A stretch of 64,000 bases of DNA from Thermoleophilaceae bacterium (lineage in GTDB: Bacteria; Actinomycetota; Thermoleophilia; Solirubrobacterales; Thermoleophilaceae), in contig JBBDYQ010000015.1 of the NCBI GenBank assembly GCA_040901445.1, positions 1 through 64,000 on the forward strand. Direction: 5' to 3'. The notes beneath the pieces were generated by a model. It saw only the letters and a list, made by a program, of their open reading frames with translations, did not search any database and was not told the origin of the DNA. Both the position numbers and the translations under genes were made by a program. Below, piece after piece: positions 1 through 64,000 of this stretch (positions are counted from its first letter, which is position 1; each line of letters starts with the position of its first letter).

Positions 1-3143
<3,143 letters not shown>

Positions 3144-3220
3144 GACGACAGACTCCTTCGAGGTTGAGGCGGGCAGCGGGCGGGCGCAAAGCGCGACCCG
3201 TCAAGATAGCACAGCGAGCT

Positions 3221-3237
3221 CCGCCCCCTTGGGGCGG
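3221..3237 (-). other. stem-loop in the rpoB leader
   Basis: A 7-bp perfect inverted repeat (CCGCCCC / GGGGCGG, 3-nt loop) lies about 80 bases upstream of the rpoB start, in the transcribed rplL-rpoB spacer. No U-tract follows on the minus strand, so it may be an RNA-processing or attenuation structure rather than a full terminator. No gene is visible in the spacer 3144-3433. Confidence 0.4.
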
Positions 3238-3380
3238 GTAGCGACCGTCACGGACCCCGTCCCGAGGCCGCGCGAATATGTGGCGCGGCTCTTGCCGAGG
3301 GACGGCTACGACTATTGGCCGGACGAGTAAGGGTAGCGGCTCCGTGCGGAGCGGGCCAGTCGTGGAGGGCTGGGCAGCAC

Positions 3381-3405
3381 GACGGCCGCCCGGGAGGCGG
3401 CCGTC
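3381..3405 (-). terminator. rplL-rpoB intercistronic hairpin (attenuator-like)
   Basis: A 10-bp perfect stem (3381-3390 with 3396-3405) with a 5-nt loop begins about 30 bases past the rplL stop. There is no U-run, as is common for hairpin terminators in high-GC actinobacteria. Partial termination between rplL and rpoB is known in other bacteria and sets the ratio of L7/L12 to RNA polymerase. That role is inferred here from position only. Confidence 0.5.
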
Positions 3406-3433
3406 GATGCAGCGTGGTGCGTGAGCGGCGGGC

Positions 3434-3814
3434 CTACTTGAGCTCGACGCCCGCGCCGGCCTCCTCGAGCTCGGCCTTGAGCTTGTCGGCCTCCTCGCGC
3501 TCGATGCCCTCCTTGACGGGCTTGGGAGCCTCGTCCACGAGCGCCTTGGCCTCCTTGAGGCCCAGGCCGGTGGCCGCGCGGACGACCTTGATGACCTGGA
3601 TCTTCTTGTCGCCGGGGCCCGTGAGGACTACGTCGACCGTGGTCGACTCCTCCTCGGCCGCGCCGTCGCCGGCGGGCGCGGCCGCGGGTGCCGCCGCAGC
3701 GACCGCCTGGGCCGACACGCCGAACTCCTCCTCGAGTGCCTTGATGCGCTCGGCGAGCTCGAGCACGGAGATGCCCTTGAGCTCGTCGATCCACTTCTCG
3801 GTGGTTGTGGCCAT
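3434..3814 (-). CDS. rplL: 50S ribosomal protein L7/L12
   Basis: The 126-residue protein of the ribosomal stalk recruits GTPase factors to the large subunit. It has the expected N-terminal dimerisation helices (about 5-35), an Ala/Pro-rich hinge (about 38-52) and a C-terminal domain with [20 protein letters not shown] and [20 protein letters not shown]. The ATG start follows AAGGAGG. It begins 2 bases after the rplJ stop, so the two genes are probably translationally coupled and cotranscribed. Confidence 0.98.
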
Positions 3815-3816
3815 GA

Positions 3817-4503
3817 CTAGCCCTCCTTCTCTTCGCCCTCGGAGGGCGTCTGGTCTTCGGATGTCTCAACCTCTGACTCCGCCGCCTCGGCCTCGGCGAC
3901 GGGGTCGCCCGCCGCCTCCGCCTCCGGCTGGGGAGCGTCTTCGGCCTTCGGGGCCTCCTCGGCCTCGGGCGCCGGGGCGTCGCCGCCGACGAGCCCCTGC
4001 TCGCGGATCTGCTCGAGTTGGATGGCCAGCCCGGAGATCAGCGAGCCAAGCCCGCGCACCAGCCCGGTGATGGGCGACGCGAGCACGCCCACGAGCTGGG
4101 CCTGCAGCTGCTCGCGGCCGGGCAGTCGCGCGATGTCCTTGATCTGGTCGATCGTGAGGACGTCGGCGCCCAGCATGCCGCCCTTGATCTCCAGCAGGTC
4201 CGTCTGGCGACCGAAAGTGGTGATGGCCTTGGCGGCCACGGCGGCGTCACCGCGGACGAAGGTGAGGGCCGTGGGGCCCTCGAGCAGCTCCTTCAGCCCC
4301 TCGGCGCCGGCCTTGTCGACAGCGCGCAGGGTGAGGCGGTTCTTCACGATGCGAAAGCTCGCGTCGGCCTCGCGCAGCCTGGTGCGCAGCTCGGCCGCCT
4401 GGGGCACCGAGATGCCGCGGTAGTCCACCGCGTAGATGGCGTCGGCGCCCTCGATCTCGGCGGCGACCTCGTCGATGACGGCTGCTTTCTGGTCTCTGTT
4501 CAC
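3817..4503 (-). CDS. rplJ: 50S ribosomal protein L10 with long acidic tail
   Basis: L10 anchors the L7/L12 dimers to 23S rRNA and autoregulates its operon by binding the leader. The core is canonical: [16 protein letters not shown] at the N-terminus and [20 protein letters not shown] after it. A GTG start follows GGAG. The protein is 228 residues against a usual 165-180. The excess is a Glu/Ala/Pro-rich tail (about residues 175-228) beyond the L12-binding helix, whose role is unknown. The start codon lies within a predicted leader pairing (see the leader entry). Confidence 0.97.
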
Positions 4504-4600
4504 TCGAAGCTCTCCAATACAGAAGCCCGCACGCAGGCGGGCTCACGAAGGACTTCGAGGCTCCGCCTGCACCGGGCTTCTGGGCCGTGGCCCCGCCGGT
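4503..4600 (-). ncRNA. candidate L10 leader (rplJL autoregulatory RNA)
   Basis: The untranslated stretch before rplJ contains a strong hairpin, AGCCCGC/GCGGGCT (4524-4530 with 4537-4543). It also has a 7-bp complementarity between CTCGAAG (sense strand, 4559-4553) and CTTCGAG (4509-4503). The second helix includes the first base of the GTG start and would hide the initiation region. Position and structure fit the L10-binding leaders known upstream of rplJ, but I did not match every conserved base of that family. Confidence 0.55.
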
Positions 4601-4643
4601 GGTCTCGGGCGAGATCGGTTGTGCGGCCGGGGATGGTAGCGGC

Positions 4644-6365
4644 TCAGCGCCGCACCACCACGTAGCGGTCGCCGCGACGTGCGATCACCAGCTCGCAATC
4701 GGCGGCCACGCGGTCCTCGCCGTCCGCGCGCACGACGTCGTAGCCGGGGCCGCAGACGATCGTGTCGACCATGCCGTCGGCGGCGACGATGTTGTCGTTG
4801 CCCGCCCCGGCGTCGATCTGGTCGGTGCCGAGGCCGCCCTCGATGCGGTCGTTGCCCTCCCCGCCGGAGATGATGTCGTCGCCGGAGGCGCCCGTGATCC
4901 CGTCGTTGCCGGGACCACCCGAGATCTTGTCCTCGTCGGAGCCGCCGTTGAGGGAGTCCGAGCCGGGCCCGCCGATCAGCGTGTCGTTGCCCTGTGCGCC
5001 GTTGATCACGTCCGAGCCGCCCTGGCCGTCGAGATAGTCGTGCCCGGGGCCGCCCTCGATGAAGTCGCGGGCGTCGCCGCCGGCGATGCCGTCGTTGCCC
5101 GGGCCGCCCGAGAGCACGTCGCGGTCGGCCCCGCCGTCGATCCCGTCGTTGCCGGATCCTCCGCTGAGCAGGTCGGGGCCGCCGAGCCCGGTGAGCGCAC
5201 CGCCCGCGAGCATGGATGCGAGCACATCGCCCCCCTCGCCGCCGCGGAGCTCGCGGCCCGCTTCGCTCGTGCTCGCCTGCGTGCCGCCGCTGCCGGCGAA
5301 CGTCAGGTCGAGCGCATCCTCGGGCTTGTTGGGATCGGAGCCGAAGCTGCCCTCGCGCCGGATCACGACCTCGCAGTCGCCCGCGATGCGGTCGCCGCCG
5401 TCGGCGCGGACGACGTCGTGGCCCGGCCCGCAGACCACGGTGTCCGGCGCCCCGTCGATGGTGACGATGCTGTCGCCCCCGGGGCCACCGTCGATGTAGT
5501 CGGAGCCGAGGCCGCCCTCGATGCGGTCGTCGCCCCCCTCGCCGTAGAGGCGGTCGTTGCCCGACGCGCCCGTGATGCCGTCATCGCCGGCGCGACCGCG
5601 GATCACGTCGTCCTCGGCGCCGCCGTTGAGCGAGTCCGACAGCGGGCCGCCCACGATCACGTCGTTGCCCGAGCCGCCGTCGATGATGTTCGAGCCGCCC
5701 TGGCCGTCGATGACGTCGTTGCCCGAGTCGCCGGTGATGAAGTCGCGGTCGCCCCCGCCGCGGATGAGGTCGTTGGCCGGGCCGCCCGAGAGGGTGTCCA
5801 CCCCAGGGCCGCCGTCGAGGCCGTCGGTGGCCGGGCCGCCGGAGATCGTGTCCGCACCCGAAGCTCCGGCGATGCAGTCGATGCCCAGCCCGCCGTCGAG
5901 CACGTCGTCGCCGGGCGAGCCGGCCATGGCGTCGCCGCCCGCGCTCCCCGCCATCCGCGCGCCCGCGGCGCCGGCGCTCAGTGCGTTCCCGCACGCCGTC
6001 TGGGCGTCGGCGGGCGTGCTGCCGGGCGGCGGCGGGGCGGCAGGCCCCTCGCCCGTCAGGGGAGTCCCGAGAACGCCGCCGATCACGTTCCCGAGTGAGT
6101 CGAGCACCTGGCCGGTGGTCTCATCCAGGACACCCACGACCTCGCCGAGGACGTTCTCGACCGTACCGGTGGTGTCGACGATGCCGATGATCTCGCCCGC
6201 GAGGTCCACGACCGGCATGAGCAGGTCGCCCAGGAGCCCGGACGCCGTCGCGTCCGGCGGCTCCGGCGGCGGGGCATCGGCCGCGGCAGCCGACGCGGGA
6301 TACGCGGCTGCGAGCGCAATGGTGGCGATGAACATGGCGAGGAGAGACGGCTTCCGTGCGGTCAT
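4644..6365 (-). CDS. secreted RTX (haemolysin-type Ca2+-binding repeat) protein
   Basis: A 573-residue protein with an N-terminal signal peptide (ending near ASAAAADA) and a short linker with a Pro-rich stretch. Two arrays of Gly/Asp nonapeptides follow (GGXGXDXUX type, e.g. GGSGNDVIVGG, GGEGNDRIEGG), which form calcium-bound beta-rolls outside the cell. The two halves look like an internal duplication: each ends in a similar capping segment (VVCGPGHDVVRADGGDRIAG and IVCGPGYDVVRADGEDRVAA) followed by DCE. No protease, lipase or adhesin domain is visible. The gene sits, in the same orientation, between rplA and rplJ, an unusual place for a secreted protein; it has its own leader (see next entry). 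Exact function unknown. Confidence 0.85.
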   Translation of the reverse strand: MTARKPSLLAMFIATIALAAAYPASAAAADAPPPEPPDATASGLLGDLLMPVVDLAGEIIGIVDTTGTVENVLGEVVGVLDETTGQVLDSLGNVIGGVLGTPLTGEGPAAPPPPGSTPADAQTACGNALSAGAAGARMAGSAGGDAMAGSPGDDVLDGGLGIDCIAGASGADTISGGPATDGLDGGPGVDTLSGGPANDLIRGGGDRDFITGDSGNDVIDGQGGSNIIDGGSGNDVIVGGPLSDSLNGGAEDDVIRGRAGDDGITGASGNDRLYGEGGDDRIEGGLGSDYIDGGPGGDSIVTIDGAPDTVVCGPGHDVVRADGGDRIAGDCEVVIRREGSFGSDPNKPEDALDLTFAGSGGTQASTSEAGRELRGGEGGDVLASMLAGGALTGLGGPDLLSGGSGNDGIDGGADRDVLSGGPGNDGIAGGDARDFIEGGPGHDYLDGQGGSDVINGAQGNDTLIGGPGSDSLNGGSDEDKISGGPGNDGITGASGDDIISGGEGNDRIEGGLGTDQIDAGAGNDNIVAADGMVDTIVCGPGYDVVRADGEDRVAADCELVIARRGDRYVVVRR

Positions 6366-6374
6366 GTCGCCGAA

Positions 6375-6443
6375 GGTAGCCGCGGGTTTTACAACTTCGC
6401 CCGAACGCGGACGGATGTATTACCCGAACGGCTGGCGGCTACC
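6375..6443 (-). other. inverted repeat spanning the leader of the RTX gene
   Basis: GGTAGCCGC (6375-6383) and GCGGCTACC (6435-6443) form a perfect 9-bp inverted repeat enclosing about 50 relatively AT-rich bases. It lies between the rplA stop and the RTX start. A direct repeat, CGTTCGGG, occurs twice inside on the minus strand. It could be a structured 5' UTR, or a terminator for the upstream rplKA transcript. No promoter could be assigned confidently. Confidence 0.4.
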
Positions 6444-6451
6444 TGTATGGG

Positions 6452-7189
6452 TCAGGCAGCTGCGGGCGCCTCGCCGCGGGCGCCATCCTCGGCCAGGATG
6501 TCGCGCGTGCGGGCGGGGTCCACGCGGACGCCGGGCCCGTGCGTGGTGGCGAGCGTGATCGTGCGCAGGTAGCGGCCCTTGGCAGACGACGGCCTGGCGC
6601 GGACGATCTCGTCGATGAGGGCCGCGTAGTTCTCGAGCAGCGCCTTCTCCTCGAAGTCGGTCTTGCCGATGGAGAGGTGGACGATGGCGGTGCGGTCGGT
6701 GCGGTACTCGACCTTGCCGGCCTTGGACTCCGAGACGGCCTTGGCCACGTCCATCGTGACCGTGCCGACCTTGGGGTTGGGCATCTTGCCCTGGGGGCCG
6801 AGCACCCGGCCGAGCTTGCCGACGACGGGCATCATGTCCGGCGTGGCGATGGCCACGTCGAAGTCGGTGAAGCCCTCCTCCACCTTCTTGGCCAGGTCGT
6901 CGTCGCCCACGAAGTCGGCGCCGGCGTCGGTGGCCTCGCGCGCCTTGTCGCCCTTGGCGAAGACGGCGACCGTCATGTTCTTGCCGAGCCCGTGCGGGAA
7001 GGCGATCGTGCCGCGCAGCTGCTCGTCGGCGTGGCGCACGTTGAGGCCCGTGCGGATGTGGACCTCGACGGTCTCCGCGTACTTGGCCGTGCCCAGCTCC
7101 TTGACGAGCGAGATGGCCTCGGCGGGCTCGTACTCGTGCTCGCGGTCGACCTGCGCGTAGGCGTCCCGGTAGCGCTTGCCGCGCTTCAT
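6452..7189 (-). CDS. rplA: 50S ribosomal protein L1
   Basis: L1 forms the mobile L1 stalk at the E site and binds 23S rRNA. At 245 residues it is of normal length (about 230-240). Family motifs include [38 protein letters not shown] and [11 protein letters not shown]. The ATG start shares one base with the rplK stop (TGATG), so the pair is translationally coupled. A short Ala-rich C-terminal tail is present. Confidence 0.98.
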
Positions 7190-7614
7190 CAGCCCGACAC
7201 CTCCACGCCCATCGAGCGCGCGGTGCCCTCGATGATCTTGGAGGCCTGGTCGACGTCGTGCGCGTTGAGGTCCTGCAGCTTCTTCTCCGCGATCTCGCGC
7301 ACCTGCGCCTTGGAGATGGTGCCGACCTTGTTGCGGTTGGGCTCGCCCGAGCCCTTGTCGAGGCCGATGGCCTGCTTGATGAGCACGGCGGCCGGCGGCG
7401 TCTTGGTGATGAAGGTGAAGGAGCGGTCCTCGAAGACCGTGATCTCGACCGGGATGATCGTGCCCTGGTCGTTCTGCGTCTGGGCGTTGAACGTCTTGCA
7501 GAACTCCATGATGTTCACGCCGTGCTGGCCCAGCGCGGGGCCGACCGGCGGGGCCGGGTTGGCCTGTCCACCGGGGACCTGGAGCTTGATGAGGGTTAGG
7601 ACCTTCTTGGCCAT
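7189..7614 (-). CDS. rplK: 50S ribosomal protein L11
   Basis: L11 (141 residues, standard length) builds the GTPase-associated centre and is the thiostrepton target. The N-terminal proline-rich signature [20 protein letters not shown] and the C-terminal RNA-binding part ([20 protein letters not shown]) are intact. It lies 23 bases after the nusG stop, and its stop overlaps the rplA start by one base. Confidence 0.98.
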
Positions 7615-7637
7615 GGCGATCGGGAGAGTAGCGGTCC

Positions 7638-8159
7638 CTAGATCTTCTTCACTTGGTCGAACCCGACCTCGACCGGGGTCTCACGGCCGAAGATCGAGAC
7701 GAGCACCTTGAGCCTGGACTGGTCCTCGTTGATCTCGGAGATCTCGCCCGAGAAGTCCGACAGCGGGCCGGAGACGACCTTTACCGACTCGCCGATCGAG
7801 AACTGCGCGCGCGTGCGCGGGCGCTCGGCCGTCTCACGGTTGAGGAGGCGGTCGATCTCGGCCTGGGAGAGCGGGACGGGCTTGTTCTGGGGGCCCACGA
7901 AGCCGGTGACGCCGGGAGTGTTCTTGACGAGGCTCCAGGAGTCGTCGCCGAGCTCCATGTTCACCAGCACGTAGCCGGGCATGGTGCGGCGCTCGGTCTG
8001 GACCTTCTGACCGTCCTTCATCTCCGAGATGATCTCGGTGGGGATGACGATCTGGCGGACGTTGCGCTCCTGGCCCAGCGAGACCACGCGGTGCTCGAGG
8101 TTCTGCTTGACCTTCTTCTCGTGACCCGAGTAGGTGTTGACGGCGTACCAGCGGAACAT
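7638..8159 (-). CDS. nusG: transcription termination/antitermination factor NusG
   Basis: NusG binds the RNA polymerase clamp and couples transcription with Rho or the ribosome. The 173-residue protein has the NGN domain ([42 protein letters not shown]) and a C-terminal KOW domain ([20 protein letters not shown]). Many actinobacterial NusG proteins carry a long acidic N-terminal extension; this one lacks it and begins directly with the NGN domain. The order secE-nusG-rplK is the conserved one. Confidence 0.98.
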
Positions 8160-8183
8160 GGTTGGGTGCTCTGAAGTCCTTGG

Positions 8184-8726
8184 TTAGAGGATTGCCTGGA
8201 TGACCCGCGAGAAGATCGCGTCGAGCAGACCGAGGTAGCCGCCCGCAAGCAAGACGAAGCCGAGGACGACACCGGTCAGCGTGGTGACCTGCTGCCGGTT
8301 CGGCCACTGGACCCGCTGCAGCTCGGCCCAGACATTCGCGAGGAACCCGATGACCTTACCGCGCCCGCGGTGCTGCTCGCGGTCAGCCTCCTGCACGGGG
8401 GTGGCATGGCCCTTGCCCTCGGGCCCGAGGGGCTGCTCCTCGTCCTCGAAGTCGTAGTCCTCGAGCTCGTCGCCGGCCTCCTCGGCCTCGCCTTGGGCGG
8501 GCTCGTCGAGCGCGGGCTCGTCCTCGAGCGACATGTCGCTGCGACCGAGCTCCTCGGGCGGGGCCGGCGCCTCGAGCTCGAACTGGGACTCCTCCGTGCC
8601 GGCTGACTGGGCGCCGGGCTCGTCGCGCGTCTCGGCGCTGCGGCGCCCGCCGTCGCCCCCGTCGGCGAGGCGCTCCGCCCGGCGGGCCGCCTGGCGCTGC
8701 TTGGCTCTCTGGCGGTTGCGTGCCAC
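8184..8726 (-). CDS. secE: preprotein translocase subunit SecE (extended N-terminus)
   Basis: SecE clamps the SecY channel in the membrane. The C-terminal 60 residues carry the signature (FLANVWAELQRVQWPNRQQV) followed by one transmembrane helix. A GTG start at 8726 (ARNRQRAKQRQAARRAERL) is chosen because the frame upstream overlaps rpmG. The resulting 180-residue protein has a basic then strongly acidic, disordered-looking region before the SecE domain. Acidic extensions of this kind occur in other actinobacterial SecE proteins. Confidence 0.9.
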   Translation of the reverse strand: MARNRQRAKQRQAARRAERLADGGDGGRRSAETRDEPGAQSAGTEESQFELEAPAPPEELGRSDMSLEDEPALDEPAQGEAEEAGDELEDYDFEDEEQPLGPEGKGHATPVQEADREQHRGRGKVIGFLANVWAELQRVQWPNRQQVTTLTGVVLGFVLLAGGYLGLLDAIFSRVIQAIL

Positions 8727-8745
8727 GGTGGGCGGGTTCGCGCGG

Positions 8746-8910
8746 CTAGCGCGTCTCCTTGTGGGCCGTGTGCTTCGAGCACCAGCGGCAGTACTTGCGC
8801 AGCTCGATGCGATCGGGGTTGTTGCGCTTGGACTTGTTGGTCTGGTAGTTGCGCCGCTTGCAGTCCTCACAAGCGAGCGTGACAGCGATTCGGACGTCTC
8901 CGCGAGCCAT
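8746..8910 (-). CDS. rpmG: 50S ribosomal protein L33 (zinc-binding type)
   Basis: A 54-residue basic protein starting ATG at 8910 and ending TAG at 8748-8746. The sequence [20 protein letters not shown]...[17 protein letters not shown] is L33. Two CX2C pairs (CEDC and CRWC) mark the zinc-binding C+ form. It is directly upstream of secE (19-base gap), the usual actinobacterial arrangement. Confidence 0.97.
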
Positions 8911-9051
8911 GGCTCCTCTTCGATTCTCGCGTTGATGGGGGCGGCCTCGGGCGAAGAAAAACCCCGCCGGGCCGCGAGGTTGTCAGGAGTCTAGCGCGTC
9001 TCTGGCGCAGCGAAAGCGGCCCATTTCTGTCGCGCGCGTGAGGGCCCGGTG

Positions 9052-9363
9052 TCAGGCCGCCAGGCGCCAGAGGTCCGGCTCGCGGACGTGCTGCACCTCG
9101 CGGCCGCGGCGCGCCGCCTCCTCGGCGACGAGCTTGCGGTGCTCGGACTCGCGGGAGGCACGGTTCACGAGGACGACCGAGCCGATGAGGGCGGCCACCG
9201 GCTGGTCCTCGTTCCACAGCACCGCCGTCGGAGTGCCCTCGACGGGCTCGCCGGAACGGGGATCGGTGGTGGCCTTGCCGGAGCGGACCTCGGACTGCAA
9301 GCGGCTGCTCGAGGCGCCCTCGCAGCCCAGGAAGGCGCAGACCACGTCGAAGTCGGTCTTCAT
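9052..9363 (-). CDS. hypothetical protein (103 aa)
   Basis: A short soluble protein (MKTDFDVVCAFLGCEGASSS... to ...EPDLWRLAA) with third codon positions almost all G or C, like its neighbours, which supports real coding. The middle segment (AALIGSVVLVNRASRESEHR) is hydrophobic but does not look like a clear membrane helix. It lies between rpmG and the tRNA-Thr relic, upstream of rpmG in the same direction. The ribosome-binding site (TAGGG) is weak. No family recognised. Confidence 0.55.
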   Translation of the reverse strand: MKTDFDVVCAFLGCEGASSSRLQSEVRSGKATTDPRSGEPVEGTPTAVLWNEDQPVAALIGSVVLVNRASRESEHRKLVAEEAARRGREVQHVREPDLWRLAA

Positions 9364-9434
9364 AGCCCTACGTCCCTACCCGAAGGGCGCATGGCCGTAT
9401 GCGCCAAATTTCGCGGGGCGCCAGGCGGGTGAGT

Positions 9435-9477
9435 GAAGCCCGGTGCCGGACTCGAACCGCCGACCATTCCTTACCAT
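9435..9477 (-). repeat. truncated tRNA-Thr 3' half (candidate attachment-site relic)
   Basis: These 43 bases match the 3' half of the intact tRNA-Thr(GGT) at 12323-12395 from the anticodon loop (ATGGTAAGGAA) through the T-loop GGTTCGAGTCCG to GGGCTTC, with about five differences and one gap. Similarity stops at the anticodon loop, a common crossover position for tyrosine recombinases. Orientation equals that of the intact gene. A T-stem pair is broken, so it is not functional. It is read as one end of an old integration. Confidence 0.75.
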
Positions 9478-9591
9478 CGGCCCGGGCCCGGTTCGGCAGG
9501 GTCGCGTCGAGGAAGGCCGGGGCTGTGAATTCCCTGCTCAGAGGCGAACTCTGAGCGTTGTGCATGGAACGGAGTGGGTCGGGAGGCGCGT

Positions 9592-9732
9592 GAGCGCTGG
9601 TCGCGCACGCTCCCCCACAGGGTCGACCTGCTGTCACTCAACGACCGCTACGCCGAGCGCCTGCTGCAACTGCAGCTCGCGTGGCTGGACGAAGCCGACG
9701 CCGCGTTGGCCGAGCGCAGGTCCCACGCCTAG
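9592..9732 (+). pseudogene. orphan C-terminal gene remnant
   Basis: An in-frame stretch of 46 codons plus TAG reads ERWSRTLPHRVDLLSLND then RYAERLLQLQLAWLDEADAA, helical and amphipathic, with no credible start upstream. It resembles the C-terminal dimerisation helix of a small regulator, but I cannot name the family. It lies inside the tRNA-bounded segment among other remnants and is probably the tail of a deleted gene. Confidence 0.35.
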
Positions 9733-9751
9733 AGCGACCGCGCCCCCGCGA

Positions 9752-10012
9752 GAGCAGAACGGCCCGGCTCTCCTCGCGGAGCTCCACTACGTCGACGAGG
9801 CGATGCCCGACGCCGCCGCGTTCGCGACGATCGACAAGCCCGCGCTGCTCGTGGCGGCATCCGAGTCCCCGCCTGAGCAGCGGGAGATGACCGAAGCGAT
9901 GGCAGGCGCGCTTCCCAACGCTCGCACCGCGCTGGTGGGCGGAGGCCACCTCATCGATCCGGCCGCGCCTGAGGTACTCGGCTTCATCGAGGAGCTCCTC
10001 GAGAGCCGATAG
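9752..10012 (+). pseudogene. alpha/beta hydrolase C-terminal remnant
   Basis: The frame encodes IDKPALLVAASESPPEQREM, then ALVGGGHLIDPAAPEVLGFI and ending EELLESR. This is the final third of an alpha/beta hydrolase: a strand before the acid loop, then the catalytic-His region GGGH. The nucleophile elbow and oxyanion HG motif are absent and no start codon fits, so it is truncated. The same C-terminal plan is seen in the intact hydrolase that begins 10 bases downstream. Confidence 0.6.
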
Positions 10013-10021
10013 GTTGCGGGG

Positions 10022-10840
10022 GTGGAGGTCGTACGGGCGAATGGCCTCGAGATCGCCTACGAGCGCGTCGGGACGGGGCCACCGCTCGTGTTCGTGCACG
10101 GCGCTGCCGAGGATGGCCGCGTGTGGCGACCGCAGCTCGCCGCCCTGGCCCAGGAGTTCACGGTCGTCGCCTGGGACGAGCCGGGGGCGGGCCGCTCCTC
10201 GGATGTGCCTGCGGATTTCGGCCTCGCGGACTACGCGAACTGCCTCGCGGCGCTGATCGGCGCACTCGCGCTCGGCCCGGCACACGTCGCCGGCCTCTCC
10301 TGGGGCGGCACCGTCGTGCAGGAGCTCTACCGCCACCATCCGGAGCTCGTCGCGACGATGATCCTCGTCGACACCTACGCGGGATGGAAGGGATCGCTGC
10401 CTGAGGAGGACGTGCGCGCCCGGGTCGAAGGCGTACGGCAGATGCTCGCCGCGCCTGCCGACGAGTTCGAGCCCACGCTTCCCGGGCTTTTCGCCGGTGA
10501 TCCGCCGGCTGAGTTCTTGCCGCTCCTGGAAGAGATGGCCGCAGACGTCCGCCCCCAGAGCATGAGGACCGCGGTGCTTGTGATGGCCGAGGCGGACCAG
10601 CGCGATCTGCTGCCACGCATCGCCGTGCCGACCCTGCTGATCTGGGGCGAGCTCGACGCCCGTTCGCCGCCCCGCATCGCACGCCAGTTCGAGGAGGCGA
10701 TCCCAGACACCACGCTCGTCCTGATCCCCGGCGCCGGTCACGTGAGCAACCTCGAGCGGCCCGAGCAGTTCACCCAGGCCGTGTGCGAGTTCTGCCGCGG
10801 CCGCTCACCGCGTCAGTGCTCGTACCCGCAAAGAGAGTGA
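10022..10840 (+). CDS. alpha/beta-fold hydrolase
   Basis: A 272-residue cytosolic hydrolase with a GTG start. Oxyanion HG (LVFVHGAAEDG) is near residue 28, the nucleophile elbow is GLSWGGT (Ser about 99), an acid loop follows IAVPTLLIWGELDARSPP, and the catalytic His is in GAGHVSNLERPEQF. This is the epoxide hydrolase/haloperoxidase/esterase superfamily; the substrate cannot be told. It is part of the small island behind tRNA-Thr. Confidence 0.85.
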   Translation: MEVVRANGLEIAYERVGTGPPLVFVHGAAEDGRVWRPQLAALAQEFTVVAWDEPGAGRSSDVPADFGLADYANCLAALIGALALGPAHVAGLSWGGTVVQELYRHHPELVATMILVDTYAGWKGSLPEEDVRARVEGVRQMLAAPADEFEPTLPGLFAGDPPAEFLPLLEEMAADVRPQSMRTAVLVMAEADQRDLLPRIAVPTLLIWGELDARSPPRIARQFEEAIPDTTLVLIPGAGHVSNLERPEQFTQAVCEFCRGRSPRQCSYPQRE

Positions 10841-10863
10841 CCTATGATCGCGGCCGAGATCTC

Positions 10864-11640
10864 GTGGATGCGCGCCCACAGGTGATCCTGCTTCCCGGGG
10901 CGGTGCTCCCCGCCACCTTGGCGTACGGGGCACTGCTGGACGTCCTCGGTGACGAAGTCGAAGCGGTGGCAAAGGATCTCGAGGTCTACGCGGGCGAGGA
11001 GCCCCCGCCCGACTATGCGCTCGACGTCGAGAGCAAGGGAATCCTGCGAGCCGCCGAGGCCTCCGGGTTCGACCGCTTCCACCTCGTCGGCTACTCCGGT
11101 GGAGGCGCCTCGAGCCTGGCCTTCGCCGCGAAGCACCCGGAGCGGCTGCGAACGCTCGCGCTGCTCGAGCCTGCGTGGGCGGGCAACGAAGGGGGTGACC
11201 CGGCCGAGGAGGCGGTATGGCGAGAGTTCGAGCGGATCGTGGCCCTCCCGCCGGAGGAGATGATGCCGGCGTTCGTGCGCGGCAACCTGGGGCCGGGTGT
11301 CGAGCCACCGCCGCCACCGCCGGGACCTCCGCCGCCGTGGATGGCGAAGCGGCCGGCCGGGATAAGGGCGTTCATACGGGCGTTCAAGGCCGGCGAGCTC
11401 GACCTCGACGCGCTTCGCGGCTTCACGGCTCCCGTCTACTTCGCGCTGGGCGCCCTCAGCAATCCCGACCAGTACGCGAAGATCGCCGAGCGCCTGGCCG
11501 GCGTGTTCCCGGACTTCACGCTCGAGGTGTTCGAGAAGTGCCATCACTTCGAGCCGCCGCATCGGGTGGAGTCCGAGCGGCTCGGTTCGTCACTTCGGGA
11601 CCTGTGGGCCCGGGCTGAGACCGTCTCGGTCGCCGGGTAG
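10864..11640 (+). CDS. alpha/beta-fold hydrolase (second island copy)
   Basis: A second hydrolase, about 258 residues from GTG 10864 (DARPQVILLPGAVLPATLAY). The open frame extends further upstream, so the start is uncertain. The nucleophile elbow is GYSGGGASS and a late His pair is in KCHHFEPPHRVE. An unusual poly-proline stretch (about residues 145-160, GVEPPPPPPGPPPPW) sits in the cap region. It follows the previous hydrolase by 23 bases and is probably cotranscribed. Substrate unknown. Confidence 0.75.
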   Translation: MDARPQVILLPGAVLPATLAYGALLDVLGDEVEAVAKDLEVYAGEEPPPDYALDVESKGILRAAEASGFDRFHLVGYSGGGASSLAFAAKHPERLRTLALLEPAWAGNEGGDPAEEAVWREFERIVALPPEEMMPAFVRGNLGPGVEPPPPPPGPPPPWMAKRPAGIRAFIRAFKAGELDLDALRGFTAPVYFALGALSNPDQYAKIAERLAGVFPDFTLEVFEKCHHFEPPHRVESERLGSSLRDLWARAETVSVAG

Positions 11641-11777
11641 CTCCTACTCCCGCGCCACGAGCGAGTCTCAGGCTCGCGTCCATTGCGACCGCCTCCTGGA
11701 CATCAGCCGCATCCGCGCGAAGCGCAAGCGCGGCGCCGCTGGGGCGCGACGGCCACGCGGGTTGGTTTTCGGGGTGG

Positions 11778-12134
11778 CTACTGACCCTTGAGGTGATCGA
11801 GAACGGGCCGGAACTGCTCTGGCGGGGAGAAGTCCACGTACTCCGAATCCTCGAGCGCCTCGGGCGCATGAGGCGGCGCCCAATAGAAGACGTCGCCCGC
11901 TTGGTAATCCTCCTCGCCGTCCGGCGTGTGCATCCGGATGCGTCCCTTCAGCATGTAGCCCCAGTGGGGGCAGCCGCACATGTCGCCGGGAAGGCCCTGC
12001 AACGCTGGCCTGAAATCAGCGCCCTTGGGTGCGCGCACGAAGGCGACCGTCATGTCACCGGCCGGCGCTGCTCGCAACTCGGCGTCTCCGTCCGCGAACT
12101 CGACAACCGCGTCTTCGCGCGAGATCACTGGCAT
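11778..12134 (-). CDS. cupin-domain protein
   Basis: A 118-residue single-cupin protein. Metal-site motifs are recognisable: GCPHWGYMLKGRIRM (motif 1 region, with the His) and YQAGDVFYWAPPHAPEALED (motif 2). The ATG follows AAAGG. Such small cupins bind a metal and act as isomerases, dioxygenase-like enzymes or sensors; the role here is not determinable. It runs opposite to the two hydrolases and lies just inside the tRNA-Thr end of the island. The stretch 12135-12322 shows no gene. Confidence 0.75.
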   Translation of the reverse strand: MPVISREDAVVEFADGDAELRAAPAGDMTVAFVRAPKGADFRPALQGLPGDMCGCPHWGYMLKGRIRMHTPDGEEDYQAGDVFYWAPPHAPEALEDSEYVDFSPPEQFRPVLDHLKGQ

Positions 12135-12322
12135 CGGGCCACCTTTCCTCGGAATCCTCTGGCCGCTCGACCCTCTCAGACTGAAGCCCGAGCTTCAAGG
12201 CCGTGAGACAAGTCTCCTCGGCCCGCAGCCGGCCGAGCCTCGGACGAGCACCAGTCTCTCGGGGCACGGATCTGGGCTCGGGCTGGCGAGCGACGTCGCC
12301 GGTCGCGGTCCGGCGGGCCGGA

Positions 12323-12395
<73 letters not shown>

Positions 12396-12422
12396 GCTGT
12401 TGCGGTGCATTCTGGCACCGAG

Positions 12423-12504
12423 TGGGGGGAGCAGGATTCGAACCTGCGTAGGCAATGCCAACGGGTTTACAGCCCGTCTCCTTTAACCACTCGGACATCC
12501 CCCC
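12423..12504 (-). tRNA. tRNA-Tyr (anticodon GTA)
   Basis: A class II tRNA with acceptor GGGGGGA/TCCCCCC, anticodon arm ACGGG-CTGTAAA-CCCGT (anticodon GTA), a long variable arm and T-arm GCAGG-TTCGAAT-CCTGC. It lies 27 bases upstream of tRNA-Thr in the same direction, probably one transcript. Confidence 0.97.
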
Positions 12505-12562
12505 GAGTCAAGGGAATCGAGAGTCTAGAGGCTCGGTTCTCGACCGTCCCGACCGCGAATGA

Positions 12563-12611
12563 GGCACCGTCCTGGACTGGGTGTCGTATAGACCCCCAGG
12601 GCAGGATGCTT
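12563..12611. repeat. intergenic motif, copy A
   Basis: A stretch between the sigma-factor stop and tRNA-Tyr resembles a second stretch at 19850-19896. Both begin GGCA(A)CCGTCCTGGA, continue through a GGG run, a CGTA/CATAC element and GACCCCCA, then end GCA..AT.CTT. On the minus strand it can fold (CTGGG/CCCAG, and TCCTG/CAGGA outside). Nature unknown: possibly a terminator, small RNA or dispersed palindrome. Confidence 0.45.
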
Positions 12612-12635
12612 GCCCCACCCGGCGCGTTGCCGGGG

Positions 12636-13802
<1,167 letters not shown>

Positions 13803-13876
13803 CCCTCGCTCCTTCGAGACGCCGTTACCGGACGCTCAGCGCCCGCCGTGCCACTTCAGGATTCGGTTTTGGAGTC

Positions 13877-13892
13877 CGCGGCAGCTGCCGCG
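13877..13892. other. 16-bp perfect palindrome upstream of rpoD
   Basis: CGCGGCAGCTGCCGCG reads identically on both strands, 75 bases upstream of the sigma-factor start in the divergent rpoD/folE2 spacer (13803-14011). It could be a binding site for a dimeric regulator or a hairpin in the rpoD leader. Nothing else recognisable is in this spacer. Confidence 0.3.
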
Positions 13893-14011
13893 AGGGGCTG
13901 AGCCAGGATCGAAGGAAGGCCTTCGGCGCTCCCCCCGGGCGTCAAACCGCGGCCACCTTAGCACCGATCAAGGCGGTTGGATCGCAGAGAGGTACCGCTA
14001 TCGTCCCCCAT

Positions 14012-14995
14012 GTGAGCGAACCCCTCATCGCCGACGTCCAGGCGCGTCGCCCGGCGGCCAGCGTGTCGCTCTCGCGCGTGGGCGTCACGGGCGTGGAGAA
14101 GGTGGTCAGGATCTCCTCCAACGGGACCGAGCAGCTCTTCTACGCCGAGCTCGAGTGCTACGTGGATCTCGGGCCCGAGCAGAAGGGCGCGCACATGTCG
14201 CGCTTCGAGGAGATCGTGAACGAGGCGATCGACGAGGTCGTGCTCGACGAGGCCTTCAAGGCGGAGACGCTGGCGATGCACATCGCCGAGCGCGTGCGCG
14301 AGCGCCAAAGAGCCCTGCGCGCCGAGGTCACGATCGCTGCGCGCTACCCCGAGTACAAGCGCGCGCCCGAGTCCGGCAGCCGCACGCAGGAGATCTACAC
14401 GCTGTTCGGCTCGGCGGTCGCCTCCGCCCGCGGCACCCGCCGGCTGGTGGGCGTGCAGGCCCAGGGCATGACCGCCTGCCCGTGCGCGCAGGAGCTCGTG
14501 GCCGGCCGCTCCCGCGAGCGGCTCGAGGCCGACGGCTTCACAGAGGACGAGATCGGGCGCATCTTCGAGGCGGTGCCCGTGGCCACCCACAACCAGCGCG
14601 GGATCGGCACGCTCTGGGTGGGCTGCCCCGAGGGCTGCACGGAGTCGGTGGAGGCGCTCACGATCCTCGGCATCGTCGAGCGCGCCATGAGCTCAGAGAT
14701 CTACGAGCTGATGAAGCGCGCGGACGAGGTGGAGGTCGTGGAGAAGGCGCATCGCCACCCGCGCTTCGTGGAGGACTGCGTCCGCGAGATGGTGCGGATG
14801 GCGGTCGAGGAGTTCGAGCAGTTCGGTCCGGACGCGTTCGTCATGGCCCGGCAGGAGAACCTCGAGACCATCCACAAGCACAACGTCGTCGCCGAGCGCT
14901 ACGGGCTCATGGGCAACCTGTCGCGTGAGCTGCGCGAGGGCGAGCACGTGCGCCGGCACGTGACGATGCGCGAGTGGCTCGAATCCGAGCGCTGA
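14012..14995 (+). CDS. folE2: GTP cyclohydrolase FolE2 (MptA-like)
   Basis: The family converts GTP to 7,8-dihydroneopterin triphosphate, the first step of folate synthesis, independently of the zinc enzyme FolE. The 327-residue protein shows the family's GMTACPCAQELV block (metal-ligand Cys), ATHNQRGIGTLWVGC and the C-terminal DAFVMARQENLETIHKHNVV. The start GTG (VSEPLIADVQARRPA) is preceded by no strong Shine-Dalgarno. FolE2 proteins allow folate synthesis at low zinc, but no Zur-like box was recognised here. Confidence 0.9.
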   Translation: MSEPLIADVQARRPAASVSLSRVGVTGVEKVVRISSNGTEQLFYAELECYVDLGPEQKGAHMSRFEEIVNEAIDEVVLDEAFKAETLAMHIAERVRERQRALRAEVTIAARYPEYKRAPESGSRTQEIYTLFGSAVASARGTRRLVGVQAQGMTACPCAQELVAGRSRERLEADGFTEDEIGRIFEAVPVATHNQRGIGTLWVGCPEGCTESVEALTILGIVERAMSSEIYELMKRADEVEVVEKAHRHPRFVEDCVREMVRMAVEEFEQFGPDAFVMARQENLETIHKHNVVAERYGLMGNLSRELREGEHVRRHVTMREWLESER

Positions 14996-15011
14996 GCCCC
15001 GCCCACGCGCC

Positions 15012-16448
15012 TCAGCCGCGCGGCTCGACCACGTAGAGCGGGCCCGGCCCGATCGTCAGCGCCACGCGGCCGTCCTGCGCGGCGACGCTGCGCTCATCTC
15101 CCAGGTGCGAGACGACGCGGACCTCGGGGGCGTCGACCGGAAGGGCCAGCGCGCGGGTGCGGTCGGTCTGCGGGAACGGGCCCTGGCCGTCGGCCGCCGA
15201 CTCGCCCGCAAGCCAGAGCGCCACGATGCGCTCGCCCGCGCCGAGGTACTCGAGCGCGAAGCCCCGCCCGCCCAGCAGCAGCCGGCCCCGCGGCAGCCCG
15301 AGCTCGCGCGAGAGGTCGCGCTCGAACTCCGCCCCCTCGAACACGCGCGTGAAGGTGGAGAGGGCGCGCACCGCCGGCTTGGGCGAGCCGTCGGGCCGGA
15401 AGAAGCCGAACCATGCCTCCTGGTTGGCGCCCGTGGGGTCCTCCGCGCCACCGTACGTGTACCAGGTGAGCACCGGCAGGCCCTGGGCGAACGTAGCGGC
15501 CTGCATGCGCGCGACGTACTGCGCCTGCTTGGTCTCGCTGACGCCGTAGGAGCGGTCGTGCGTGGGCCAGCCGACCTCAGTGATCCAGAGCGGCTTGTGG
15601 CGGTCGGTGGGCGGAAGCGCGGCGCGCATCTCCCCGGCGGCGGACAGCACCGAGCCGCGGATCGGGACGTCGACCTCGGGCGAGGTGAACGGGTAGGGAT
15701 AGGGGTGGTAGGCGAGCACGTCGAAGCAGCGGCCCAGGCGTGGGTCGGCGCGGTAGGTGGCCCGCACGAACTCCGGCCCCGACATGCCCGGCAGGTTGGC
15801 CACGGCGGGGAAGAACACGCCGCCGTAGACGACCGGGGTGTCGGGATCCGCCGCCTTCAGCGCGTCGTGTGCGGCGCACAGCAGCCGCGCGTACGCGAGC
15901 GGGTCCTCGTGCGGCGCCCAGAAGCGCCAGCCCTCGTTCTGCTCGTTCCAGACCTCCCAGGCGATCACCTCGTCGCCGTAGTGCTCGGCCGTGGCGGCTG
16001 CGTAGCGGGCGAAGTCGCGCGGGTCGTCGGGTGGGACGAGGTGTGCCGCCCCCACAGCGAACGGGGGGACGCCGCCGCCGAGCGGCGTGCGCGCCAGCAG
16101 CCCGCCGAGGGCCGAGTAGTCGGGATGGCCGTAGGCGAGCAGGCCGATCACGTGCAGCCCGGCGTCGCGGATCATCGCGACCTCGCGGTCGCGCTCGGCG
16201 AAGTCGAAGTCCCGGAGCGGCGGCCCCGGCGGCTCCACGTCGTGCCAGTTGATGTCCAGCCGGATGGCGCGCACGCCGGCGTCGTGCAGCGCCCGGTAGG
16301 CATCGGCTCGCGCGCCCGGGTCGCTCGGCAGGAAGTTGGCGTTGGAAGCCACGAGCCCGTAGCTCGCGGCGTGCTCCGCGCCCGCCGCCCCCGGAAGGGC
16401 GAGCACGGCGAGGACGGCCGCGAGGCTAGCCCGTGCTGTGCCGCGCAC
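15012..16448 (-). CDS. secreted TIM-barrel glycoside hydrolase (clan GH-A, GH5/GH39-like)
   Basis: A 478-residue protein with a signal peptide (about 1-24). The barrel shows RAIRLDINWHDVEP on an early strand, the acid/base in WEVWNEQNEGWRFW (beta4) and the nucleophile in PLWITEVGWPTHDRSYG (beta7), hallmarks of clan GH-A retaining enzymes. The C-terminal 120 residues form a beta domain. Substrate unknown. Its start overlaps the end of pgsA by 23 bases, so the two are probably cotranscribed. Confidence 0.8.
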   Translation of the reverse strand: MRGTARASLAAVLAVLALPGAAGAEHAASYGLVASNANFLPSDPGARADAYRALHDAGVRAIRLDINWHDVEPPGPPLRDFDFAERDREVAMIRDAGLHVIGLLAYGHPDYSALGGLLARTPLGGGVPPFAVGAAHLVPPDDPRDFARYAAATAEHYGDEVIAWEVWNEQNEGWRFWAPHEDPLAYARLLCAAHDALKAADPDTPVVYGGVFFPAVANLPGMSGPEFVRATYRADPRLGRCFDVLAYHPYPYPFTSPEVDVPIRGSVLSAAGEMRAALPPTDRHKPLWITEVGWPTHDRSYGVSETKQAQYVARMQAATFAQGLPVLTWYTYGGAEDPTGANQEAWFGFFRPDGSPKPAVRALSTFTRVFEGAEFERDLSRELGLPRGRLLLGGRGFALEYLGAGERIVALWLAGESAADGQGPFPQTDRTRALALPVDAPEVRVVSHLGDERSVAAQDGRVALTIGPGPLYVVEPRG

Positions 16449-17007
16449 GGCTGCTCTCCCGGCGGCGCAGCGCCGCCTCCTCGATCCGGCGGCGGACGTT
16501 GAGGAAGTAGTCCACCCCGGACACGACGGTCACGACCACGGCGGCGTAGACCAGGCCGTCGACCCAGGGGGCGGTGTGGTCGCTGGCGGCGATGAGGGCG
16601 AGCACGGCGGCCACCTGCACGACCGTCTTCGCCCGGCCGAGCTGGCTGGACGGGATGGCCACGCCCTGGGCGCCGGCGAAGATGCGCAGCCCGCTGACGG
16701 CGAACTCGCGCGCGATGATCACCATCGCCACCCAGGCGGCGAGCTTGTCGAGGCTGACGAGCGAGATCAGGGCGGCGGCGATGAGCAGCTTGTCCGCCAC
16801 CGGGTCCATGACCTTGCCGAAGCTGGTGATGCTCCCGCGCGAGCGCGCGATGTAGCCGTCGAGCCCATCCGTGAGGGCGGCCGCGACGAACACGATCGCC
16901 GCGATGGTGGAGCCGTTGGGCGTCTCCTCCAGCAGCGCCACCACCAGCACCGGCACGAGCAGGATGCGCAGCACCGTGAGCACGTTCGGGAGGTTGAGCG
17001 GGAACAC
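16426..17007 (-). CDS. pgsA: CDP-diacylglycerol-glycerol-3-phosphate 3-phosphatidyltransferase
   Basis: PgsA makes phosphatidylglycerol-phosphate in the membrane. The 193-residue protein contains the complete CDP-alcohol phosphotransferase motif (DG-x2-AR-x8-G-x3-D-x3-D) within DGLDGYIARSRGSITSFGKV and MDPVADK, and several transmembrane helices. The motif proteins differ in the alcohol used; the length and N-terminus (LNLPNVLTVLRILLVPVLVV) fit PgsA. It follows the DUF3817 gene by 5 bases. Confidence 0.9.
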   Translation of the reverse strand: MFPLNLPNVLTVLRILLVPVLVVALLEETPNGSTIAAIVFVAAALTDGLDGYIARSRGSITSFGKVMDPVADKLLIAAALISLVSLDKLAAWVAMVIIAREFAVSGLRIFAGAQGVAIPSSQLGRAKTVVQVAAVLALIAASDHTAPWVDGLVYAAVVVTVVSGVDYFLNVRRRIEEAALRRRESSRARHSTG

Positions 17008-17012
17008 GGCGA

Positions 17013-17288
17013 TCAGGCTACTTGCCGCTGCCGCACGAGCTCAATGCCCACCGAGCTCCCCACGGGCCCGAGCGGGGAGACGGTCGCGGCCAGCAGCGGC
17101 CACGGGAAGACCCGCCGGACGCAGCCGTTGGCCACCAGCAGGCAGAGCCCGATCCAGCCGAAGCCGTGGGTCCAGCCGAGCACGGTCTCGGCGCTCTCGT
17201 CCACATGGCCGATCCAGACGACCAGCAGCGTTGCGAAGATCGCGACCTCGACCGCGGAGTAGAGGCGTACGAACTGGAAGTAGGACAC
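17013..17288 (-). CDS. DUF3817-like integral membrane protein
   Basis: A 91-residue protein with three hydrophobic segments, WTHGFGWIGLCLLVANG and a C-terminal FPWPLLAATVSPLGPVG. The pattern (N-terminal helix, conserved H-G segment, helix ending in PFG/PLG) fits DUF3817 (YdzA-like) proteins of unknown role. It sits immediately upstream of pgsA in the same direction. Confidence 0.7.
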   Translation of the reverse strand: MSYFQFVRLYSAVEVAIFATLLVVWIGHVDESAETVLGWTHGFGWIGLCLLVANGCVRRVFPWPLLAATVSPLGPVGSSVGIELVRQRQVA

Positions 17289-17330
17289 GCCGCTCAGGGT
17301 ACGGAGCGGGTGCGCTCCGGGGCGGAGCGC

Positions 17331-18710
17331 TCAGCCGGCGGCGACGGCCGGCTCGCGCCGCAGCAGCTCGATGAAGACGCCCACGACGTCCGGGTCGAAC
17401 TGGCTGCCGGCGCAGCGCACGAGCTCGGCCTGCGCCTCGTCGTGCGCGATGCCGGCCTTGTAGACACGATCGGTGGTCATAGCCTCGTAGGCGTCCGCCA
17501 CCGCGAGGATCCGCGCCGGCATGGGGATCGCCTCGCGGGACAGGCCCTCCGGATAGCCGCGGCCGTCGGGGCGCTCGTGGTGGGCCAGCACCCAGCCCGA
17601 GATGTCCTCGAGGTTGGCCCCCTGGAGGATGCGCGCGCCCAGCTCGGGGTGCTTCCTCATCTCGGCCCACTCGTGATCGTCGAGTGATCCGGGCTTCTGG
17701 AGGATGGAGTCGGGGATGCCCATCTTGCCGACGTCGTGGAGCACGCCGGCCAGGTGCACGCGCTCCACGATCGCGTCGCCCAGGCCCAGCTCGCGGGCCA
17801 GCAGCTTGGCGTAGCGCCCGACGGTCTGGGAGTGGAGAGAGGTTCCGGTGTCGCGCATGTCGAGCGTCTCGGCGAGCACCAGCACCGCGGCGAGGTGGCC
17901 CTCCCCCTGGACGCGGGTGCGCGCGTCGGGCTCGAGCAGCTCGGCCGAGACCTGGGCGTTGTATATGACGGAGCGGTCGCCACCGAGGCGCTTGGCCACC
18001 GCCACGGCGTAGTCGCACGCGTGCATGAGCTCGGCGGAGCTGGCGCCATGGTGCGGGCAGCTGGCCACGCCGAAGCTCGCGGTGGTGGTGGCGGGGCCGT
18101 CGGCGAGGTCGTCGCGGATGGAGCGGCGCAGCCGCTCGGCCAGGACGTAGCCGCCGTGCTCGTCGGTGTCGGGGAGGATGACCGCGAACTCCTCGCCCGA
18201 GATGCGCGCGGGGATGTCGATGCGGCGCTGCCGGGAGGTGAGCACGCGCGCCACGCGCGCGAGCACCACGTCGCCGGCGTCGTGGCCGTGCCGCTCGTTG
18301 AGGTCGCGGAAGGCGTCGAGGTCGGCCACGAGCAGGCTCAGCGGCCGGTTGTTGCGGCGGGCGCGCTCGAACTCCACCTCGAAGGCCTCGCCGAAGCCGC
18401 GCCGGTTGCGCAGCCCGGTGAGCGCGTCGCTGCGGCCCGCGTCGGCGATGCCGCCGATCAGCCGCTGCACGCGCGAGCGCAGCGCCGAGACCACGAGCGC
18501 GGCGAGCACCGACGTGACGGCTGTGAGGGCGATGGCGGGACGGGCCTGCATCGCCCCGAGGCTGAAGGCGGCCGTGACCGCGACGGGCGTGGCCACGAGC
18601 GCCGGCGGCGCCCACCACGGCACCACACGGCCGAGGACCGGCGGGGAGAGATCATCGGCGGCTGCGCGCCGGCTGCGGCGCGAGCCGGGAAGGAGCCGCG
18701 AGACATCCAT
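17331..18710 (-). CDS. GGDEF and HD-GYP domain signalling protein
   Basis: From ATG 18710 the protein has 459 residues: two N-terminal membrane helices (about 30-80), a GGDEF domain (about 100-255) and an HD-GYP phosphodiesterase domain (about 275-445). The GGDEF active-site loop reads SGEEF (ISGEEFAVILPD), so the first Gly is Ser; diguanylate cyclase activity is uncertain. The HD-GYP motifs are intact (HLAGVLHDVGKMGIPD and HHERPDGRGYP), implying c-di-GMP hydrolysis. A start at ATG 18725 is possible. It may set c-di-GMP for the riboswitch at 49.3 kb (inference). Confidence 0.88.
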   Translation of the reverse strand: MDVSRLLPGSRRSRRAAADDLSPPVLGRVVPWWAPPALVATPVAVTAAFSLGAMQARPAIALTAVTSVLAALVVSALRSRVQRLIGGIADAGRSDALTGLRNRRGFGEAFEVEFERARRNNRPLSLLVADLDAFRDLNERHGHDAGDVVLARVARVLTSRQRRIDIPARISGEEFAVILPDTDEHGGYVLAERLRRSIRDDLADGPATTTASFGVASCPHHGASSAELMHACDYAVAVAKRLGGDRSVIYNAQVSAELLEPDARTRVQGEGHLAAVLVLAETLDMRDTGTSLHSQTVGRYAKLLARELGLGDAIVERVHLAGVLHDVGKMGIPDSILQKPGSLDDHEWAEMRKHPELGARILQGANLEDISGWVLAHHERPDGRGYPEGLSREAIPMPARILAVADAYEAMTTDRVYKAGIAHDEAQAELVRCAGSQFDPDVVGVFIELLRREPAVAAG

Positions 18711-18813
18711 GGACCCTGTCCGCATCGGTCGCCGTCGGGCACCGCTTGAGGTGGCTGGACGAACGTCGGGCCGAGCCCGTGGGCGGAGCCGCCGCCCGGC
18801 ATCATGGAGCCAC

Positions 18814-19104
18814 GTGCGGCTCCCCCGCGTGCACACCGGGCACCCCGAGGTCGAGTGGGTGCAGCTGACCCACCACGCCGTGGTGCGCTTCCGCGCGCGC
18901 CGGCGGGTGCCGCGCGGAATGGACGCGGCGGACATGGCGGCGGGGGCGCTGGCCGGCGCGACCGTGGACCGCGTTCCGCCCTCGTGGGCGGCGGGTCAGG
19001 AGGCCGAGTGGTTCGCGGTGACCGGCGACACGTGCTTCCCGCTCGTGCGCGCACCCGACGCGGGCGTGTGGATCACGACGACCTGCCTGGTGCGCGGGGC
19101 GTGA
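18814..19104 (+). CDS. hypothetical protein (about 96 aa)
   Basis: From a GTG at 18814 the frame encodes VRLPRVHTGHPEVEWVQLTH, then HAVVRFRARRRVPRGMD and a C-terminus VWITTTCLVRGA. The segment with paired Trp/Phe and Thr/Val strands looks like a small beta protein. Third codon positions are strongly GC. It is divergent from the GGDEF gene and its end overlaps the next minus-strand gene by 32 bases. No family recognised. Confidence 0.5.
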   Translation: MRLPRVHTGHPEVEWVQLTHHAVVRFRARRRVPRGMDAADMAAGALAGATVDRVPPSWAAGQEAEWFAVTGDTCFPLVRAPDAGVWITTTCLVRGA

Positions 19105-19591
19105 GCGTCGCGGGAAAGCGCTCGAGGACCCAGTTGGCGTCGACGATCGGGCGCCGGAACTCGCGCCCGCCGACGGTCACGTAGTCGCGTGTGCGGGGGT
19201 CCACCGGCAGGTCGGCCTCCACCGGGTACCACTCGTTGTGCCGGGTGATCAGCTCGTTGAGGTCGTCGAAGCGCCAGACGGCCACGGTCTCGTGCCAGCG
19301 CCGGGCGAACCGCCGCTCGTCATCACCGCATTCGTCGACGATGCGCGAGCGCTCCCTCGCCAGCCGGAAGCGCAGCAGGGCGAGCTCGTCCTCGATCTCG
19401 CGCAGGCGCTCCATGTAGCGCGGCATGAACGCGGCCGCCAGCGCGGACTCGATGGTCCGCTGCCGCTGGAGGGCGCGGCGCGACAGCGGCCTGCCGCGGC
19501 GGGCGGTGTCGAAGCGGGGGGCCGGTGGCTGCTCGGCTGGCACCCGCCTGAAGATAGAGGCAGTGGTGTGCCTGTCGCGCGGCGCGGGCAT
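19073..19591 (-). CDS. hypothetical protein with charged central helix
   Basis: The C-terminal part is clearly coding-like: ERLREIEDELALLRFRLARE, RFARRWHETVAVWRFDDLNE and TRDYVTVGGREFRRPIVDAN. It suggests a coiled-coil segment followed by a small alpha/beta domain. The start is uncertain: ATG 19591 (MPAPRDRHTTASIFRRV) is chosen, but no Shine-Dalgarno precedes it, and a GTG 14 codons downstream is as good. It overlaps the preceding gene tail to tail. No family recognised. Confidence 0.5.
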   Translation of the reverse strand: MPAPRDRHTTASIFRRVPAEQPPAPRFDTARRGRPLSRRALQRQRTIESALAAAFMPRYMERLREIEDELALLRFRLARERSRIVDECGDDERRFARRWHETVAVWRFDDLNELITRHNEWYPVEADLPVDPRTRDYVTVGGREFRRPIVDANWVLERFPATLTPRAPGRSS

Positions 19592-19643
19592 CAGGGAGGA
19601 GTCGGTTGCCGACCGGGGAATCCTGTAACAACTGGAGACCCGC

Positions 19644-19811
19644 GTGCCACCGGCCGATGACAAAGCCATGGACCCTCGACAGAAGCGCCTCCTGAACGAG
19701 ACACGCCGGACGCGCCAGCGCGCGCTGGCGCGGAAGGACGTCCGCGCCGTGCATGCGTGCAACGTGACCATCGCGGCGCTCCGCCGCGCCGCCGCGACCG
19801 GCCGCGGCTGA
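19644..19811 (+). CDS. small basic protein (55 aa)
   Basis: A GTG at 19644 lies six bases after GGAG and opens a 55-codon frame (VPPADDKAMDPRQKRLLNET, RRTRQRALARKDVRAVHACN, ending AAATGRG). It has about 12 Arg and 3 Lys residues. An internal ATG at codon 9 is an alternative start. It is divergent from the 19591 gene. High charge and small size could fit a nucleic-acid-associated protein, but nothing more can be claimed. Confidence 0.45.
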   Translation: MPPADDKAMDPRQKRLLNETRRTRQRALARKDVRAVHACNVTIAALRRAAATGRG

Positions 19812-19849
19812 CGCCCCCCGGGTGGCCTAGCCAGCGGCGACGGATCAAA

Positions 19850-19896
19850 GGCAACCGTCCTGGATAGGGGGCATACGACCCCCAAAGCAGCATCCT
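19850..19896. repeat. intergenic motif, copy B
   Basis: The counterpart of 12563-12611, in the spacer between the small basic ORF and the carbonic anhydrase stop. It keeps CCGTCCTGGA, GACCCCCA and the GCA/AT/CTT tail, and on the minus strand folds as GGGGG-TCGTATG-CCCCC. The rest of the 19812-19937 spacer shows no gene. Confidence 0.45.
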
Positions 19897-19937
19897 TCGC
19901 GCGGGTCGGCGCGAGCTCCGAGTCGTGGATCAACCAG

Positions 19938-20438
19938 CTAGGGGCGGGCCGTCTCGACGGCACGCAGCGCCCCGGTCTCGGGGTCGAAGATGAAGCCGCG
20001 GACATGCTCGCGGGCGTTGAGCTCCCGGCTCGAACGCAGCCGGGCGAGGCTGTGGCGCAGCGTGGCCTCGACGTCGTCGAAGGCGCCGAGCCGCCAGTTC
20101 GGCAGCACGCCGTCTGCGGCGAGCGCCTGCGCGAACTCGTCCTCGGAGGCCCCGTGCAGCCCGCAGCCCTCGTGCATGACCACGACGATCTCCTCGGTGC
20201 CGAGCAGCCGCTGGGAGATGCTCAGCGAGCGGATGGCGTCGTCGGTGACCAGCCCGCCGGCGTTGCGGATGATGTGCGCGTCGCCGCGGTCGAGGCCGAG
20301 CATCGGGAAGAGGTCGATCCGCGTGTCCATGCAGGAGAGCACGGCCACCTTGCGGCGGGGCCGGGGGTCGAGGTCCGGGGCCGCGAGCTGGTCGGCTCGG
20401 GAGGCCGCGGCCGCGAGCATGTCGTCGGCGTTCGTCAT
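19938..20438 (-). CDS. beta-class carbonic anhydrase
   Basis: A zinc enzyme interconverting CO2 and bicarbonate. The 166-residue protein has the beta-class ligands: Cys in VLSCMDTRID (C-x-D-x-R dyad) and His/Cys in VVMHEGCGLHG (H-x2-C), with HIIRNAGG between. Length fits the short bacterial type. It ends just before the intergenic motif and lies downstream of tRNA-Thr(CGT) in the same direction. Confidence 0.93.
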   Translation of the reverse strand: MTNADDMLAAAASRADQLAAPDLDPRPRRKVAVLSCMDTRIDLFPMLGLDRGDAHIIRNAGGLVTDDAIRSLSISQRLLGTEEIVVVMHEGCGLHGASEDEFAQALAADGVLPNWRLGAFDDVEATLRHSLARLRSSRELNAREHVRGFIFDPETGALRAVETARP

Positions 20439-20466
20439 AGGCGGTCGCGAATCGTAGAGGCTGGAA

Positions 20467-20539
20467 AGCCGACGGGGAGACTCGAACTCCCGACCCCTTC
20501 ATTACGAGTGAAGTGCTCTACCAGCTGAGCTACGTCGGC
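20467..20539 (-). tRNA. tRNA-Thr (anticodon CGT)
   Basis: Acceptor GCCGACG/CGTCGGC, D-arm GCTC...GAGC, anticodon stem CTTCA/TGAAG with loop CTCGTAA (anticodon CGT), T-arm GGGAG-TTCGAGT-CTCCC. No CCA encoded. A GC-only palindrome (GGCGCGCG-TT-CGCGCGCC, 20593-20610) lies upstream. Confidence 0.97.
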
Positions 20540-20675
20540 GCGGCGCCCTCCAATCGCCGAGCAGGGCGCGCACGCGAGTGTAGCCGTGGATCGGCGCGCG
20601 TTCGCGCGCCGCCGCGGCCGCGCGAGGCCGGTGGCGGCTTGCGGCTGCGCGGGGCGAGCCTTACGGTGATCGCGC

Positions 20676-23144
20676 ATGTCCACGCGTCACGACCAGCCGG
20701 TCCACGGCGCCCCGGGCACCGCACTCAGCATCGTTGCTGAGGGTCGTGAGATCGTGGCGACGGGCCCTGTGACGGTGGGCTGCGACGCAGCCGCAGACCT
20801 ACGCCTGGACGACCCTCGGGTGGAGGGCGTGCACCTGCGAATCGACCTCGGGGACGGGGGCTGGACCGTGCGCGACGCGAGTGCCCGCGGCACGTTCGTC
20901 GGCGGGGCGCGGATCCTGGAGTGCGCGGTCTCCGAGCCGCTGATCGTCCGGCTCGGCTCACCCGGCGGGCCGGCCATCGAGCTGCGCCCGCTCGCCCGCG
21001 AGCGCGCTGCCACCCAGGGCATCTCCGCGCTCGACGAGGCGCAGACCGCGCCCCCGGGTCGCGCGCCGAAGGATCAGCGCCGTCTCGGCAAGCTCTCGGG
21101 CGTCCACCAGACGCTCACGACGAGCATCACGATCGGCCGAGCGCCCGACAACGGCTGCGTGGTGGACGACCTCCTTGCGTCCCGCCACCACGCGCGCATG
21201 ACGCTGCGACACGACGGCCGCTGGGAGCTGGTCGACCTCGACTCCGACAACGGCACCTTCGTGAACGGCCGGCGGATCGAGAGCGTGATCCTGGAGGACC
21301 TCGACGTCGTGACAGTGGGACACCACGCCTTCAGGCTGGTGGGATCTCGGCTCGAGGAGTACGTGGACGAGGGGGAGGTGACCTTCGAGGCGATCGGGCT
21401 CACCGTGCGCACCGACAGCGGCCGCCTGCTGCTCGACGACGTGACCTTCTCGCTCGACGAGCGGGCGCTCCTGGCGCTGGTGGGCCCGTCGGGGGCCGGC
21501 AAGTCCACGCTGCTGAACGCGCTCACGGGATTCCGCCCCGCTCAGCACGGCACCGTCATGTACGGGGGCCGCGACCTCTACGGCTCCTACGACGAACTGC
21601 GCACGCGCATCGGGTTCGTCCCCCAGCAGGACGTGGTCCACGACCCGCTCACGGTGCGAGAGGCGCTCTCCTATGCGGCCGAGCTGCGCTTCCCGGCCGA
21701 CGTCCCGGGTGCGGAACGCGAGCGCCGCGTGGACGAGGTGATCGACGAGCTCGGCCTGAGCGACGTGCGCCACACCCTGGTGGCCGACCTGTCCGGTGGC
21801 CAGCGCCGGCGCGTGTGCGTCGGGCTCGAGCTGATCACGAAGCCCTCGCTGATCTTCCTCGACGAGCCCACCTCGGGCCTGGACCCCGGCTACGAGCGCG
21901 ACCTGATGCAGCTGCTCCGCACGCTCGCCGACGGCGGACGGACAATCGTGGTGGCGACCCACAGCGTCCAGAGCCTGCGGCTCTGCGACCGGGTGCTGTT
22001 CCTCGCGCCCGGCGGTCGGCCGGCCTACTTCGGCCCCGCCCAGCTCGCGCCGGCGTACTTCGGCCGGGACGACTTTCAGGAGGTCTTCCGCGACCTCAGC
22101 ACCCACCAGGACCACGACTGGTCGGCGGCGTTCCGCGAGCATCCATACTTCGAGCGCTACGTGGCCACGCGCCGGCAGAGCCCGGCCGATCGCACGCCGT
22201 CGGGCCGGCGCGCGGTGCCGCGCCTGCCGAACCCGCGCCACTGGCTGTCGCAGTTCGCGATGCTCACCCGGCGCTACGCCCGCGTGGTGACCAGCGACCG
22301 GCGCAACCTCGCCCTGCTGGTGCTCCAGCCGGTGCTTCTCGGCCTGCTGATGCTAGCGGCGCTGCCGGCGGGCGAGCTGGGCACCTTGGCGGAGGGGGAG
22401 CTGCGGGTGGTCTCGCGCGCGGGCCTGGTGCTGCTCGTGGTGGTGCTGGGGGCCACATGGCTCGGCGCGTCCAATGCCATCCGCGAGATCGTCAAGGAGC
22501 AGGCGATCTTCCTGCGCGAGCGCGCCGTGGGGCTGTCGGTGTCGGCGTACGTATGGTCCAAGGCCCTCGTGCTCGGAGCCGTGACGGTGCTCCAGTCTGC
22601 GGTGCTCGCCGCCATCGCGCTGGCCCGCCAGGACGGGCCCGCCGAGGGCAGCCTGCTGGCGTGGCCCCTGGGCGAGCTGATGCTGGCCGCGGCGCTTGCG
22701 GGTCTGGCCGGGATGTCCCTGGGCCTGCTGGTGTCGGCGATCGCGCGGAGCGTCGACCGGGCGATGACGATCCTCCCCGTGGTGCTGATCGTGGAGATGC
22801 TGCTCGCGATGGGCGGGCTGTTCCCGGACCTGGTGGACAAGCCCGTGCTCAAGCAGGCCAGCTACGTGGCCGGCACCCAGTGGGGCTTCTCGGCCACTGC
22901 CTCGACCGTGGACCTGGACCGACTCCAGTCGGTGGACCGTGTGGCGCGCGAGCTGCCGAGCGTCCGGCTCGAGGACCCGCTGCCGGTGCTGCGGGCGCTG
23001 TCGGACACGGGAGACGAGGGCGAGCGGCGCTGGCGCCACGACTGGCCCACCTGGCTCCTCGACGCCGGCGTCCTGCTCGCGCTCACCCTGGCAGGGATCC
23101 TGGCCGCCATGGCCGCGCTCTGGCGTCGGCGGCCGGAGGCCTGA
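20676..23144 (+). CDS. FHA-FHA-ABC transporter (ATPase and permease in one chain)
   Basis: An 822-residue protein in the style of mycobacterial Rv1747. A first, degenerate FHA-like domain (about 17-105) is followed by a canonical FHA domain (about 148-225: TIGRAPDN, SRHHARMTL, DNGTFVNGR). Next comes an ABC ATPase with Walker A GPSGAGKST (about 270), signature LSGGQRRRV (about 372), Walker B LIFLDEPTSG and H-loop VATHS. An ABC-2 permease of six or so helices (about 535-820) ends the chain. FHA domains bind phosphothreonine, so Ser/Thr kinase control of export is likely. Transported substrate unknown. It is followed directly by a lipoprotein gene. Confidence 0.92.
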   Translation: MSTRHDQPVHGAPGTALSIVAEGREIVATGPVTVGCDAAADLRLDDPRVEGVHLRIDLGDGGWTVRDASARGTFVGGARILECAVSEPLIVRLGSPGGPAIELRPLARERAATQGISALDEAQTAPPGRAPKDQRRLGKLSGVHQTLTTSITIGRAPDNGCVVDDLLASRHHARMTLRHDGRWELVDLDSDNGTFVNGRRIESVILEDLDVVTVGHHAFRLVGSRLEEYVDEGEVTFEAIGLTVRTDSGRLLLDDVTFSLDERALLALVGPSGAGKSTLLNALTGFRPAQHGTVMYGGRDLYGSYDELRTRIGFVPQQDVVHDPLTVREALSYAAELRFPADVPGAERERRVDEVIDELGLSDVRHTLVADLSGGQRRRVCVGLELITKPSLIFLDEPTSGLDPGYERDLMQLLRTLADGGRTIVVATHSVQSLRLCDRVLFLAPGGRPAYFGPAQLAPAYFGRDDFQEVFRDLSTHQDHDWSAAFREHPYFERYVATRRQSPADRTPSGRRAVPRLPNPRHWLSQFAMLTRRYARVVTSDRRNLALLVLQPVLLGLLMLAALPAGELGTLAEGELRVVSRAGLVLLVVVLGATWLGASNAIREIVKEQAIFLRERAVGLSVSAYVWSKALVLGAVTVLQSAVLAAIALARQDGPAEGSLLAWPLGELMLAAALAGLAGMSLGLLVSAIARSVDRAMTILPVVLIVEMLLAMGGLFPDLVDKPVLKQASYVAGTQWGFSATASTVDLDRLQSVDRVARELPSVRLEDPLPVLRALSDTGDEGERRWRHDWPTWLLDAGVLLALTLAGILAAMAALWRRRPEA

Positions 23145-24063
23145 GATGCGTGCCGCGCCGGCCGCGCTGGCCGCGCTCGCCCTGTTGGGGGCCGGCTGCG
23201 CAGACCCCGCCGGTGACGAGCCGGCCGGCGCCGGCGCGATCCCGCCGAGCGAGCGCTGGGAGGCGATCGCCCGCGAGCTCGGCGGGCCGGAGAACCCGGC
23301 CTCGCCCAACGTGTGCAACCGCGGCGAGCGCGCCTGCGTGGAGGAGGTCGTGAGCGAGATGCGGCGGCGCTTCGATGTGCTGGCCGCCGCTTGCGACCAC
23401 AAGGCGGCCTTCGCGTTCATGTACCTGCAGGTGACCGAGGGCGTGGGCGACGACGGCACCCGGATCTTCCGCGATCCGGAGTACCTCAACCACCTCGACG
23501 CGGTCTTCGCCCATCTCTACTTCTCGGCCTTCGACTCCTTCACGCGCGGCAACGATGTCCCGGCCGCGTGGCGCGTGGCGTTCGAGGCGGCGGACGCCCG
23601 CCGCGTGACCGGCCTCGGGGACATGCTGCTCGGGATGAACGCCCACATCTCCCGCGACCTGCCGTTCGCCCTCGCGGACATCGGCCTCGAGACCGCGGAG
23701 GGCGAGAGCGGCCGGCCCGACTACGACCGGGTGAACGGGCTGCTCGCCGACGTGCAGGAGCCGATGCTCGCCGCCGCGTCCGAGCTGCTGGACCCGTCGA
23801 TCGCGGGCTTCCGTCTCGATGCGCTGGACTTCAGCGCCCGGGACGTGGCCGACCTCATCGCCACCTGGCGCAGCGAGGCCTACCGCAACGCCGAGACGCT
23901 GATCGCGGCCCCCACGCCGGCCGCGCGAGCCAAGGAGGCAGCGCGCATCGAGCGCAATGCCGAGAGCCGTGCCCGCGTGCTCGAGATGGCGATGTCGTAC
24001 GCGCTGCTGGGCGAGACCACCGCTGAACGGGACGCCTACTGCGCCCGCCGGACCGCGGGCTGA
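23145..24063 (+). CDS. lipoprotein of the DUF5995-like family
   Basis: ATG 23145 begins next to the exporter stop after GGAGG. A signal peptide with lipobox (LALLGAGCADP) predicts a 305-residue lipid-anchored extracytoplasmic protein. The body is helical with many conserved-looking aromatic/acidic segments (FAFMYLQVTEGVG, LNHLDAVFAHLYF, RDLPFALADIGLE), matching what I recall of DUF5995 proteins, function unknown. Tight coupling to the FHA-ABC gene suggests a shared task at the membrane. Confidence 0.75.
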
Positions 24064-24069
24064 CCGCGT

Positions 24070-25194
24070 TCAGGCGCCCACGAGCGACCGCAGGCGGAAG
24101 CTGAGCGCGGAGAGGGCCAGGTCCTCGGTCACGTTGAGCTCGAGCGACTGGCGGGCGTCCTCGCAGCGCTCGGCGGCGTCGCGCAGCCTGCGCGTGTCGC
24201 GGCCCTCCGCCACGGCCGCGAGCGCGGCGGCCCGGTCGCGGGCGAGGACGGCGTCGTGCGCGCCCTCGGCAGAGCACACGAGGTCGCGGAAGCTGAGGCC
24301 GGCGAGGGTCAGACCGAGGTCGAGCAGCTCGGTGCGGGCGCGCCGGCCGTCGCGCTTGGCGGCCTCCTCCAGGTCCCGCTCGAGCGCGCGCCGGTCGCGG
24401 CCCTTGGGCTCGTACTCCAGGCGCTCCGCGGCGCGCCGCGCCGCCGCCTCCTCGGCCGCCGCGCGGCGTTCCTCGGCGCGGTCGAGCAGCGGCCGCCAGG
24501 GCTCCGGGTCGCCCTCACCCGCGAGCGCGTCGCGCACGAGGCTCTCCACGTCCGCGCGCAGCCCCTCCCCCTCCTCGGAGGCGAGGAAGCGCGCCCGGGC
24601 GGCGTTGCCGAGCGCCAGGCGCCCGCAGGCCGCGGCGCGCTCGGCCGGCACACCGTCGCGCTCAAGGGCGGCTGCCACGCGCTCGGCGGGCAGGGGGTCG
24701 AAGCGCACGAGCTGGCAGCGCGACACCACCGTCTCGATCACCTGGCCCAGCGCGTCGGTGAGGAGGATCAGATGCACGTAGGCGGCCGGCTCCTCGAGCG
24801 TCTTGAGCATCCGGTTGGCCACCTCGTCGTTCATGGTGTCCACGCGCTCGAGCACGAACACGCGGCGGCTGGCCTCGAACGGCGTGCGCGAGGCCGCGCC
24901 CACCACCGGTTCCTCCACATCCTCCACGCGCATGACGTGCGCGCCCGTGGGCGCGACCCAGGTGAGGTCGGGGTGCGAGCCGGTGCCCACCCGGCGGCGC
25001 ACGGAGTCGGGCTCGTCCTGTCCCGAGGCCAGCAGCTCGGCGGCGAACGCGCGTGCGGCGGTGCGCTTGCCGGTGCCCGGCGGACCGTGGAAGAGGTAGG
25101 CGTGCGAGGGCGCGCCGGATGCCAGCCCGCCGCCGAGCACCATGCGCGCGTGTGGCTGCTCGTCCGTGCCGGCGATCTGCGGGGCCTCGCTCAC
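24070..25194 (-). CDS. holB: DNA polymerase III subunit delta'
   Basis: Part of the clamp-loader that opens the sliding clamp. A 374-residue AAA+ protein from GTG 25194: Walker A-like HGPPGTGKRT, sensor-type VFVLERVDTMNDEVANRMLK TLEEP split over about 105-130, and the Arg-finger SRC motif (ETVVSRCQLVRF). The C-terminal third is a helical collar rich in Glu/Arg. The zinc-binding Cys cluster of many delta' proteins is not visible. It overlaps tmk by four bases (GTGA), a frequent pairing. Confidence 0.88.
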   Translation of the reverse strand: MSEAPQIAGTDEQPHARMVLGGGLASGAPSHAYLFHGPPGTGKRTAARAFAAELLASGQDEPDSVRRRVGTGSHPDLTWVAPTGAHVMRVEDVEEPVVGAASRTPFEASRRVFVLERVDTMNDEVANRMLKTLEEPAAYVHLILLTDALGQVIETVVSRCQLVRFDPLPAERVAAALERDGVPAERAAACGRLALGNAARARFLASEEGEGLRADVESLVRDALAGEGDPEPWRPLLDRAEERRAAAEEAAARRAAERLEYEPKGRDRRALERDLEEAAKRDGRRARTELLDLGLTLAGLSFRDLVCSAEGAHDAVLARDRAAALAAVAEGRDTRRLRDAAERCEDARQSLELNVTEDLALSALSFRLRSLVGA

Positions 25195-25784
25195 GAGCGC
25201 GCCGCCCGCACCTCGGCCAGCACCTCGGCGTGGACCTCCGCGGGCGGGCGCGCGGCGTCCACCCGGCGCCAGCGCCCTCCGCCGGCGATGCCCTCGTAAC
25301 CGCGCAGCACCGCCTCCTGCAGCGCGGCGCCCTCGTGCTCGAAGCGGTCGGCCTGGCCGGCGCGCCCGGCCGCCGCCTCGGGCTGGATCCACAGCAGGAA
25401 GGTGAGGTCGGGCTCGAGGCCGCCCGTGGCGACCGCGTTCACGCGCGCGACCTCCTCCACCCCCAAGCCGCGCGCCGCGCCCTGGTAGGCGAGGGAGGAG
25501 TCGAGGAAGCGGTCGCACACGACAACGCGGCCCTCGTCCAGCGCCGGGCGGATGACGCGCGCGACCAGCTCGGCGCGCGCGGCGGCGAACAGCAGCGCCT
25601 CGGCCCCCGGGCCGATCTCGAGCGCGGGGTCCTTGAGCAGCTCGCGCACCCTCTCCCCCACCTCCGTGCCGCCGGGCTCGCGCACGGGGAGGCAGTCGTC
25701 GCCGAGCGCCTGGCAGAGCATGCGCGCCTGGGTGGTCTTGCCCGACCGGTCGATGCCCTCGAAGGTGACGAAGAGGCCGCTCAC
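25191..25784 (-). CDS. tmk: thymidylate kinase
   Basis: Phosphorylates dTMP to dTDP. A 197-residue protein from GTG 25784: P-loop FEGIDRSGKTTQ, substrate/DR(Y/F) motif VVVCDRFLDSSLAYQG and a LID segment after LWIQPEAAAGRAGQADRFE. Length and motifs are standard. It overlaps holB, giving a two-gene DNA-replication unit. Confidence 0.93.
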   Translation of the reverse strand: MSGLFVTFEGIDRSGKTTQARMLCQALGDDCLPVREPGGTEVGERVRELLKDPALEIGPGAEALLFAAARAELVARVIRPALDEGRVVVCDRFLDSSLAYQGAARGLGVEEVARVNAVATGGLEPDLTFLLWIQPEAAAGRAGQADRFEHEGAALQEAVLRGYEGIAGGGRWRRVDAARPPAEVHAEVLAEVRAARS

Positions 25785-25821
25785 GGGAGCGGCGGAAGCT
25801 AGCAGTACGATCCCCGGCCTC

Positions 25822-26748
25822 ATGCGGGCTCTGGTCACCGGCGGCGCGGGCTTCATCGGCTCCAACCTCGTGGACGCGCTGCTCGAGCGCGGCGACGAGG
25901 TGACCGTGCTCGACAACTTCTCCACCGGACGGCGCGAGAACCTCGAGGGAGCGATCGGCAGGGGCGCGCACCTCACTGAGCTCGACATTCGCGACGGCAC
26001 CGCCGTGACGGACGCTCTTGACGGAGCGAGCCCCGACGTGGTCTTCCACCTCGCCGCCCAGATCGACGTGCGCCGCTCCGTGGCCGACCCGGCCTTCGAC
26101 GCCGCGGTGAACGTCGGCGGCACCATCAACCTGCTGCGCGCCGCGGGGGCTGCGGGCGTGCGCCGGTTCGTGAACGCCTCCACCGGCGGGGCCATCTACG
26201 GCGAGGGCCGGGTCATACCAGCCCCGGAGGACCACCCCACCGAGCCCGAGGCCCCCTACGGTCAGTCCAAGTGGTGCGCCGAGGGCTACTGCGAGCTGTT
26301 CGGCCGCATCGACGGCCTGTCCACGGTCTCCCTGCGCTTCGGCAACGTCTACGGGCCGCGCCAGGACCCGCTCGGCGAGGCCGGCGTGATCGCGATCTTC
26401 TGCGGCAGGCTGCTCGAGGGCGAGCGGCCCACGGTGTTCGGCGACGGCCTGCAGACGCGCGACTACGTGTACGTGGGCGACATCGTCGCGGCGGCCTTCG
26501 CGGCCGCGGAGTCGGAGGCCCGGGGGGCGCTCAACATCGGCACGGGCGTGGGCAGCACGGTGCTCGACCTGGTCGAGGCGCTGGGGGCGATCTCGGGCGA
26601 GCCGTTCGAGCCCGAGCACGCGCCGGAGCGCGCGGGCGAGATCCGCCACATCGCGCTCGACGCAGGCCGCGCCCGCTCCGAGCTGGGCTGGGAGCCGCGC
26701 GTGGACCTGCGCGGCGGGCTCGAGCTCACTCTGGACTCGCTGCGCTAG
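25822..26748 (+). CDS. NAD-dependent sugar-nucleotide epimerase/dehydratase (UDP-glucose 4-epimerase-like)
   Basis: A 308-residue extended SDR. NAD-binding GGAGFIGSN is at the N-terminus, followed by LDNFSTGRRENL, the Thr/Ser of NASTGGAIYGE and the catalytic YGQSK (Tyr-x3-Lys). NVYGPRQDP and DYVYVGDIVAA follow. The pattern is closest to GalE-type epimerases acting on UDP-hexoses. It is divergent from tmk. Its last 23 bases overlap the convergent O-antigen-ligase-like gene, and both may serve surface polysaccharide. Confidence 0.87.
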   Translation: MRALVTGGAGFIGSNLVDALLERGDEVTVLDNFSTGRRENLEGAIGRGAHLTELDIRDGTAVTDALDGASPDVVFHLAAQIDVRRSVADPAFDAAVNVGGTINLLRAAGAAGVRRFVNASTGGAIYGEGRVIPAPEDHPTEPEAPYGQSKWCAEGYCELFGRIDGLSTVSLRFGNVYGPRQDPLGEAGVIAIFCGRLLEGERPTVFGDGLQTRDYVYVGDIVAAAFAAAESEARGALNIGTGVGSTVLDLVEALGAISGEPFEPEHAPERAGEIRHIALDAGRARSELGWEPRVDLRGGLELTLDSLR

Positions 26749-28927
26749 GCGGCGCAGGCGCCGCCGGGGCCGGGGCCGGCGGAGGCGGGACGAGTCGCGG
26801 CAGCGGCGTGCCCGTGGCCGTGGCCGAGCGCACGCTCGGGTCGAGCGCGGGCAGGAACAGCAGCGCCGACTCGCCGCGCGGGTCGAGCTCGGCCAGGCGC
26901 TGGGCGGCGGGGAGCGCGGCGCGGAGGTCGTCGCGCCGGAAGTTGAAGGTGGCCACGCGCAGCCACGCCTGGGGATCGCTGGGCGCGCGGTCCACGCCCT
27001 CGGCGAGCAGCTGGGCGGCGCGGTCGTAGCGGCCGCGGCGCTCGGCGATCGCAGAGGCGGCTGCGGTGGGGTCGTCCGAGAGCGGGTTGAGGCGGCGGGC
27101 GATCTCGGCGTCGCGTGCGCCGGCCGCGAGCTCCTCCGGCGTGCCCGCCGCGGCGTGCTCGAAGGCCGAGCTCGTGCGGTCACGCGCGAGCGCGGGCAGC
27201 AGCGCCGACAGCGCGAAGGCGCAGCACATGGCCACGCCGAGCGCGAGCATGCCCACCCGCCCGCCGGGCTCGCGGCCGGGGGCGAGTGGCCGCACCTCCG
27301 ACCCGCCCGCGCCCGGCGGCCGGGCGGCCAGGATGCCGAGGAAGAGCAGCGCGGGGAGGGTGACCGCGGGCACGTCCCAGTCCCAGTCGAACCACATGTG
27401 CACCGCGTAGGCGGAGATGGCGGCCGCGAGCGCGGTGACGTAGGGCCGCTGGCCGGCGGGGCCGCGCCACAGACGGCGGACGGCCGCCGCGGCCAGCAGC
27501 GCCAGGCCCCCGAGGGCGAGCAGCGCGCCGATCACGCCCGTCTCGGCGAGGAACTGCAGCGGGACGCTGTGGGCGTCGCGCACGGGCAGCGTGTTCTCCC
27601 GGTACTGGAGGTGGAGCAGCTGGAAGCTGCCGGCGCCATGGCCGGCGAGCGGACGGTCGGACCACGCACCCGCGGCCTCCTCCCACCAGGTCCAGCGGTT
27701 GCCCGAGTTGGTCTTGAGGATGCGGCCGGGGTCGTTGGTCTTCTCGGCCTTGGTCTCGGTGAACTGGTCGAACTGGTGCTCGATGGTGCCGCCCACGCCG
27801 CGCTCGGAGTCGTTCATCGCGCCGAGCAGGCCCAGCGAGAGCACCGCGCCCGCGATCCAGGTCACCCGCCACGCGGTGCGCCGGGCCCGCGCGGTCATCA
27901 CCACCCATTCGTCCCAGCGCCGCAGCGCCCAGCCCGCCGCGGCCGCGAGCACCACTCCCGCGACCAGCGCGATCAGGAAGGCGATGCCCTCGTCGGTGCG
28001 CTCGGCGACGGGCACGGCGTCGGTGGTGAGCGGGTCGCTCGTGAAGCCCAGCACGAGCGCCGGGGCGGCGCCCAGCACGGCGGCCCCGGCGAACGCCAGC
28101 AGGCGGAGGCGGTCCGGGCTGAGCGCCACCAGCAGCGCGACCGCGAACAGCAGCGCCAGCAGCGCGCCGCGCGAGTAGGTGAGCCCGATCGTCACGAGCA
28201 GGGGCACGAGCGTGAGCTCGGAGAGGATGCGCGTGGTCCTGTTTCGCTCGAGGTCGGCCGCGGCGCGCAGCGCGATGGGCACGGCGAGAACGCAGAAGAG
28301 GCCGAGCGCGTTCCAGTAGCCGAACGGCGCGCGCAGGCGGGAGAAGTCGGCGGTGTGGTTCAGGTCGACGAGGCCGAGGAGGTCGAGCGACGGCAGCGCC
28401 TTGCCCCCCAGCGCGTAGAGCGCGACCACGGCGGCGAGGGCCACGAAGCCGAGCGCCATCCGCTCGGCCGCCCGCGGAAGGCTCGCCCCGATGACGAGGC
28501 CGAGGCCCGCCACGAGGGCGTAGCCGATCATCCGGTTGAAGTCGAGCCAGCTGTTCTCGGGCGCGATCGACCAGGCGAGCGAGATGCCGTTCCAGACGGC
28601 GAACAGCCCGAGCAGTGCGAGGCCGGCCCAGCCGGCCGGCGGGGCGGCCGCGCGCAGGGTCGGCGCGGCGTGCGGGCGGCGGGCGGCGAACAGCAGCCCG
28701 GCGAGCGCCGCGGCGGACACGGCGGCGATGCCGATCTGCAGGCGCGACTCGTCCGGGATCGAGATGCCCCCGCCCGCGAACGCGGCGTAGGCCATGAGCG
28801 CGAGCGCGGCCAGCGCCAGCGCGGCGGCGGGCCGGTTGGCGCGGGCGCGGCGGCGCGCCGGCAACGGCGCCACGGCAGCGGGCGGCGCGAGCTCTGCGCG
28901 GGGGGCTTCGGGGGTGGCCACCGACAT
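26726..28927 (-). CDS. O-antigen ligase/polymerase-like membrane protein with C-terminal TPR
   Basis: A 733-residue protein with about 12 membrane helices. The Wzy/WaaL-type periplasmic loop (GNRWTWWEEAAGAWSDRPLA then GHGAGSFQLLHL and VRDAHSVPLQFLAETGVIG) is conserved. A soluble C-terminal region (about 590-700) has TPR-like helices (DPTAAASAIAERRGRYDRAA) and a Pro-rich end. Such proteins join or polymerise lipid-linked glycans. In an apparent actinobacterium the acceptor is probably a cell-surface glycan rather than LPS. Confidence 0.82.
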   Translation of the reverse strand: MSVATPEAPRAELAPPAAVAPLPARRRARANRPAAALALAALALMAYAAFAGGGISIPDESRLQIGIAAVSAAALAGLLFAARRPHAAPTLRAAAPPAGWAGLALLGLFAVWNGISLAWSIAPENSWLDFNRMIGYALVAGLGLVIGASLPRAAERMALGFVALAAVVALYALGGKALPSLDLLGLVDLNHTADFSRLRAPFGYWNALGLFCVLAVPIALRAAADLERNRTTRILSELTLVPLLVTIGLTYSRGALLALLFAVALLVALSPDRLRLLAFAGAAVLGAAPALVLGFTSDPLTTDAVPVAERTDEGIAFLIALVAGVVLAAAAGWALRRWDEWVVMTARARRTAWRVTWIAGAVLSLGLLGAMNDSERGVGGTIEHQFDQFTETKAEKTNDPGRILKTNSGNRWTWWEEAAGAWSDRPLAGHGAGSFQLLHLQYRENTLPVRDAHSVPLQFLAETGVIGALLALGGLALLAAAAVRRLWRGPAGQRPYVTALAAAISAYAVHMWFDWDWDVPAVTLPALLFLGILAARPPGAGGSEVRPLAPGREPGGRVGMLALGVAMCCAFALSALLPALARDRTSSAFEHAAAGTPEELAAGARDAEIARRLNPLSDDPTAAASAIAERRGRYDRAAQLLAEGVDRAPSDPQAWLRVATFNFRRDDLRAALPAAQRLAELDPRGESALLFLPALDPSVRSATATGTPLPRLVPPPPAPAPAAPAPPSAASPE

Positions 28928-28988
28928 TCGTCCGCTTCATTGTGCCCGGCGGCCCCGAGGTCCCACCCCGGCGCTACCTTGTTCGGGG

Positions 28989-29642
28989 ATGCGGCGCTCG
29001 ATTCTCACCGCCTGCCTCGCCGTCGCGGCGCTCGGGGCCTTCGTGCCCGGCGCGGGCGCTCAGAACCCGTTCCGCGCGATCGTCGACGACTGGCGCGCGG
29101 ACGGCCACATCACGCCCTGCAAGTACACGGCGGACCAGCTCAACGCCACGCTCAACCTCCCCGGCGACATCGAGCAGTACGCGCCCGGCCTGATCGACCA
29201 GATCCAGGCCGCGCTGCAGACGCTGGCCGCCGGCGGCTGCGACGAGCAGCCGGAGCCCGAGCCCGTCGAGGAGGCCGCCCCGGCGCCCGCGCCCGCGCCG
29301 CCGCCGAGCGCCCCCACGCCAGAGCCGGTGGTGGAGGTGGCCGAGCCGCCCGCGCCCGAGGAGCCCGCCCGCAACGTGCTCGAGGCCGTGGCCCAGGCGC
29401 CGGCCCCGCCCGTGGCCGCCTCCGGCTCCCTGAGCGGGGCCGAGGCGCCCGCTCCCGTGTGGCTGCTCGGGATGCTCGCCGCCGCCGCCGCGCTGGCCGG
29501 CCTGGCGGCGCTCGTGGCGTGGTTCTTCGGCTGGAGCGCCGAGCGCCTGACCCGCCCGCTGGCGGCCGCCACGGCCGAGGCCGGGGGCCGCGGAGCGGAC
29601 GTCTTCGCGGAGTTTCGCGACTGGCTCCGGATCGGTCGCTGA
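28989..29642 (+). CDS. secreted C-terminally anchored protein of unknown function
   Basis: A 217-residue protein: signal peptide (ending GAGAQNPF), a small Cys-containing domain (WRADGHITPCKYTADQLNAT ... GGCDE), a long Pro/Ala/Glu linker (about 85-150), one transmembrane helix (LLGMLAAAAALAGLAALVAW) and a basic cytoplasmic tail. The layout suggests an exported domain held at the membrane. The ATG is divergent from the ligase gene with a 60-base spacer. Family not recognised. Confidence 0.65.
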   Translation: MRRSILTACLAVAALGAFVPGAGAQNPFRAIVDDWRADGHITPCKYTADQLNATLNLPGDIEQYAPGLIDQIQAALQTLAAGGCDEQPEPEPVEEAAPAPAPAPPPSAPTPEPVVEVAEPPAPEEPARNVLEAVAQAPAPPVAASGSLSGAEAPAPVWLLGMLAAAAALAGLAALVAWFFGWSAERLTRPLAAATAEAGGRGADVFAEFRDWLRIGR

Positions 29643-29659
29643 GGCCCTGCCCGGGCCTC
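29641..29659 (+). terminator. hairpin overlapping a stop codon
   Basis: GAGGCCC / GGGCCTC with a 5-nt loop begins inside the TGA of the preceding gene. It is followed by a pyrimidine stretch. A likely terminator before the nrdJ leader. The remaining leader (29660-29819) shows no clear riboswitch or NrdR box. Confidence 0.5.
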
Positions 29660-29819
29660 TCTCCCGCTATCCTGTAAGTAGCCGCCAGGCCGTGCGATTT
29701 CCCTGCAAATTGCGGCCGAACCGTTCCGTCCGACAGCTCGGGCAGCATCGGTCATTCCCCCTCCGGACAGCCCCGTCGGAGTGGGAGTGCGATCACAGCC
29801 CGAGGAGAAGGAGAGACTG

Positions 29820-32800
29820 ATGCCGGACACCCGCAGCGCCGCAGCCGAGACCACCGCCAGGACCGGTCAGGGGGTCACGGTCGCGCGGCGCTTCACGGAG
29901 CCCGGCGTGCATCCATTCGACGCCGTCGAGTGGGAGATCCGCACCGCGGAGGTCGGCGGCTTCAGCCAGGAGGGCGTGGAGTTCCCCAGGAGCTGGTCGC
30001 AGAACGCCACCAACATCGTGGCCCAGAAGTACTTCCGCGGCAAGATGGGCTCGCCCGAGCGCGAGTCCTCGGTGCGGCAGATGGTGGGCCGCGTCTCAGG
30101 CACCATCGCCGGCTGGGGCCGCGACGGGGGCTACTTCGCGTCGGCCGCCGACGCCGACAGCTTCGAGGCAGAGCTCACGCACATCCTTCTCCACCAGGTC
30201 GCGGCCTTCAACTCACCGGTGTGGTTCAACGTGGGATTCGAGGAGAGCCCTCAGTGCTCGGCCTGCCAGCCGTACGATGCCCTCGTCTCCACGCCGGAGG
30301 GCATGGTCCCCATCGGTGAGCTCGTCGACGAGGAGCAGGTCGGGCGCGAGGTGTACGACGCCCACGGGACGACTCGTGTCGTGGCGGTGAAGGCAAATGG
30401 CCGGAAGCCCGTCTATCGGGTCCGGCTCAGCAACGGACAGTTCGTGGAGGCGACGGCAGACCACGTGGTCAAGGCGGTCAGCGAGCGGCGGACCGCCCCT
30501 CGCTGGCTACGCGTTGACGAGCTTCAGCCGGGCATGCGTCTCCACCTGCATCCCCACCGCGCCAAGGTTCAGGAGCCCGCTCTCGTTGCCGCCGGCACGC
30601 CCGCCGCGCCCGGGGAACTCGCCTTCGAGCAGAACGAGGATCATGACGTCCGCGTGGCCGAGGCCGCGCTCGCCGGCTGGCTTCAGGCCGATGGCTTCGT
30701 CGGACAGTACGACCACGGCACGAACCGCTCGCTGATCGTCGAGTTCCAGGTGGCCAACGACGACGAGTACCGCTGGGTCGTCGAGAACCTGGACGTCGCA
30801 CTGCCCGAGGTCCACCGTCACGTCCGTGACGCGGACACGCAGGAGATCCGCGTGCGCCGCATCCGCATGTACGGCGAGGTCCTGCGCGACTTCGTGGAGC
30901 GCTGGGGGCTGCTCGCGCGCGGTACCGACATTCGCGTGCCGGACTCGCTCCGGACGGCGTCGCATGACGAGATCGCGGCGTACCTGCGGAGCATCTTCCA
31001 GGCGGACGGCTACGTTTCGGTCCGTCGCGACCGCGGCTGCGAGAACGCCCGCATCGGCTTTGCGGTGATCGGCGAGCGGTGGACGGAAGATGTTCAGCTT
31101 CTTCTGAACACGCTGGGTATCTACTCCCGTCGCACGCACAAGCACGAGCCACGGGCCGACCGTCACGACATCCACGAAGTCGCGGTCTCCATCGGCTCGG
31201 AGCGTGCCCGCTTCGCCGAGCTGATCGGCTTCATCGGCGCGGACAAGCAGCGGAAGCTCCTCGAGTCCCTCGATCTGCGTTCGCCCAAGGCCTGCCCGGA
31301 CCTTCGCGAGGAGGAGATCGTCGCCATCGAGGCGATGGGAGAGCAGGACGTCTTCGACATTCAGACGGAGTCAGGCGAGTACCTCTCGAACAACGTGGCC
31401 GTGCACAACTGCTTCATCCTCTCGGTGGACGACACGATGGAGTCCATCCTCGCCTGGAACACCAAGGAGGGCATGATCTTCCGGGGCGGCTCGGGCTCGG
31501 GCATCAACCTGTCGAACATCCGCAGCTCCAAGGAGCACCTGTCCAAGGGCGGTCTCGCCTCCGGCCCGGTTTCCTTCATGCGCGGGGCGGACGCCTGGGC
31601 CGGCACGATCAAGTCGGGCGGCAAGACGCGGCGCGCGGCCAAGATGGTCGTGCTCGACGTGGACCACCCCGACATCGTGGACTTCGTCTGGTGCAAGGCG
31701 CGCGAGGAGGAGAAGGCGGCCGCGCTGCGCGACTCCGGCTTCGACATGTCGATCGACGGCGAGGGCTTCACCTCGATCCAGTACCAGAACGCCAACAACT
31801 CGGTGCGCGTCACCGACGAGTTCATGGACCGCGCCGAGCGCGGCGAGGACTGGGAGCTCGTGGGCCGGGAGGAGAAGCGCACGCTCGAGACCGTCGGGGC
31901 GCGCAACCTGCTCGAGCAGATCGCCGACGCCGCCTGGCGCTGCGCCGACCCGGGCATCCAGTACGACACCACGATCAACGACTGGCACACGTCGCCCAAC
32001 TCGGGCCGCATCAACGCGTCCAATCCGTGCAGCGAGTACATGCACGTCGACGACTCGGCCTGCAACCTCGCGTCGCTCAACCTCATGAAGTTCCGCCGCG
32101 AGGACGGCAGCTTCGACATCGAGGCGTTCGAGCACGCCGTGGACATCGTCTTCCTCGCCCAGGAGATCGTCGTCGGGCCGTCGAGCTACCCGACGGAGGA
32201 GATCGGCCGCAACGCGCGAGCCTTCCGCCAGATCGGCCTGGGCTACGCCAACCTCGGCGCCTACCTGATGTCAAACGGCCTGCCGTACGACTCCGACGAG
32301 GGCCGCGCCGTGGCCGGCGCCATCACCGCGCTCATGACCGGGCGCGCGTACCGCGAGTCGGCGCGCATCGCCGGCGAGGCCACGGGCCCGTACGACCGCT
32401 ACGAGGAGAACCGCGAGCCGCACAACCGCGTCATGCGCAAGCACCGCGACGCCTCGTACGAGCTGCCGGAGGTCGAGCCGGTGGCGGCGGCGAACGCCGA
32501 CGGCCGTTACGGCCAGCCCCGCCACGACGAGCTGGTGGCGGCCGCGCGGCGCGCGTGGGACCAGGCCGTGGAGCTGGGCGAGCGAAACGGCTACCGCAAC
32601 GCGCAGGCCACGGTGCTTGCACCTACAGGCACCATTTCCTTCCTCATGGACTGCGACACCACGGGCATCGAGCCCGACTTCTCGCTCGTCAAGTTCAAGG
32701 AGCTCGTGGGCGGCGGCAACATGACGATCGTCAACCGCACGGTGCCGTCGGCGCTCGGCACGCTGGGCTACTCCGAGCACGAGGTCGAGCAGATCGTCGC

Positions 32801-33851
32801 CCACATCGACGAGCACGGCACGATCATCGGCGCGCCGGCGCTGCGCGAGGAGCACCGGCCGGTGTTCGACGTGGCCGTGGGCGAGCGGGCCATCTCGCAC
32901 ATGGGCCACATCAAGATGATGGCCGCGGCGCAGCCGTTCATCTCGGGCGCGATATCGAAGACGGTCAACCTGCCGCAGTCGGCCACGGTGGAGGACATCG
33001 CGGAGGCCTACACGCAGGGCTGGAAGCTCGGACTGAAGGCGCTGGCCATCTACCGCGACGGCTCGAAGACGGCGCAGGCGCTGCGCACCGACGCGCAGAA
33101 GGACGTGCCCGAGGAGGCCATCCAGAAGGCGGTGGCGCAGGCCCTGAGCGAGGCCCCGCCCAAGCGCCGGCGGATGCCGCGCGAGCGCCAGTCGATCACG
33201 CACAAGTTCTCCGTGGCCGGCCACGAGGGCTACATCACGGCGGGCATGTACGAGGACGGCACGGTGGGCGAGATGTTCCTCACCGACATCGGCAAGGAGG
33301 GCTCCACGCTGCGCGGGATGATGAACGCGTTCGCGACCTCCATCTCGATCGCGCTGCAGTACGGCGTGCCGCTCGAGACGCTGGTGCGCAAGTTCAGCTA
33401 CATGCGCTTCGACCCCGAGGGGATCACCATGAACCCGGAGATCCCGTTCGCCAAGTCGCTGCCGGACTACATCATGCGCTGGCTGGCGTCGCGCTTCCTC
33501 GACGTGGACGTCCAGGAGGAGCTGGGCATCCTCACCCCGGAGGTCCGCACCCGCAAGGAGGCGCAGGACGCGCTCATGCGCGGCGACACGGCGGGGCCGC
33601 CCGCCAACGGCGGCCACGGTGGCCACGGCGGGGCCTCGGCGTCCGGCGGCGGGGCCACGGCATCCGGCGGCGAGGCCACGGCCACGCCCAAGCCCGCCGC
33701 CTCGGCCATGACCGACGAGCCGCCGGTGATGCCGGCCAAGCTGCACGGCCTGGACCTCGGCCCGGCCTGCGGCCAGTGCGGCGGCATGATGCAGCGCACG
33801 GGGTCGTGCTACACGTGCAGCTCGTGTGGGAACAACACCGGCTGCGGCTGA
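29820..33851 (+). CDS. nrdJ: vitamin B12-dependent (class II) ribonucleoside-diphosphate reductase, intein-interrupted
   Basis: Reduces ribonucleotides with adenosylcobalamin and needs no oxygen. The ATG at 29820 follows AGGAGAAGGAGAG. The 1343-residue precursor contains a 382-residue intein; the spliced enzyme would have 961 residues, normal for this class. Extein motifs: SPQCSA|CFILSVDDTMES (active-site region rejoined after splicing), FRGGSGSGINLSNIRSS, NPCSEYMHVDDSACNLASLN and ATVLAPTGTISFLMDCDTTG. The zinc-type C-terminus CGQCGGMMQRTGSCYTCSSC probably regenerates the active-site thiols. A Gly/Ala-rich linker (about 1257-1295) precedes it. Monocistronic, followed by a strong hairpin. Confidence 0.96.
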   Translation: MPDTRSAAAETTARTGQGVTVARRFTEPGVHPFDAVEWEIRTAEVGGFSQEGVEFPRSWSQNATNIVAQKYFRGKMGSPERESSVRQMVGRVSGTIAGWGRDGGYFASAADADSFEAELTHILLHQVAAFNSPVWFNVGFEESPQCSACQPYDALVSTPEGMVPIGELVDEEQVGREVYDAHGTTRVVAVKANGRKPVYRVRLSNGQFVEATADHVVKAVSERRTAPRWLRVDELQPGMRLHLHPHRAKVQEPALVAAGTPAAPGELAFEQNEDHDVRVAEAALAGWLQADGFVGQYDHGTNRSLIVEFQVANDDEYRWVVENLDVALPEVHRHVRDADTQEIRVRRIRMYGEVLRDFVERWGLLARGTDIRVPDSLRTASHDEIAAYLRSIFQADGYVSVRRDRGCENARIGFAVIGERWTEDVQLLLNTLGIYSRRTHKHEPRADRHDIHEVAVSIGSERARFAELIGFIGADKQRKLLESLDLRSPKACPDLREEEIVAIEAMGEQDVFDIQTESGEYLSNNVAVHNCFILSVDDTMESILAWNTKEGMIFRGGSGSGINLSNIRSSKEHLSKGGLASGPVSFMRGADAWAGTIKSGGKTRRAAKMVVLDVDHPDIVDFVWCKAREEEKAAALRDSGFDMSIDGEGFTSIQYQNANNSVRVTDEFMDRAERGEDWELVGREEKRTLETVGARNLLEQIADAAWRCADPGIQYDTTINDWHTSPNSGRINASNPCSEYMHVDDSACNLASLNLMKFRREDGSFDIEAFEHAVDIVFLAQEIVVGPSSYPTEEIGRNARAFRQIGLGYANLGAYLMSNGLPYDSDEGRAVAGAITALMTGRAYRESARIAGEATGPYDRYEENREPHNRVMRKHRDASYELPEVEPVAAANADGRYGQPRHDELVAAARRAWDQAVELGERNGYRNAQATVLAPTGTISFLMDCDTTGIEPDFSLVKFKELVGGGNMTIVNRTVPSALGTLGYSEHEVEQIVAHIDEHGTIIGAPALREEHRPVFDVAVGERAISHMGHIKMMAAAQPFISGAISKTVNLPQSATVEDIAEAYTQGWKLGLKALAIYRDGSKTAQALRTDAQKDVPEEAIQKAVAQALSEAPPKRRRMPRERQSITHKFSVAGHEGYITAGMYEDGTVGEMFLTDIGKEGSTLRGMMNAFATSISIALQYGVPLETLVRKFSYMRFDPEGITMNPEIPFAKSLPDYIMRWLASRFLDVDVQEELGILTPEVRTRKEAQDALMRGDTAGPPANGGHGGHGGASASGGGATASGGEATATPKPAASAMTDEPPVMPAKLHGLDLGPACGQCGGMMQRTGSCYTCSSCGNNTGCG
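30264..31409 (+). mobile_element. LAGLIDADG intein inside NrdJ
   Basis: The in-frame insertion begins with Cys1 (CQPYDALVSTPEGMVPIGEL, block A), has block B TADH at intein residues 64-67, and ends VFDIQTESGEYLSNNV-AVHN (blocks F, G) before Cys+1 of the C-extein. All splicing residues (Cys1, block-B Thr/His, terminal His-Asn, Cys+1) are present, so it should self-splice. Two homing-endonuclease motifs, LAGWLQADGF (residue about 136) and LRSIFQADGYV (about 241), about 105 residues apart, mark the DOD endonuclease. Their Asp residues are kept, so it may still be active. Codon choice is visibly less GC-biased than in the extein. Confidence 0.95.
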
Positions 33852-33865
33852 TGATCTCCACACCC

Positions 33866-33912
33866 AGCCGTCCTGGCTTGGGCCGCGCATAGCGGTCCGA
33901 TCCAGGACGGCT
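33866..33912 (+). terminator. nrdJ terminator hairpin
   Basis: Perfect 11-bp arms AGCCGTCCTGG (33866-33876) and CCAGGACGGCT (33902-33912) enclose a nested second stem (GGGCCGC/GCGGTCC with one G-T pair). The structure starts 14 bases after the nrdJ stop. No U-tract. Confidence 0.7.
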
Positions 33913-33984
33913 GCGGGCGTTTCCGGCGACGCCGGCTCCTTCAAGCGGCAGGCGAGCGCGTTCCGCGAGTGGGTGTCCGTCTGA
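33913..33984 (+). pseudogene. possible relic of a glutathionyl-hydroquinone reductase N-terminus
   Basis: The frame AGVSGDAGSFKRQASAFREW-VSV then TGA resembles the conserved N-terminal block of ECM4/YqjG-type glutathionyl-hydroquinone reductases (E. coli YqjG has GGKFQRSASAFRNWL). Only 23 codons remain, without a start. If correct, a gene was deleted between nrdJ and csoR. The match is short and made from memory. Confidence 0.35.
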
Positions 33985-33998
33985 CAGCGCCCGCCGGT

Positions 33999-34304
33999 TC
34001 AGCCGCGGCGCATGAGCCGGCCCACGGCCGCCATCAGCTCGTCGGTGAGCTCCTCCGGCTCGCCGTCGGTGCGGCCGCCCACCACGCAGTGGCGCGCGTG
34101 ACCGTCGAGCAGGCCCAGCGCCACCTTGTCGAGCGCCGCCTGCACCGCGGCGATCTGAGTGATCACGTCGATGCAGTAACGGTCCTCCTCGACCATCTTC
34201 TCGACGCCGCGCACCTGGCCCTCGACCCGGCGCAGCCTGTTGAGCAGCTGGTCCTTGCTCGCGGTGTAGCCGCGCGTGACGGGAGTGGTGGAGGGCGGGG
34301 TCAA
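33999..34304 (-). CDS. csoR: CsoR-type copper-sensing repressor
   Basis: Represses copper-export genes until Cu(I) binds. The four-helix protein has the ligand set C-H-C in EDRYCIDVITQ and LLDGHARHCVVGG. TTG 34304 is chosen as the start (101 aa) because AAAGGA lies just before it. A perfect -10 (TATAAT, minus strand 34340-34335) overlaps the upstream in-frame ATG at 34337, which would therefore not be transcribed. It is divergent from the copZ-copA operon. Confidence 0.9.
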   Translation of the reverse strand: MTPPSTTPVTRGYTASKDQLLNRLRRVEGQVRGVEKMVEEDRYCIDVITQIAAVQAALDKVALGLLDGHARHCVVGGRTDGEPEELTDELMAAVGRLMRRG

Positions 34305-34334
34305 TGGAGTTCCTTTCGCGCGTGGGTGCAGGAA

Positions 34335-34361
34335 CATTATAGCCGCTACCCCCTAGGGGTA
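34335..34361. promoter_or_regulatory. csoR promoter -10 and CsoR-type operator
   Basis: TATAAT on the minus strand (34340-34335) is the best -10 in the spacer and reads toward csoR. Beside it, TACCCCCTAGGGGTA (34347-34361) is a near-perfect palindrome of the GC-run type bound by CsoR proteins. On the plus strand TATGCT (34360-34365) could be the -10 for copZ. A dimer or tetramer here would block both promoters. A further ATACCCCC half-site occurs at 34381-34388. Confidence 0.75.
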
Positions 34362-34413
34362 TGCTACAGTGCGCTGCGAGATACCCCCGGCCCCTATTTA
34401 GGAGCCCAGCCCG

Positions 34414-34632
34414 ATGACAACCGAAGCCTCTTCCACCCTCACCTACGCCGTCCCGGGCGTGAGCTGCGGCCACTGCGTCGTCGCGATCACCGAGGAGGTC
34501 TCCCAGGTGGCCGGCGTCGCCTCCGTTGACGTCGATCTCGCCGCGAAGCGGGTCGACGTCGGCGGCCACGACCTCGATGACGCGGCCATCCGCGACGCCA
34601 TCGACGAGGCGGGCTACGAGGTGGCGGCATGA
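34414..34632 (+). CDS. copZ: copper chaperone, HMA domain
   Basis: A 72-residue ferredoxin-like metallochaperone that carries Cu(I) to CopA. The metal loop is VSCGHCVVAI (C-x2-C, with Gly-His between instead of the usual Ala-Ser). The C-terminal DEAGYEVAA fits the family. First gene of the copper operon; its stop overlaps the next start (ATGA). Confidence 0.9.
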   Translation: MTTEASSTLTYAVPGVSCGHCVVAITEEVSQVAGVASVDVDLAAKRVDVGGHDLDDAAIRDAIDEAGYEVAA

Positions 34633-35531
34633 CGACAGCGATCCGCCTGGGCCTGTACGCCGCCCTGCTTGCGGTCCTGGCCGGGGGCGCAGCCCTGCTC
34701 GGCGGCGCCCTCGACCCGGACGCGCGCGGGGAGGAGCCCGAGGCCTCCCACGCGAGCTCTGAGGCGGGCTCCCGAGAGACTGGGGACGCCTCCCACCCGG
34801 CGACCGCCGGCGCCGATCAGCCGCGCGGCCTGGCGGTCGCCTCCGGCGGCCTGCGTTTGGTGGCCGAGGGCACCGAGCTCGCGCGCGGCCGCGACGAGCG
34901 CTTCCGCTTCCGCATCGTCGATGCCCGCGACCGGACCGTGACCAACTTCGACGTCGAGCACGAGCGGCGCATGCACCTGATCGTGGTGCGGCGCGACCTG
35001 AGCGGCTACCAGCACCTCCATCCGCGCCAGGCGCGGGACGGAAGCTGGGAGGTGGAGCTGCGCCTGCCCGAGGCCGGCGCCTACCGCGTGTACGCCGACT
35101 TCACGCGCGGGGGCGAGGCCCAGACGCTTGGCATCGACGTGAACGTGCCCGGCCGCTTCACCCCGCGCGAGCTGCCCCATCCCGCCACCACCGCCTCCGC
35201 CGGCGACGGCTACGAGGTCGAGCTGGACGAGACGGACGGCGAGCTCCGCTTCACCGTGCACAAGGACGGCCGCCTGCTCTCCGACATCGAGCCCTACCTC
35301 GGCGCGCGCGGCCATCTGGTGGCCCTGCGCGATGGCGATCTCGCCTACCTGCACGTGCACCCCGAGAGCGACGCGACCGCGGGCCGCGACATCCGCTTCG
35401 CCGTGGAGTACCCGTCGAAGGGCCGCTACGGGCTGTTCCTGCAGTTCAAGCACGAGGGCCGGGTGCAAACGGCCGTCTTCACCCGCGACACTGATGGCAC
35501 CCAGGAGGGCACCGATGGCCACGGTCACTGA
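34629..35531 (+). CDS. secreted/anchored His-rich protein of the copper operon
   Basis: A 300-residue protein with an N-terminal membrane/signal helix (LGLYAALLAVLAGGAALLGG) and a low-complexity linker. Two similar beta domains each carry a histidine cluster: RRMHLIVVRRDLSGYQHLHP and GHLVALRDGDLAYLHVHP. It ends in DGHGH. The repeated M/GHL(I/V)-x-LH(V/L)HP pattern and the position between copZ and copA suggest extracytoplasmic copper binding or hand-off. This is inference; proteins of this plan are commonly annotated only as hypothetical. Confidence 0.7.
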   Translation: MTTAIRLGLYAALLAVLAGGAALLGGALDPDARGEEPEASHASSEAGSRETGDASHPATAGADQPRGLAVASGGLRLVAEGTELARGRDERFRFRIVDARDRTVTNFDVEHERRMHLIVVRRDLSGYQHLHPRQARDGSWEVELRLPEAGAYRVYADFTRGGEAQTLGIDVNVPGRFTPRELPHPATTASAGDGYEVELDETDGELRFTVHKDGRLLSDIEPYLGARGHLVALRDGDLAYLHVHPESDATAGRDIRFAVEYPSKGRYGLFLQFKHEGRVQTAVFTRDTDGTQEGTDGHGH

Positions 35532-37746
35532 ACAGCACGTCGAGCTCCCCATCACGGGCATGACCTGCGCCTCGTGCGCGAACCGCATCGAGCGCAGGCT
35601 CAACAAGCTCGACGGCGTGAGCGCCAGCGTGAACTACGCCACGGAGAAGGCCACCGTGACCTACGACCCGGGCGCCGTGGACACCGACGGGCTCGTCTCC
35701 GCCGTGGAGGCGGCCGGCTACCAGGCCGTCGTGCCGAGCGCCACGACCGGCGCCGCCGACCAGGCGGAGGCCGAGGACCCCACCGCCCTACTGCGGCGGC
35801 GGCTGGTGATCTCGGCGGTCCTCTCGCTGCCGGTCCTGCTGCTGTCGATGATCCCCGCGCTGCAGTTCGACTACTGGCAGTGGCTCGTGCTCCAGCTGGC
35901 TACGCCCGTCGTGCTCTGGGGCGCGTGGCCGTTCCACAAGGCGGCCTGGGCCAACCTCAAGCACGCCACCGCCACGATGGACACCCTGGTCAGCGTGGGC
36001 GTCCTGGCGGCGTTTGGCTGGTCGATGTACGCGCTCTTCCTCGGCGACGCCGGGATGATCGGCATGGAGATGGGCTTCGACCTCATCCCCGAGGCCGGGA
36101 CAGGCACGTCGGAGATCTATCTCGAGGTGGCGTCCGTGGTCACCACGTTCATCCTGGCCGGGCGCTTCTTCGAGGCCCGCGCCAAGCGCCGTGCCGGCGC
36201 CGCCCTCGCCGCCCTGCTCGAGCTGGGCGCCAAGGACGTGTCGGTGCTCGGCGCGGACGGCACCGAGCGGCGCGTGCCGGTGGAGCAGCTCGCGGTGGGC
36301 CACCGCTTCGTGGTCCGGCCGGGCGAGAAGGTGGCCACCGACGGCATCGTCGAGGAGGGCCGCTCCGCGGTGGACATGTCGATGCTCACCGGGGAGTCGG
36401 TGCCCGTCGAGGTGGAGCCGGGCTCCGAGCTGGCCGGCGCGACCGTGAACGCGGGCGGCCGCCTGGTCGTGCGCGCCACCAAGGTCGGCGCGGACACCGC
36501 TTTCGCCCAGATCGCCCGCCTCGTGACCGACGCCCAGTCGGGCAAGGCGCCGGTGCAGCGCCTGGCCGACCGCATCTCCGGCGTGTTCGTCCCCGTGGTC
36601 ATCGGCATCGCGTTCGCCACGCTCGGCTTCTGGCTTGGCGCCGGCGAAGGCGCCACGTTCGCCTTCACGGCGGCCGTGGCGGTGCTGATCATCGCCTGCC
36701 CCTGCGCGCTGGGCCTGGCCACGCCCACGGCCCTGCTGGTGGGCACCGGCCGCGGCGCGCAGCTGGGCCTGCTCATCAAGGGCCCGGAGATCCTCGAGTC
36801 CACGCGCGAGGTGGACACGGTCGTGCTCGACAAGACCGGCACCGTGACCAGCGGGCGCATGAGCCTGGCGGAGGTGGCCACCGCCGACGGCGTCTCGCGC
36901 GCCGAGGTGCTGGGGCTGGTGGGCGCGCTCGAGGACGCCTCCGAGCATCCCATCGCCCAGGCGATCGCGGCTGCGGCGCGCGACGAGCTGGGCGGGCTGC
37001 CCGCCGTCGAGAGCTTCGCCAATCGCGAGGGACTCGGCGTGGAGGGCGTCGTGGAGGAGCACGTTCTCGTGGTCGGCCGCCCGCGGCTGCTGGCCGACTG
37101 GTCGATGGAGCTGCCGGCGAAGCTCGACGAGGCCCGCCGGCTGGCCGAGGCGCGTGGCCAGACCGCGATCGCCGCCGGCTGGGACAACGAGCCCAAGGCG
37201 GTGCTGGTGGTGGCCGACACCGTCAAGCCGAGCAGCGCCGGGGCCGTGGCGACCCTGAGGGAGCTCGGTCTGCGGCCCGTGCTGCTGACCGGCGACAACG
37301 AGGCCACGGCGCGCGCGGTGGCCGCCGAGGTGGGCATCGACGACGTGATCGCCGAGGTGCTGCCCGCCGACAAGGCGAACATCGTCAGGCGCCTCCAGGG
37401 CGAGGGCCGCGTCGTGGCGATGGTGGGCGACGGCGTGAACGACGCCCCCGCGCTGGCCCAGGCCGACCTCGGGCTGAGCATCGGCACCGGCACCGACGTG
37501 GCCATCGAGGCCAGCGACCTGACGCTGGTCTCCGGCGACCTGCGCGCGGCCGGGGACGCCATCCGGCTCTCGCGGCGCACGCTGCGCACGATCAAGCAGA
37601 ACCTGGGCTGGGCGTTCGGCTACAACGTCGCGGCCGTGCCGCTGGCGGCGGCCGGCTTCCTCAACCCCGTGATCGCAGGCGCGGCCATGGCCCTGTCGAG
37701 CGTGTCGGTGGTGGCGAATGCCCTGCGGCTGAGGAGGTTCCGATGA
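35515..37746 (+). CDS. copA: Cu+-exporting P1B-type ATPase
   Basis: Pumps Cu(I) out of the cytoplasm. ATG 35515 gives 743 residues: an N-terminal HMA domain (ITGMTCASCANRI), membrane helices, the actuator TGES (MSMLTGESVPVEVE), the channel CPC (VLIIACPCALGLATPTAL, about 395), the phosphorylation site DKTGT (about 439), HP (ASEHPIAQAI) and hinge GDGVNDAPAL. The start overlaps the previous gene by 17 bases. Complete set of catalytic motifs. Confidence 0.96.
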   Translation: MATVTEQHVELPITGMTCASCANRIERRLNKLDGVSASVNYATEKATVTYDPGAVDTDGLVSAVEAAGYQAVVPSATTGAADQAEAEDPTALLRRRLVISAVLSLPVLLLSMIPALQFDYWQWLVLQLATPVVLWGAWPFHKAAWANLKHATATMDTLVSVGVLAAFGWSMYALFLGDAGMIGMEMGFDLIPEAGTGTSEIYLEVASVVTTFILAGRFFEARAKRRAGAALAALLELGAKDVSVLGADGTERRVPVEQLAVGHRFVVRPGEKVATDGIVEEGRSAVDMSMLTGESVPVEVEPGSELAGATVNAGGRLVVRATKVGADTAFAQIARLVTDAQSGKAPVQRLADRISGVFVPVVIGIAFATLGFWLGAGEGATFAFTAAVAVLIIACPCALGLATPTALLVGTGRGAQLGLLIKGPEILESTREVDTVVLDKTGTVTSGRMSLAEVATADGVSRAEVLGLVGALEDASEHPIAQAIAAAARDELGGLPAVESFANREGLGVEGVVEEHVLVVGRPRLLADWSMELPAKLDEARRLAEARGQTAIAAGWDNEPKAVLVVADTVKPSSAGAVATLRELGLRPVLLTGDNEATARAVAAEVGIDDVIAEVLPADKANIVRRLQGEGRVVAMVGDGVNDAPALAQADLGLSIGTGTDVAIEASDLTLVSGDLRAAGDAIRLSRRTLRTIKQNLGWAFGYNVAAVPLAAAGFLNPVIAGAAMALSSVSVVANALRLRRFR

Positions 37747-38357
37747 CCGCCGATCAGCACACCCTCCCGACGAGCGGGCGCGCGCTCGACCTGGTGGCGC
37801 TCAGCGCCACCCTGCACTGCCTGACCGGTTGCGCCATCGGCGAGGTGCTGGGCATGGTCATCGGCACCGCTCTCGGCTTCTCCGAGTGGGGCACCATCGC
37901 GCTGGCTGTGGGCCTGGCGTTCCTCTTCGGCTACTCGCTCACGAGCCTGCCGCTGCTTCGTGCCGGGATGGCGTTGAGCGCGGTCGTGCCGATCGCGCTT
38001 GCCGTGGACACGCTCAGCATCACGGTCATGGAGATCGTCGACAACGCGATCATGCTGGCCATCCCCGGCGCGATGGAGGCGGGGCTGACCAATGAGCTGT
38101 TCTGGGGCGCGCTGTCGGTGGCGCTCGTGATCGCCGGCGTCTTCGCCTTTCCGGTCCAGCGCTGGCTGCTCACCCGCGGGAGGGGCCACGCCGTCCTCCA
38201 CGAGACCGGCATCCACGGCGGCCCGTCGCCGCGCGTGGTGGGTGCGATCGCCGCCGTGGCATTCGTCTTCGGCACCGCCGTGCTGGTGGGGGAGCTCCTC
38301 GAGGACGACGAGCCCGCCGGCGAGCAGGCCCGCGTGACGATGGAGGTGGCGCCATGA
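37743..38357 (+). CDS. DUF4396-family membrane protein
   Basis: A 204-residue protein with five to six membrane helices. It has conserved-looking Cys/His near the start (ATLHCLTGCAIGEVLGMVIG) and an Asp/Asn/Glu helix (VMEIVDNAIMLAIPGAM). The layout matches DUF4396, often found beside copper ATPases. It overlaps copA by 4 bases (ATGA). A role in copper movement is plausible from context only. Confidence 0.75.
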   Translation: MTADQHTLPTSGRALDLVALSATLHCLTGCAIGEVLGMVIGTALGFSEWGTIALAVGLAFLFGYSLTSLPLLRAGMALSAVVPIALAVDTLSITVMEIVDNAIMLAIPGAMEAGLTNELFWGALSVALVIAGVFAFPVQRWLLTRGRGHAVLHETGIHGGPSPRVVGAIAAVAFVFGTAVLVGELLEDDEPAGEQARVTMEVAP

Positions 38358-38439
38358 GCCGATGTGCCACCGCGCGCGGCCGCTGATCGCGGGCTGAACG
38401 CCCGAGCCCCGCGCGCTCCTTCCCGGTGACCTTCAGAGC

Positions 38440-38457
38440 GGGAGCCTCGGGGCTCCC
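38440..38457 (+). terminator. hairpin before the MFS gene
   Basis: GGGAGCC-TCGG-GGCTCCC, a 7-bp stem with a tetraloop, ends one base before the AAGGAG of the next gene. It may end the copper transcript or shield the ribosome-binding site. Nothing else is seen in 38358-38471. Confidence 0.45.
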
Positions 38458-38471
38458 AAGGAGAAGAATCG

Positions 38472-39920
38472 ATGTCCCAGACGTCCGCAGACCCGCGGCG
38501 CTGGTGGGCCCTGCTCATCATCGCCACGGCGCAGTTCCTCGTGATCATGGACACCTCGATCATCGGGGTGGCCCTGCCCGACATCCAGCAGGAGCTCGGC
38601 TTCAGCCAGGCCGACCTGTCGTGGGTGTTCAACGCATACGTCATCGCCTTCGGCGGCCTGCTGCTGCTCGGCGGCAAGCTGTCCGACGCCTTCGGCGCCC
38701 GCAGGATGTTCAGCCTCGGGTTCGTCGTGCTGATCGCCGGATCGCTGGTGGCCGGCGTGGCCGACTCCACGACCGTGGAGATTGCCGGCCGGGCCGTTCA
38801 GGGCGCCGCTGCGGCGCTCGTCGCCCCCGCGGCTCTGACGATGGTGATGGTGCTGTTCAGCCACGACCCGAAGGAGCTCACGAAGGCGCTGGGCCTCTAC
38901 GGGGCGGCCGCGCCGGCCGGCGGCACCGCCGGCGTGTTCCTCGGAGGCGTGCTCACCGACGCGCTCGATTGGCGCTGGACGCTGCTGATCAACGTGCCGG
39001 TGGCGCTGGCGGTGCTCGCGGCCACACCGCGGCTGCTGCCGGCCGGCATGACGCGGCGCGGCAGGATCGACCTGGCCGGGGCCGTGACGGCTACGGCCGG
39101 GCTTGCGCTCGCCGTGTTCGGCATCGTGCGGGCCAACGAGGAGGGCTGGGGCTCCGTCCAGACCCTGCTCGTCCTCGGCGGAGCCGTGGCGCTGCTCGTC
39201 CTGTTCGTGACGCTGCAGTCGGCGCGGCGTGAGCCGTTGATGCCGCTGAGCGTCTGGCGGCTGCCCAACCTCGGCCCCGCCAACGTGGTGATGGCGCTGC
39301 TCGGGGCGGCGTGGATCCCGATGTGGTTCACCGCCAACCTCTGGCTCCAGCAGGTGCTGGGCGCCGGGGCGTTCGAGGCCGGGGCGGCGCTGCTGCCCAT
39401 GACCGTGCTGATCATGGTCGTGATGGTCGGGGTCGTGGCCCGGGTGGTCGAGCGGGTGGGCGTGAAGCCGCCGATGGTGCTCGGCCTGGCCATCCTGGCC
39501 GGCGGGATCGCGCTGTTCGCGACCGTCCCCTCGGACGGCGGCGGCTACCTGAGCTCGTTCCTGCCCGCCTCCCTGGTGGCGGCGCTCGGGATGTCGCTCA
39601 CGTTCATCCCGGCGATGATGGCCGCCATCGGGGCGGCCCCGCCCGAGCAGGGCGGGCTGGCGTCGGGGATCGTCAACACCACCTACCAGGTGGGGTCGGC
39701 GATCGGCCTGGCGGCGATCACGGCGCTGTCGATCGCCTTCGGGGGCGACCAGCTCGGCAACCCCGTGGAGCTGACCGAGGGATTCCGCGCGGCGTTCCTC
39801 GGCGCGGCCGGGATCGCCGTCGCGGGCGGCCTCGTGGCGCTCGGCTTCATACGGGTGCCGAAAGCCGCCGCGGAGCAACCCGCGGAGAGCCCGGAGCGGG
39901 AGCTCGCCCACGCGGCGTGA
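38472..39920 (+). CDS. MFS multidrug transporter, DHA2 (EmrB/QacA) family
   Basis: A 482-residue proton-coupled exporter with about 14 helices. Motif A-like region GGKLSDAFGARRMF, the D1 segment VIMDTSIIGVALPDIQQELG and motif C-like GAAAPAGGTAGVFLGGVL are present. The substrate is probably a drug or cationic compound. ATG follows AAGGAG. It is followed by a 28-bp palindrome, so it is probably monocistronic. Confidence 0.88.
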   Translation: MSQTSADPRRWWALLIIATAQFLVIMDTSIIGVALPDIQQELGFSQADLSWVFNAYVIAFGGLLLLGGKLSDAFGARRMFSLGFVVLIAGSLVAGVADSTTVEIAGRAVQGAAAALVAPAALTMVMVLFSHDPKELTKALGLYGAAAPAGGTAGVFLGGVLTDALDWRWTLLINVPVALAVLAATPRLLPAGMTRRGRIDLAGAVTATAGLALAVFGIVRANEEGWGSVQTLLVLGGAVALLVLFVTLQSARREPLMPLSVWRLPNLGPANVVMALLGAAWIPMWFTANLWLQQVLGAGAFEAGAALLPMTVLIMVVMVGVVARVVERVGVKPPMVLGLAILAGGIALFATVPSDGGGYLSSFLPASLVAALGMSLTFIPAMMAAIGAAPPEQGGLASGIVNTTYQVGSAIGLAAITALSIAFGGDQLGNPVELTEGFRAAFLGAAGIAVAGGLVALGFIRVPKAAAEQPAESPERELAHAA

Positions 39921-39932
39921 CCGAGAACGCAT

Positions 39933-39960
39933 CGGGGGGCGGCCGGCCGGCCGCCCCCCG
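39933..39960 (+). terminator. 28-bp perfect palindrome after the MFS gene
   Basis: CGGGGGGCGGCCGG followed by its exact reverse complement forms a hairpin with almost no loop, 12 bases past the stop. A strong G+C terminator without U-tract. It would act on either strand. Confidence 0.65.
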
Positions 39961-39998
39961 TAACGTTCCCCCACCTGGTCCAGACGGAGAGGGATGGG

Positions 39999-40703
39999 AT
40001 GACCGATTACGACGGGCTGCGCGCGATGTTCATCAACTGCACGCTCAAGCGCTCGCCGGAGAAGAGCCACACGCAGGGGCTGATCGACCGCAGCGTCGCG
40101 ATCATGGAGAAGCAGGGCGTGGAAGTGGAGCAGCTGCGGGCCATCGACCACGACATCGCGGTGGGCGTGTGGCCCGACATGCGCGAGCACGGCTGGGAGA
40201 AGGACGAGTGGCCCGAGCTCTTCCCGCGCGTGCTGGCGGCCGACATCCTCGTGATCGCCGGGCCGATCTGGCTGGGCGACAACGGCTCGGTGACCAAGCA
40301 GATCATCGAGCGCCTGTACGCGTGCTCGTCGCTGCTGAACGACGCGGGCCAGTACGCCTTCTACGGCCGCGCGGGCGGCTGCCTGATCACCGGCAACGAG
40401 GACGGCATCAAGCACTGCGCGATGAACGTGCTCTACAGCCTCCAGCACCTCGGCTACACGATCCCGCCGCAGGCCGACGCGGGCTGGATCGGGGAGGCGG
40501 GCCCGGGCCCGTCCTATCTCGACGAGGGCTCGGGCGGGCCCGAGAACGAGTTCACCCAGCGCAACACCACGTTCATGACCTGGAACCTCATGCATCTCGC
40601 GAAGATGCTGCGCGACGCCGGCGGCGTGCCCGCGCACGGCAACCAGCGCTCCGAGTGGGACGCGGGCTGCCGCTTCGACTTCGACAACCCCGAGCACCGC
40701 TGA
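39999..40703 (+). CDS. NAD(P)H-dependent FMN reductase-like flavoprotein
   Basis: A 234-residue flavodoxin-fold protein. The phosphate loop is in INCTLKRSPEKSHTQGL; AADILVIAGPIWLGDNGSVT is the typical second flavin-contact region and YGRAGGCLITGNEDGIKH the third. It probably reduces FMN or quinones. Stop and next start are separated by only 2 bases, so it is cotranscribed with the LLM gene and may supply reduced flavin. Confidence 0.8.
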   Translation: MTDYDGLRAMFINCTLKRSPEKSHTQGLIDRSVAIMEKQGVEVEQLRAIDHDIAVGVWPDMREHGWEKDEWPELFPRVLAADILVIAGPIWLGDNGSVTKQIIERLYACSSLLNDAGQYAFYGRAGGCLITGNEDGIKHCAMNVLYSLQHLGYTIPPQADAGWIGEAGPGPSYLDEGSGGPENEFTQRNTTFMTWNLMHLAKMLRDAGGVPAHGNQRSEWDAGCRFDFDNPEHR

Positions 40704-40705
40704 GG

Positions 40706-41743
40706 ATGCGCCTGAGCGTCCTCGACCAGTCGCCGGTTCCCGAGGGGTCCACCGGGGCGGACGCGCTGCGCAATACGCTCGACCTCGCCCGGCTCGCCGA
40801 CGAGCTCGGCTACCAGCGTTACTGGGTGGCCGAGCACCACGGCGGGCCCATGCTCGCGGGCCCCAGCCCGGAGGTGCTGGCGGGGCCGATCGCAGCGGCC
40901 ACGCAGCGGATCCGGGTGGGCAGCGGGGGCGTGATGCTCCCCCACTACAGCCCGTTCAAGGTGGCCGAGTCGTTCAGCGTGCTGAGCGGGCTGTTTCCGG
41001 GCCGCATCGACCTCGGCCTCGGGCGCGCGTCGGGCACCGACCCGGTGACCACCTTCGCGCTCCAGCGCGACCGCCGCCAGGGGATGGCCGACGACTTCCC
41101 CGAACAGCTGGCCGAGCTGCTGGCCTACCTCGAGGACGACATTCCCGCCGGCCACCCGTTCGCGCGGCTGCCGGCCTGGCTGCCCGGCCGGCCCGAGCTG
41201 CCCGAGCCGTGGCTGCTGGGCTCGTCGCCGCAGAGCGCGATCTGGGCCGGCCAGCTCGGCCTCCCCTACTCCTTCGCGGACTTCATCAATCCCGAGGGCG
41301 CCGAGATCGCGGCGCTCTACCGCGAGCGCTTCGACGCCTCCGCGGGGCGGCTCTCGGAGCCGCGCCTGTCGGTGGGCGCGTGGGCGCTGTGCACGGAGAC
41401 CGACGAGGAGGCCGAGCGCCTGGCGTCGAGCGCGCGGATGGCCATGAAGCTGCTGCGCCGCGGGCAGCTGATCCCGGTGCCGCCGGTGGAGAAGGCCCTG
41501 CGCTTCTTCGAGGCGGAGGGCAAGCCGGTGGGCGCCCGTCCCGAGGGGCGGCAGCGGCGCATGGTGCTGGGCTCGCCGGCCACGGTGCGGGCCGGGCTGG
41601 AGCAGCTGGCGCGCGACTACGGGGCGGAGGAGGTCATCGTCGTGACGATCGTGCACGACCACGCGGCGCGACGGCGCTCGTACGAGCTGATCGCCGAAGC
41701 GTTCGGGCTGTCGGGCGCCTCGGCGGAGCCCGCGGCGGCCTAG
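40706..41743 (+). CDS. luciferase-like (LLM) flavin-dependent oxidoreductase
   Basis: A 345-residue TIM-barrel enzyme of the bacterial luciferase superfamily. Motifs include RYWVAEHHGGPMLAGPSPEV, RIRVGSGGVMLPHYSPFKVA and GLFPGRIDLGLGRASGTDP, typical of the YhbW-like subgroup. It would use FMNH2 or F420; the upstream reductase favours FMN. Its 3' end overlaps the convergent Ddn-like gene by 4 bases. Confidence 0.88.
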   Translation: MRLSVLDQSPVPEGSTGADALRNTLDLARLADELGYQRYWVAEHHGGPMLAGPSPEVLAGPIAAATQRIRVGSGGVMLPHYSPFKVAESFSVLSGLFPGRIDLGLGRASGTDPVTTFALQRDRRQGMADDFPEQLAELLAYLEDDIPAGHPFARLPAWLPGRPELPEPWLLGSSPQSAIWAGQLGLPYSFADFINPEGAEIAALYRERFDASAGRLSEPRLSVGAWALCTETDEEAERLASSARMAMKLLRRGQLIPVPPVEKALRFFEAEGKPVGARPEGRQRRMVLGSPATVRAGLEQLARDYGAEEVIVVTIVHDHAARRRSYELIAEAFGLSGASAEPAAA

Positions 41744-42189
41744 CCGCGCGGCTCGAGGATCACGAGCGGGATCTTCCGGTCGGTGCGCTTGGCGTAGCCG
41801 GCATAGCCCGCATACGTCTCGACCGCCTTGGGCCAGAGCCGCTCGCGCTCGGCGTCGGTGGCCACACGGGCGCGGACGAGCGGGCGCCGGTGGCCCACCT
41901 GCACGCGTGTGTCCGGATTGGCGCGGAGGTTGTGGAACCAGGCCGGGTGGCGCTCGAAGCCGCCCTTCGACGCCACGAGCACGATGTCGTCGCCGTCGCG
42001 GAAGTACACGAGCGGCGAGGTGCGCCGGCGCCCGCTCTTCGCGCCCACGTGCTCGAGCAGCAGCATGCGCGGGAGGAACGGGATCCGGTGGCCCACCAGG
42101 CCGCCGGTCATCCGGTAGGCCACGGTGTGCGCGCCCATCACGCGGTGCAGGACGGGCCAGGTGCGGTCGGCGATGTCGAGATATCCCAT
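41740..42189 (-). CDS. deazaflavin (F420)-dependent nitroreductase family protein
   Basis: A 149-residue split-barrel of the Ddn/FDOR-B family. Motifs: LLEHVGAKSGRRRTSPLVYF, VASKGGFERHPAWFHNLRAN and TRVQVGHRRP. The KGG.....PAW..NL block is the family signature for F420 binding. Suggests the organism makes F420. Substrate unknown; quinone or nitro reduction is typical. Confidence 0.88.
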   Translation of the reverse strand: MGYLDIADRTWPVLHRVMGAHTVAYRMTGGLVGHRIPFLPRMLLLEHVGAKSGRRRTSPLVYFRDGDDIVLVASKGGFERHPAWFHNLRANPDTRVQVGHRRPLVRARVATDAERERLWPKAVETYAGYAGYAKRTDRKIPLVILEPRG

Positions 42190-42207
42190 GGCGGGAAGGA
42201 TGCCCGA

Positions 42208-42963
42208 TCAGCCCTCGAGCAGCACGCACACCCCGTCCGGCGTGCGCAGCTCGCCGGGCTCTGCGGCCCCGCCGATGACCACGGCTTCGAGCCCCGCGCC
42301 GTCGGCCGGCTCGAGCTCGGCGCCGCTCGACATCCAGGTGTTCACGCCCACGTGGTGGTGGTAGCCCTCGTCCGCGATAAAAGCGGCGTCGGCGCCGTAG
42401 GTGGCCATGACCTCCATGCCGACCTCTTCCGTCCAGAAGCCCACCGCGTCCGGCACGTGGGCGACCTTGAGGTGCACGTGGCCCACGTCCACGCCGGCGG
42501 AGTCGCCCGGCTCCTCGGCGATCAGGCCGTCGAGGTCCAGCGGCAGCGTGGCCATGGCCACCTGCTGGCCCGGGTCGGGCTCGGGCCACTGGTCGCGCGG
42601 GCGGTCGCGGTAGAGCTCGACGCCCAGGCCGTCGGGGTCATCGAGGTAGAGCGCCTCGGAGACGAGGTGGTCGGACGCCCCCGACATCGGCACGCGCTCC
42701 TCGGCGAGCCGGCGCAGGGCGGCCGAGAGGCCGGCGCGCTGCGGGTAGCGGAAGGCGGTGTGGAAGAGCCCCGCGGCGCGGCGCGGCGCCGGGCCGCCGC
42801 GCTCGGCGCGGCGCAGCTCCAGGCGGACGGGGCCGCCGTCGGGGCCGCCGAGGTCGGCCCGGTCGACGTCGACGGAGCGGACGCCAAGGCCCGCCACGCG
42901 CTCGTAGAAGCCGGCGCTGAGCTCGACATCCGACACCCGCAGGACCACCCTCTCCACGTGCAT
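42208..42963 (-). CDS. VOC-family (glyoxalase/extradiol dioxygenase-like) protein
   Basis: A 251-residue protein with two VOC modules (MHVERVVLRVSDVELSAGFY at the N-terminus; VGHVHLKVAHVPDAVGFWTE at about 165). It includes YHHHVGVNTWMSSGAE in the second, resembling CatE/ring-cleavage dioxygenases. Metal ligands would be the His of HTAF or HVHLK and late Glu. Role uncertain. It is divergent from the TetR gene, which may control it. Confidence 0.8.
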   Translation of the reverse strand: MHVERVVLRVSDVELSAGFYERVAGLGVRSVDVDRADLGGPDGGPVRLELRRAERGGPAPRRAAGLFHTAFRYPQRAGLSAALRRLAEERVPMSGASDHLVSEALYLDDPDGLGVELYRDRPRDQWPEPDPGQQVAMATLPLDLDGLIAEEPGDSAGVDVGHVHLKVAHVPDAVGFWTEEVGMEVMATYGADAAFIADEGYHHHVGVNTWMSSGAELEPADGAGLEAVVIGGAAEPGELRTPDGVCVLLEG

Positions 42964-43009
42964 GGGCGGATTGTGACGGGAGGGCGCCCGGGGCCGTAGC
43001 CTTGCCCGC

Positions 43010-43672
43010 ATGGCGAAGGTGGACCCGCGCACCGCCCGCACCACGGCCGCCGTGCTCGAGGCGGCCGAGGAGGTGTTCCGCCGCGAGGGATTCCACCGGG
43101 CCACGATCGAGCGGATCGCCGAGGCGGCCGAGGTGTCGGTCGGCACCATCTACTTCCACTTCGGCTCCAAGGAGGCGCTCTACCTGGAGCTGGTGGAGCG
43201 TGCGCTGGAGGTGAACGAGCGCTACATGGCCGAGGCCTACGACGCGGAGCTCTCGCCGCTCGAGCAGGTGCTGGCCGCCGGGGACGCCTACATGCGCTTC
43301 CACCTCGACCACCCAGGCTACTTCCGCATGATCGCCCTGCGCGGGCTCGACCTCGCCCCCGGCGACGAGCCGCCCGAGGCCGAGCGCCGGATCGCCGAGC
43401 GCGTCGACCTGCTGGTGGGCGGGGTGGCGGAGGGCATCGAGCGCGCCGTGCAGGCGGGCGAGGCCTTCCCCGTCGACGCCTGGACGATGTCGCGCTTCGT
43501 GTGGGGCGCGTGGAACGGCGTGGTGGCGCTGAGCGTGCGGGAGGACCGCCTGCGCCTGGACGAGACGCAGCTGCGCGAGGCGCTCGCGCTGGGCAGGCGG
43601 CTGATCGTGGAGGGCTGCGCCACGCAGAAGCTGCGCGACGCGGATGCACGGGTGGCCGGAGACTTTTTGTAG
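43010..43672 (+). CDS. TetR-family transcriptional regulator
   Basis: A 220-residue repressor-type protein with an N-terminal HTH (AAEEVFRREGFHRATIERIA, VSVGTIYFHFGSKEALYLEL) and a helical ligand domain. It is divergent from the VOC gene (46-base spacer) and 13 bases before the nitrilase-family gene, so either may be a target. No clear palindrome was identified in the short spacer. Confidence 0.93.
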   Translation: MAKVDPRTARTTAAVLEAAEEVFRREGFHRATIERIAEAAEVSVGTIYFHFGSKEALYLELVERALEVNERYMAEAYDAELSPLEQVLAAGDAYMRFHLDHPGYFRMIALRGLDLAPGDEPPEAERRIAERVDLLVGGVAEGIERAVQAGEAFPVDAWTMSRFVWGAWNGVVALSVREDRLRLDETQLREALALGRRLIVEGCATQKLRDADARVAGDFL

Positions 43673-43685
43673 TACCGTTCAATTT

Positions 43686-44615
43686 GTGGGGACGACCCGC
43701 CGCTGCGCCGCCATCCAGCTCGAGCCCCGCCTCGGGGACGTGGCCTTCAACATTGGCCGCTGCCGCGAGCTGGCAGCGGAGGCTGTGGCGGACGGCGCCG
43801 AGGTCGTGGTCCTGCCCGAGTTCTTCACCACCGGGATGGCGTACCTGCCCGAGGTGGTCGCGGGCGCCGTTCCCTACGACGGGCCTGCCCTCGCCCTGCT
43901 GCGCGCGATCGCGGCGAACGGCGTGCTCGCGGGCGGCTCCTTCCTCGCCACCGACGACGACGGCGAGGTGCGCAACGCGTTCGTGCTCGCCGGCCCCGAC
44001 GGCGTTCTCGGCCGCCACGACAAGGACCTGCCCACGATGTGGGAGAACGCCGCCTACGTCGGCGGCTCCGACGACGGCGTGATCGGGCTGCCCGGCGGCG
44101 GGTCGGTGGGGGTGGCGTTGTGCTGGGAGCTGATGCGCTCGCAGACGGTGCGGCGCCTCGCGGGGCGCGTGGACGCCGTCCTGGGCGGCTCCGCCTGGTG
44201 GAGCATCCCGCCCTGGCGCCCGCGGCGGCTGTTCGAGAGCTGGGAGCGCGACAACCGCGCCACCGCCATCGGCACCCCCGCGGCATTCGCGCGCATGCTC
44301 GGTGTGCCGCTGGTGCACGCCTCCCACTGCGGCGAGCTGCGCTGCCCGATGCCCTGGACGCCCTGCGTCTCCTACTCCGGCCGCTACGAGGGACCGACGT
44401 CGATCGTGGCCGGTGACGGGACGGTGCTGGCCGAGCGGTCGGTGGACGAGGGCGAGGGCATCGTGGTGGCGGACGTGGAGCTCGGCGCGGTGGAGCCTTC
44501 GCTTCCCGTCCCCGGGGGCTTCTGGCTGCACCGCCGCGGGCCCATGGCGGCCTTCGCCTGGAACTACCAGCGCGCCCACGGCCGCCGCGCCTACCGCCGC
44601 CGAGCGGCAGCCTGA
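43686..44615 (+). CDS. carbon-nitrogen hydrolase (nitrilase superfamily)
   Basis: A 309-residue enzyme from GTG 43686, with catalytic Glu in VVLPEFFTTGMAYL, Lys in GRHDKDLPTMWENA and Cys in VGVALCWELMRSQ, the complete Glu-Lys-Cys triad. Hydrolyses an amide or nitrile; the exact substrate is unknown. It follows the TetR gene closely and is followed 2 bases later by a small membrane protein gene. Confidence 0.87.
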   Translation: MGTTRRCAAIQLEPRLGDVAFNIGRCRELAAEAVADGAEVVVLPEFFTTGMAYLPEVVAGAVPYDGPALALLRAIAANGVLAGGSFLATDDDGEVRNAFVLAGPDGVLGRHDKDLPTMWENAAYVGGSDDGVIGLPGGGSVGVALCWELMRSQTVRRLAGRVDAVLGGSAWWSIPPWRPRRLFESWERDNRATAIGTPAAFARMLGVPLVHASHCGELRCPMPWTPCVSYSGRYEGPTSIVAGDGTVLAERSVDEGEGIVVADVELGAVEPSLPVPGGFWLHRRGPMAAFAWNYQRAHGRRAYRRRAAA

Positions 44616-44617
44616 CC

Positions 44618-44995
44618 GTGCCGCTGCTCACCTCGCTCGGCCTGGTCTCGCTCGCGCTCGCAGGGCTGTCGGGCTGGCTCGTGCTGCTGGCCACCGAGCG
44701 CCCGGAGTGGCTGCGCTCGCGTGGGGTGGTGGCCCCGGGACGCATCCGCCAGGTGCACCTGGACTGGGTGATGATGGGCCTCATCCTCATCGCGGTGCAG
44801 GTGGCCGTGCCCGACCTGCCGGGCTGGATCAGGGGGATGGTGGCGTTCGGGACGGTGGTCAACCCGCTGCTGTTCATCCCGCTGGCGTGGGGACCGGGCG
44901 TGAAGGAGAACCCGCTGTACGTGGCGATCACCCTCGCGTCGTTTACGGCCACCAGCGGCGGGCTCACGGCCGTGGCCGTGCACGCGCTGGCCTGA
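44618..44995 (+). CDS. small four-helix membrane protein
   Basis: A 125-residue protein with about four hydrophobic helices (SLGLVSLALAGLSGWLVLLA; WVMMGLILIAVQVAVP; a third around VNPLLFIPLAWG; a fourth near the C-terminus). The GTG start directly follows the hydrolase stop, so it is translationally linked. It vaguely resembles hydroxylaminobenzene-mutase-type membrane proteins, but not enough to name it. Confidence 0.6.
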   Translation: MPLLTSLGLVSLALAGLSGWLVLLATERPEWLRSRGVVAPGRIRQVHLDWVMMGLILIAVQVAVPDLPGWIRGMVAFGTVVNPLLFIPLAWGPGVKENPLYVAITLASFTATSGGLTAVAVHALA

Positions 44996-45061
44996 CCGCA
45001 ACACACGCAGCGCTCGTTCGGATCGGCACAACCGGTCGCGGCGGGCGGTGTTCCGGAGGGC

Positions 45062-46645
45062 ATGCGCCGCGCCCGGCTCGGACTGTCGGCAGTCGTCGCG
45101 CTCGCCATGGGGGGTTGGGTGGCGCCCGACGCGGCGAGCGGCGAGCAGGTGACGGCCACGGCCGACGCCACCGTGGAGCGCGGCGAGCGCCGGCCGCTGG
45201 GCCGCGGCCCGCGCATTGCCACGGGCCGCGGCCGGCAGACGCTGCTGCGCTTCGGCTTCCGTCGCCCGCCGGCCGGCGTGGAGCGCGCCGTGCTGCGCGT
45301 GTACGTGTCGCGCGCCAGCCGCCGCGGCGTCGTGGTGTACCGCTCGCGGGGGCGCTGGAGCGAGCGACGCGTGACTTGGCGCTCGCGGCCGCGGCGCGGC
45401 CGGCGGGTGGCCAGCCGGCGCGGGCCGCTGCGGCGCGGCTGGCTGGAGCTCGACGTCACCCGCGCGGTGCGCGGCGGCGACGTGGGCCTGGTGGTGAAGT
45501 CCCTGGCCCGGCGGCCGGTGGTAATGCGGTCGCGTCAGGGCCGCCCGGGCCGTGTCCGCCCGCGGCTGCGCGTGGACGCCCGGCCACCGCCACGGCCGGG
45601 CGTCCTCGCGCCTAACGACTCTGCACCCCCGCAGGCACAGCCCAACCCGGCGGGACCTGCGCCGCCTGCTCCTCCCGCTCCTCCTCCACCGCCGCCGCCG
45701 GACCGGCCCGATCCGGCCACCGGCGCGCGAGCCGAGTTGCTCGCGCTGATCGGCGACGTGACCCAGGCCACCGCTTTCCGCTATGCGGCCACCGACGACC
45801 GCGGAATCCGCCTCGACGGCCTGGACGTGGCCGGGGACGGGCAGGGCGGCTACGTGGGCGTGTACCACGCGCTCGTGGGCGACGTGCTGGTGCTCTGCCT
45901 GGCCCGCTCCGCCGACCTGCTCACCTGGACCTGGGAGCGCGACCTCGAGGTGGGCGCGGCCCAAGGCACGCTGGCCCGGCAGGTGGACGGCGTCTGGGTG
46001 GCCGCCTACGAGAAGACGCTGCGCGACGGCGTGCACCTCCAGTTCCGCCGCTATCCGTCACTCGACACCCTCCTATCCGGCGCGCCCGATCGCGAGTTCA
46101 CGGCCCCGCTCACGCTCGCCCCCACGGCGGAGGGCACGCCCGACATCGTGGTGGCCACCCCGGCGGAGATCCGCGTGGGCCTGCACTACTACCGCGAGGC
46201 CCAGGTGGACCGTCAGGCGTCCGGGGTGCTGTCGGACTGGAGCCGCTGGCGGGTGGAGGACGAGCCGGAGCTGAACGCCGCCTTCGATGCGCTCGGCGTG
46301 CGCGGGAACGTGGGCGACCGCGACCGGATCACGTTCGGCGGCCAGCGCTTCGTGGTGCACGAGGCCCAGCTGGTCCCGGGCGACTGGGGCAGGTGGCGCA
46401 CCTGGCTGCGCGACGAGGCCAGCGGACGGATCGTGCCACTGGAGCTACGGACCCACGGCGGCAGCCTCGCGTTCGGCAACCCGGCGGTGACGTCGGTCAC
46501 GGCGCCGAGCGGCGCCCCGGCGCTGGTGATGACGGCGTTCCTCTTCCACGAGGGCGCGGCGCCCGGCGAGGCCGGCGAGCTCGTGTTCTACCGGGAGACG
46601 GGGCCGCCGCCGGACCCGCCGGAACCCGCCCCTCCCGAGGGCTGA
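45062..46645 (+). CDS. secreted protein with CBM96/DNRLRE-like domain and glycosidase-like beta-propeller
   Basis: A 527-residue exported protein: signal peptide (ending DAASGEQ) and an Arg-rich N-terminal beta domain (about 28-175; TATADATVERG, TLLRFGFRRPPAGVERAVLR, VVVYRSRGRWSERRVTW), the plan of disaggregatase-type carbohydrate-binding modules. A Pro/Ala linker (about 185-220) follows. The C-terminal region has repeated Trp strands (WTWERDLEVGAAQG, LSDWSRWRVEDEPELNAAFD), suggestive of a five-bladed propeller. Probably polysaccharide-binding or degrading. Confidence 0.65.
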   Translation: MRRARLGLSAVVALAMGGWVAPDAASGEQVTATADATVERGERRPLGRGPRIATGRGRQTLLRFGFRRPPAGVERAVLRVYVSRASRRGVVVYRSRGRWSERRVTWRSRPRRGRRVASRRGPLRRGWLELDVTRAVRGGDVGLVVKSLARRPVVMRSRQGRPGRVRPRLRVDARPPPRPGVLAPNDSAPPQAQPNPAGPAPPAPPAPPPPPPPDRPDPATGARAELLALIGDVTQATAFRYAATDDRGIRLDGLDVAGDGQGGYVGVYHALVGDVLVLCLARSADLLTWTWERDLEVGAAQGTLARQVDGVWVAAYEKTLRDGVHLQFRRYPSLDTLLSGAPDREFTAPLTLAPTAEGTPDIVVATPAEIRVGLHYYREAQVDRQASGVLSDWSRWRVEDEPELNAAFDALGVRGNVGDRDRITFGGQRFVVHEAQLVPGDWGRWRTWLRDEASGRIVPLELRTHGGSLAFGNPAVTSVTAPSGAPALVMTAFLFHEGAAPGEAGELVFYRETGPPPDPPEPAPPEG

Positions 46646-46658
46646 GCACCGCCGCCTT

Positions 46659-46693
46659 CCGACGTTTGTGTGAATAGCTCATACAAACGTCGG
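46659..46693. promoter_or_regulatory. AT-rich long inverted repeat (terminator or operator)
   Basis: CCGACGTTTGT (46659-46669) and ACAAACGTCGG (46683-46693) are perfect arms. Pairing extends inward through GTGTGA/TCATAC with one G-T pair to a 5-nt loop, giving about 16 bp. Its A+T content stands out sharply from the surroundings. It lies between the secreted protein and the broken crotonase gene. Confidence 0.55.
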
Positions 46694-46734
46694 CCCGCGT
46701 GGACGCGGGCGCATCGGACCCGAAGCAGAGACGG

Positions 46735-47258
46735 ATGCCGAAGGTGCACTACGAGGCGCGCGACCGGATCGCGTACGTGACCATCAGCCGGCCAGAGGCG
46801 AAGAACGCCATCGACCCCGAGACGCACGAGCTGCTGTGGGCCGCCTGGGAGCGCTTCCGCGACACGGCGAGGCAAACGTGGCCATCCTCACCGGCACCGG
46901 CGACGCGTTCTGCGCCGGCGCCGACCTGAAGGAGTACATCCCGCCGGTGCTGCAGTCGGGCCCACGCCAGGTGCTCGACAACGTCAAGACGGGCCTGGGC
47001 GGGCTTACCCGCGGCTGCACGGGATCGAGAAGCCGGTGATCGGGGCCATCAACGGCTGGGCGCTGGCGGGCGGGCTGGAGACGGCGCTGGCGTGCGACAT
47101 CCGGATCGCCTCGGAGCGGGCGATGTTCGGCTCGTTCGAGGCCCGCCGCGGCTACCGCGTACGCGGGCCCGGACCCGGACGAGACCCGGGGGCTGCTGGA
47201 GCACTCCTACGAGAAGACCGACCGCGGCCGGGCGGGGAGCCACGCCACGGAGCCGTAG
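46735..47258 (+). pseudogene. enoyl-CoA hydratase/isomerase (crotonase) pseudogene
   Basis: Crotonase sequence is spread over three frames: MPKVHYEARDRIAYVTISRP with EAKNAIDPETHELL (frame 1), ILTGTGDAFCAGADLKEYIP (frame 2, from about 46870) and PVIGAINGWALAGGLETALA-CDIRIASERAMFGSFEARRGY (frame 3, from about 47012). The oxyanion-hole segments are both there, but two frameshifts separate them and the C-terminal third is missing after GY. The tail to TAG 47258 is not crotonase-like. Fragment total is about 160 residues against 260 expected. Decay or base-calling error cannot be separated here. Confidence 0.85.
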
Positions 47259-47262
47259 GAGC

Positions 47263-47295
47263 GAGGAGGGCCCGGCGTCCTGCCGGGCCCTCCTC
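47263..47295 (+). terminator. strong 14-bp terminator hairpin
   Basis: GAGGAGGGCCCGGC and its perfect complement (47282-47295) with a 5-nt loop begin four bases after the last stop. On the minus strand it lies beyond the end of the convergent glycosidase, so it may serve both. Confidence 0.8.
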
Positions 47296-47381
47296 GTGGG
47301 TTGGACCGACCTCCGACCCTGCTCGCCGTCCCGGCGCCTCCGAGAGGCGCAAGACGAGGCGGAGCAGGGCGAAGTAGAGCC

Positions 47382-49238
47382 TCACCGCCGGCGCGCCCTC
47401 TGGGCCTTCGCCGGTCGTGAGCAGTTGCGGGGCGTCACGCCCAGCCCGGAGGCCCCGGCCCCCGCGGCGGAGCTCTCCACGCGGTACTGGGTGCCGCGCG
47501 TGTAGCCGGCGTAGCGCACGAACACGCCGGTCGCGTTGGTCTGGAACGCACCCGCGCTCGCGCTGCGAACCGCGGCCGGCCGGCGGCTGGACGAGGTGGC
47601 GGCGGAGCTCCAGGCAGAGCCGCGGTTGCGGGTGGCGCTGACCGTGGCCGTGGCGGCGTTGGCCGACGGGCGCACGTGGCCCCAGATGCGCACCGCGCCG
47701 CGCTTCCAGCGCAGCTTCGTGCGCACGCGGCCGCTGCGGGTGCGGCCACCCGCCCGGACGCGCTTGCGGCTCCACTGGCACTCGGCGAACAGGGCGAGCT
47801 TGAAGCTCGTGGCCGAGGGCTTGGCGGTGCCGTCCTCGAACAGCAGGCCCGACTGCCAGTCGCCCCACTCGCGCTTGCCGCGCGCGGTGGCCTCGGCCGA
47901 GACCCGGCCCATGTCGCGCAGCAGGAACTGCGGCCAGCTGCGCACGCGCTTGTTCGACCAGGCCAGGTACTCCGACCAGTTCAGGTACAGGGCCTGCTGG
48001 GCCGGGGTCCACGGCTTGTCGGGGTCGGGCGGGTTGGTCTCATAGCCGAACTCGGTCAGGTAGACGTCGCGGATCCGCGGCGAGATGCGGCGCATCTTCA
48101 CGAGCTTGTCGAGCGTCTTGGTGAGCCGGTCCAGCGCGCCGATCGGCAGGTTGTCCGGGTGCCGCGGGTCACGGTAGTCGGGGCGGTGCATGAGCGAGTA
48201 CGGGTGGTGCGAGAAGCCGTCGCCCTGGAGCGGCGTGTAGTTCGCGCAGTCACCGCGGGAGATCGGCTCGAGGTCCTCGTCCACGCACGCGAGCTCGCGG
48301 ATGAACAGCAGCGGCGCCGTGCCGCTCTGCTCGCTGCGCGGCGAGGTGGCGCCGGTGCTCGAGGTGGCGCCCACCAGCACCAGGCTGTCGGGCTGGATGC
48401 CCTTGATCGCCGGGTAGGCGACCTCCACGAGCTTGCGGTAGATGTGTGGCGACTTCGGGCGCCAGCCGTCCGACGTGCGCTCCCACTGCGGCTGGATGAA
48501 GCCCGGGTGGTTGGGCTCGTTCCACACCGTCCACCAGCTCACCTTGGGCAGCGGCGCGGCCGCGCGCGGCGCCTGGCGCTCACGCGCCGAGCGCTGCTGT
48601 GGCGCCTGCTGCTGCCCGAACCAGGGGCCGAAGAGCTGCTGCAGGAAGTCCTGGTCGCGCGACGGCTCCGGCTCGGGCTCGGGGGCCTGCGCCTGGTCGT
48701 CGGTCTCGGTCTCGGGAGCCTGCGGGACGAAGTCGCCGTTGTAGCGGCGCACCACGGCCTTGGTGAACTCCGCGAACTCGGCCGGGTTGATGTTCCACTT
48801 CGCCCGCCCGTCGTTGGGGTCGCCCTGCGTGGCCCACAGCGGCGCCCAGAAGGCGATGTCGATCATCGTCTGCAGGCCGGCCTCGTTGGCCATCACCACG
48901 GCGCGGTCGAGCGCCTTCCAGAAACCCCACGTGTCCGGGTAGGCGTTCGGGTCGCTCGCGTCGAAATCGGGACGCGTCGGGCTGTCGGCGTTCGGTGCGA
49001 GCACCGACCAGCCGGCGGTGAGCCGCACGCGGTCCACGCCCAGCGACTTGAGCCGCTCCATGTTGGCCCGGACCTGGTCGTCCGTCTGGTGCATGAGCGC
49101 GGCGTCGTCCTGCACGATCGTCTCGATCGGCGGACGGGCCCCCGCGGCGGCGGGGATGGCGGTCAGGGCGATGAGCGCGCACGCGAACGCCCCGGTGAGC
49201 TTGCGACGGAGGCTTCCGTGCCTCCCCTGGTTGAACAT
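47382..49238 (-). CDS. secreted TIM-barrel glycosidase (clan GH-A), riboswitch-controlled
   Basis: ATG 49238 follows AAGGAGGA. The 618-residue protein has a signal peptide (KLTGAFACALIALTAIPAAA) and a GH-A barrel: GVDRVRLTAGWSVLAP, acid/base in VSWWTVWNEPNHPGFIQPQW and nucleophile region RDVYLTEFGYETNP. A Gln/Pro-rich insert (about 160-215) precedes the acid/base strand. The C-terminal 130 residues form an Arg/Ala/Ser-rich beta domain (SRKRVRAGGRTRSGRVRTKL, VFVRYAGYTRGTQYRVE). Probably acts on extracellular or cell-surface glycan. A c-di-GMP aptamer lies immediately upstream. Confidence 0.82.
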   Translation of the reverse strand: MFNQGRHGSLRRKLTGAFACALIALTAIPAAAGARPPIETIVQDDAALMHQTDDQVRANMERLKSLGVDRVRLTAGWSVLAPNADSPTRPDFDASDPNAYPDTWGFWKALDRAVVMANEAGLQTMIDIAFWAPLWATQGDPNDGRAKWNINPAEFAEFTKAVVRRYNGDFVPQAPETETDDQAQAPEPEPEPSRDQDFLQQLFGPWFGQQQAPQQRSARERQAPRAAAPLPKVSWWTVWNEPNHPGFIQPQWERTSDGWRPKSPHIYRKLVEVAYPAIKGIQPDSLVLVGATSSTGATSPRSEQSGTAPLLFIRELACVDEDLEPISRGDCANYTPLQGDGFSHHPYSLMHRPDYRDPRHPDNLPIGALDRLTKTLDKLVKMRRISPRIRDVYLTEFGYETNPPDPDKPWTPAQQALYLNWSEYLAWSNKRVRSWPQFLLRDMGRVSAEATARGKREWGDWQSGLLFEDGTAKPSATSFKLALFAECQWSRKRVRAGGRTRSGRVRTKLRWKRGAVRIWGHVRPSANAATATVSATRNRGSAWSSAATSSSRRPAAVRSASAGAFQTNATGVFVRYAGYTRGTQYRVESSAAGAGASGLGVTPRNCSRPAKAQRARRR

Positions 49239-49251
49239 CTTGTCGGTCCTC

Positions 49252-49339
49252 CTTCGGCTGCTGGGCTGCCTCGATCCTTCGAGGCCCCTGGCTCTGCGTC
49301 CCCGCCTCACGGCGGGTTTGCCTTTGTCGAGAGTTGCTG
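49252..49339 (-). ncRNA. cyclic di-GMP-I (GEMM) riboswitch
   Basis: Reading the minus strand: CTCTCGACAAAGGCAAACC, hairpin CCGCC-GTGA-GGCGG (GNRA loop), then GGGACGCAGAGCC, a second stem GGGGCCTCGA...TCGAGGCAGCCC, and CAGCCGAAGG. This follows the GEMM-I consensus (ACAAAGGCAAACC / GGGACGCAAAGCC / tetraloop / GCCGAAG) nearly base for base. The aptamer's 3' end abuts the AAGGAGGA of the glycosidase, so ligand binding could gate translation. It starts 4 bases after the ECF sigma stop. Confidence 0.9.
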
Positions 49340-49343
49340 GGTC

Positions 49344-50843
49344 CTACCGCTCCTGGACGACGCCGCCGACGAGGTCTCCCACGTCCACGCGCACGCCATC
49401 CCCATCGATCTGCACGCCCGGGAGCCGGACCTCCGGCATGGGCGTGCCCTGCGGCACCCTGACGGTGCCCTGCAAGTTGTCCAGGAGCTCGGTCGCCTGG
49501 CGGCGGACCGGTCCCGTGATGCGCTCGACCTCCTGGGTGAGGGGATCGAGCGAGGCAGCAGGCGACTCCTGCGGCTGCGGCGCGGGCGCGGGCTGCGCCG
49601 GGGCCTGCTCGCCACCCGCGGCGGGCGCCGGCGCGGCGGGAGCGTCTTCCGCGGGCGCGGCGGCCTCGCGCTCGCTGCGCGGCTCCTCCTTCGGCGCCCG
49701 GCTCGTCTCGGCGGCGCGCCCGCTCTCGCGCTTCGGCGCGCCGGCGTCCGGTGAGACCGCGGCCCCGCCGGCGCCGCGCTCGGCCTGAGCCGCCGCGGGC
49801 GCCCCGCCGCCGTCCTTCACCGGGTCGCGCTGCTCGGGGCCCCGATGGGCCACGGGCACCGCCATGGCCACGACGGCAGCGCCCGCCGCGACCTTTGCCG
49901 CGCCGGCCGGGCCCGCGCCCGAGAGGGCCGGCCCGGCGACGTCGGCGACGCGCCGTCCCGCGCGTGCAAAGAGCTCGATCACCGGAAGGAAGAAGACCCC
50001 CGAGAGCAGCCGCGGGCGCGCGTAGCCGCTGCACTCCGAGCAGGCGGCGCGGTGCGAGGCCAGGCGGTGCCCGCGCGGCAGGCGGCCACGGTCGTCCACC
50101 GCGCGGCGGTACTCGCCACACCGGATCTCGCGCCCGGCGCGCCGATCGGTCAGCGACTGGCGGGCGTCCGCCACGAGGGCCTGGCTGCGAGCGGGCGTGG
50201 TGTCGAGCGCGGCGGCGATCTCCTCGTGAGACATGCCCGACAGCTCGCGCATGACGATGGCGGCGCGCTGACGCTCGGACAGCGCCTGAAGATCGGCCAC
50301 GAGCCGCTCGAGGCCCTCGCGGCGGCCGAGAACGTCGCCCGGGGTCTCGTTCATGGGCACCTCCAGCGCCTCGTCGGAGGAGGCGAGCTGGGGGCCGCGG
50401 TTGCGCTGGCGGATGCGGTCGAGCGCGGCGTTGCGCGCGATCGTGTGGATCCACGGCCGGAACTCGGGCCGCTCGGCGCGCCGGCTCAGCGTGGCGTAGG
50501 CGCGCGACATCGTCTCGGACGCGGCGTCCTCTGCCTCCTCGCGGGTGCCCACGATCGTGAAGCAGAAGGCGCTGATCGGCCGCCAGTAGCGCTCGAACAG
50601 CACGCCGAACGGGTCTGGGCGCACGCGCCCGACGTTCCAGGCCAGCCAGTTGTCGGACTTGCGCTCCTGAAGGCCAGCGGGGACCTGCCGGAACAGGGGC
50701 GACGGCGCGCACGGCTCGTCCGGCCGGCCGGACCAGGAGCTCGCGGCCGGCGGCAGGGCGACGACGTCGAGCAGCGCGTCGAGCCGCTCGACTCCCTCGT
50801 CCTCCGCCGGCGCGCGGAGCGCGTATGCGTTAGCGGCGGGCAC
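49344..50843 (-). CDS. ECF sigma factor fused to zinc finger, membrane segment and exported tail
   Basis: From GTG 50843 (GGAGG four bases upstream) 499 residues: region 2 (about 76-145; DPFGVLFERYWRPISAFCFT, EFRPWIHTIARNAALDRIRQ), region 4 (about 185-235; LSERQRAAIVMRELSGMSHE), a zf-HC2-type anti-sigma finger (IRCGEYRR...HRAACSECSG), a hydrophobic helix (AAKVAAGAAVVAMAVPVAH), an Ala/Pro/Glu-rich stretch and a terminal domain (GTPMPEVRLPGVQIDGDGVR). This gives a sigma factor carrying its own anti-sigma-like module, possibly freed by proteolysis. It overlaps the upstream small gene by 14 bases. Confidence 0.85.
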   Translation of the reverse strand: MPAANAYALRAPAEDEGVERLDALLDVVALPPAASSWSGRPDEPCAPSPLFRQVPAGLQERKSDNWLAWNVGRVRPDPFGVLFERYWRPISAFCFTIVGTREEAEDAASETMSRAYATLSRRAERPEFRPWIHTIARNAALDRIRQRNRGPQLASSDEALEVPMNETPGDVLGRREGLERLVADLQALSERQRAAIVMRELSGMSHEEIAAALDTTPARSQALVADARQSLTDRRAGREIRCGEYRRAVDDRGRLPRGHRLASHRAACSECSGYARPRLLSGVFFLPVIELFARAGRRVADVAGPALSGAGPAGAAKVAAGAAVVAMAVPVAHRGPEQRDPVKDGGGAPAAAQAERGAGGAAVSPDAGAPKRESGRAAETSRAPKEEPRSEREAAAPAEDAPAAPAPAAGGEQAPAQPAPAPQPQESPAASLDPLTQEVERITGPVRRQATELLDNLQGTVRVPQGTPMPEVRLPGVQIDGDGVRVDVGDLVGGVVQER

Positions 50844-51135
50844 CGGCCCTCCGCGCTGCCCTGCGCGCATTGCAGACGCGCGTGTAGCGCCGGGCGGCCT
50901 TGCGGCCGGCCCGCTTGGCGGCGCGGCGCTGCTTCGCGCCACATGCCCGGCGGGTGCCCTTGCGGTTGCTCGTGGCCTTCTCCTCGCCGGCGCAATCGGT
51001 GCCGAGATGGCCGCAGGTGTATGCGTACTGCTGGTCCGGCGACATCGCCCGCTGCTCCTGCGCCGACGCGGCGGGAGCCGCGGCACCGAGGGCCAGCGTG
51101 GCGACCAGCGTGGCAGCGATCCTGTTGCGGTTCAT
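50830..51135 (-). CDS. small secreted Arg/Lys-rich protein
   Basis: 101 residues: signal peptide (RIAATLVATLALGAAAPAAS), a Cys-containing middle (YAYTCGHLGTDCAGEE) and a C-terminal half very rich in Arg/Ala/Lys (AKQRRAAKRAGRKAARRYTR). Four Cys could form two disulfides. It starts one base into the stop of the preceding small gene (TGATG) and overlaps the sigma gene, so all are one operon. Function unknown; exported polycations of this size may bind cell-wall polymers. Confidence 0.65.
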   Translation of the reverse strand: MNRNRIAATLVATLALGAAAPAASAQEQRAMSPDQQYAYTCGHLGTDCAGEEKATSNRKGTRRACGAKQRRAAKRAGRKAARRYTRVCNARRAARRAGARR

Positions 51136-51326
51136 CAGTCCGTCCTCCCTGACATCAGCGTTTCCACGGCGCCGAGCTCGTTCGCCACACCCTGCAGCCG
51201 GTCCGACACCAGGGCCAGCTCCACCGTGGTGAAGACGGTCTCGCGCATGCGCCCGAGCAGCTCGAAGGTCTCGGAGCGAAGCGTGGCGACCCCGTCCATC
51301 AGGTCATGTGTGCGATCGATGGTCAT
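51135..51326 (-). CDS. mini helical protein 1 (63 aa), paralogue of the next gene
   Basis: From ATG 51326 (AAAGGA upstream): MTIDRTHDLMDGVATLRSET, FELLGRMRETVFTTVELALV, SDRLQGVANELGAVETLMSG. All-helical, no Cys, no membrane segment. The patterns V(A/S)(T/N)(L/I)R-x-E-x-F-x-L and LALV...QxVANxLG recur in mini protein 2, so the two arose by duplication. It is operonic with the ECF sigma gene. No known family recognised; an anti-sigma or adaptor role is only a hypothesis. Confidence 0.65.
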   Translation of the reverse strand: MTIDRTHDLMDGVATLRSETFELLGRMRETVFTTVELALVSDRLQGVANELGAVETLMSGRTD

Positions 51327-51327
51327 T

Positions 51328-51418
51328 GCGGTCCTTTCCCGTGCTTCCGTGCTCGCCAGTTCGACGCCGGACCTCAAGCGTCCGGGGATGGCTTCGACGG
51401 ATGGCGGAAAAGGACCGC
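51328..51418 (-). promoter_or_regulatory. candidate ribosome-binding-site-masking inverted repeat
   Basis: On the minus strand GCGGTCCTTTTCC (51418-51406) is complementary, with one bulged base, to GGAAAGGACCGC (51339-51328), which holds the AAAGGA of mini protein 1. A smaller stem (CCGGAC/GTCCGG, 51367-51385) lies in the loop. It could limit translation of the downstream genes relative to mini protein 2. Confidence 0.45.
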
Positions 51419-51424
51419 TCTGAA

Positions 51425-51643
51425 CTAAAGGTCCAGCACGCGCGCGGGTTCGTAGGGCTCCGCGCGGAGGTCTGTCTGGATGCGGCCGAGGCTGTTGGCC
51501 ACGGCCTGCATGCGCACCAGCGCGAGGGTGCGGAGCGGGTCCGCATCGTCCTGATCTGCTGCGTGCGACAGCTCCTTGATGAGCTGGAACGCCTCGTCAC
51601 GGATGTTCGACACCCGCGAGTAGAGGTCCTGGGCCTGGCACAT
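51425..51643 (-). CDS. mini helical protein 2 (72 aa)
   Basis: From ATG 51643, preceded by GGAGGACTCGC: MCQAQDLYSRVSNIRDEAFQ, LIKELSHAADQDDADPLRTL, ALVRMQAVANSLGRIQTDLR and a tail YEPARVLDL. Homologous in layout to mini protein 1, with a short acidic insert between the helices. First gene of the operon that runs through mini protein 1, the basic secreted protein, the ECF sigma factor and possibly the glycosidase. It is divergent from the FliA/WhiG-type sigma gene. The RsiG c-di-GMP motif (E-x3-S-x2-R-x3-Q-x3-D) was looked for and is not present. Confidence 0.65.
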   Translation of the reverse strand: MCQAQDLYSRVSNIRDEAFQLIKELSHAADQDDADPLRTLALVRMQAVANSLGRIQTDLRAEPYEPARVLDL

Positions 51644-51794
51644 TTTGCGAGTCCTCCCCGTCGGTCTGCCTGAGGGAGATGACGGTGCCTGCGGCGCCCG
51701 GGCGCAGGCGGTATCGCTCTTTGCACGGGTTCGCTTGCCAAATGCGGCAGGAACGGACACGCTGGGCGGCGAAGAGGGGGATGGGAGGACTCGC
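51644..51794. promoter_or_regulatory. divergent leader with mirrored ribosome-binding sites and a hairpin
   Basis: GGAGGACTCGC precedes both divergent start codons (minus strand 51656-51646, plus strand 51784-51794), forming an 11-bp perfect inverted repeat across the spacer. Between them lies a stem GCCTGCG/CGCAGGC (51687-51693 with 51703-51709). No standard -35/-10 pair was found. The spacer must hold both promoters. Confidence 0.5.
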
Positions 51795-52655
51795 ATGGCC
51801 GCGATCCGTGAGACAGCAGGACTTTGGCGGCGCTATGCCGCGAGGCGCGACGACGAGACGCGCGCCGCGCTCATGCTCGCCTACTGGCCGCTCGTGAAGG
51901 AGGTGGCCGTCTCGGTGCGGGCCAAGCTGCCGGCGCACGTCGAGGAGGCGGACATGATCTCCGCCGGGCTGTTCGGGCTCCTGTCGGCCATCGAGCGCTT
52001 CGATCCCGCCGACGCCCCCCGCTTCGCGGCCTTCGCGCGCACGCGTGTGCGCGGAGCGATCATCGACGACATGCGCGCGCACGACTGGGCGCCGCGCCAC
52101 GTGCGCGAGCGAGCCCGGGAGCTGCGCGAGATCGAGTCGGCCCTCGAGCAGAAGCTGCACCGCAGCGCCACCCGGGGCGAGCTGGCGGCCGCGCTCGGGC
52201 TGACGGCCGACCAGGTGCACGACCGCCTGGCCCGCAACCTGCTCGCGCAGGTGGCGGCGCTCGACGCGGAGCTGCTGGCGGAGCCGCCCGGCGAGCCGGT
52301 CCGCCTGCTCGACATGATCGAGGACGACCGCGCCGACGACCCGGTCCAGTCGCTCGCGGCCGAGGAGCTGGGCAACGGGGTCGTGGACGCCATCCTCTCG
52401 CTGCCCTGGCGTGAGCGCCGCGTGCTCACCCACCATTACCGCCGCGGCCTCACCTTCCGCGAGATCGGCGTGTCGCTGGGAGTGAGCGAGTCGCGCGTGT
52501 CCCAGATCCACACCCAGGTCATGCGCCGCCTTCGCGACGAGATCCAGGTGCTGCTGGGGGGCGACGCCTTCCCGCTGCGCACGGTCGTGGACGCCGCGGC
52601 GGCCGCGCTCGAGGAGCTCGACCCGGTCGAGCGGGCCACGGCGCTGCAGCGCTAG
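51795..52655 (+). CDS. sigma-70 family factor of the FliA/WhiG type
   Basis: A 286-residue alternative sigma with region 2 (ALMLAYWPLVKEVAVSVRAK, RFAAFARTRVRGAIIDDMRA), region 3 (ARELREIESALEQKLHRSAT) and region 4 (LPWRERRVLTHHYRRGLTFR, GVSESRVSQIHTQVMRRLRD). The SRVSQIH helix and RGAIIDDMR block are typical of the sigma-28/WhiG group, which controls motility, pili or development. A C-terminal extension of about 35 residues follows region 4. No flagellar genes are nearby, so targets are unknown. Confidence 0.88.
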   Translation: MAAIRETAGLWRRYAARRDDETRAALMLAYWPLVKEVAVSVRAKLPAHVEEADMISAGLFGLLSAIERFDPADAPRFAAFARTRVRGAIIDDMRAHDWAPRHVRERARELREIESALEQKLHRSATRGELAAALGLTADQVHDRLARNLLAQVAALDAELLAEPPGEPVRLLDMIEDDRADDPVQSLAAEELGNGVVDAILSLPWRERRVLTHHYRRGLTFREIGVSLGVSESRVSQIHTQVMRRLRDEIQVLLGGDAFPLRTVVDAAAAALEELDPVERATALQR

Positions 52656-52667
52656 CCTGCGCTCGCG

Positions 52668-53417
52668 ATGGATCTCGGCCTCGAGGGCAAGGTCGCGCTC
52701 GTCACGGGCGCGTCGAAGGGCATCGGCCTGGGCATCGCGCGCGCCCTGGCGGGCGAGGGCGCGCGGGTGGCGATGAGCTCACGGTCGCGCGAGCGGATCG
52801 ACGCCGCGGCCGCGGAGATCGGCGCCACCGGCTTCGTGCACGACACGCTCGAGCTCGACGACATCCCCCGGCTGCTCGGCGACATCGAGGAGTCGCTCGG
52901 CCCGATCGACGTGCTCGTGACCAACACCGGCGGGCCGCCGCCCAACGCGGATCCGCTCGGCTTCACGCGCGAGCAGTGGGAGAGTGCCTACCGGGAACTG
53001 ATCCTCGCCCCCATGGCCTTCATCGAGCACGTGCTGCCCGGCATGCGCGAGCGCGGCTTCGGGCGGGTGCTCAACGTCTCCTCGAGCGCGGTCCGCGAGC
53101 CCATCCCCGTGCTCATGCTCTCCAACGCGCACCGCAGCGGCACGCTGGCGGCCTTCAAGACGCTGGCGCGCGAGGTTGCCGGCGACGGCGTGACCGTGAA
53201 CACGATCGTGCCCGGCCGGATCGCCACCGACCGCCTGGCCGACACGCAGGGCTCGCTCGAGGGCGCGGAACAGGCCGCGCGCGACCAGATCCCGGCGGGC
53301 CGGCTGGGCACCGTCGACGAGTTCGGCGCGGCGGCGGCCTTCCTGTGCTCGGAGCGGGCGAGCTACGTGACCGGCGTGGCGCTGCTGGTGGACGGCGGGC
53401 TCACCCGCTCGATCTAG
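52668..53417 (+). CDS. SDR-family protein lacking the catalytic Tyr-Lys
   Basis: A 249-residue Rossmann protein with a normal cofactor motif TGASKGIGLGIA and SSRSRERI (NADP preference likely). At the active site, where FabG has Y-x3-K, it reads LSNAHRSGTLAAFKTLARE: the Tyr is Ser and the Lys is Arg. The upstream Ser is in NVSSSAVREPIP. Such divergent BKR-like SDRs with L-S-N-x2-R form a known subgroup of uncertain activity. It begins 12 bases after the sigma gene and overlaps the convergent MFS gene by 4 bases. Confidence 0.85.
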   Translation: MDLGLEGKVALVTGASKGIGLGIARALAGEGARVAMSSRSRERIDAAAAEIGATGFVHDTLELDDIPRLLGDIEESLGPIDVLVTNTGGPPPNADPLGFTREQWESAYRELILAPMAFIEHVLPGMRERGFGRVLNVSSSAVREPIPVLMLSNAHRSGTLAAFKTLAREVAGDGVTVNTIVPGRIATDRLADTQGSLEGAEQAARDQIPAGRLGTVDEFGAAAAFLCSERASYVTGVALLVDGGLTRSI

Positions 53418-54706
53418 CCGGGCGACTCCACCGCCGCAGGGACCACCTCGACCTCCGGCTGGGAGCCGGGCATCCCCGACCCGGTGTCGGCGGGGGCGTC
53501 CTGGCGGCGGGACCAGAGGATGAATGGCAGTGCCAGCGCCGAGATGCCCGCTCCCACCAGGTACGAGCTGCCATAGCCCCAGACGTCGGCGGCCCGCCCG
53601 AGGCCCGGCTGCACCACCACGCCGCCGCTCGAGCCCAGCAGCGAGTCGAAGGAGAGGATCGTGGCCCGCTGCTGCGACGGGATCAGCCCGTTCAGATAGG
53701 TCTGGCGGATGGGCATCGAGGCCGCGAACAGCAGGCCCCACACCACGATCAGCCCCACCACGACCCAGAAGTGCTCGAAGGCGCCCATCAGCGCCAGGCT
53801 CACCGCGCTCGCACCCGTGGCGGCCAGGAGCGCCGAGGTCCTGCGATGGAACAGCTTCCGCAGCCAGGGCGCGGCGATGCCGCCGAGGATCTGCGCACCG
53901 GCCACGATGGCGGCCACCAGACCGGCGATGCCGTACGCCTCGGGGTCGTCGTAGAGCTCCAGCAGGTATGGCTGGAGGGCGTAGAAGGCGTAGATGCCGA
54001 CACCCGCGGTGAACGGCGAGGAGAGCATGATCCACTTCACCGCGGGCACGCGCCAGCCGAACTCGATGGAGGCGCTCGCGATCCGCCTCATCTCCCTCGT
54101 CGCCCGCTCGCCCCGCCGCGGCGCGAAGCCGATGTCGCGCATCAGGGTGAACGCAAGCGCGAACGTCATCACCAGCACGACGGCGCGCAGGACGAAGGGC
54201 ACGCCCAGGCTCGTGACCTGGGCGATGTAGCCGCCGGCCACCGACCCGGTGAGCATGGCCACGCCCTCGACGATCTGCCCCTTCCCGAAGACGGACTCCA
54301 GGTCGCCCTCGAACCCGGTGGCACCCAGGGCGTCCACCAGCCAGGCCTCGACGGCGCCGGAGAAGAAGGTGAACCCCAGGCCGAGCCCCACCGAGACCAG
54401 CGCCCATTGCCAGAAGGGCGCCTCGATCTCCCACAGCAGCACGTAGAGCAGCGTGGTGACGGTGAGCGTCACGGTGCCCAGGAGATACGACGCGCGCCGG
54501 CCCACGGTGTCGGCCACGATCCCGGTGGGCACCTCGAAGATCACCATCCCGGCCGTGAAGAAGGCGTTCGCGGCAAACGCCTCCAGGTTGGAGAGCCCTG
54601 CGTCGAGCAGGAAGATCGTGTTGATGCCCCAGATGAACGACGCCGCCAGCGTGTTGCCCAGCAGCAGCAGGAAGTAGGTCCGCTGGATGGAGCGGGGCGT
54701 GGGCAC
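53414..54706 (-). CDS. MFS transporter
   Basis: A 430-residue 12-helix transporter with motif A-like FEVPTGIVADTVGRRASYLL and a second-half counterpart SMPIRQTYLNGLIPSQQRAT. The FEVPTG-x2-AD motif is typical of a drug/metabolite exporter group common in actinobacteria. Substrate unknown. It is 9 bases after the stop of the RibD-like gene upstream, likely the same transcript. Confidence 0.85.
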   Translation of the reverse strand: MPTPRSIQRTYFLLLLGNTLAASFIWGINTIFLLDAGLSNLEAFAANAFFTAGMVIFEVPTGIVADTVGRRASYLLGTVTLTVTTLLYVLLWEIEAPFWQWALVSVGLGLGFTFFSGAVEAWLVDALGATGFEGDLESVFGKGQIVEGVAMLTGSVAGGYIAQVTSLGVPFVLRAVVLVMTFALAFTLMRDIGFAPRRGERATREMRRIASASIEFGWRVPAVKWIMLSSPFTAGVGIYAFYALQPYLLELYDDPEAYGIAGLVAAIVAGAQILGGIAAPWLRKLFHRRTSALLAATGASAVSLALMGAFEHFWVVVGLIVVWGLLFAASMPIRQTYLNGLIPSQQRATILSFDSLLGSSGGVVVQPGLGRAADVWGYGSSYLVGAGISALALPFILWSRRQDAPADTGSGMPGSQPEVEVVPAAVESPG

Positions 54707-54715
54707 GCGCTCGGC

Positions 54716-55360
54716 TCAGTCCTTGAGGACGCGGTACCGCAGGTGCGTGACGGCGGGGGACTCCACGGTCCTGGTCACCTCGAGCGTGGGCAACTCGCGC
54801 AGGTTGTCGAAGAGCCGGACGCCGCCGCCCAGGAGCACCGGGGCCACGTGCACCTGGAATTCGTCGACGAGGCCGGCGTCGAGGTACTGCCGGATCACGC
54901 TGCCCCCTCCGGCAACGAACACGTCCTTGTCGCCGGCCGCCGCCCGGGCCTGCTCGAGCGCGGCCTCGATCCCATCGGTGATGAAGGTGAACGAGGTGCC
55001 GCCCTGCATCTGCTCCGTCTCGCGCGGGTGGTGGGTGATCACGAACACCGGCATGTGGAAGGGAGGCTCATCGCCCCACCAGCCCATCGACGGCTCGTCG
55101 CCCCAGGGGCCCTGGTCGCCGTTGAACATGCGCCTGCCCATGATCGTTGCCCCGACGTTGGCCTGGGACTCCTCGAAGATCTCGGAGTCGCGATTGGTCT
55201 CGCCGCCGGACTTGCCATGGGGCTCGCGCCAGACGGCCAGCCGGGTGACCCACTCGTGGAGCTGCTCGCCGCCGTCGCCCAGCCCGTTGTCGGGGCCCGC
55301 GTTTGGCCCGGCGACGAAGCCGTCGAGCGACATCGAGATGTCGAAGGTGAGCTTTTGCAC
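54716..55360 (-). CDS. dihydrofolate reductase/RibD C-terminal-domain family protein
   Basis: From GTG 55360 (AGGAGG upstream), 214 residues: KLTFDISMSLDGFVAGPNAG, VGATIMGRRMFNG, PVFVITHHPRE, DKDVFVAGGGSVIRQYLDAG and VDEFQVHVAPVLLGGGVRLF. This is the YyaP/YwjB-like single-domain RibD family, NADPH-dependent reductases of mostly unknown substrate. Complete motifs and normal length. Confidence 0.88.
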   Translation of the reverse strand: MQKLTFDISMSLDGFVAGPNAGPDNGLGDGGEQLHEWVTRLAVWREPHGKSGGETNRDSEIFEESQANVGATIMGRRMFNGDQGPWGDEPSMGWWGDEPPFHMPVFVITHHPRETEQMQGGTSFTFITDGIEAALEQARAAAGDKDVFVAGGGSVIRQYLDAGLVDEFQVHVAPVLLGGGVRLFDNLRELPTLEVTRTVESPAVTHLRYRVLKD

Positions 55361-55416
55361 TTGGTGGCCTCCTGAGATCGAGAGTTCAGCCTTCTGACCT
55401 CCGTGGGCCCGCGAAC

Positions 55417-56814
55417 TCATCGGCCCGCCGACGGCACCGCCTCTGCGGCAGCCAGCGGGGGGCGCCGCTCCGAGAAGCCCGTGGCCTCCTCGATCTGCGC
55501 GCCCAGAGAGAGCAGCGTGGGCTCGTCGCCCATCCGGCCCACCAGCTGGAACGAGAGCGGAATGCCGTCTTCGGTCAGGCCGGCCGGGACGGTGGCGGCC
55601 GGGTTGCCGGTGCCGTTCCAGGGCGCCGTCCAGGGCGTGAAGGCGGCGGCCCCGCCGCGACCGGCCAGCGTGCGCAGGGCACCCCGGCCCTGCCAGCGAC
55701 CCACCTCGGGCGGAAGCCAGGCGAGGGCGGGTGTGAGCAGCACGTCGGCATGGTCGAAGACCTCGTTGACGCGCGCTGCGAGGGCCGCCTGGCGCTCGGC
55801 CAGCGCGGCCATGGCACGCGGGTGGATGGCGCCGCCGAGGCGGACCATGCCGCGTGTGCGCCGCTCGAAGCGCTCGGGGTGCGGGAAGTGGCGCGCGTCG
55901 TCGTGGATTCCGCGCAGGAAGCGCGCGACGACGTCCACCATCGAATGGCCGTAGTCGGGGTCGCGCTCCACGACTTCGTGGCCGAGTGAGCGAAGCAGCT
56001 CGCCCGCCTGGCGCCACGCCCGCTCCATCTCCGGGTGGAGCTCGGCGATGGCCCCGCGCGGCGCCGCCTTCGACATCGCCACGCGCAGGCGCCCCGGCGG
56101 GAGCGGCGGCTCGGACCCGATCCCGTCCGCCGCCACGTGCAGGAACAGCGCCGCGTCGGCCACGCGGCGCGCGAGCGGCCCCACCACGCTCAGCCCGTGC
56201 CAGCCGAGCGGGTGCGGGATGCGGCCGCGGGTGGGCTTGAGGCCGAAGAGGTGGCAGCAGGCGGCGGGGATGCGGATGGAGCCGGCGCCGTCCGAGCCCA
56301 GCGCAGAGCCGACCAGGCCGGCAGCCACCGCGGCCGCGCTGCCGCCGCTCGAGCCCCCGGGCGTGCGGTCCACGCGCCAGGGGTTGCGCGTAGCGCCGAA
56401 CGCCATTGTCTCCGTGAAGGGCCAGATCGTGAGCTCGGGAACGTTGGTCTTGCCGAGCACGATCGCGCCCGCCGCACGCAGGCGGCGCACCACCTCGGCG
56501 TCGGCCGCGGCCGGCCCTCCGTGGGCGGCGCTCCCGCACGCGGTGACCTCCCCCGCCACGTCCACGTCGTCCTTGATCGCCACGGGGACCCCGAGCAGCG
56601 GCCGCTCCTCACCCGCCCCGGCCCGGCCCTCCGCCTGTCGCGCCTCGGCCAGCGCGCGCTCGGCGAACACTGTGCGGAAGGCGTTGAGCGCGGGATCGAG
56701 CTCCTCGGTGCGGGCGAGGCAGGTCTCCACCAGCTCGACTGGGGACAGCTCCCGCGAGCGGACCAGCCCGGCCTGGCGGGCGATGCCGGCGAAGGCTAGG
56801 TCCAGCGAGTCCAT
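55417..56814 (-). CDS. amidase (amidase-signature family)
   Basis: A 465-residue enzyme with the Ser-cisSer-Lys triad: Lys in GVPVAIKDDVDVAG, cis-Ser in TPGGSSGGSAAAVAAG and nucleophile Ser in GSDGAGSIRIPAACCHLFGL. Catalyses amide hydrolysis, possibly of indoleacetamide-like or short acyl amides. No GatC/GatB neighbours, so it is not the Glu-tRNA amidotransferase subunit. Confidence 0.9.
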   Translation of the reverse strand: MDSLDLAFAGIARQAGLVRSRELSPVELVETCLARTEELDPALNAFRTVFAERALAEARQAEGRAGAGEERPLLGVPVAIKDDVDVAGEVTACGSAAHGGPAAADAEVVRRLRAAGAIVLGKTNVPELTIWPFTETMAFGATRNPWRVDRTPGGSSGGSAAAVAAGLVGSALGSDGAGSIRIPAACCHLFGLKPTRGRIPHPLGWHGLSVVGPLARRVADAALFLHVAADGIGSEPPLPPGRLRVAMSKAAPRGAIAELHPEMERAWRQAGELLRSLGHEVVERDPDYGHSMVDVVARFLRGIHDDARHFPHPERFERRTRGMVRLGGAIHPRAMAALAERQAALAARVNEVFDHADVLLTPALAWLPPEVGRWQGRGALRTLAGRGGAAAFTPWTAPWNGTGNPAATVPAGLTEDGIPLSFQLVGRMGDEPTLLSLGAQIEEATGFSERRPPLAAAEAVPSAGR

Positions 56815-56825
56815 CCCGGCTCAGC

Positions 56826-57332
56826 CTACGGAGAAAGCGCCGCGCGCACGTCCTTCAGCAACAGCAGCAGGTGGAGGGGATCCGTGGGCGATGGCTCGAA
56901 GTCGTAGCGCTCGTAGAACTCCCGGGCGGCCGGGTCCTTGGCGTGGACCAGGAGCACCCGAATCCCTATGGACTCGGCTGCGCCCAACACGCGGAGCATC
57001 GCGTCTCGTAGGAGCCGCTCGCCGAGGCCCCGTCCCTGAAGGCTGCTGTCGACCGCCAGCCGCGCCAGCAGGGCGGCGGGAATCGGCGCGGCGGGCATCC
57101 CCTTCACGGCCCGCTCGGTGGCATCGCGGTGGCTGACCTGCGCGACCGCGAGTGCGTAGTAGCCGGCGATCCGACCGTCGTCGGCTATCGATACGAACAC
57201 CCGCGCGGACCCGCTCCGGTGAGCGGCAAGAGCGTGGCGCTCCAGCCAGGTGTCGAGCTCCGGCCTGCCGCAGTCGAAGCCGGCGGTGCGGTGCTCCCTC
57301 TGGAGCGGGACGGGGTCCCGCGGATCGGTCAC
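56826..57332 (-). CDS. GNAT-family acetyltransferase toxin (TacT-like)
   Basis: A 168-residue GNAT with the acetyl-CoA loop SSLQGRGLGERLLRDAM, typical LARLAVDSSLQG strand-helix and late Tyr in EFYERYDFEPSPTDPLHLLL. The N-terminus (HRTAGFDCGRPELDTWLERH) is the hallmark of toxins that acetylate aminoacyl-tRNA. Overlaps by 4 bases the upstream DUF1778-like antitoxin gene, the standard TacAT order. Confidence 0.92.
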   Translation of the reverse strand: MTDPRDPVPLQREHRTAGFDCGRPELDTWLERHALAAHRSGSARVFVSIADDGRIAGYYALAVAQVSHRDATERAVKGMPAAPIPAALLARLAVDSSLQGRGLGERLLRDAMLRVLGAAESIGIRVLLVHAKDPAAREFYERYDFEPSPTDPLHLLLLLKDVRAALSP

Positions 57333-57595
57333 GTGGAACTGTCGGACCCGCCCAAGAGCCGCCGCAGACCGGGCTTGGACGACGAAACCGGCCGCTCCAG
57401 CAACTCGGTGAACTCGTCCCAGGCCCGGGCATCGAGTTCGAAGCTGGTCCTATCGGCCAGCTCTCGCTGCGCCGCCTCGCGGGCGCTGGCCAGGACGAAC
57501 TCGGTCTTCGTCGCCTGCGCCGCGTCGGCGGCCCGGCGGATGAGTGCCTCGTCCTGATCGCTGAGGCGGAGGTTGAGACGAGCGCTCTTGGCCAT
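57329..57595 (-). CDS. DUF1778-type antitoxin (TacA-like)
   Basis: An 88-residue protein: N-terminal ribbon-helix-helix (AKSARLNLRLSDQDEALIRR, AADAAQATKTEFVLASAREA) and a C-terminal toxin-binding helix (ARAWDEFTELLERPVSS). The RHH binds the operon promoter and the tail neutralises the acetyltransferase. The ATG at 57595 has no clear Shine-Dalgarno; a TACACT box six bases upstream suggests a leaderless transcript. Confidence 0.92.
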   Translation of the reverse strand: MAKSARLNLRLSDQDEALIRRAADAAQATKTEFVLASAREAAQRELADRTSFELDARAWDEFTELLERPVSSSKPGLRRLLGGSDSST

Positions 57596-57599
57596 GTAC

Positions 57600-59117
57600 C
57601 TAGTGTACGGACGTTGTACGTACGGCGTTGCGCACCCCCGCCGCGGACAGCGCGGCGCCCGCGAACAGCAGCGCCGCCACCGCGAGGATGCCGGCGTGGA
57701 AGCCCGCGACCGAGGCGTCGTCCAGCGCGGGCCGAAGCGTGTCGCGCTCCGCGGCGGGTACGCGGTCGTCCTCGACCGGCGCCAGCGGACGCTCCTGCGC
57801 ACGCTCGGCCACCGCCCGCGCCTCGGCGCCGAGGCCGTCCGCCGGCAGGCGCTCGTCGAGCTTCGACCCGAAGCCCGCGGACACGATCGCGCCCACGGCC
57901 GCGATCGCCATCAGGCCGGCCACCCGCGCCACCGCGTTGTTCACTCCCGAGGCCACGCCGGCGTGGCGCTGCTCCACCGCGCCGAGCACCGTTGCCGTGA
58001 GCGGCGCCACCGTCATCGCAAGCCCGAGCCCGAAGACGACGACGGCCGGGAGCACATCCGCGACGTAGGCGGCCTCCTCCCCCACCCGCAGGAACAGCAG
58101 CGCGCCGATGCCGGACACGAGCGGCCCGGCGGTCATGAGCACGCGCGAGCCGATGCGGTCGGCCAGCGCCCCGAAGCGGCGCGAGAGCAGGAACAGGAGC
58201 AGCGAGATGGGCATGAACGCGGCCCCCGCCCCGAACGCGCTGTAGCCCCCCACCTGCTGCACGAACAGCACGGAGAAGAACGTGATCGCGCCGAGCGCGG
58301 CGTAGATGGCGAACGTGGCGAGGTTGGCGGCCGAGAAGTTGCGGCTGCGGAACAGGCCCAGGGGCAGCATCGGGCTGCGCGCGCTGCGCGCGCGCGCCAG
58401 GAACGCCGCGGCGGCGAGCGAGCCGGCGGCCATCGGGACCCAGACGAGCGGCGATCCGAAGCCCTCCGTGGGCTGCTCCACCAGGCCGAAGACCACGCCG
58501 CCGAAGGCGAGCGCGCACAGCAGTCCGCCCTGCCAGTCCACCCGGCGCCCTGCCTCGGGGTCGGCGCTCTCTCTCACCACACGCAGGGCGAGCGCGAGCG
58601 TGGCGGCCACGAGCGGCAGGTTGAGCGCGAACACCAGGCGCCATGACACAGCGTCCACCAGCAGCCCGCCCACGAGCGGTCCGATCACGATGCCGATGCC
58701 GGTCCACGCCGTCCAGGTGCCGATGGCGGCGCCGCGCTCGTCCTCGTCGAAGGTGGCCGTGACGATCGCCAGCGAGCTGGGCACGAGCAGGGCGCCCGCG
58801 ATCCCCTGAAGCGCCCGCGCCGCCACGAGGAGCTCCACGCTGGGCGCGACCGCGCACAGCGCCGAGGTGGCTCCGAAGCCCACGAGGCCGGCGATGAACA
58901 CACGGCGGCGGCCGAGGAGGTCGCCCAGCGAGCCGCCCACCAACAGGAGCGAGGCCAGCGTGAGCAGGTAGGCCTCCACCACCCACTGCTGGGCGGCCAG
59001 CCCGGCGTCGAAGTCCTCGCGCAGCGCCGGCAGCGCGACGTTCACGACAGTGGTGTCGATGAAGACGACCGCGGAGGCCAGGATGGTCGCGACGAGCGTG
59101 AGGCGCTTGTCGCCCAC
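57600..59117 (-). CDS. MFS multidrug transporter, DHA2 family
   Basis: 505 residues, about 14 helices. VVFIDTTVVNVALPALREDF (motif D1), GGSLGDLLGRRRVFIAG (motif A) and WTGIGIVIGPLVGGLLVDAV (motif C, antiporter) are all present. The C-terminal 60 residues are charged, then end VRTTSVH inside the antitoxin operator. It follows rfbC by 6 bases. Probably a drug or metabolite exporter. Confidence 0.88.
   Translation of the reverse strand: MGDKRLTLVATILASAVVFIDTTVVNVALPALREDFDAGLAAQQWVVEAYLLTLASLLLVGGSLGDLLGRRRVFIAGLVGFGATSALCAVAPSVELLVAARALQGIAGALLVPSSLAIVTATFDEDERGAAIGTWTAWTGIGIVIGPLVGGLLVDAVSWRLVFALNLPLVAATLALALRVVRESADPEAGRRVDWQGGLLCALAFGGVVFGLVEQPTEGFGSPLVWVPMAAGSLAAAAFLARARSARSPMLPLGLFRSRNFSAANLATFAIYAALGAITFFSVLFVQQVGGYSAFGAGAAFMPISLLLFLLSRRFGALADRIGSRVLMTAGPLVSGIGALLFLRVGEEAAYVADVLPAVVVFGLGLAMTVAPLTATVLGAVEQRHAGVASGVNNAVARVAGLMAIAAVGAIVSAGFGSKLDERLPADGLGAEARAVAERAQERPLAPVEDDRVPAAERDTLRPALDDASVAGFHAGILAVAALLFAGAALSAAGVRNAVRTTSVH
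57602..57625 (-). promoter_or_regulatory. toxin-antitoxin promoter/operator candidate
   Basis: Tandem 11-base units TGTACGGACGT (57604-57614) and TGTACGTACGG (57615-57625) lie directly upstream of the antitoxin, with a TACACT -10-like box (minus strand 57607-57602). RHH antitoxins bind such short repeats. The site lies within the last codons of the upstream MFS gene. Confidence 0.55.
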
Positions 59118-59123
59118 GGGCAG

Positions 59124-59678
59124 CTAGGGCCGGTACTCGAAGGGCAGCTTGCCGGCCACGTCGCGCAGCAGCGGCGCGGCGGCGTCGCGCTCGGACGGCG
59201 TGAGCTCCAGCCCCTCCGGCCACTCGATGCCCACGTCGGGGTCGGCGTGGTTGATGCCGCCCTCGGCCGCCGGGTCGTAGTAGGTGCTGCAGCGATAGAC
59301 CACGTCGGCGGTCTCCGAGAGCACGCAGAAGCCGTGCGCGAAGCCCACCGGGCAGTAGAGCTGGTGCAGGTTCTCGTCGTCGAGGCGGAAGGCCTCCCAC
59401 TCGCCGAACGTGGGCGAGCCGCGGCGCACGTCCACGAGCACGTCGACGATGGCGCCGTTGGCGCAGCGCACGAGCTTGGCCATGCCGTCCTGGAAGTGCA
59501 TGCCACGCACGACGCCGAGGCTCGAGCGCGAGTGGTTGTCCTGCACGAAGTCGTCGCCCACGCCGAGCTCCTCGAAGGCGCTGCGCCGGTAGCTCTCGTG
59601 GAAGAAGCCGCGCGCGTCGCCGTGCACCACCGGCTTGATGAGCACCGGCCCCTCGAGCCGGGTGGGGAGGGCCTCCAT
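59124..59678 (-). CDS. rfbC: dTDP-4-dehydrorhamnose 3,5-epimerase
   Basis: Third step of dTDP-L-rhamnose synthesis. From ATG 59678, 184 residues: DARGFFHESYRRSAFEELGV, VQDNHSRSSLGVVRGMHFQD (catalytic His), HQLYCPVGFAHGFCVLSETA and VVYRCSTYYDPAAEGGI (catalytic Tyr region). Other rhamnose genes (rfbA, B, D) are not in the window. Rhamnose may feed the surface glycan made by nearby glycosyltransferases (inference). Confidence 0.92.
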   Translation of the reverse strand: MEALPTRLEGPVLIKPVVHGDARGFFHESYRRSAFEELGVGDDFVQDNHSRSSLGVVRGMHFQDGMAKLVRCANGAIVDVLVDVRRGSPTFGEWEAFRLDDENLHQLYCPVGFAHGFCVLSETADVVYRCSTYYDPAAEGGINHADPDVGIEWPEGLELTPSERDAAAPLLRDVAGKLPFEYRP

Positions 59679-59792
59679 GGGCGCGCAGGCTAGCGAGCGA
59701 TGAGTTCCCGGGGCCCGCGTGCACGGAACAGCACGATCGCTGCGTGACGCTGAACGGGCCGAGGGAGAGGCAACCATCTAGCGTTCCAGCGC

Positions 59793-60917
59793 GTGGAGGA
59801 CTTCGTGGTGGTGGGCGGGGGCATCGTCGGCCTGGCCGTGGCGCGTGAGCTGCTCGCGCGTCACCCGGGAGCGTCGCTCGTGGTGCGCGAGCGCGAGGCC
59901 GAGGTGGGCCTGCACCAGACCGGGCGCAACAGCGGCGTGGTGCACGCGGGCATCTACTACGCGCCCGGCTCGCTCAAGGCGCGGCTGTGCGTGGCCGGAG
60001 CCCGCGAGCTGTACGACTACTGCGCCGCGCGCGGGATCCCGGCGCAGCGCAGCGGCAAGCTCATCGTGGCGCTTGACGAATCCGAGCTGCCCGCCCTGGA
60101 CGAGCTCGAGCGCCGCGGCCGCGCCAACGGCGTGCCGGGGCTGCGGCGGCTCTCGGCCGCTGAGCTGCGCGAGGTGGAGCCGCACGCCGCGGGCATGGCC
60201 GCACTGCACTCGCCCGAGACGGGGGTAGTGGACTTCGGCGCAGTGGCCCGCGCGCTGCGCGAGGACGTGGAGGGGGCCGGCGGGCGGGTGATGCCGGCCA
60301 GCCCGGTGGAGGAGCGCGAGGTGCGCGCGGGCCTGGGCGCCCGCTTCGCGGTGTTCTGCGCGGGCGCCGCAGCCGACCGCCTGGCCGTGGCCGCAGGCGC
60401 CGATCCCGACCCGCGCATCGTGCCCTTCCGCGGCGCGTACCTGCGGCTGCGGCCGGGGAAGGCGAGGCTGGTGCGCTCGATGATCTACCCGGTGCCCGAC
60501 CCGGCGCTGCCGTTCCTAGGGGTGCACCTGACCCGGCGCCTGGACGGCGAGGTGCTGGCCGGGCCCACGGCGCTGCTGCTGCCGCGGGCCCGCTCGCTGG
60601 CCTGGCCCGGCACCTGGCGGATGATGCGGCGCTTCTGGCGCCCCGGGCTGTCGGAGGCCCGCTGGGCGGCACGGCGCGGGGCCTACGCCCGCGAGGTGGC
60701 CCGCTACCTGCCGGGGGTCGAGCCGGGCGACCTCGAGCCCGCCTTCACCGGCGTGCGCGCGCAGGCGCTGGGGCGCGACGGCCGCCTGGTGGACGACTTC
60801 GCCGTGTCCGAGACCCCGGGCGCACTGCACGTGCGCAACGCCCCGTCGCCCGCGGCCACCTCGTCGCTGGCACTGGCACGGCTGGTTGCGGACCGGGTGG
60901 AGGCGGCGATTCGGTGA
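59793..60917 (+). CDS. lhgO: FAD-dependent L-2-hydroxyglutarate oxidase-type dehydrogenase
   Basis: A DAO-fold flavoenzyme oxidising L-2-hydroxyglutarate to 2-oxoglutarate. N-terminal dinucleotide motif VVVGGGIVGLAVARELL, then LHQTGRNSGVVHAGIYYAPG, a strong LhgO signature, and MIYPVPDPALPFLGVHLTRR. 374 residues against about 400-420 usual; the centre seems slightly shortened. It overlaps the next gene by 4 bases. Confidence 0.88.
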   Translation: MEDFVVVGGGIVGLAVARELLARHPGASLVVREREAEVGLHQTGRNSGVVHAGIYYAPGSLKARLCVAGARELYDYCAARGIPAQRSGKLIVALDESELPALDELERRGRANGVPGLRRLSAAELREVEPHAAGMAALHSPETGVVDFGAVARALREDVEGAGGRVMPASPVEEREVRAGLGARFAVFCAGAAADRLAVAAGADPDPRIVPFRGAYLRLRPGKARLVRSMIYPVPDPALPFLGVHLTRRLDGEVLAGPTALLLPRARSLAWPGTWRMMRRFWRPGLSEARWAARRGAYAREVARYLPGVEPGDLEPAFTGVRAQALGRDGRLVDDFAVSETPGALHVRNAPSPAATSSLALARLVADRVEAAIR

Positions 60918-63061
60918 GCCAGGCCGCTGCTAGCCTGCGCGCCCTGCCTCCGGCGCTCACAGCATTCATCCGGCGGGCGGAGGCCGTGCATCCCGCCTTC
61001 CCGCTGGGCCTGATCGTCGGAGTGGCCGCAGCCGCGAGCGCCGCCTACGTGCTCCGCATCTCCCAGTACTTCGTCATGACCGACGAGCTGGCCTACATGA
61101 AGCAGGCGGTGGCGATCGGCGAGGACCTCCTTCCGCTCACCCCGAGCGACTTCTGGTTCACCTCGTGGGCGCAGCTCGAGCCGCTGCTCGCAGCGCCGGC
61201 CTACGCCCTGCTGGGCACCACGACGGCGTTCGACGTGGTCCACGTTCTCAACGGCCTGGTGATGGCGAGCACGGCCATCCCCACCTACCTGCTCGCCCGA
61301 GAGCTGACGCTGAGCCGGCTGTGGTGTTACGCCGTGGCCGCGCTGAGCGTGGCCGTGCCGTGGCTGGCGCTCTCGGCCACGATCCTCACCGAGGTGGTGG
61401 CCTACCCCGCGTTCGTGTGGGCGGCGCTGGCCATGCAGCGCGCGGTGTCCGACCCTTCGCCGCGCCGCGACCTGATCGCGCTCGCGGCCATCGCGCTGGC
61501 GGTGCTGGCACGGCTCCAGCTGGCGGTGCTGGCACCGGCGTTCATCGCCGCCGTGCTCATCCACGAGCTGGCCTTCCGAGGGCCGGACCACCCGGCCCCT
61601 CGCTCTCGCCTGGACCGCGCTCGCACAGCGCTGGCCTCGCACTGGCCGCTGGCAGCGGGCACGGTTTTGGCCGCCGCCCTCGTCGCCGTGCTCGGCAGGG
61701 ACGACCTGTTCGGGAGCTATGGCCTGGTCACGCGCGGGGACCTGCTGCCGCCCGGCGCCTTCGACGTGGCCGGCGACGTGCTGGCCTACGTGGCGATCGG
61801 GATCGGCGTGATCCCGCTGGCGCTGGCGGCGGCCTGGGCCGCGGCCACGCTGGTGCGGCCGCTCTCAACCGAACGTCACGCCTTCGCCTGCGTGCTGGTG
61901 GCGGTGATGGTGGTGATGCTGGTGACGGTGGGGTCGTTCACCGCCCGCTTCGCCCCGGCCATCCACGACCGCTACCTGTTCTACCTCGTCCCGCTGATCT
62001 TCATCGGGATGGTGGCCGCCCTGCTGGAGCGGCGCGCGCTCGTGGTGCCGCCGCTGGTGGCCGGGGCGGCGAGCGCGTGGCTGGTGGCCACCGTGACGCT
62101 CACGCCGGCGGGCGCCAACATCATCTCCCCGAGCGCCACCTTCCACAAGGTGCTGGACGGGAGGGCGTACGACGTGGGCCGCCTGTTCGGCAACCCCGAC
62201 CTGGACACCACGACGCTCCTGGCCATCGTGACGGCTGTGGGCACGGCCGCCATCGCACTGGCCAGGCTCCGGCTGTCCCGTGGGGCGGTGGCGGCCGCGG
62301 TCACCTCGCTCGTGCTCGTGTTCTGCGCGGTACAGACCGGCTACGTGATGCGCGAGGTGGCGGCCAGCCAGCAGGATCCGAGCGCCGAGTTCCTGGCAGG
62401 CCGCGGCTGGATCGACCGGGCGCTCCCCGAGGACGCGCGGGCCGCGGCGATCCTGGGCGTGGTGGGCTCGCCCACCACGAGCGCCGTGTCGTGGTGGGAC
62501 GCCGCATTCTGGAACGCCGATCTGGACGTGCTCGCCGCAACCGGGCGCTCGGAGAGCTACGGCCAGGCCTACTGGCGCCCGATCGAGCTCGACCCGGCCA
62601 CGGGCGAGCTGAGCGGGCTCGACAGCCACGGGCACCTGGTGATGGCGGAGACCGACGTGCGCTTCGGGCTGCGGGGGGAGACGGTCGTGGCCGAGCGCGA
62701 CGGGCTTCAGATCCTCCGTGCCCCCAGGCCCTACGCCGCCGGCTGGGCGCTCCTGGGCGCCACCACATCGGGAGGGGTGGGGATCGGCATCACCGCGCAT
62801 GTCCGCGTGTACGGCGGCGGCGCCGAGGCGCGGCGGACGCTCACGCTGTCACTGGTGAACACCTCCACCGAACCCCTCTCCTACGAGCTCGAGACGGACG
62901 ACGGCGACCGCCGCGGCAGGGTGGGCCCGTCCGAGACCGCGACCGTCCGAGTGCCGGTGCGGGTGCCCTCCCGCGGATACGCGGAGGTGGCGGCCACGGC
63001 GGGCGATCCGAGCGGGCGCGCGGCGGAGGGAACCACCCTGCTGATCCGGGACGTGCGGTGA
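60914..63061 (+). CDS. GT-C-type membrane glycosyltransferase (GT39/ArnT-like)
   Basis: 715 residues with about 11-12 membrane helices and a large C-terminal extracytoplasmic part. The first loop holds an acidic pair (YFVMTDELAYMKQAVAIGED), the usual GT-C catalytic site for polyprenyl-phosphate sugar donors. The tail (about 560-715) includes a beta domain (SLVNTSTEPLSYELE). The GTG start overlaps the LhgO stop; its own stop overlaps the next, paralogous gene. Confidence 0.78.
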   Translation: MSQAAASLRALPPALTAFIRRAEAVHPAFPLGLIVGVAAAASAAYVLRISQYFVMTDELAYMKQAVAIGEDLLPLTPSDFWFTSWAQLEPLLAAPAYALLGTTTAFDVVHVLNGLVMASTAIPTYLLARELTLSRLWCYAVAALSVAVPWLALSATILTEVVAYPAFVWAALAMQRAVSDPSPRRDLIALAAIALAVLARLQLAVLAPAFIAAVLIHELAFRGPDHPAPRSRLDRARTALASHWPLAAGTVLAAALVAVLGRDDLFGSYGLVTRGDLLPPGAFDVAGDVLAYVAIGIGVIPLALAAAWAAATLVRPLSTERHAFACVLVAVMVVMLVTVGSFTARFAPAIHDRYLFYLVPLIFIGMVAALLERRALVVPPLVAGAASAWLVATVTLTPAGANIISPSATFHKVLDGRAYDVGRLFGNPDLDTTTLLAIVTAVGTAAIALARLRLSRGAVAAAVTSLVLVFCAVQTGYVMREVAASQQDPSAEFLAGRGWIDRALPEDARAAAILGVVGSPTTSAVSWWDAAFWNADLDVLAATGRSESYGQAYWRPIELDPATGELSGLDSHGHLVMAETDVRFGLRGETVVAERDGLQILRAPRPYAAGWALLGATTSGGVGIGITAHVRVYGGGAEARRTLTLSLVNTSTEPLSYELETDDGDRRGRVGPSETATVRVPVRVPSRGYAEVAATAGDPSGRAAEGTTLLIRDVR

Positions 63062-64000
63062 GGCCCGCGGCCGTGATCGCCGCCCTCGCGCGGCGCCCGC
63101 GCGTGGTGGTGGCAGTTGCATTCGCGGTCACCGCCGGGTACCTGGCAATCCGCGCGAGCCAGGTTGACGACTACGTCTGGCTGATCGACGAGCTGCTCTA
63201 CACCAAGGTCGCGCAAGGCTTCGCGAACGGCGAGCTGCTGCGAGCCGAGGTCTACGACGTGCCCGCCGGGCTGCCCAACGCCCTCTACCCGCGGCTGCTC
63301 GCCCCGCTCCATGCGCTGCTGCCCTCCATCGACGCGTTCACCGCCACCCACGTGCTCAACGCCCTGCTGTTCGCCAGCGTGATCTTCCCCGTGTACCTGC
63401 TGGGCCGCCGGCTGGGCGCGCCGCTCGGCCTGGCGGTGCTCGGCGGGCTCGCGAGCGCCTGGGTGCCATGGGCGGTTGCCACGACCGTGGTGATGACGGA
63501 GTCGCTGGCCTACCCCGCCTTCATGTGGGCCTGCTTCGCCATCGCGGTGGCGCTGGACAGCCCGAGCCCGCGCACGCATGCGCTCGCGCTGCTGGCGATC
63601 GGCGTGGCGAGCTATGCACGGGTGCAATTCGCGTTGCTCCTGCCCATCTTCGTGGCCGCGGCCGTGCTGCAGGCGGCAGCCGCCGACGGGGCCCGGCTGC
63701 CGGACGACGCCGGGCGCGGCTTTGGAGAGCGGCTGCGCAGGCACGCCTCCCTCGGCCTGATGCTGGCGGCGATCATGGCCGTGCTCGGCATCCTGGCCGT
63801 GGCGGGAGTCAACCCGCTCGGCATCTACCAGTTCGCCGCGGACCGAATGCGCTTCCCGCCCGGATGGCTCGAGTCGTCCTCCTGGCATCTCGCCCACGTG
63901 GTCGTGGGGCTCGGGATCGTGCCCGCCCTGGCGTGGCTGGCATGGCTCAAGCGGGCGGGGACCAGCCCGCGGAGCTCCGGCGAGCTGGGCTTCGCGATCT
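63058..64000 (+). CDS. second GT-C-type membrane glycosyltransferase (truncated by window end)
   Basis: Paralogue of the preceding gene in a GTGA overlap. The N-terminal 314 residues are visible: first helix (VVVAVAFAVTAGYLAIRASQ), the loop acidic pair VWLIDELLYTKVAQG, ATHVLNALLFASVIFPVYLL and TTVVMTESLAYPAFMWACFA, all aligning with the neighbour (TEVVAYPAFVWAALA). The rest lies beyond the window. Confidence 0.78.
   Translation, partial: MRPAAVIAALARRPRVVVAVAFAVTAGYLAIRASQVDDYVWLIDELLYTKVAQGFANGELLRAEVYDVPAGLPNALYPRLLAPLHALLPSIDAFTATHVLNALLFASVIFPVYLLGRRLGAPLGLAVLGGLASAWVPWAVATTVVMTESLAYPAFMWACFAIAVALDSPSPRTHALALLAIGVASYARVQFALLLPIFVAAAVLQAAAADGARLPDDAGRGFGERLRRHASLGLMLAAIMAVLGILAVAGVNPLGIYQFAADRMRFPPGWLESSSWHLAHVVVGLGIVPALAWLAWLKRAGTSPRSSGELGFAI

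Follow-up and report, generated by a model that had tools for sequence, protein, structure and literature searches.

Two homologous mini-protein genes beside a divergent WhiG-like sigma factor gene in a Thermoleophilaceae genome

Two tandem genes on the minus strand of a 64,000-nucleotide contig stretch (the window, i.e. the whole DNA analysed) encode homologous mini-proteins of 63 and 72 residues, here named P1 and P2. They are acidic members of a very small and lineage-restricted protein family without a known affiliation, for which a fold of two helices forming a hairpin is predicted. The explanation that best accounts for the locus overall, to which we assign a probability of roughly one third, is that these proteins are lineage-restricted regulators that act by binding other proteins, with expression of P1 gated by an RNA hairpin. 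Three elements of the locus are new here: the identity of the facing sigma factor as a third, divergent WhiG paralogue that has lost contact residues, a predicted hairpin over the Shine-Dalgarno sequence of P1, and a riboswitch behind the gene of an ECF sigma factor.

It is not settled how sigma factors acquire controllers and exchange them, and the RsiG-WhiG switch is one of the few whose evolution has been traced. If true, the case of a WhiG paralogue without the RsiG/c-di-GMP contacts beside an unrelated pair of small proteins would provide a natural experiment in regulator replacement.

The mini-proteins and their family

An earlier note on this DNA had described two duplicated mini-protein genes at this place. 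Both reading frames were recovered from the minus strand:

51425 to 51643 with stop codon (51428 to 51643 without), minus strand: P2, a mini-protein of 72 residues, first gene of the minus-strand unit
51135 to 51326 with stop codon (51138 to 51326 without), minus strand: P1, a mini-protein of 63 residues and paralogue of P2, identified as open reading frame and by profile matches

A good ribosome-binding site precedes each gene, and the GC fractions at the three codon positions (0.67/0.43/0.89 for P1 and 0.75/0.39/0.89 for P2) resemble those of the adjoining genes, which confirms that both are coding. A Smith-Waterman alignment of the two proteins gave a score of 66 compared to a mean of 21.8 for shuffled sequences (z = 10.9), and none of 2000 shuffles scored as high. 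P1 and P2 are thus real homologues, with a common core of DLxxxVxxlRxExFxL plus lQxVAnxLG. The proposed duplication therefore stood, but the alignment of the 'LALV' segments on which it had partly been based did not: these segments are out of register with the LQ/MQ that follows and can only be matched with a gap of two residues inside helix 2.

Both proteins are net acidic. AlphaFold models, which were built from an alignment of only the two sequences, predict a helical hairpin for P1 (helices 2-29 and 34-62, pLDDT 82) as well as for P2 (helices 3-31 and 36-61, pLDDT 78.7), in agreement with the helical character supposed before. Neither protein had a match in Pfam, NCBIfam, PHROGs or PADLOC, such that the earlier failure to place them in a known family persists. 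Searches for relatives found two further members, which brings the known family to only four. The third is a paralogue of 63 residues with a TTG start, encoded elsewhere in this genome on a different contig, where the reading frame of a GNAT acetyltransferase begins about 20 nt or less 3' of its stop codon. The fourth, of 70 residues, occurs in one other genome of the bacterial family (G203), where a lysine-methyltransferase-like gene follows at a distance of about 22 nt. Further convincing relatives were found neither in a scan of the bacterial family nor in 232 genomes of the order, 399 of the class and 397 of the phylum, nor in GTDB contigs, viral contigs, plasmids or phages. Weak matches were judged to be undecided or due to chance. 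One of them, a membrane protein (G508; L089:1174-1749, plus strand; E 1e-4 for one genome), carries the segment LDDAAWELDAVEALLAGR, which bears a weak resemblance to the second helix of the mini-proteins; it is a possible distant relative.

The gene row, a predicted RNA hairpin and a riboswitch

Together with P2 and P1 the following elements make up the minus-strand row, given in the order in which they would be transcribed:

51405 to 51418, minus strand: 5' arm of an RNA hairpin, GCGGUCCUUUUCCG, starting 6 nt downstream of the stop codon of P2
51328 to 51341, minus strand: 3' arm of the hairpin, CGGGAAAGGACCGC, containing the P1 Shine-Dalgarno sequence
50830 to 51135, minus strand: Arg/Lys-rich protein of 101 residues (the polycation), probably secreted, whose ATG overlaps the P1 stop codon
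49344 to 50870, minus strand: ECF sigma factor with a long C-terminal extension (Sigma70_r2 and r4_2)
49252 to 49331, minus strand: c-di-GMP-I-GGC riboswitch aptamer (RF03167; 63.3 bits, gathering score 59)
47382 to 49238, minus strand: probably secreted protein of 618 residues without a Pfam match, downstream of the riboswitch

The earlier note had placed the mini-proteins at the head of an operon that continues with the polycation and the sigma factor. The order P1, polycation, ECF sigma factor is real: the stop codon of P1 overlaps the ATG of the polycation gene (TGATG), which in turn overlaps the ATG of the sigma factor gene at 50870. To call the pair the head is reasonable, but a gap of 98 nt separates P2 from P1. 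The polycation belongs to no family, and no homologue of it was found in the fetched loci.

The gap contains the predicted hairpin, a stem of 14 bp in which the unpaired probability across the P1 Shine-Dalgarno sequence stays below 0.01. Compared to dinucleotide shuffles its fold reached z = -4.6 and -4.2, and values of -4 or lower occurred in only 1 of 561 random stretches of the window. The raw folding energy was not rare in this GC-rich window (686 of 2130 stretches). Upstream of the other two family members no comparable hairpin was seen (z = -0.67 and 0.45). A ribosome that terminates at the P2 stop codon would disturb the hairpin that is predicted to sequester the Shine-Dalgarno sequence. 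P1 and then, via the overlapping stop and start codons, the polycation and the ECF sigma factor would in this way probably be expressed only upon translation of P2. Translational coupling from P2 onward is the simplest reading of the predicted hairpin and the gene overlaps, and we consider the odds for it to be about even.

The riboswitch aptamer lies 12 nt after the stop codon of the ECF sigma factor gene and just ahead of the Shine-Dalgarno sequence of the gene for the 618-residue protein. It resembles RF03167 in being full length and in exceeding the gathering score and differs in its position inside the gene row, after a sigma factor gene and ahead of a probably secreted protein. With this aptamer the gene row does contain an element of c-di-GMP control, albeit not one located at the mini-proteins. 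Near the locus, a gene on the plus strand (45062 to 46645) encodes a protein of 527 residues with a CBM96 carbohydrate-binding domain.

The divergent WhiG-like sigma factor

Upstream of P2 the gene row faces a sigma factor gene on the opposite strand:

51646 to 51658, minus strand: one arm of a perfect 13-bp inverted repeat, which spans the ribosome-binding site of P2
51783 to 51795, plus strand: second arm of this repeat, which spans the ribosome-binding site of the facing sigma factor gene
51795 to 52655, plus strand: sigma factor of the FliA/WhiG family (TIGR02479), third paralogue, with K35 kept and V39/S40 at the next contact positions

The inverted repeat may in part represent convergence of the two ribosome-binding sites. 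Should the two divergent transcripts overlap, they would have complementary leaders.

The assignment of the facing gene to the WhiG/FliA type held: it matched TIGR02479 at 216.8 bits (cut-off 189.6), and its best solved match was WhiG of S. venezuelae (6pfj, E 3e-55). Three sigma factors of this type are found in the genome, namely a FliA-like protein in the flagellar region, a conserved WhiG with an orthologue in most genomes of the family and the divergent protein encoded at this locus. The latter retains the recognition helix of region 4.2 (SESRVSQIHT) that is typical of the family and 94 of the 162 conserved columns of the WhiG orthologues. Unlike the family, it forms a very long branch and lacks two residues of the c-di-GMP contact, and none of the 30 other genomes of the bacterial family contains a close counterpart.

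In S. venezuelae WhiG the residues K57, G61 and R62 touch c-di-GMP in the complex with RsiG, and they are reported to be conserved in RsiG-binding WhiGs (PMC8325347). The WhiG orthologues carry K in 27 of 27, G in 27 of 27 and R in 26 of 27 rows at these positions, and the WhiG of the genome itself has all three. At the same K-x3-G-R positions the divergent sigma factor has K35, V39 and S40, i.e. the lysine is kept while glycine and arginine are lost. Because of this loss the divergent sigma factor is, judged from its residues, probably not a client of RsiG. A regulator other than RsiG therefore becomes more plausible, which is the strongest new point for the idea that the mini-proteins are anti-sigma factors. 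With two of three contact residues missing, the divergent sigma factor would probably need another controller.

Possible roles of the mini-proteins

In this bacterial class, the accepted model of a small helical WhiG partner is the single-motif anti-sigma factor RsiG, and such proteins are known from Thermoleophilia (PMC8325347). P1 and P2 could thus be degenerate or divergent single-motif RsiGs that act on the WhiG-like sigma factor with c-di-GMP; they are of similar size range and helical and adjoin a sigma factor of the right type. The genome does possess a true RsiG, a protein of 86 residues on contig C7 that is detected by PF22802 at 73.5 bits and whose motif EQEVSYRRRILHGKID fits all five positions of E(X)3S(X)2R(X)3[Q/H](X)3D, with H at the fourth. 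The same profile matches neither P1 and P2 nor the other two family members, at most two of the five motif positions are present in P1 or P2, and a profile comparison revealed no similarity to the genome's RsiG. The shape differs as well, since a two-helix hairpin is predicted for the mini-proteins, whereas the RsiGs of Rubrobacter and Thermoleophilia consist of a single motif helix that dimerises. Given also that the facing sigma factor lacks the matching glycine and arginine contacts, we regard this explanation as extremely improbable. The earlier statement that the mini-proteins are not RsiG is borne out, and a kinship was rejected on the motif count and the profile comparison. The gene of the true RsiG (L121:1495-1755, plus strand) adjoins an apparent FHA-domain gene and an apparent MerR-type gene.

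The predicted fold also recalls Rop/Rom, a two-helix hairpin of about 63 residues. The mini-proteins match its shape with TM scores of 0.73 and 0.77 at near-equal length, and the locus offers possible targets for an RNA-binding hairpin protein of this kind, namely a strong RNA hairpin and divergent leaders that are complementary. However, neither match was significant (profile E 0.4, Foldseek E 1.9), the mini-proteins are acidic and without a match in plasmid records, and the two remaining members lack a comparable hairpin upstream. Rop-like RNA binding is therefore very improbable, and a kinship with Rop was rejected on the insignificant sequence and fold scores.

A helical-hairpin fold fits many functions, and P1 and P2 may be small helical proteins of another kind, such as an adaptor, an enzyme cofactor or a stress protein, whose vicinity to sigma factor genes is incidental. 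The earlier note had named the absence of a conserved linkage to sigma factor genes as a refutation of its proposal, and in the members and loci found no such linkage was seen: neither the third nor the fourth member adjoins such a gene, both being located instead just upstream of a gene for a small modifying enzyme (the GNAT and the methyltransferase-like gene, respectively), and no mini-protein was found at the other FliA/WhiG or ECF loci examined. Within what was searched, members of the family are thus rare and show no tie to sigma factor genes. The missing linkage, which outside this genome was judged from other genera, refutes an anti-sigma role only weakly, because in this genome rsiG (contig C7) is itself unlinked to the conserved whiG (contig C25); unlinked members may still bind a sigma factor. 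The two tandem copies within one locus and the adjoining sigma factor that probably lacks its usual controller also speak against a merely incidental neighbourhood. On balance such a neighbourhood has in our view an equal chance of being the right or the wrong explanation and is at least as likely as a partnership between the mini-proteins and the divergent sigma factor.

Protein-binding regulators remain our preferred reading of P1 and P2. Hairpins of this type usually pair into bundles and bind another protein, and the two would thus probably be regulatory binding partners that are encoded in one transcription unit with the polycation and the ECF sigma factor. The likeliest single partner would be the divergent WhiG-like sigma factor 150 bp away; this assignment is tentative and on the doubtful side. 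An anti-sigma role is better motivated than before and may be considered a plausible candidate, at a locus without conserved linkage. The full scenario, in which a WhiG paralogue escaped from RsiG and c-di-GMP by loss of contacts and gained an unrelated, divergently encoded pair P1/P2 under the gate of an RNA hairpin, appears unlikely.

Neither P2 and P1 nor the divergent sigma factor gene is preceded by a flagellar-type promoter, CTCAAG-N14/15-GCCGATCA, such that nothing points to feedback by this sigma factor. Promoter-like sites of this form occur at flagellar loci of this genome (L086 and L087; G000 C25:92000-111500 and C25:136000-148000) and could be used as a species-specific model of FliA/WhiG promoters.
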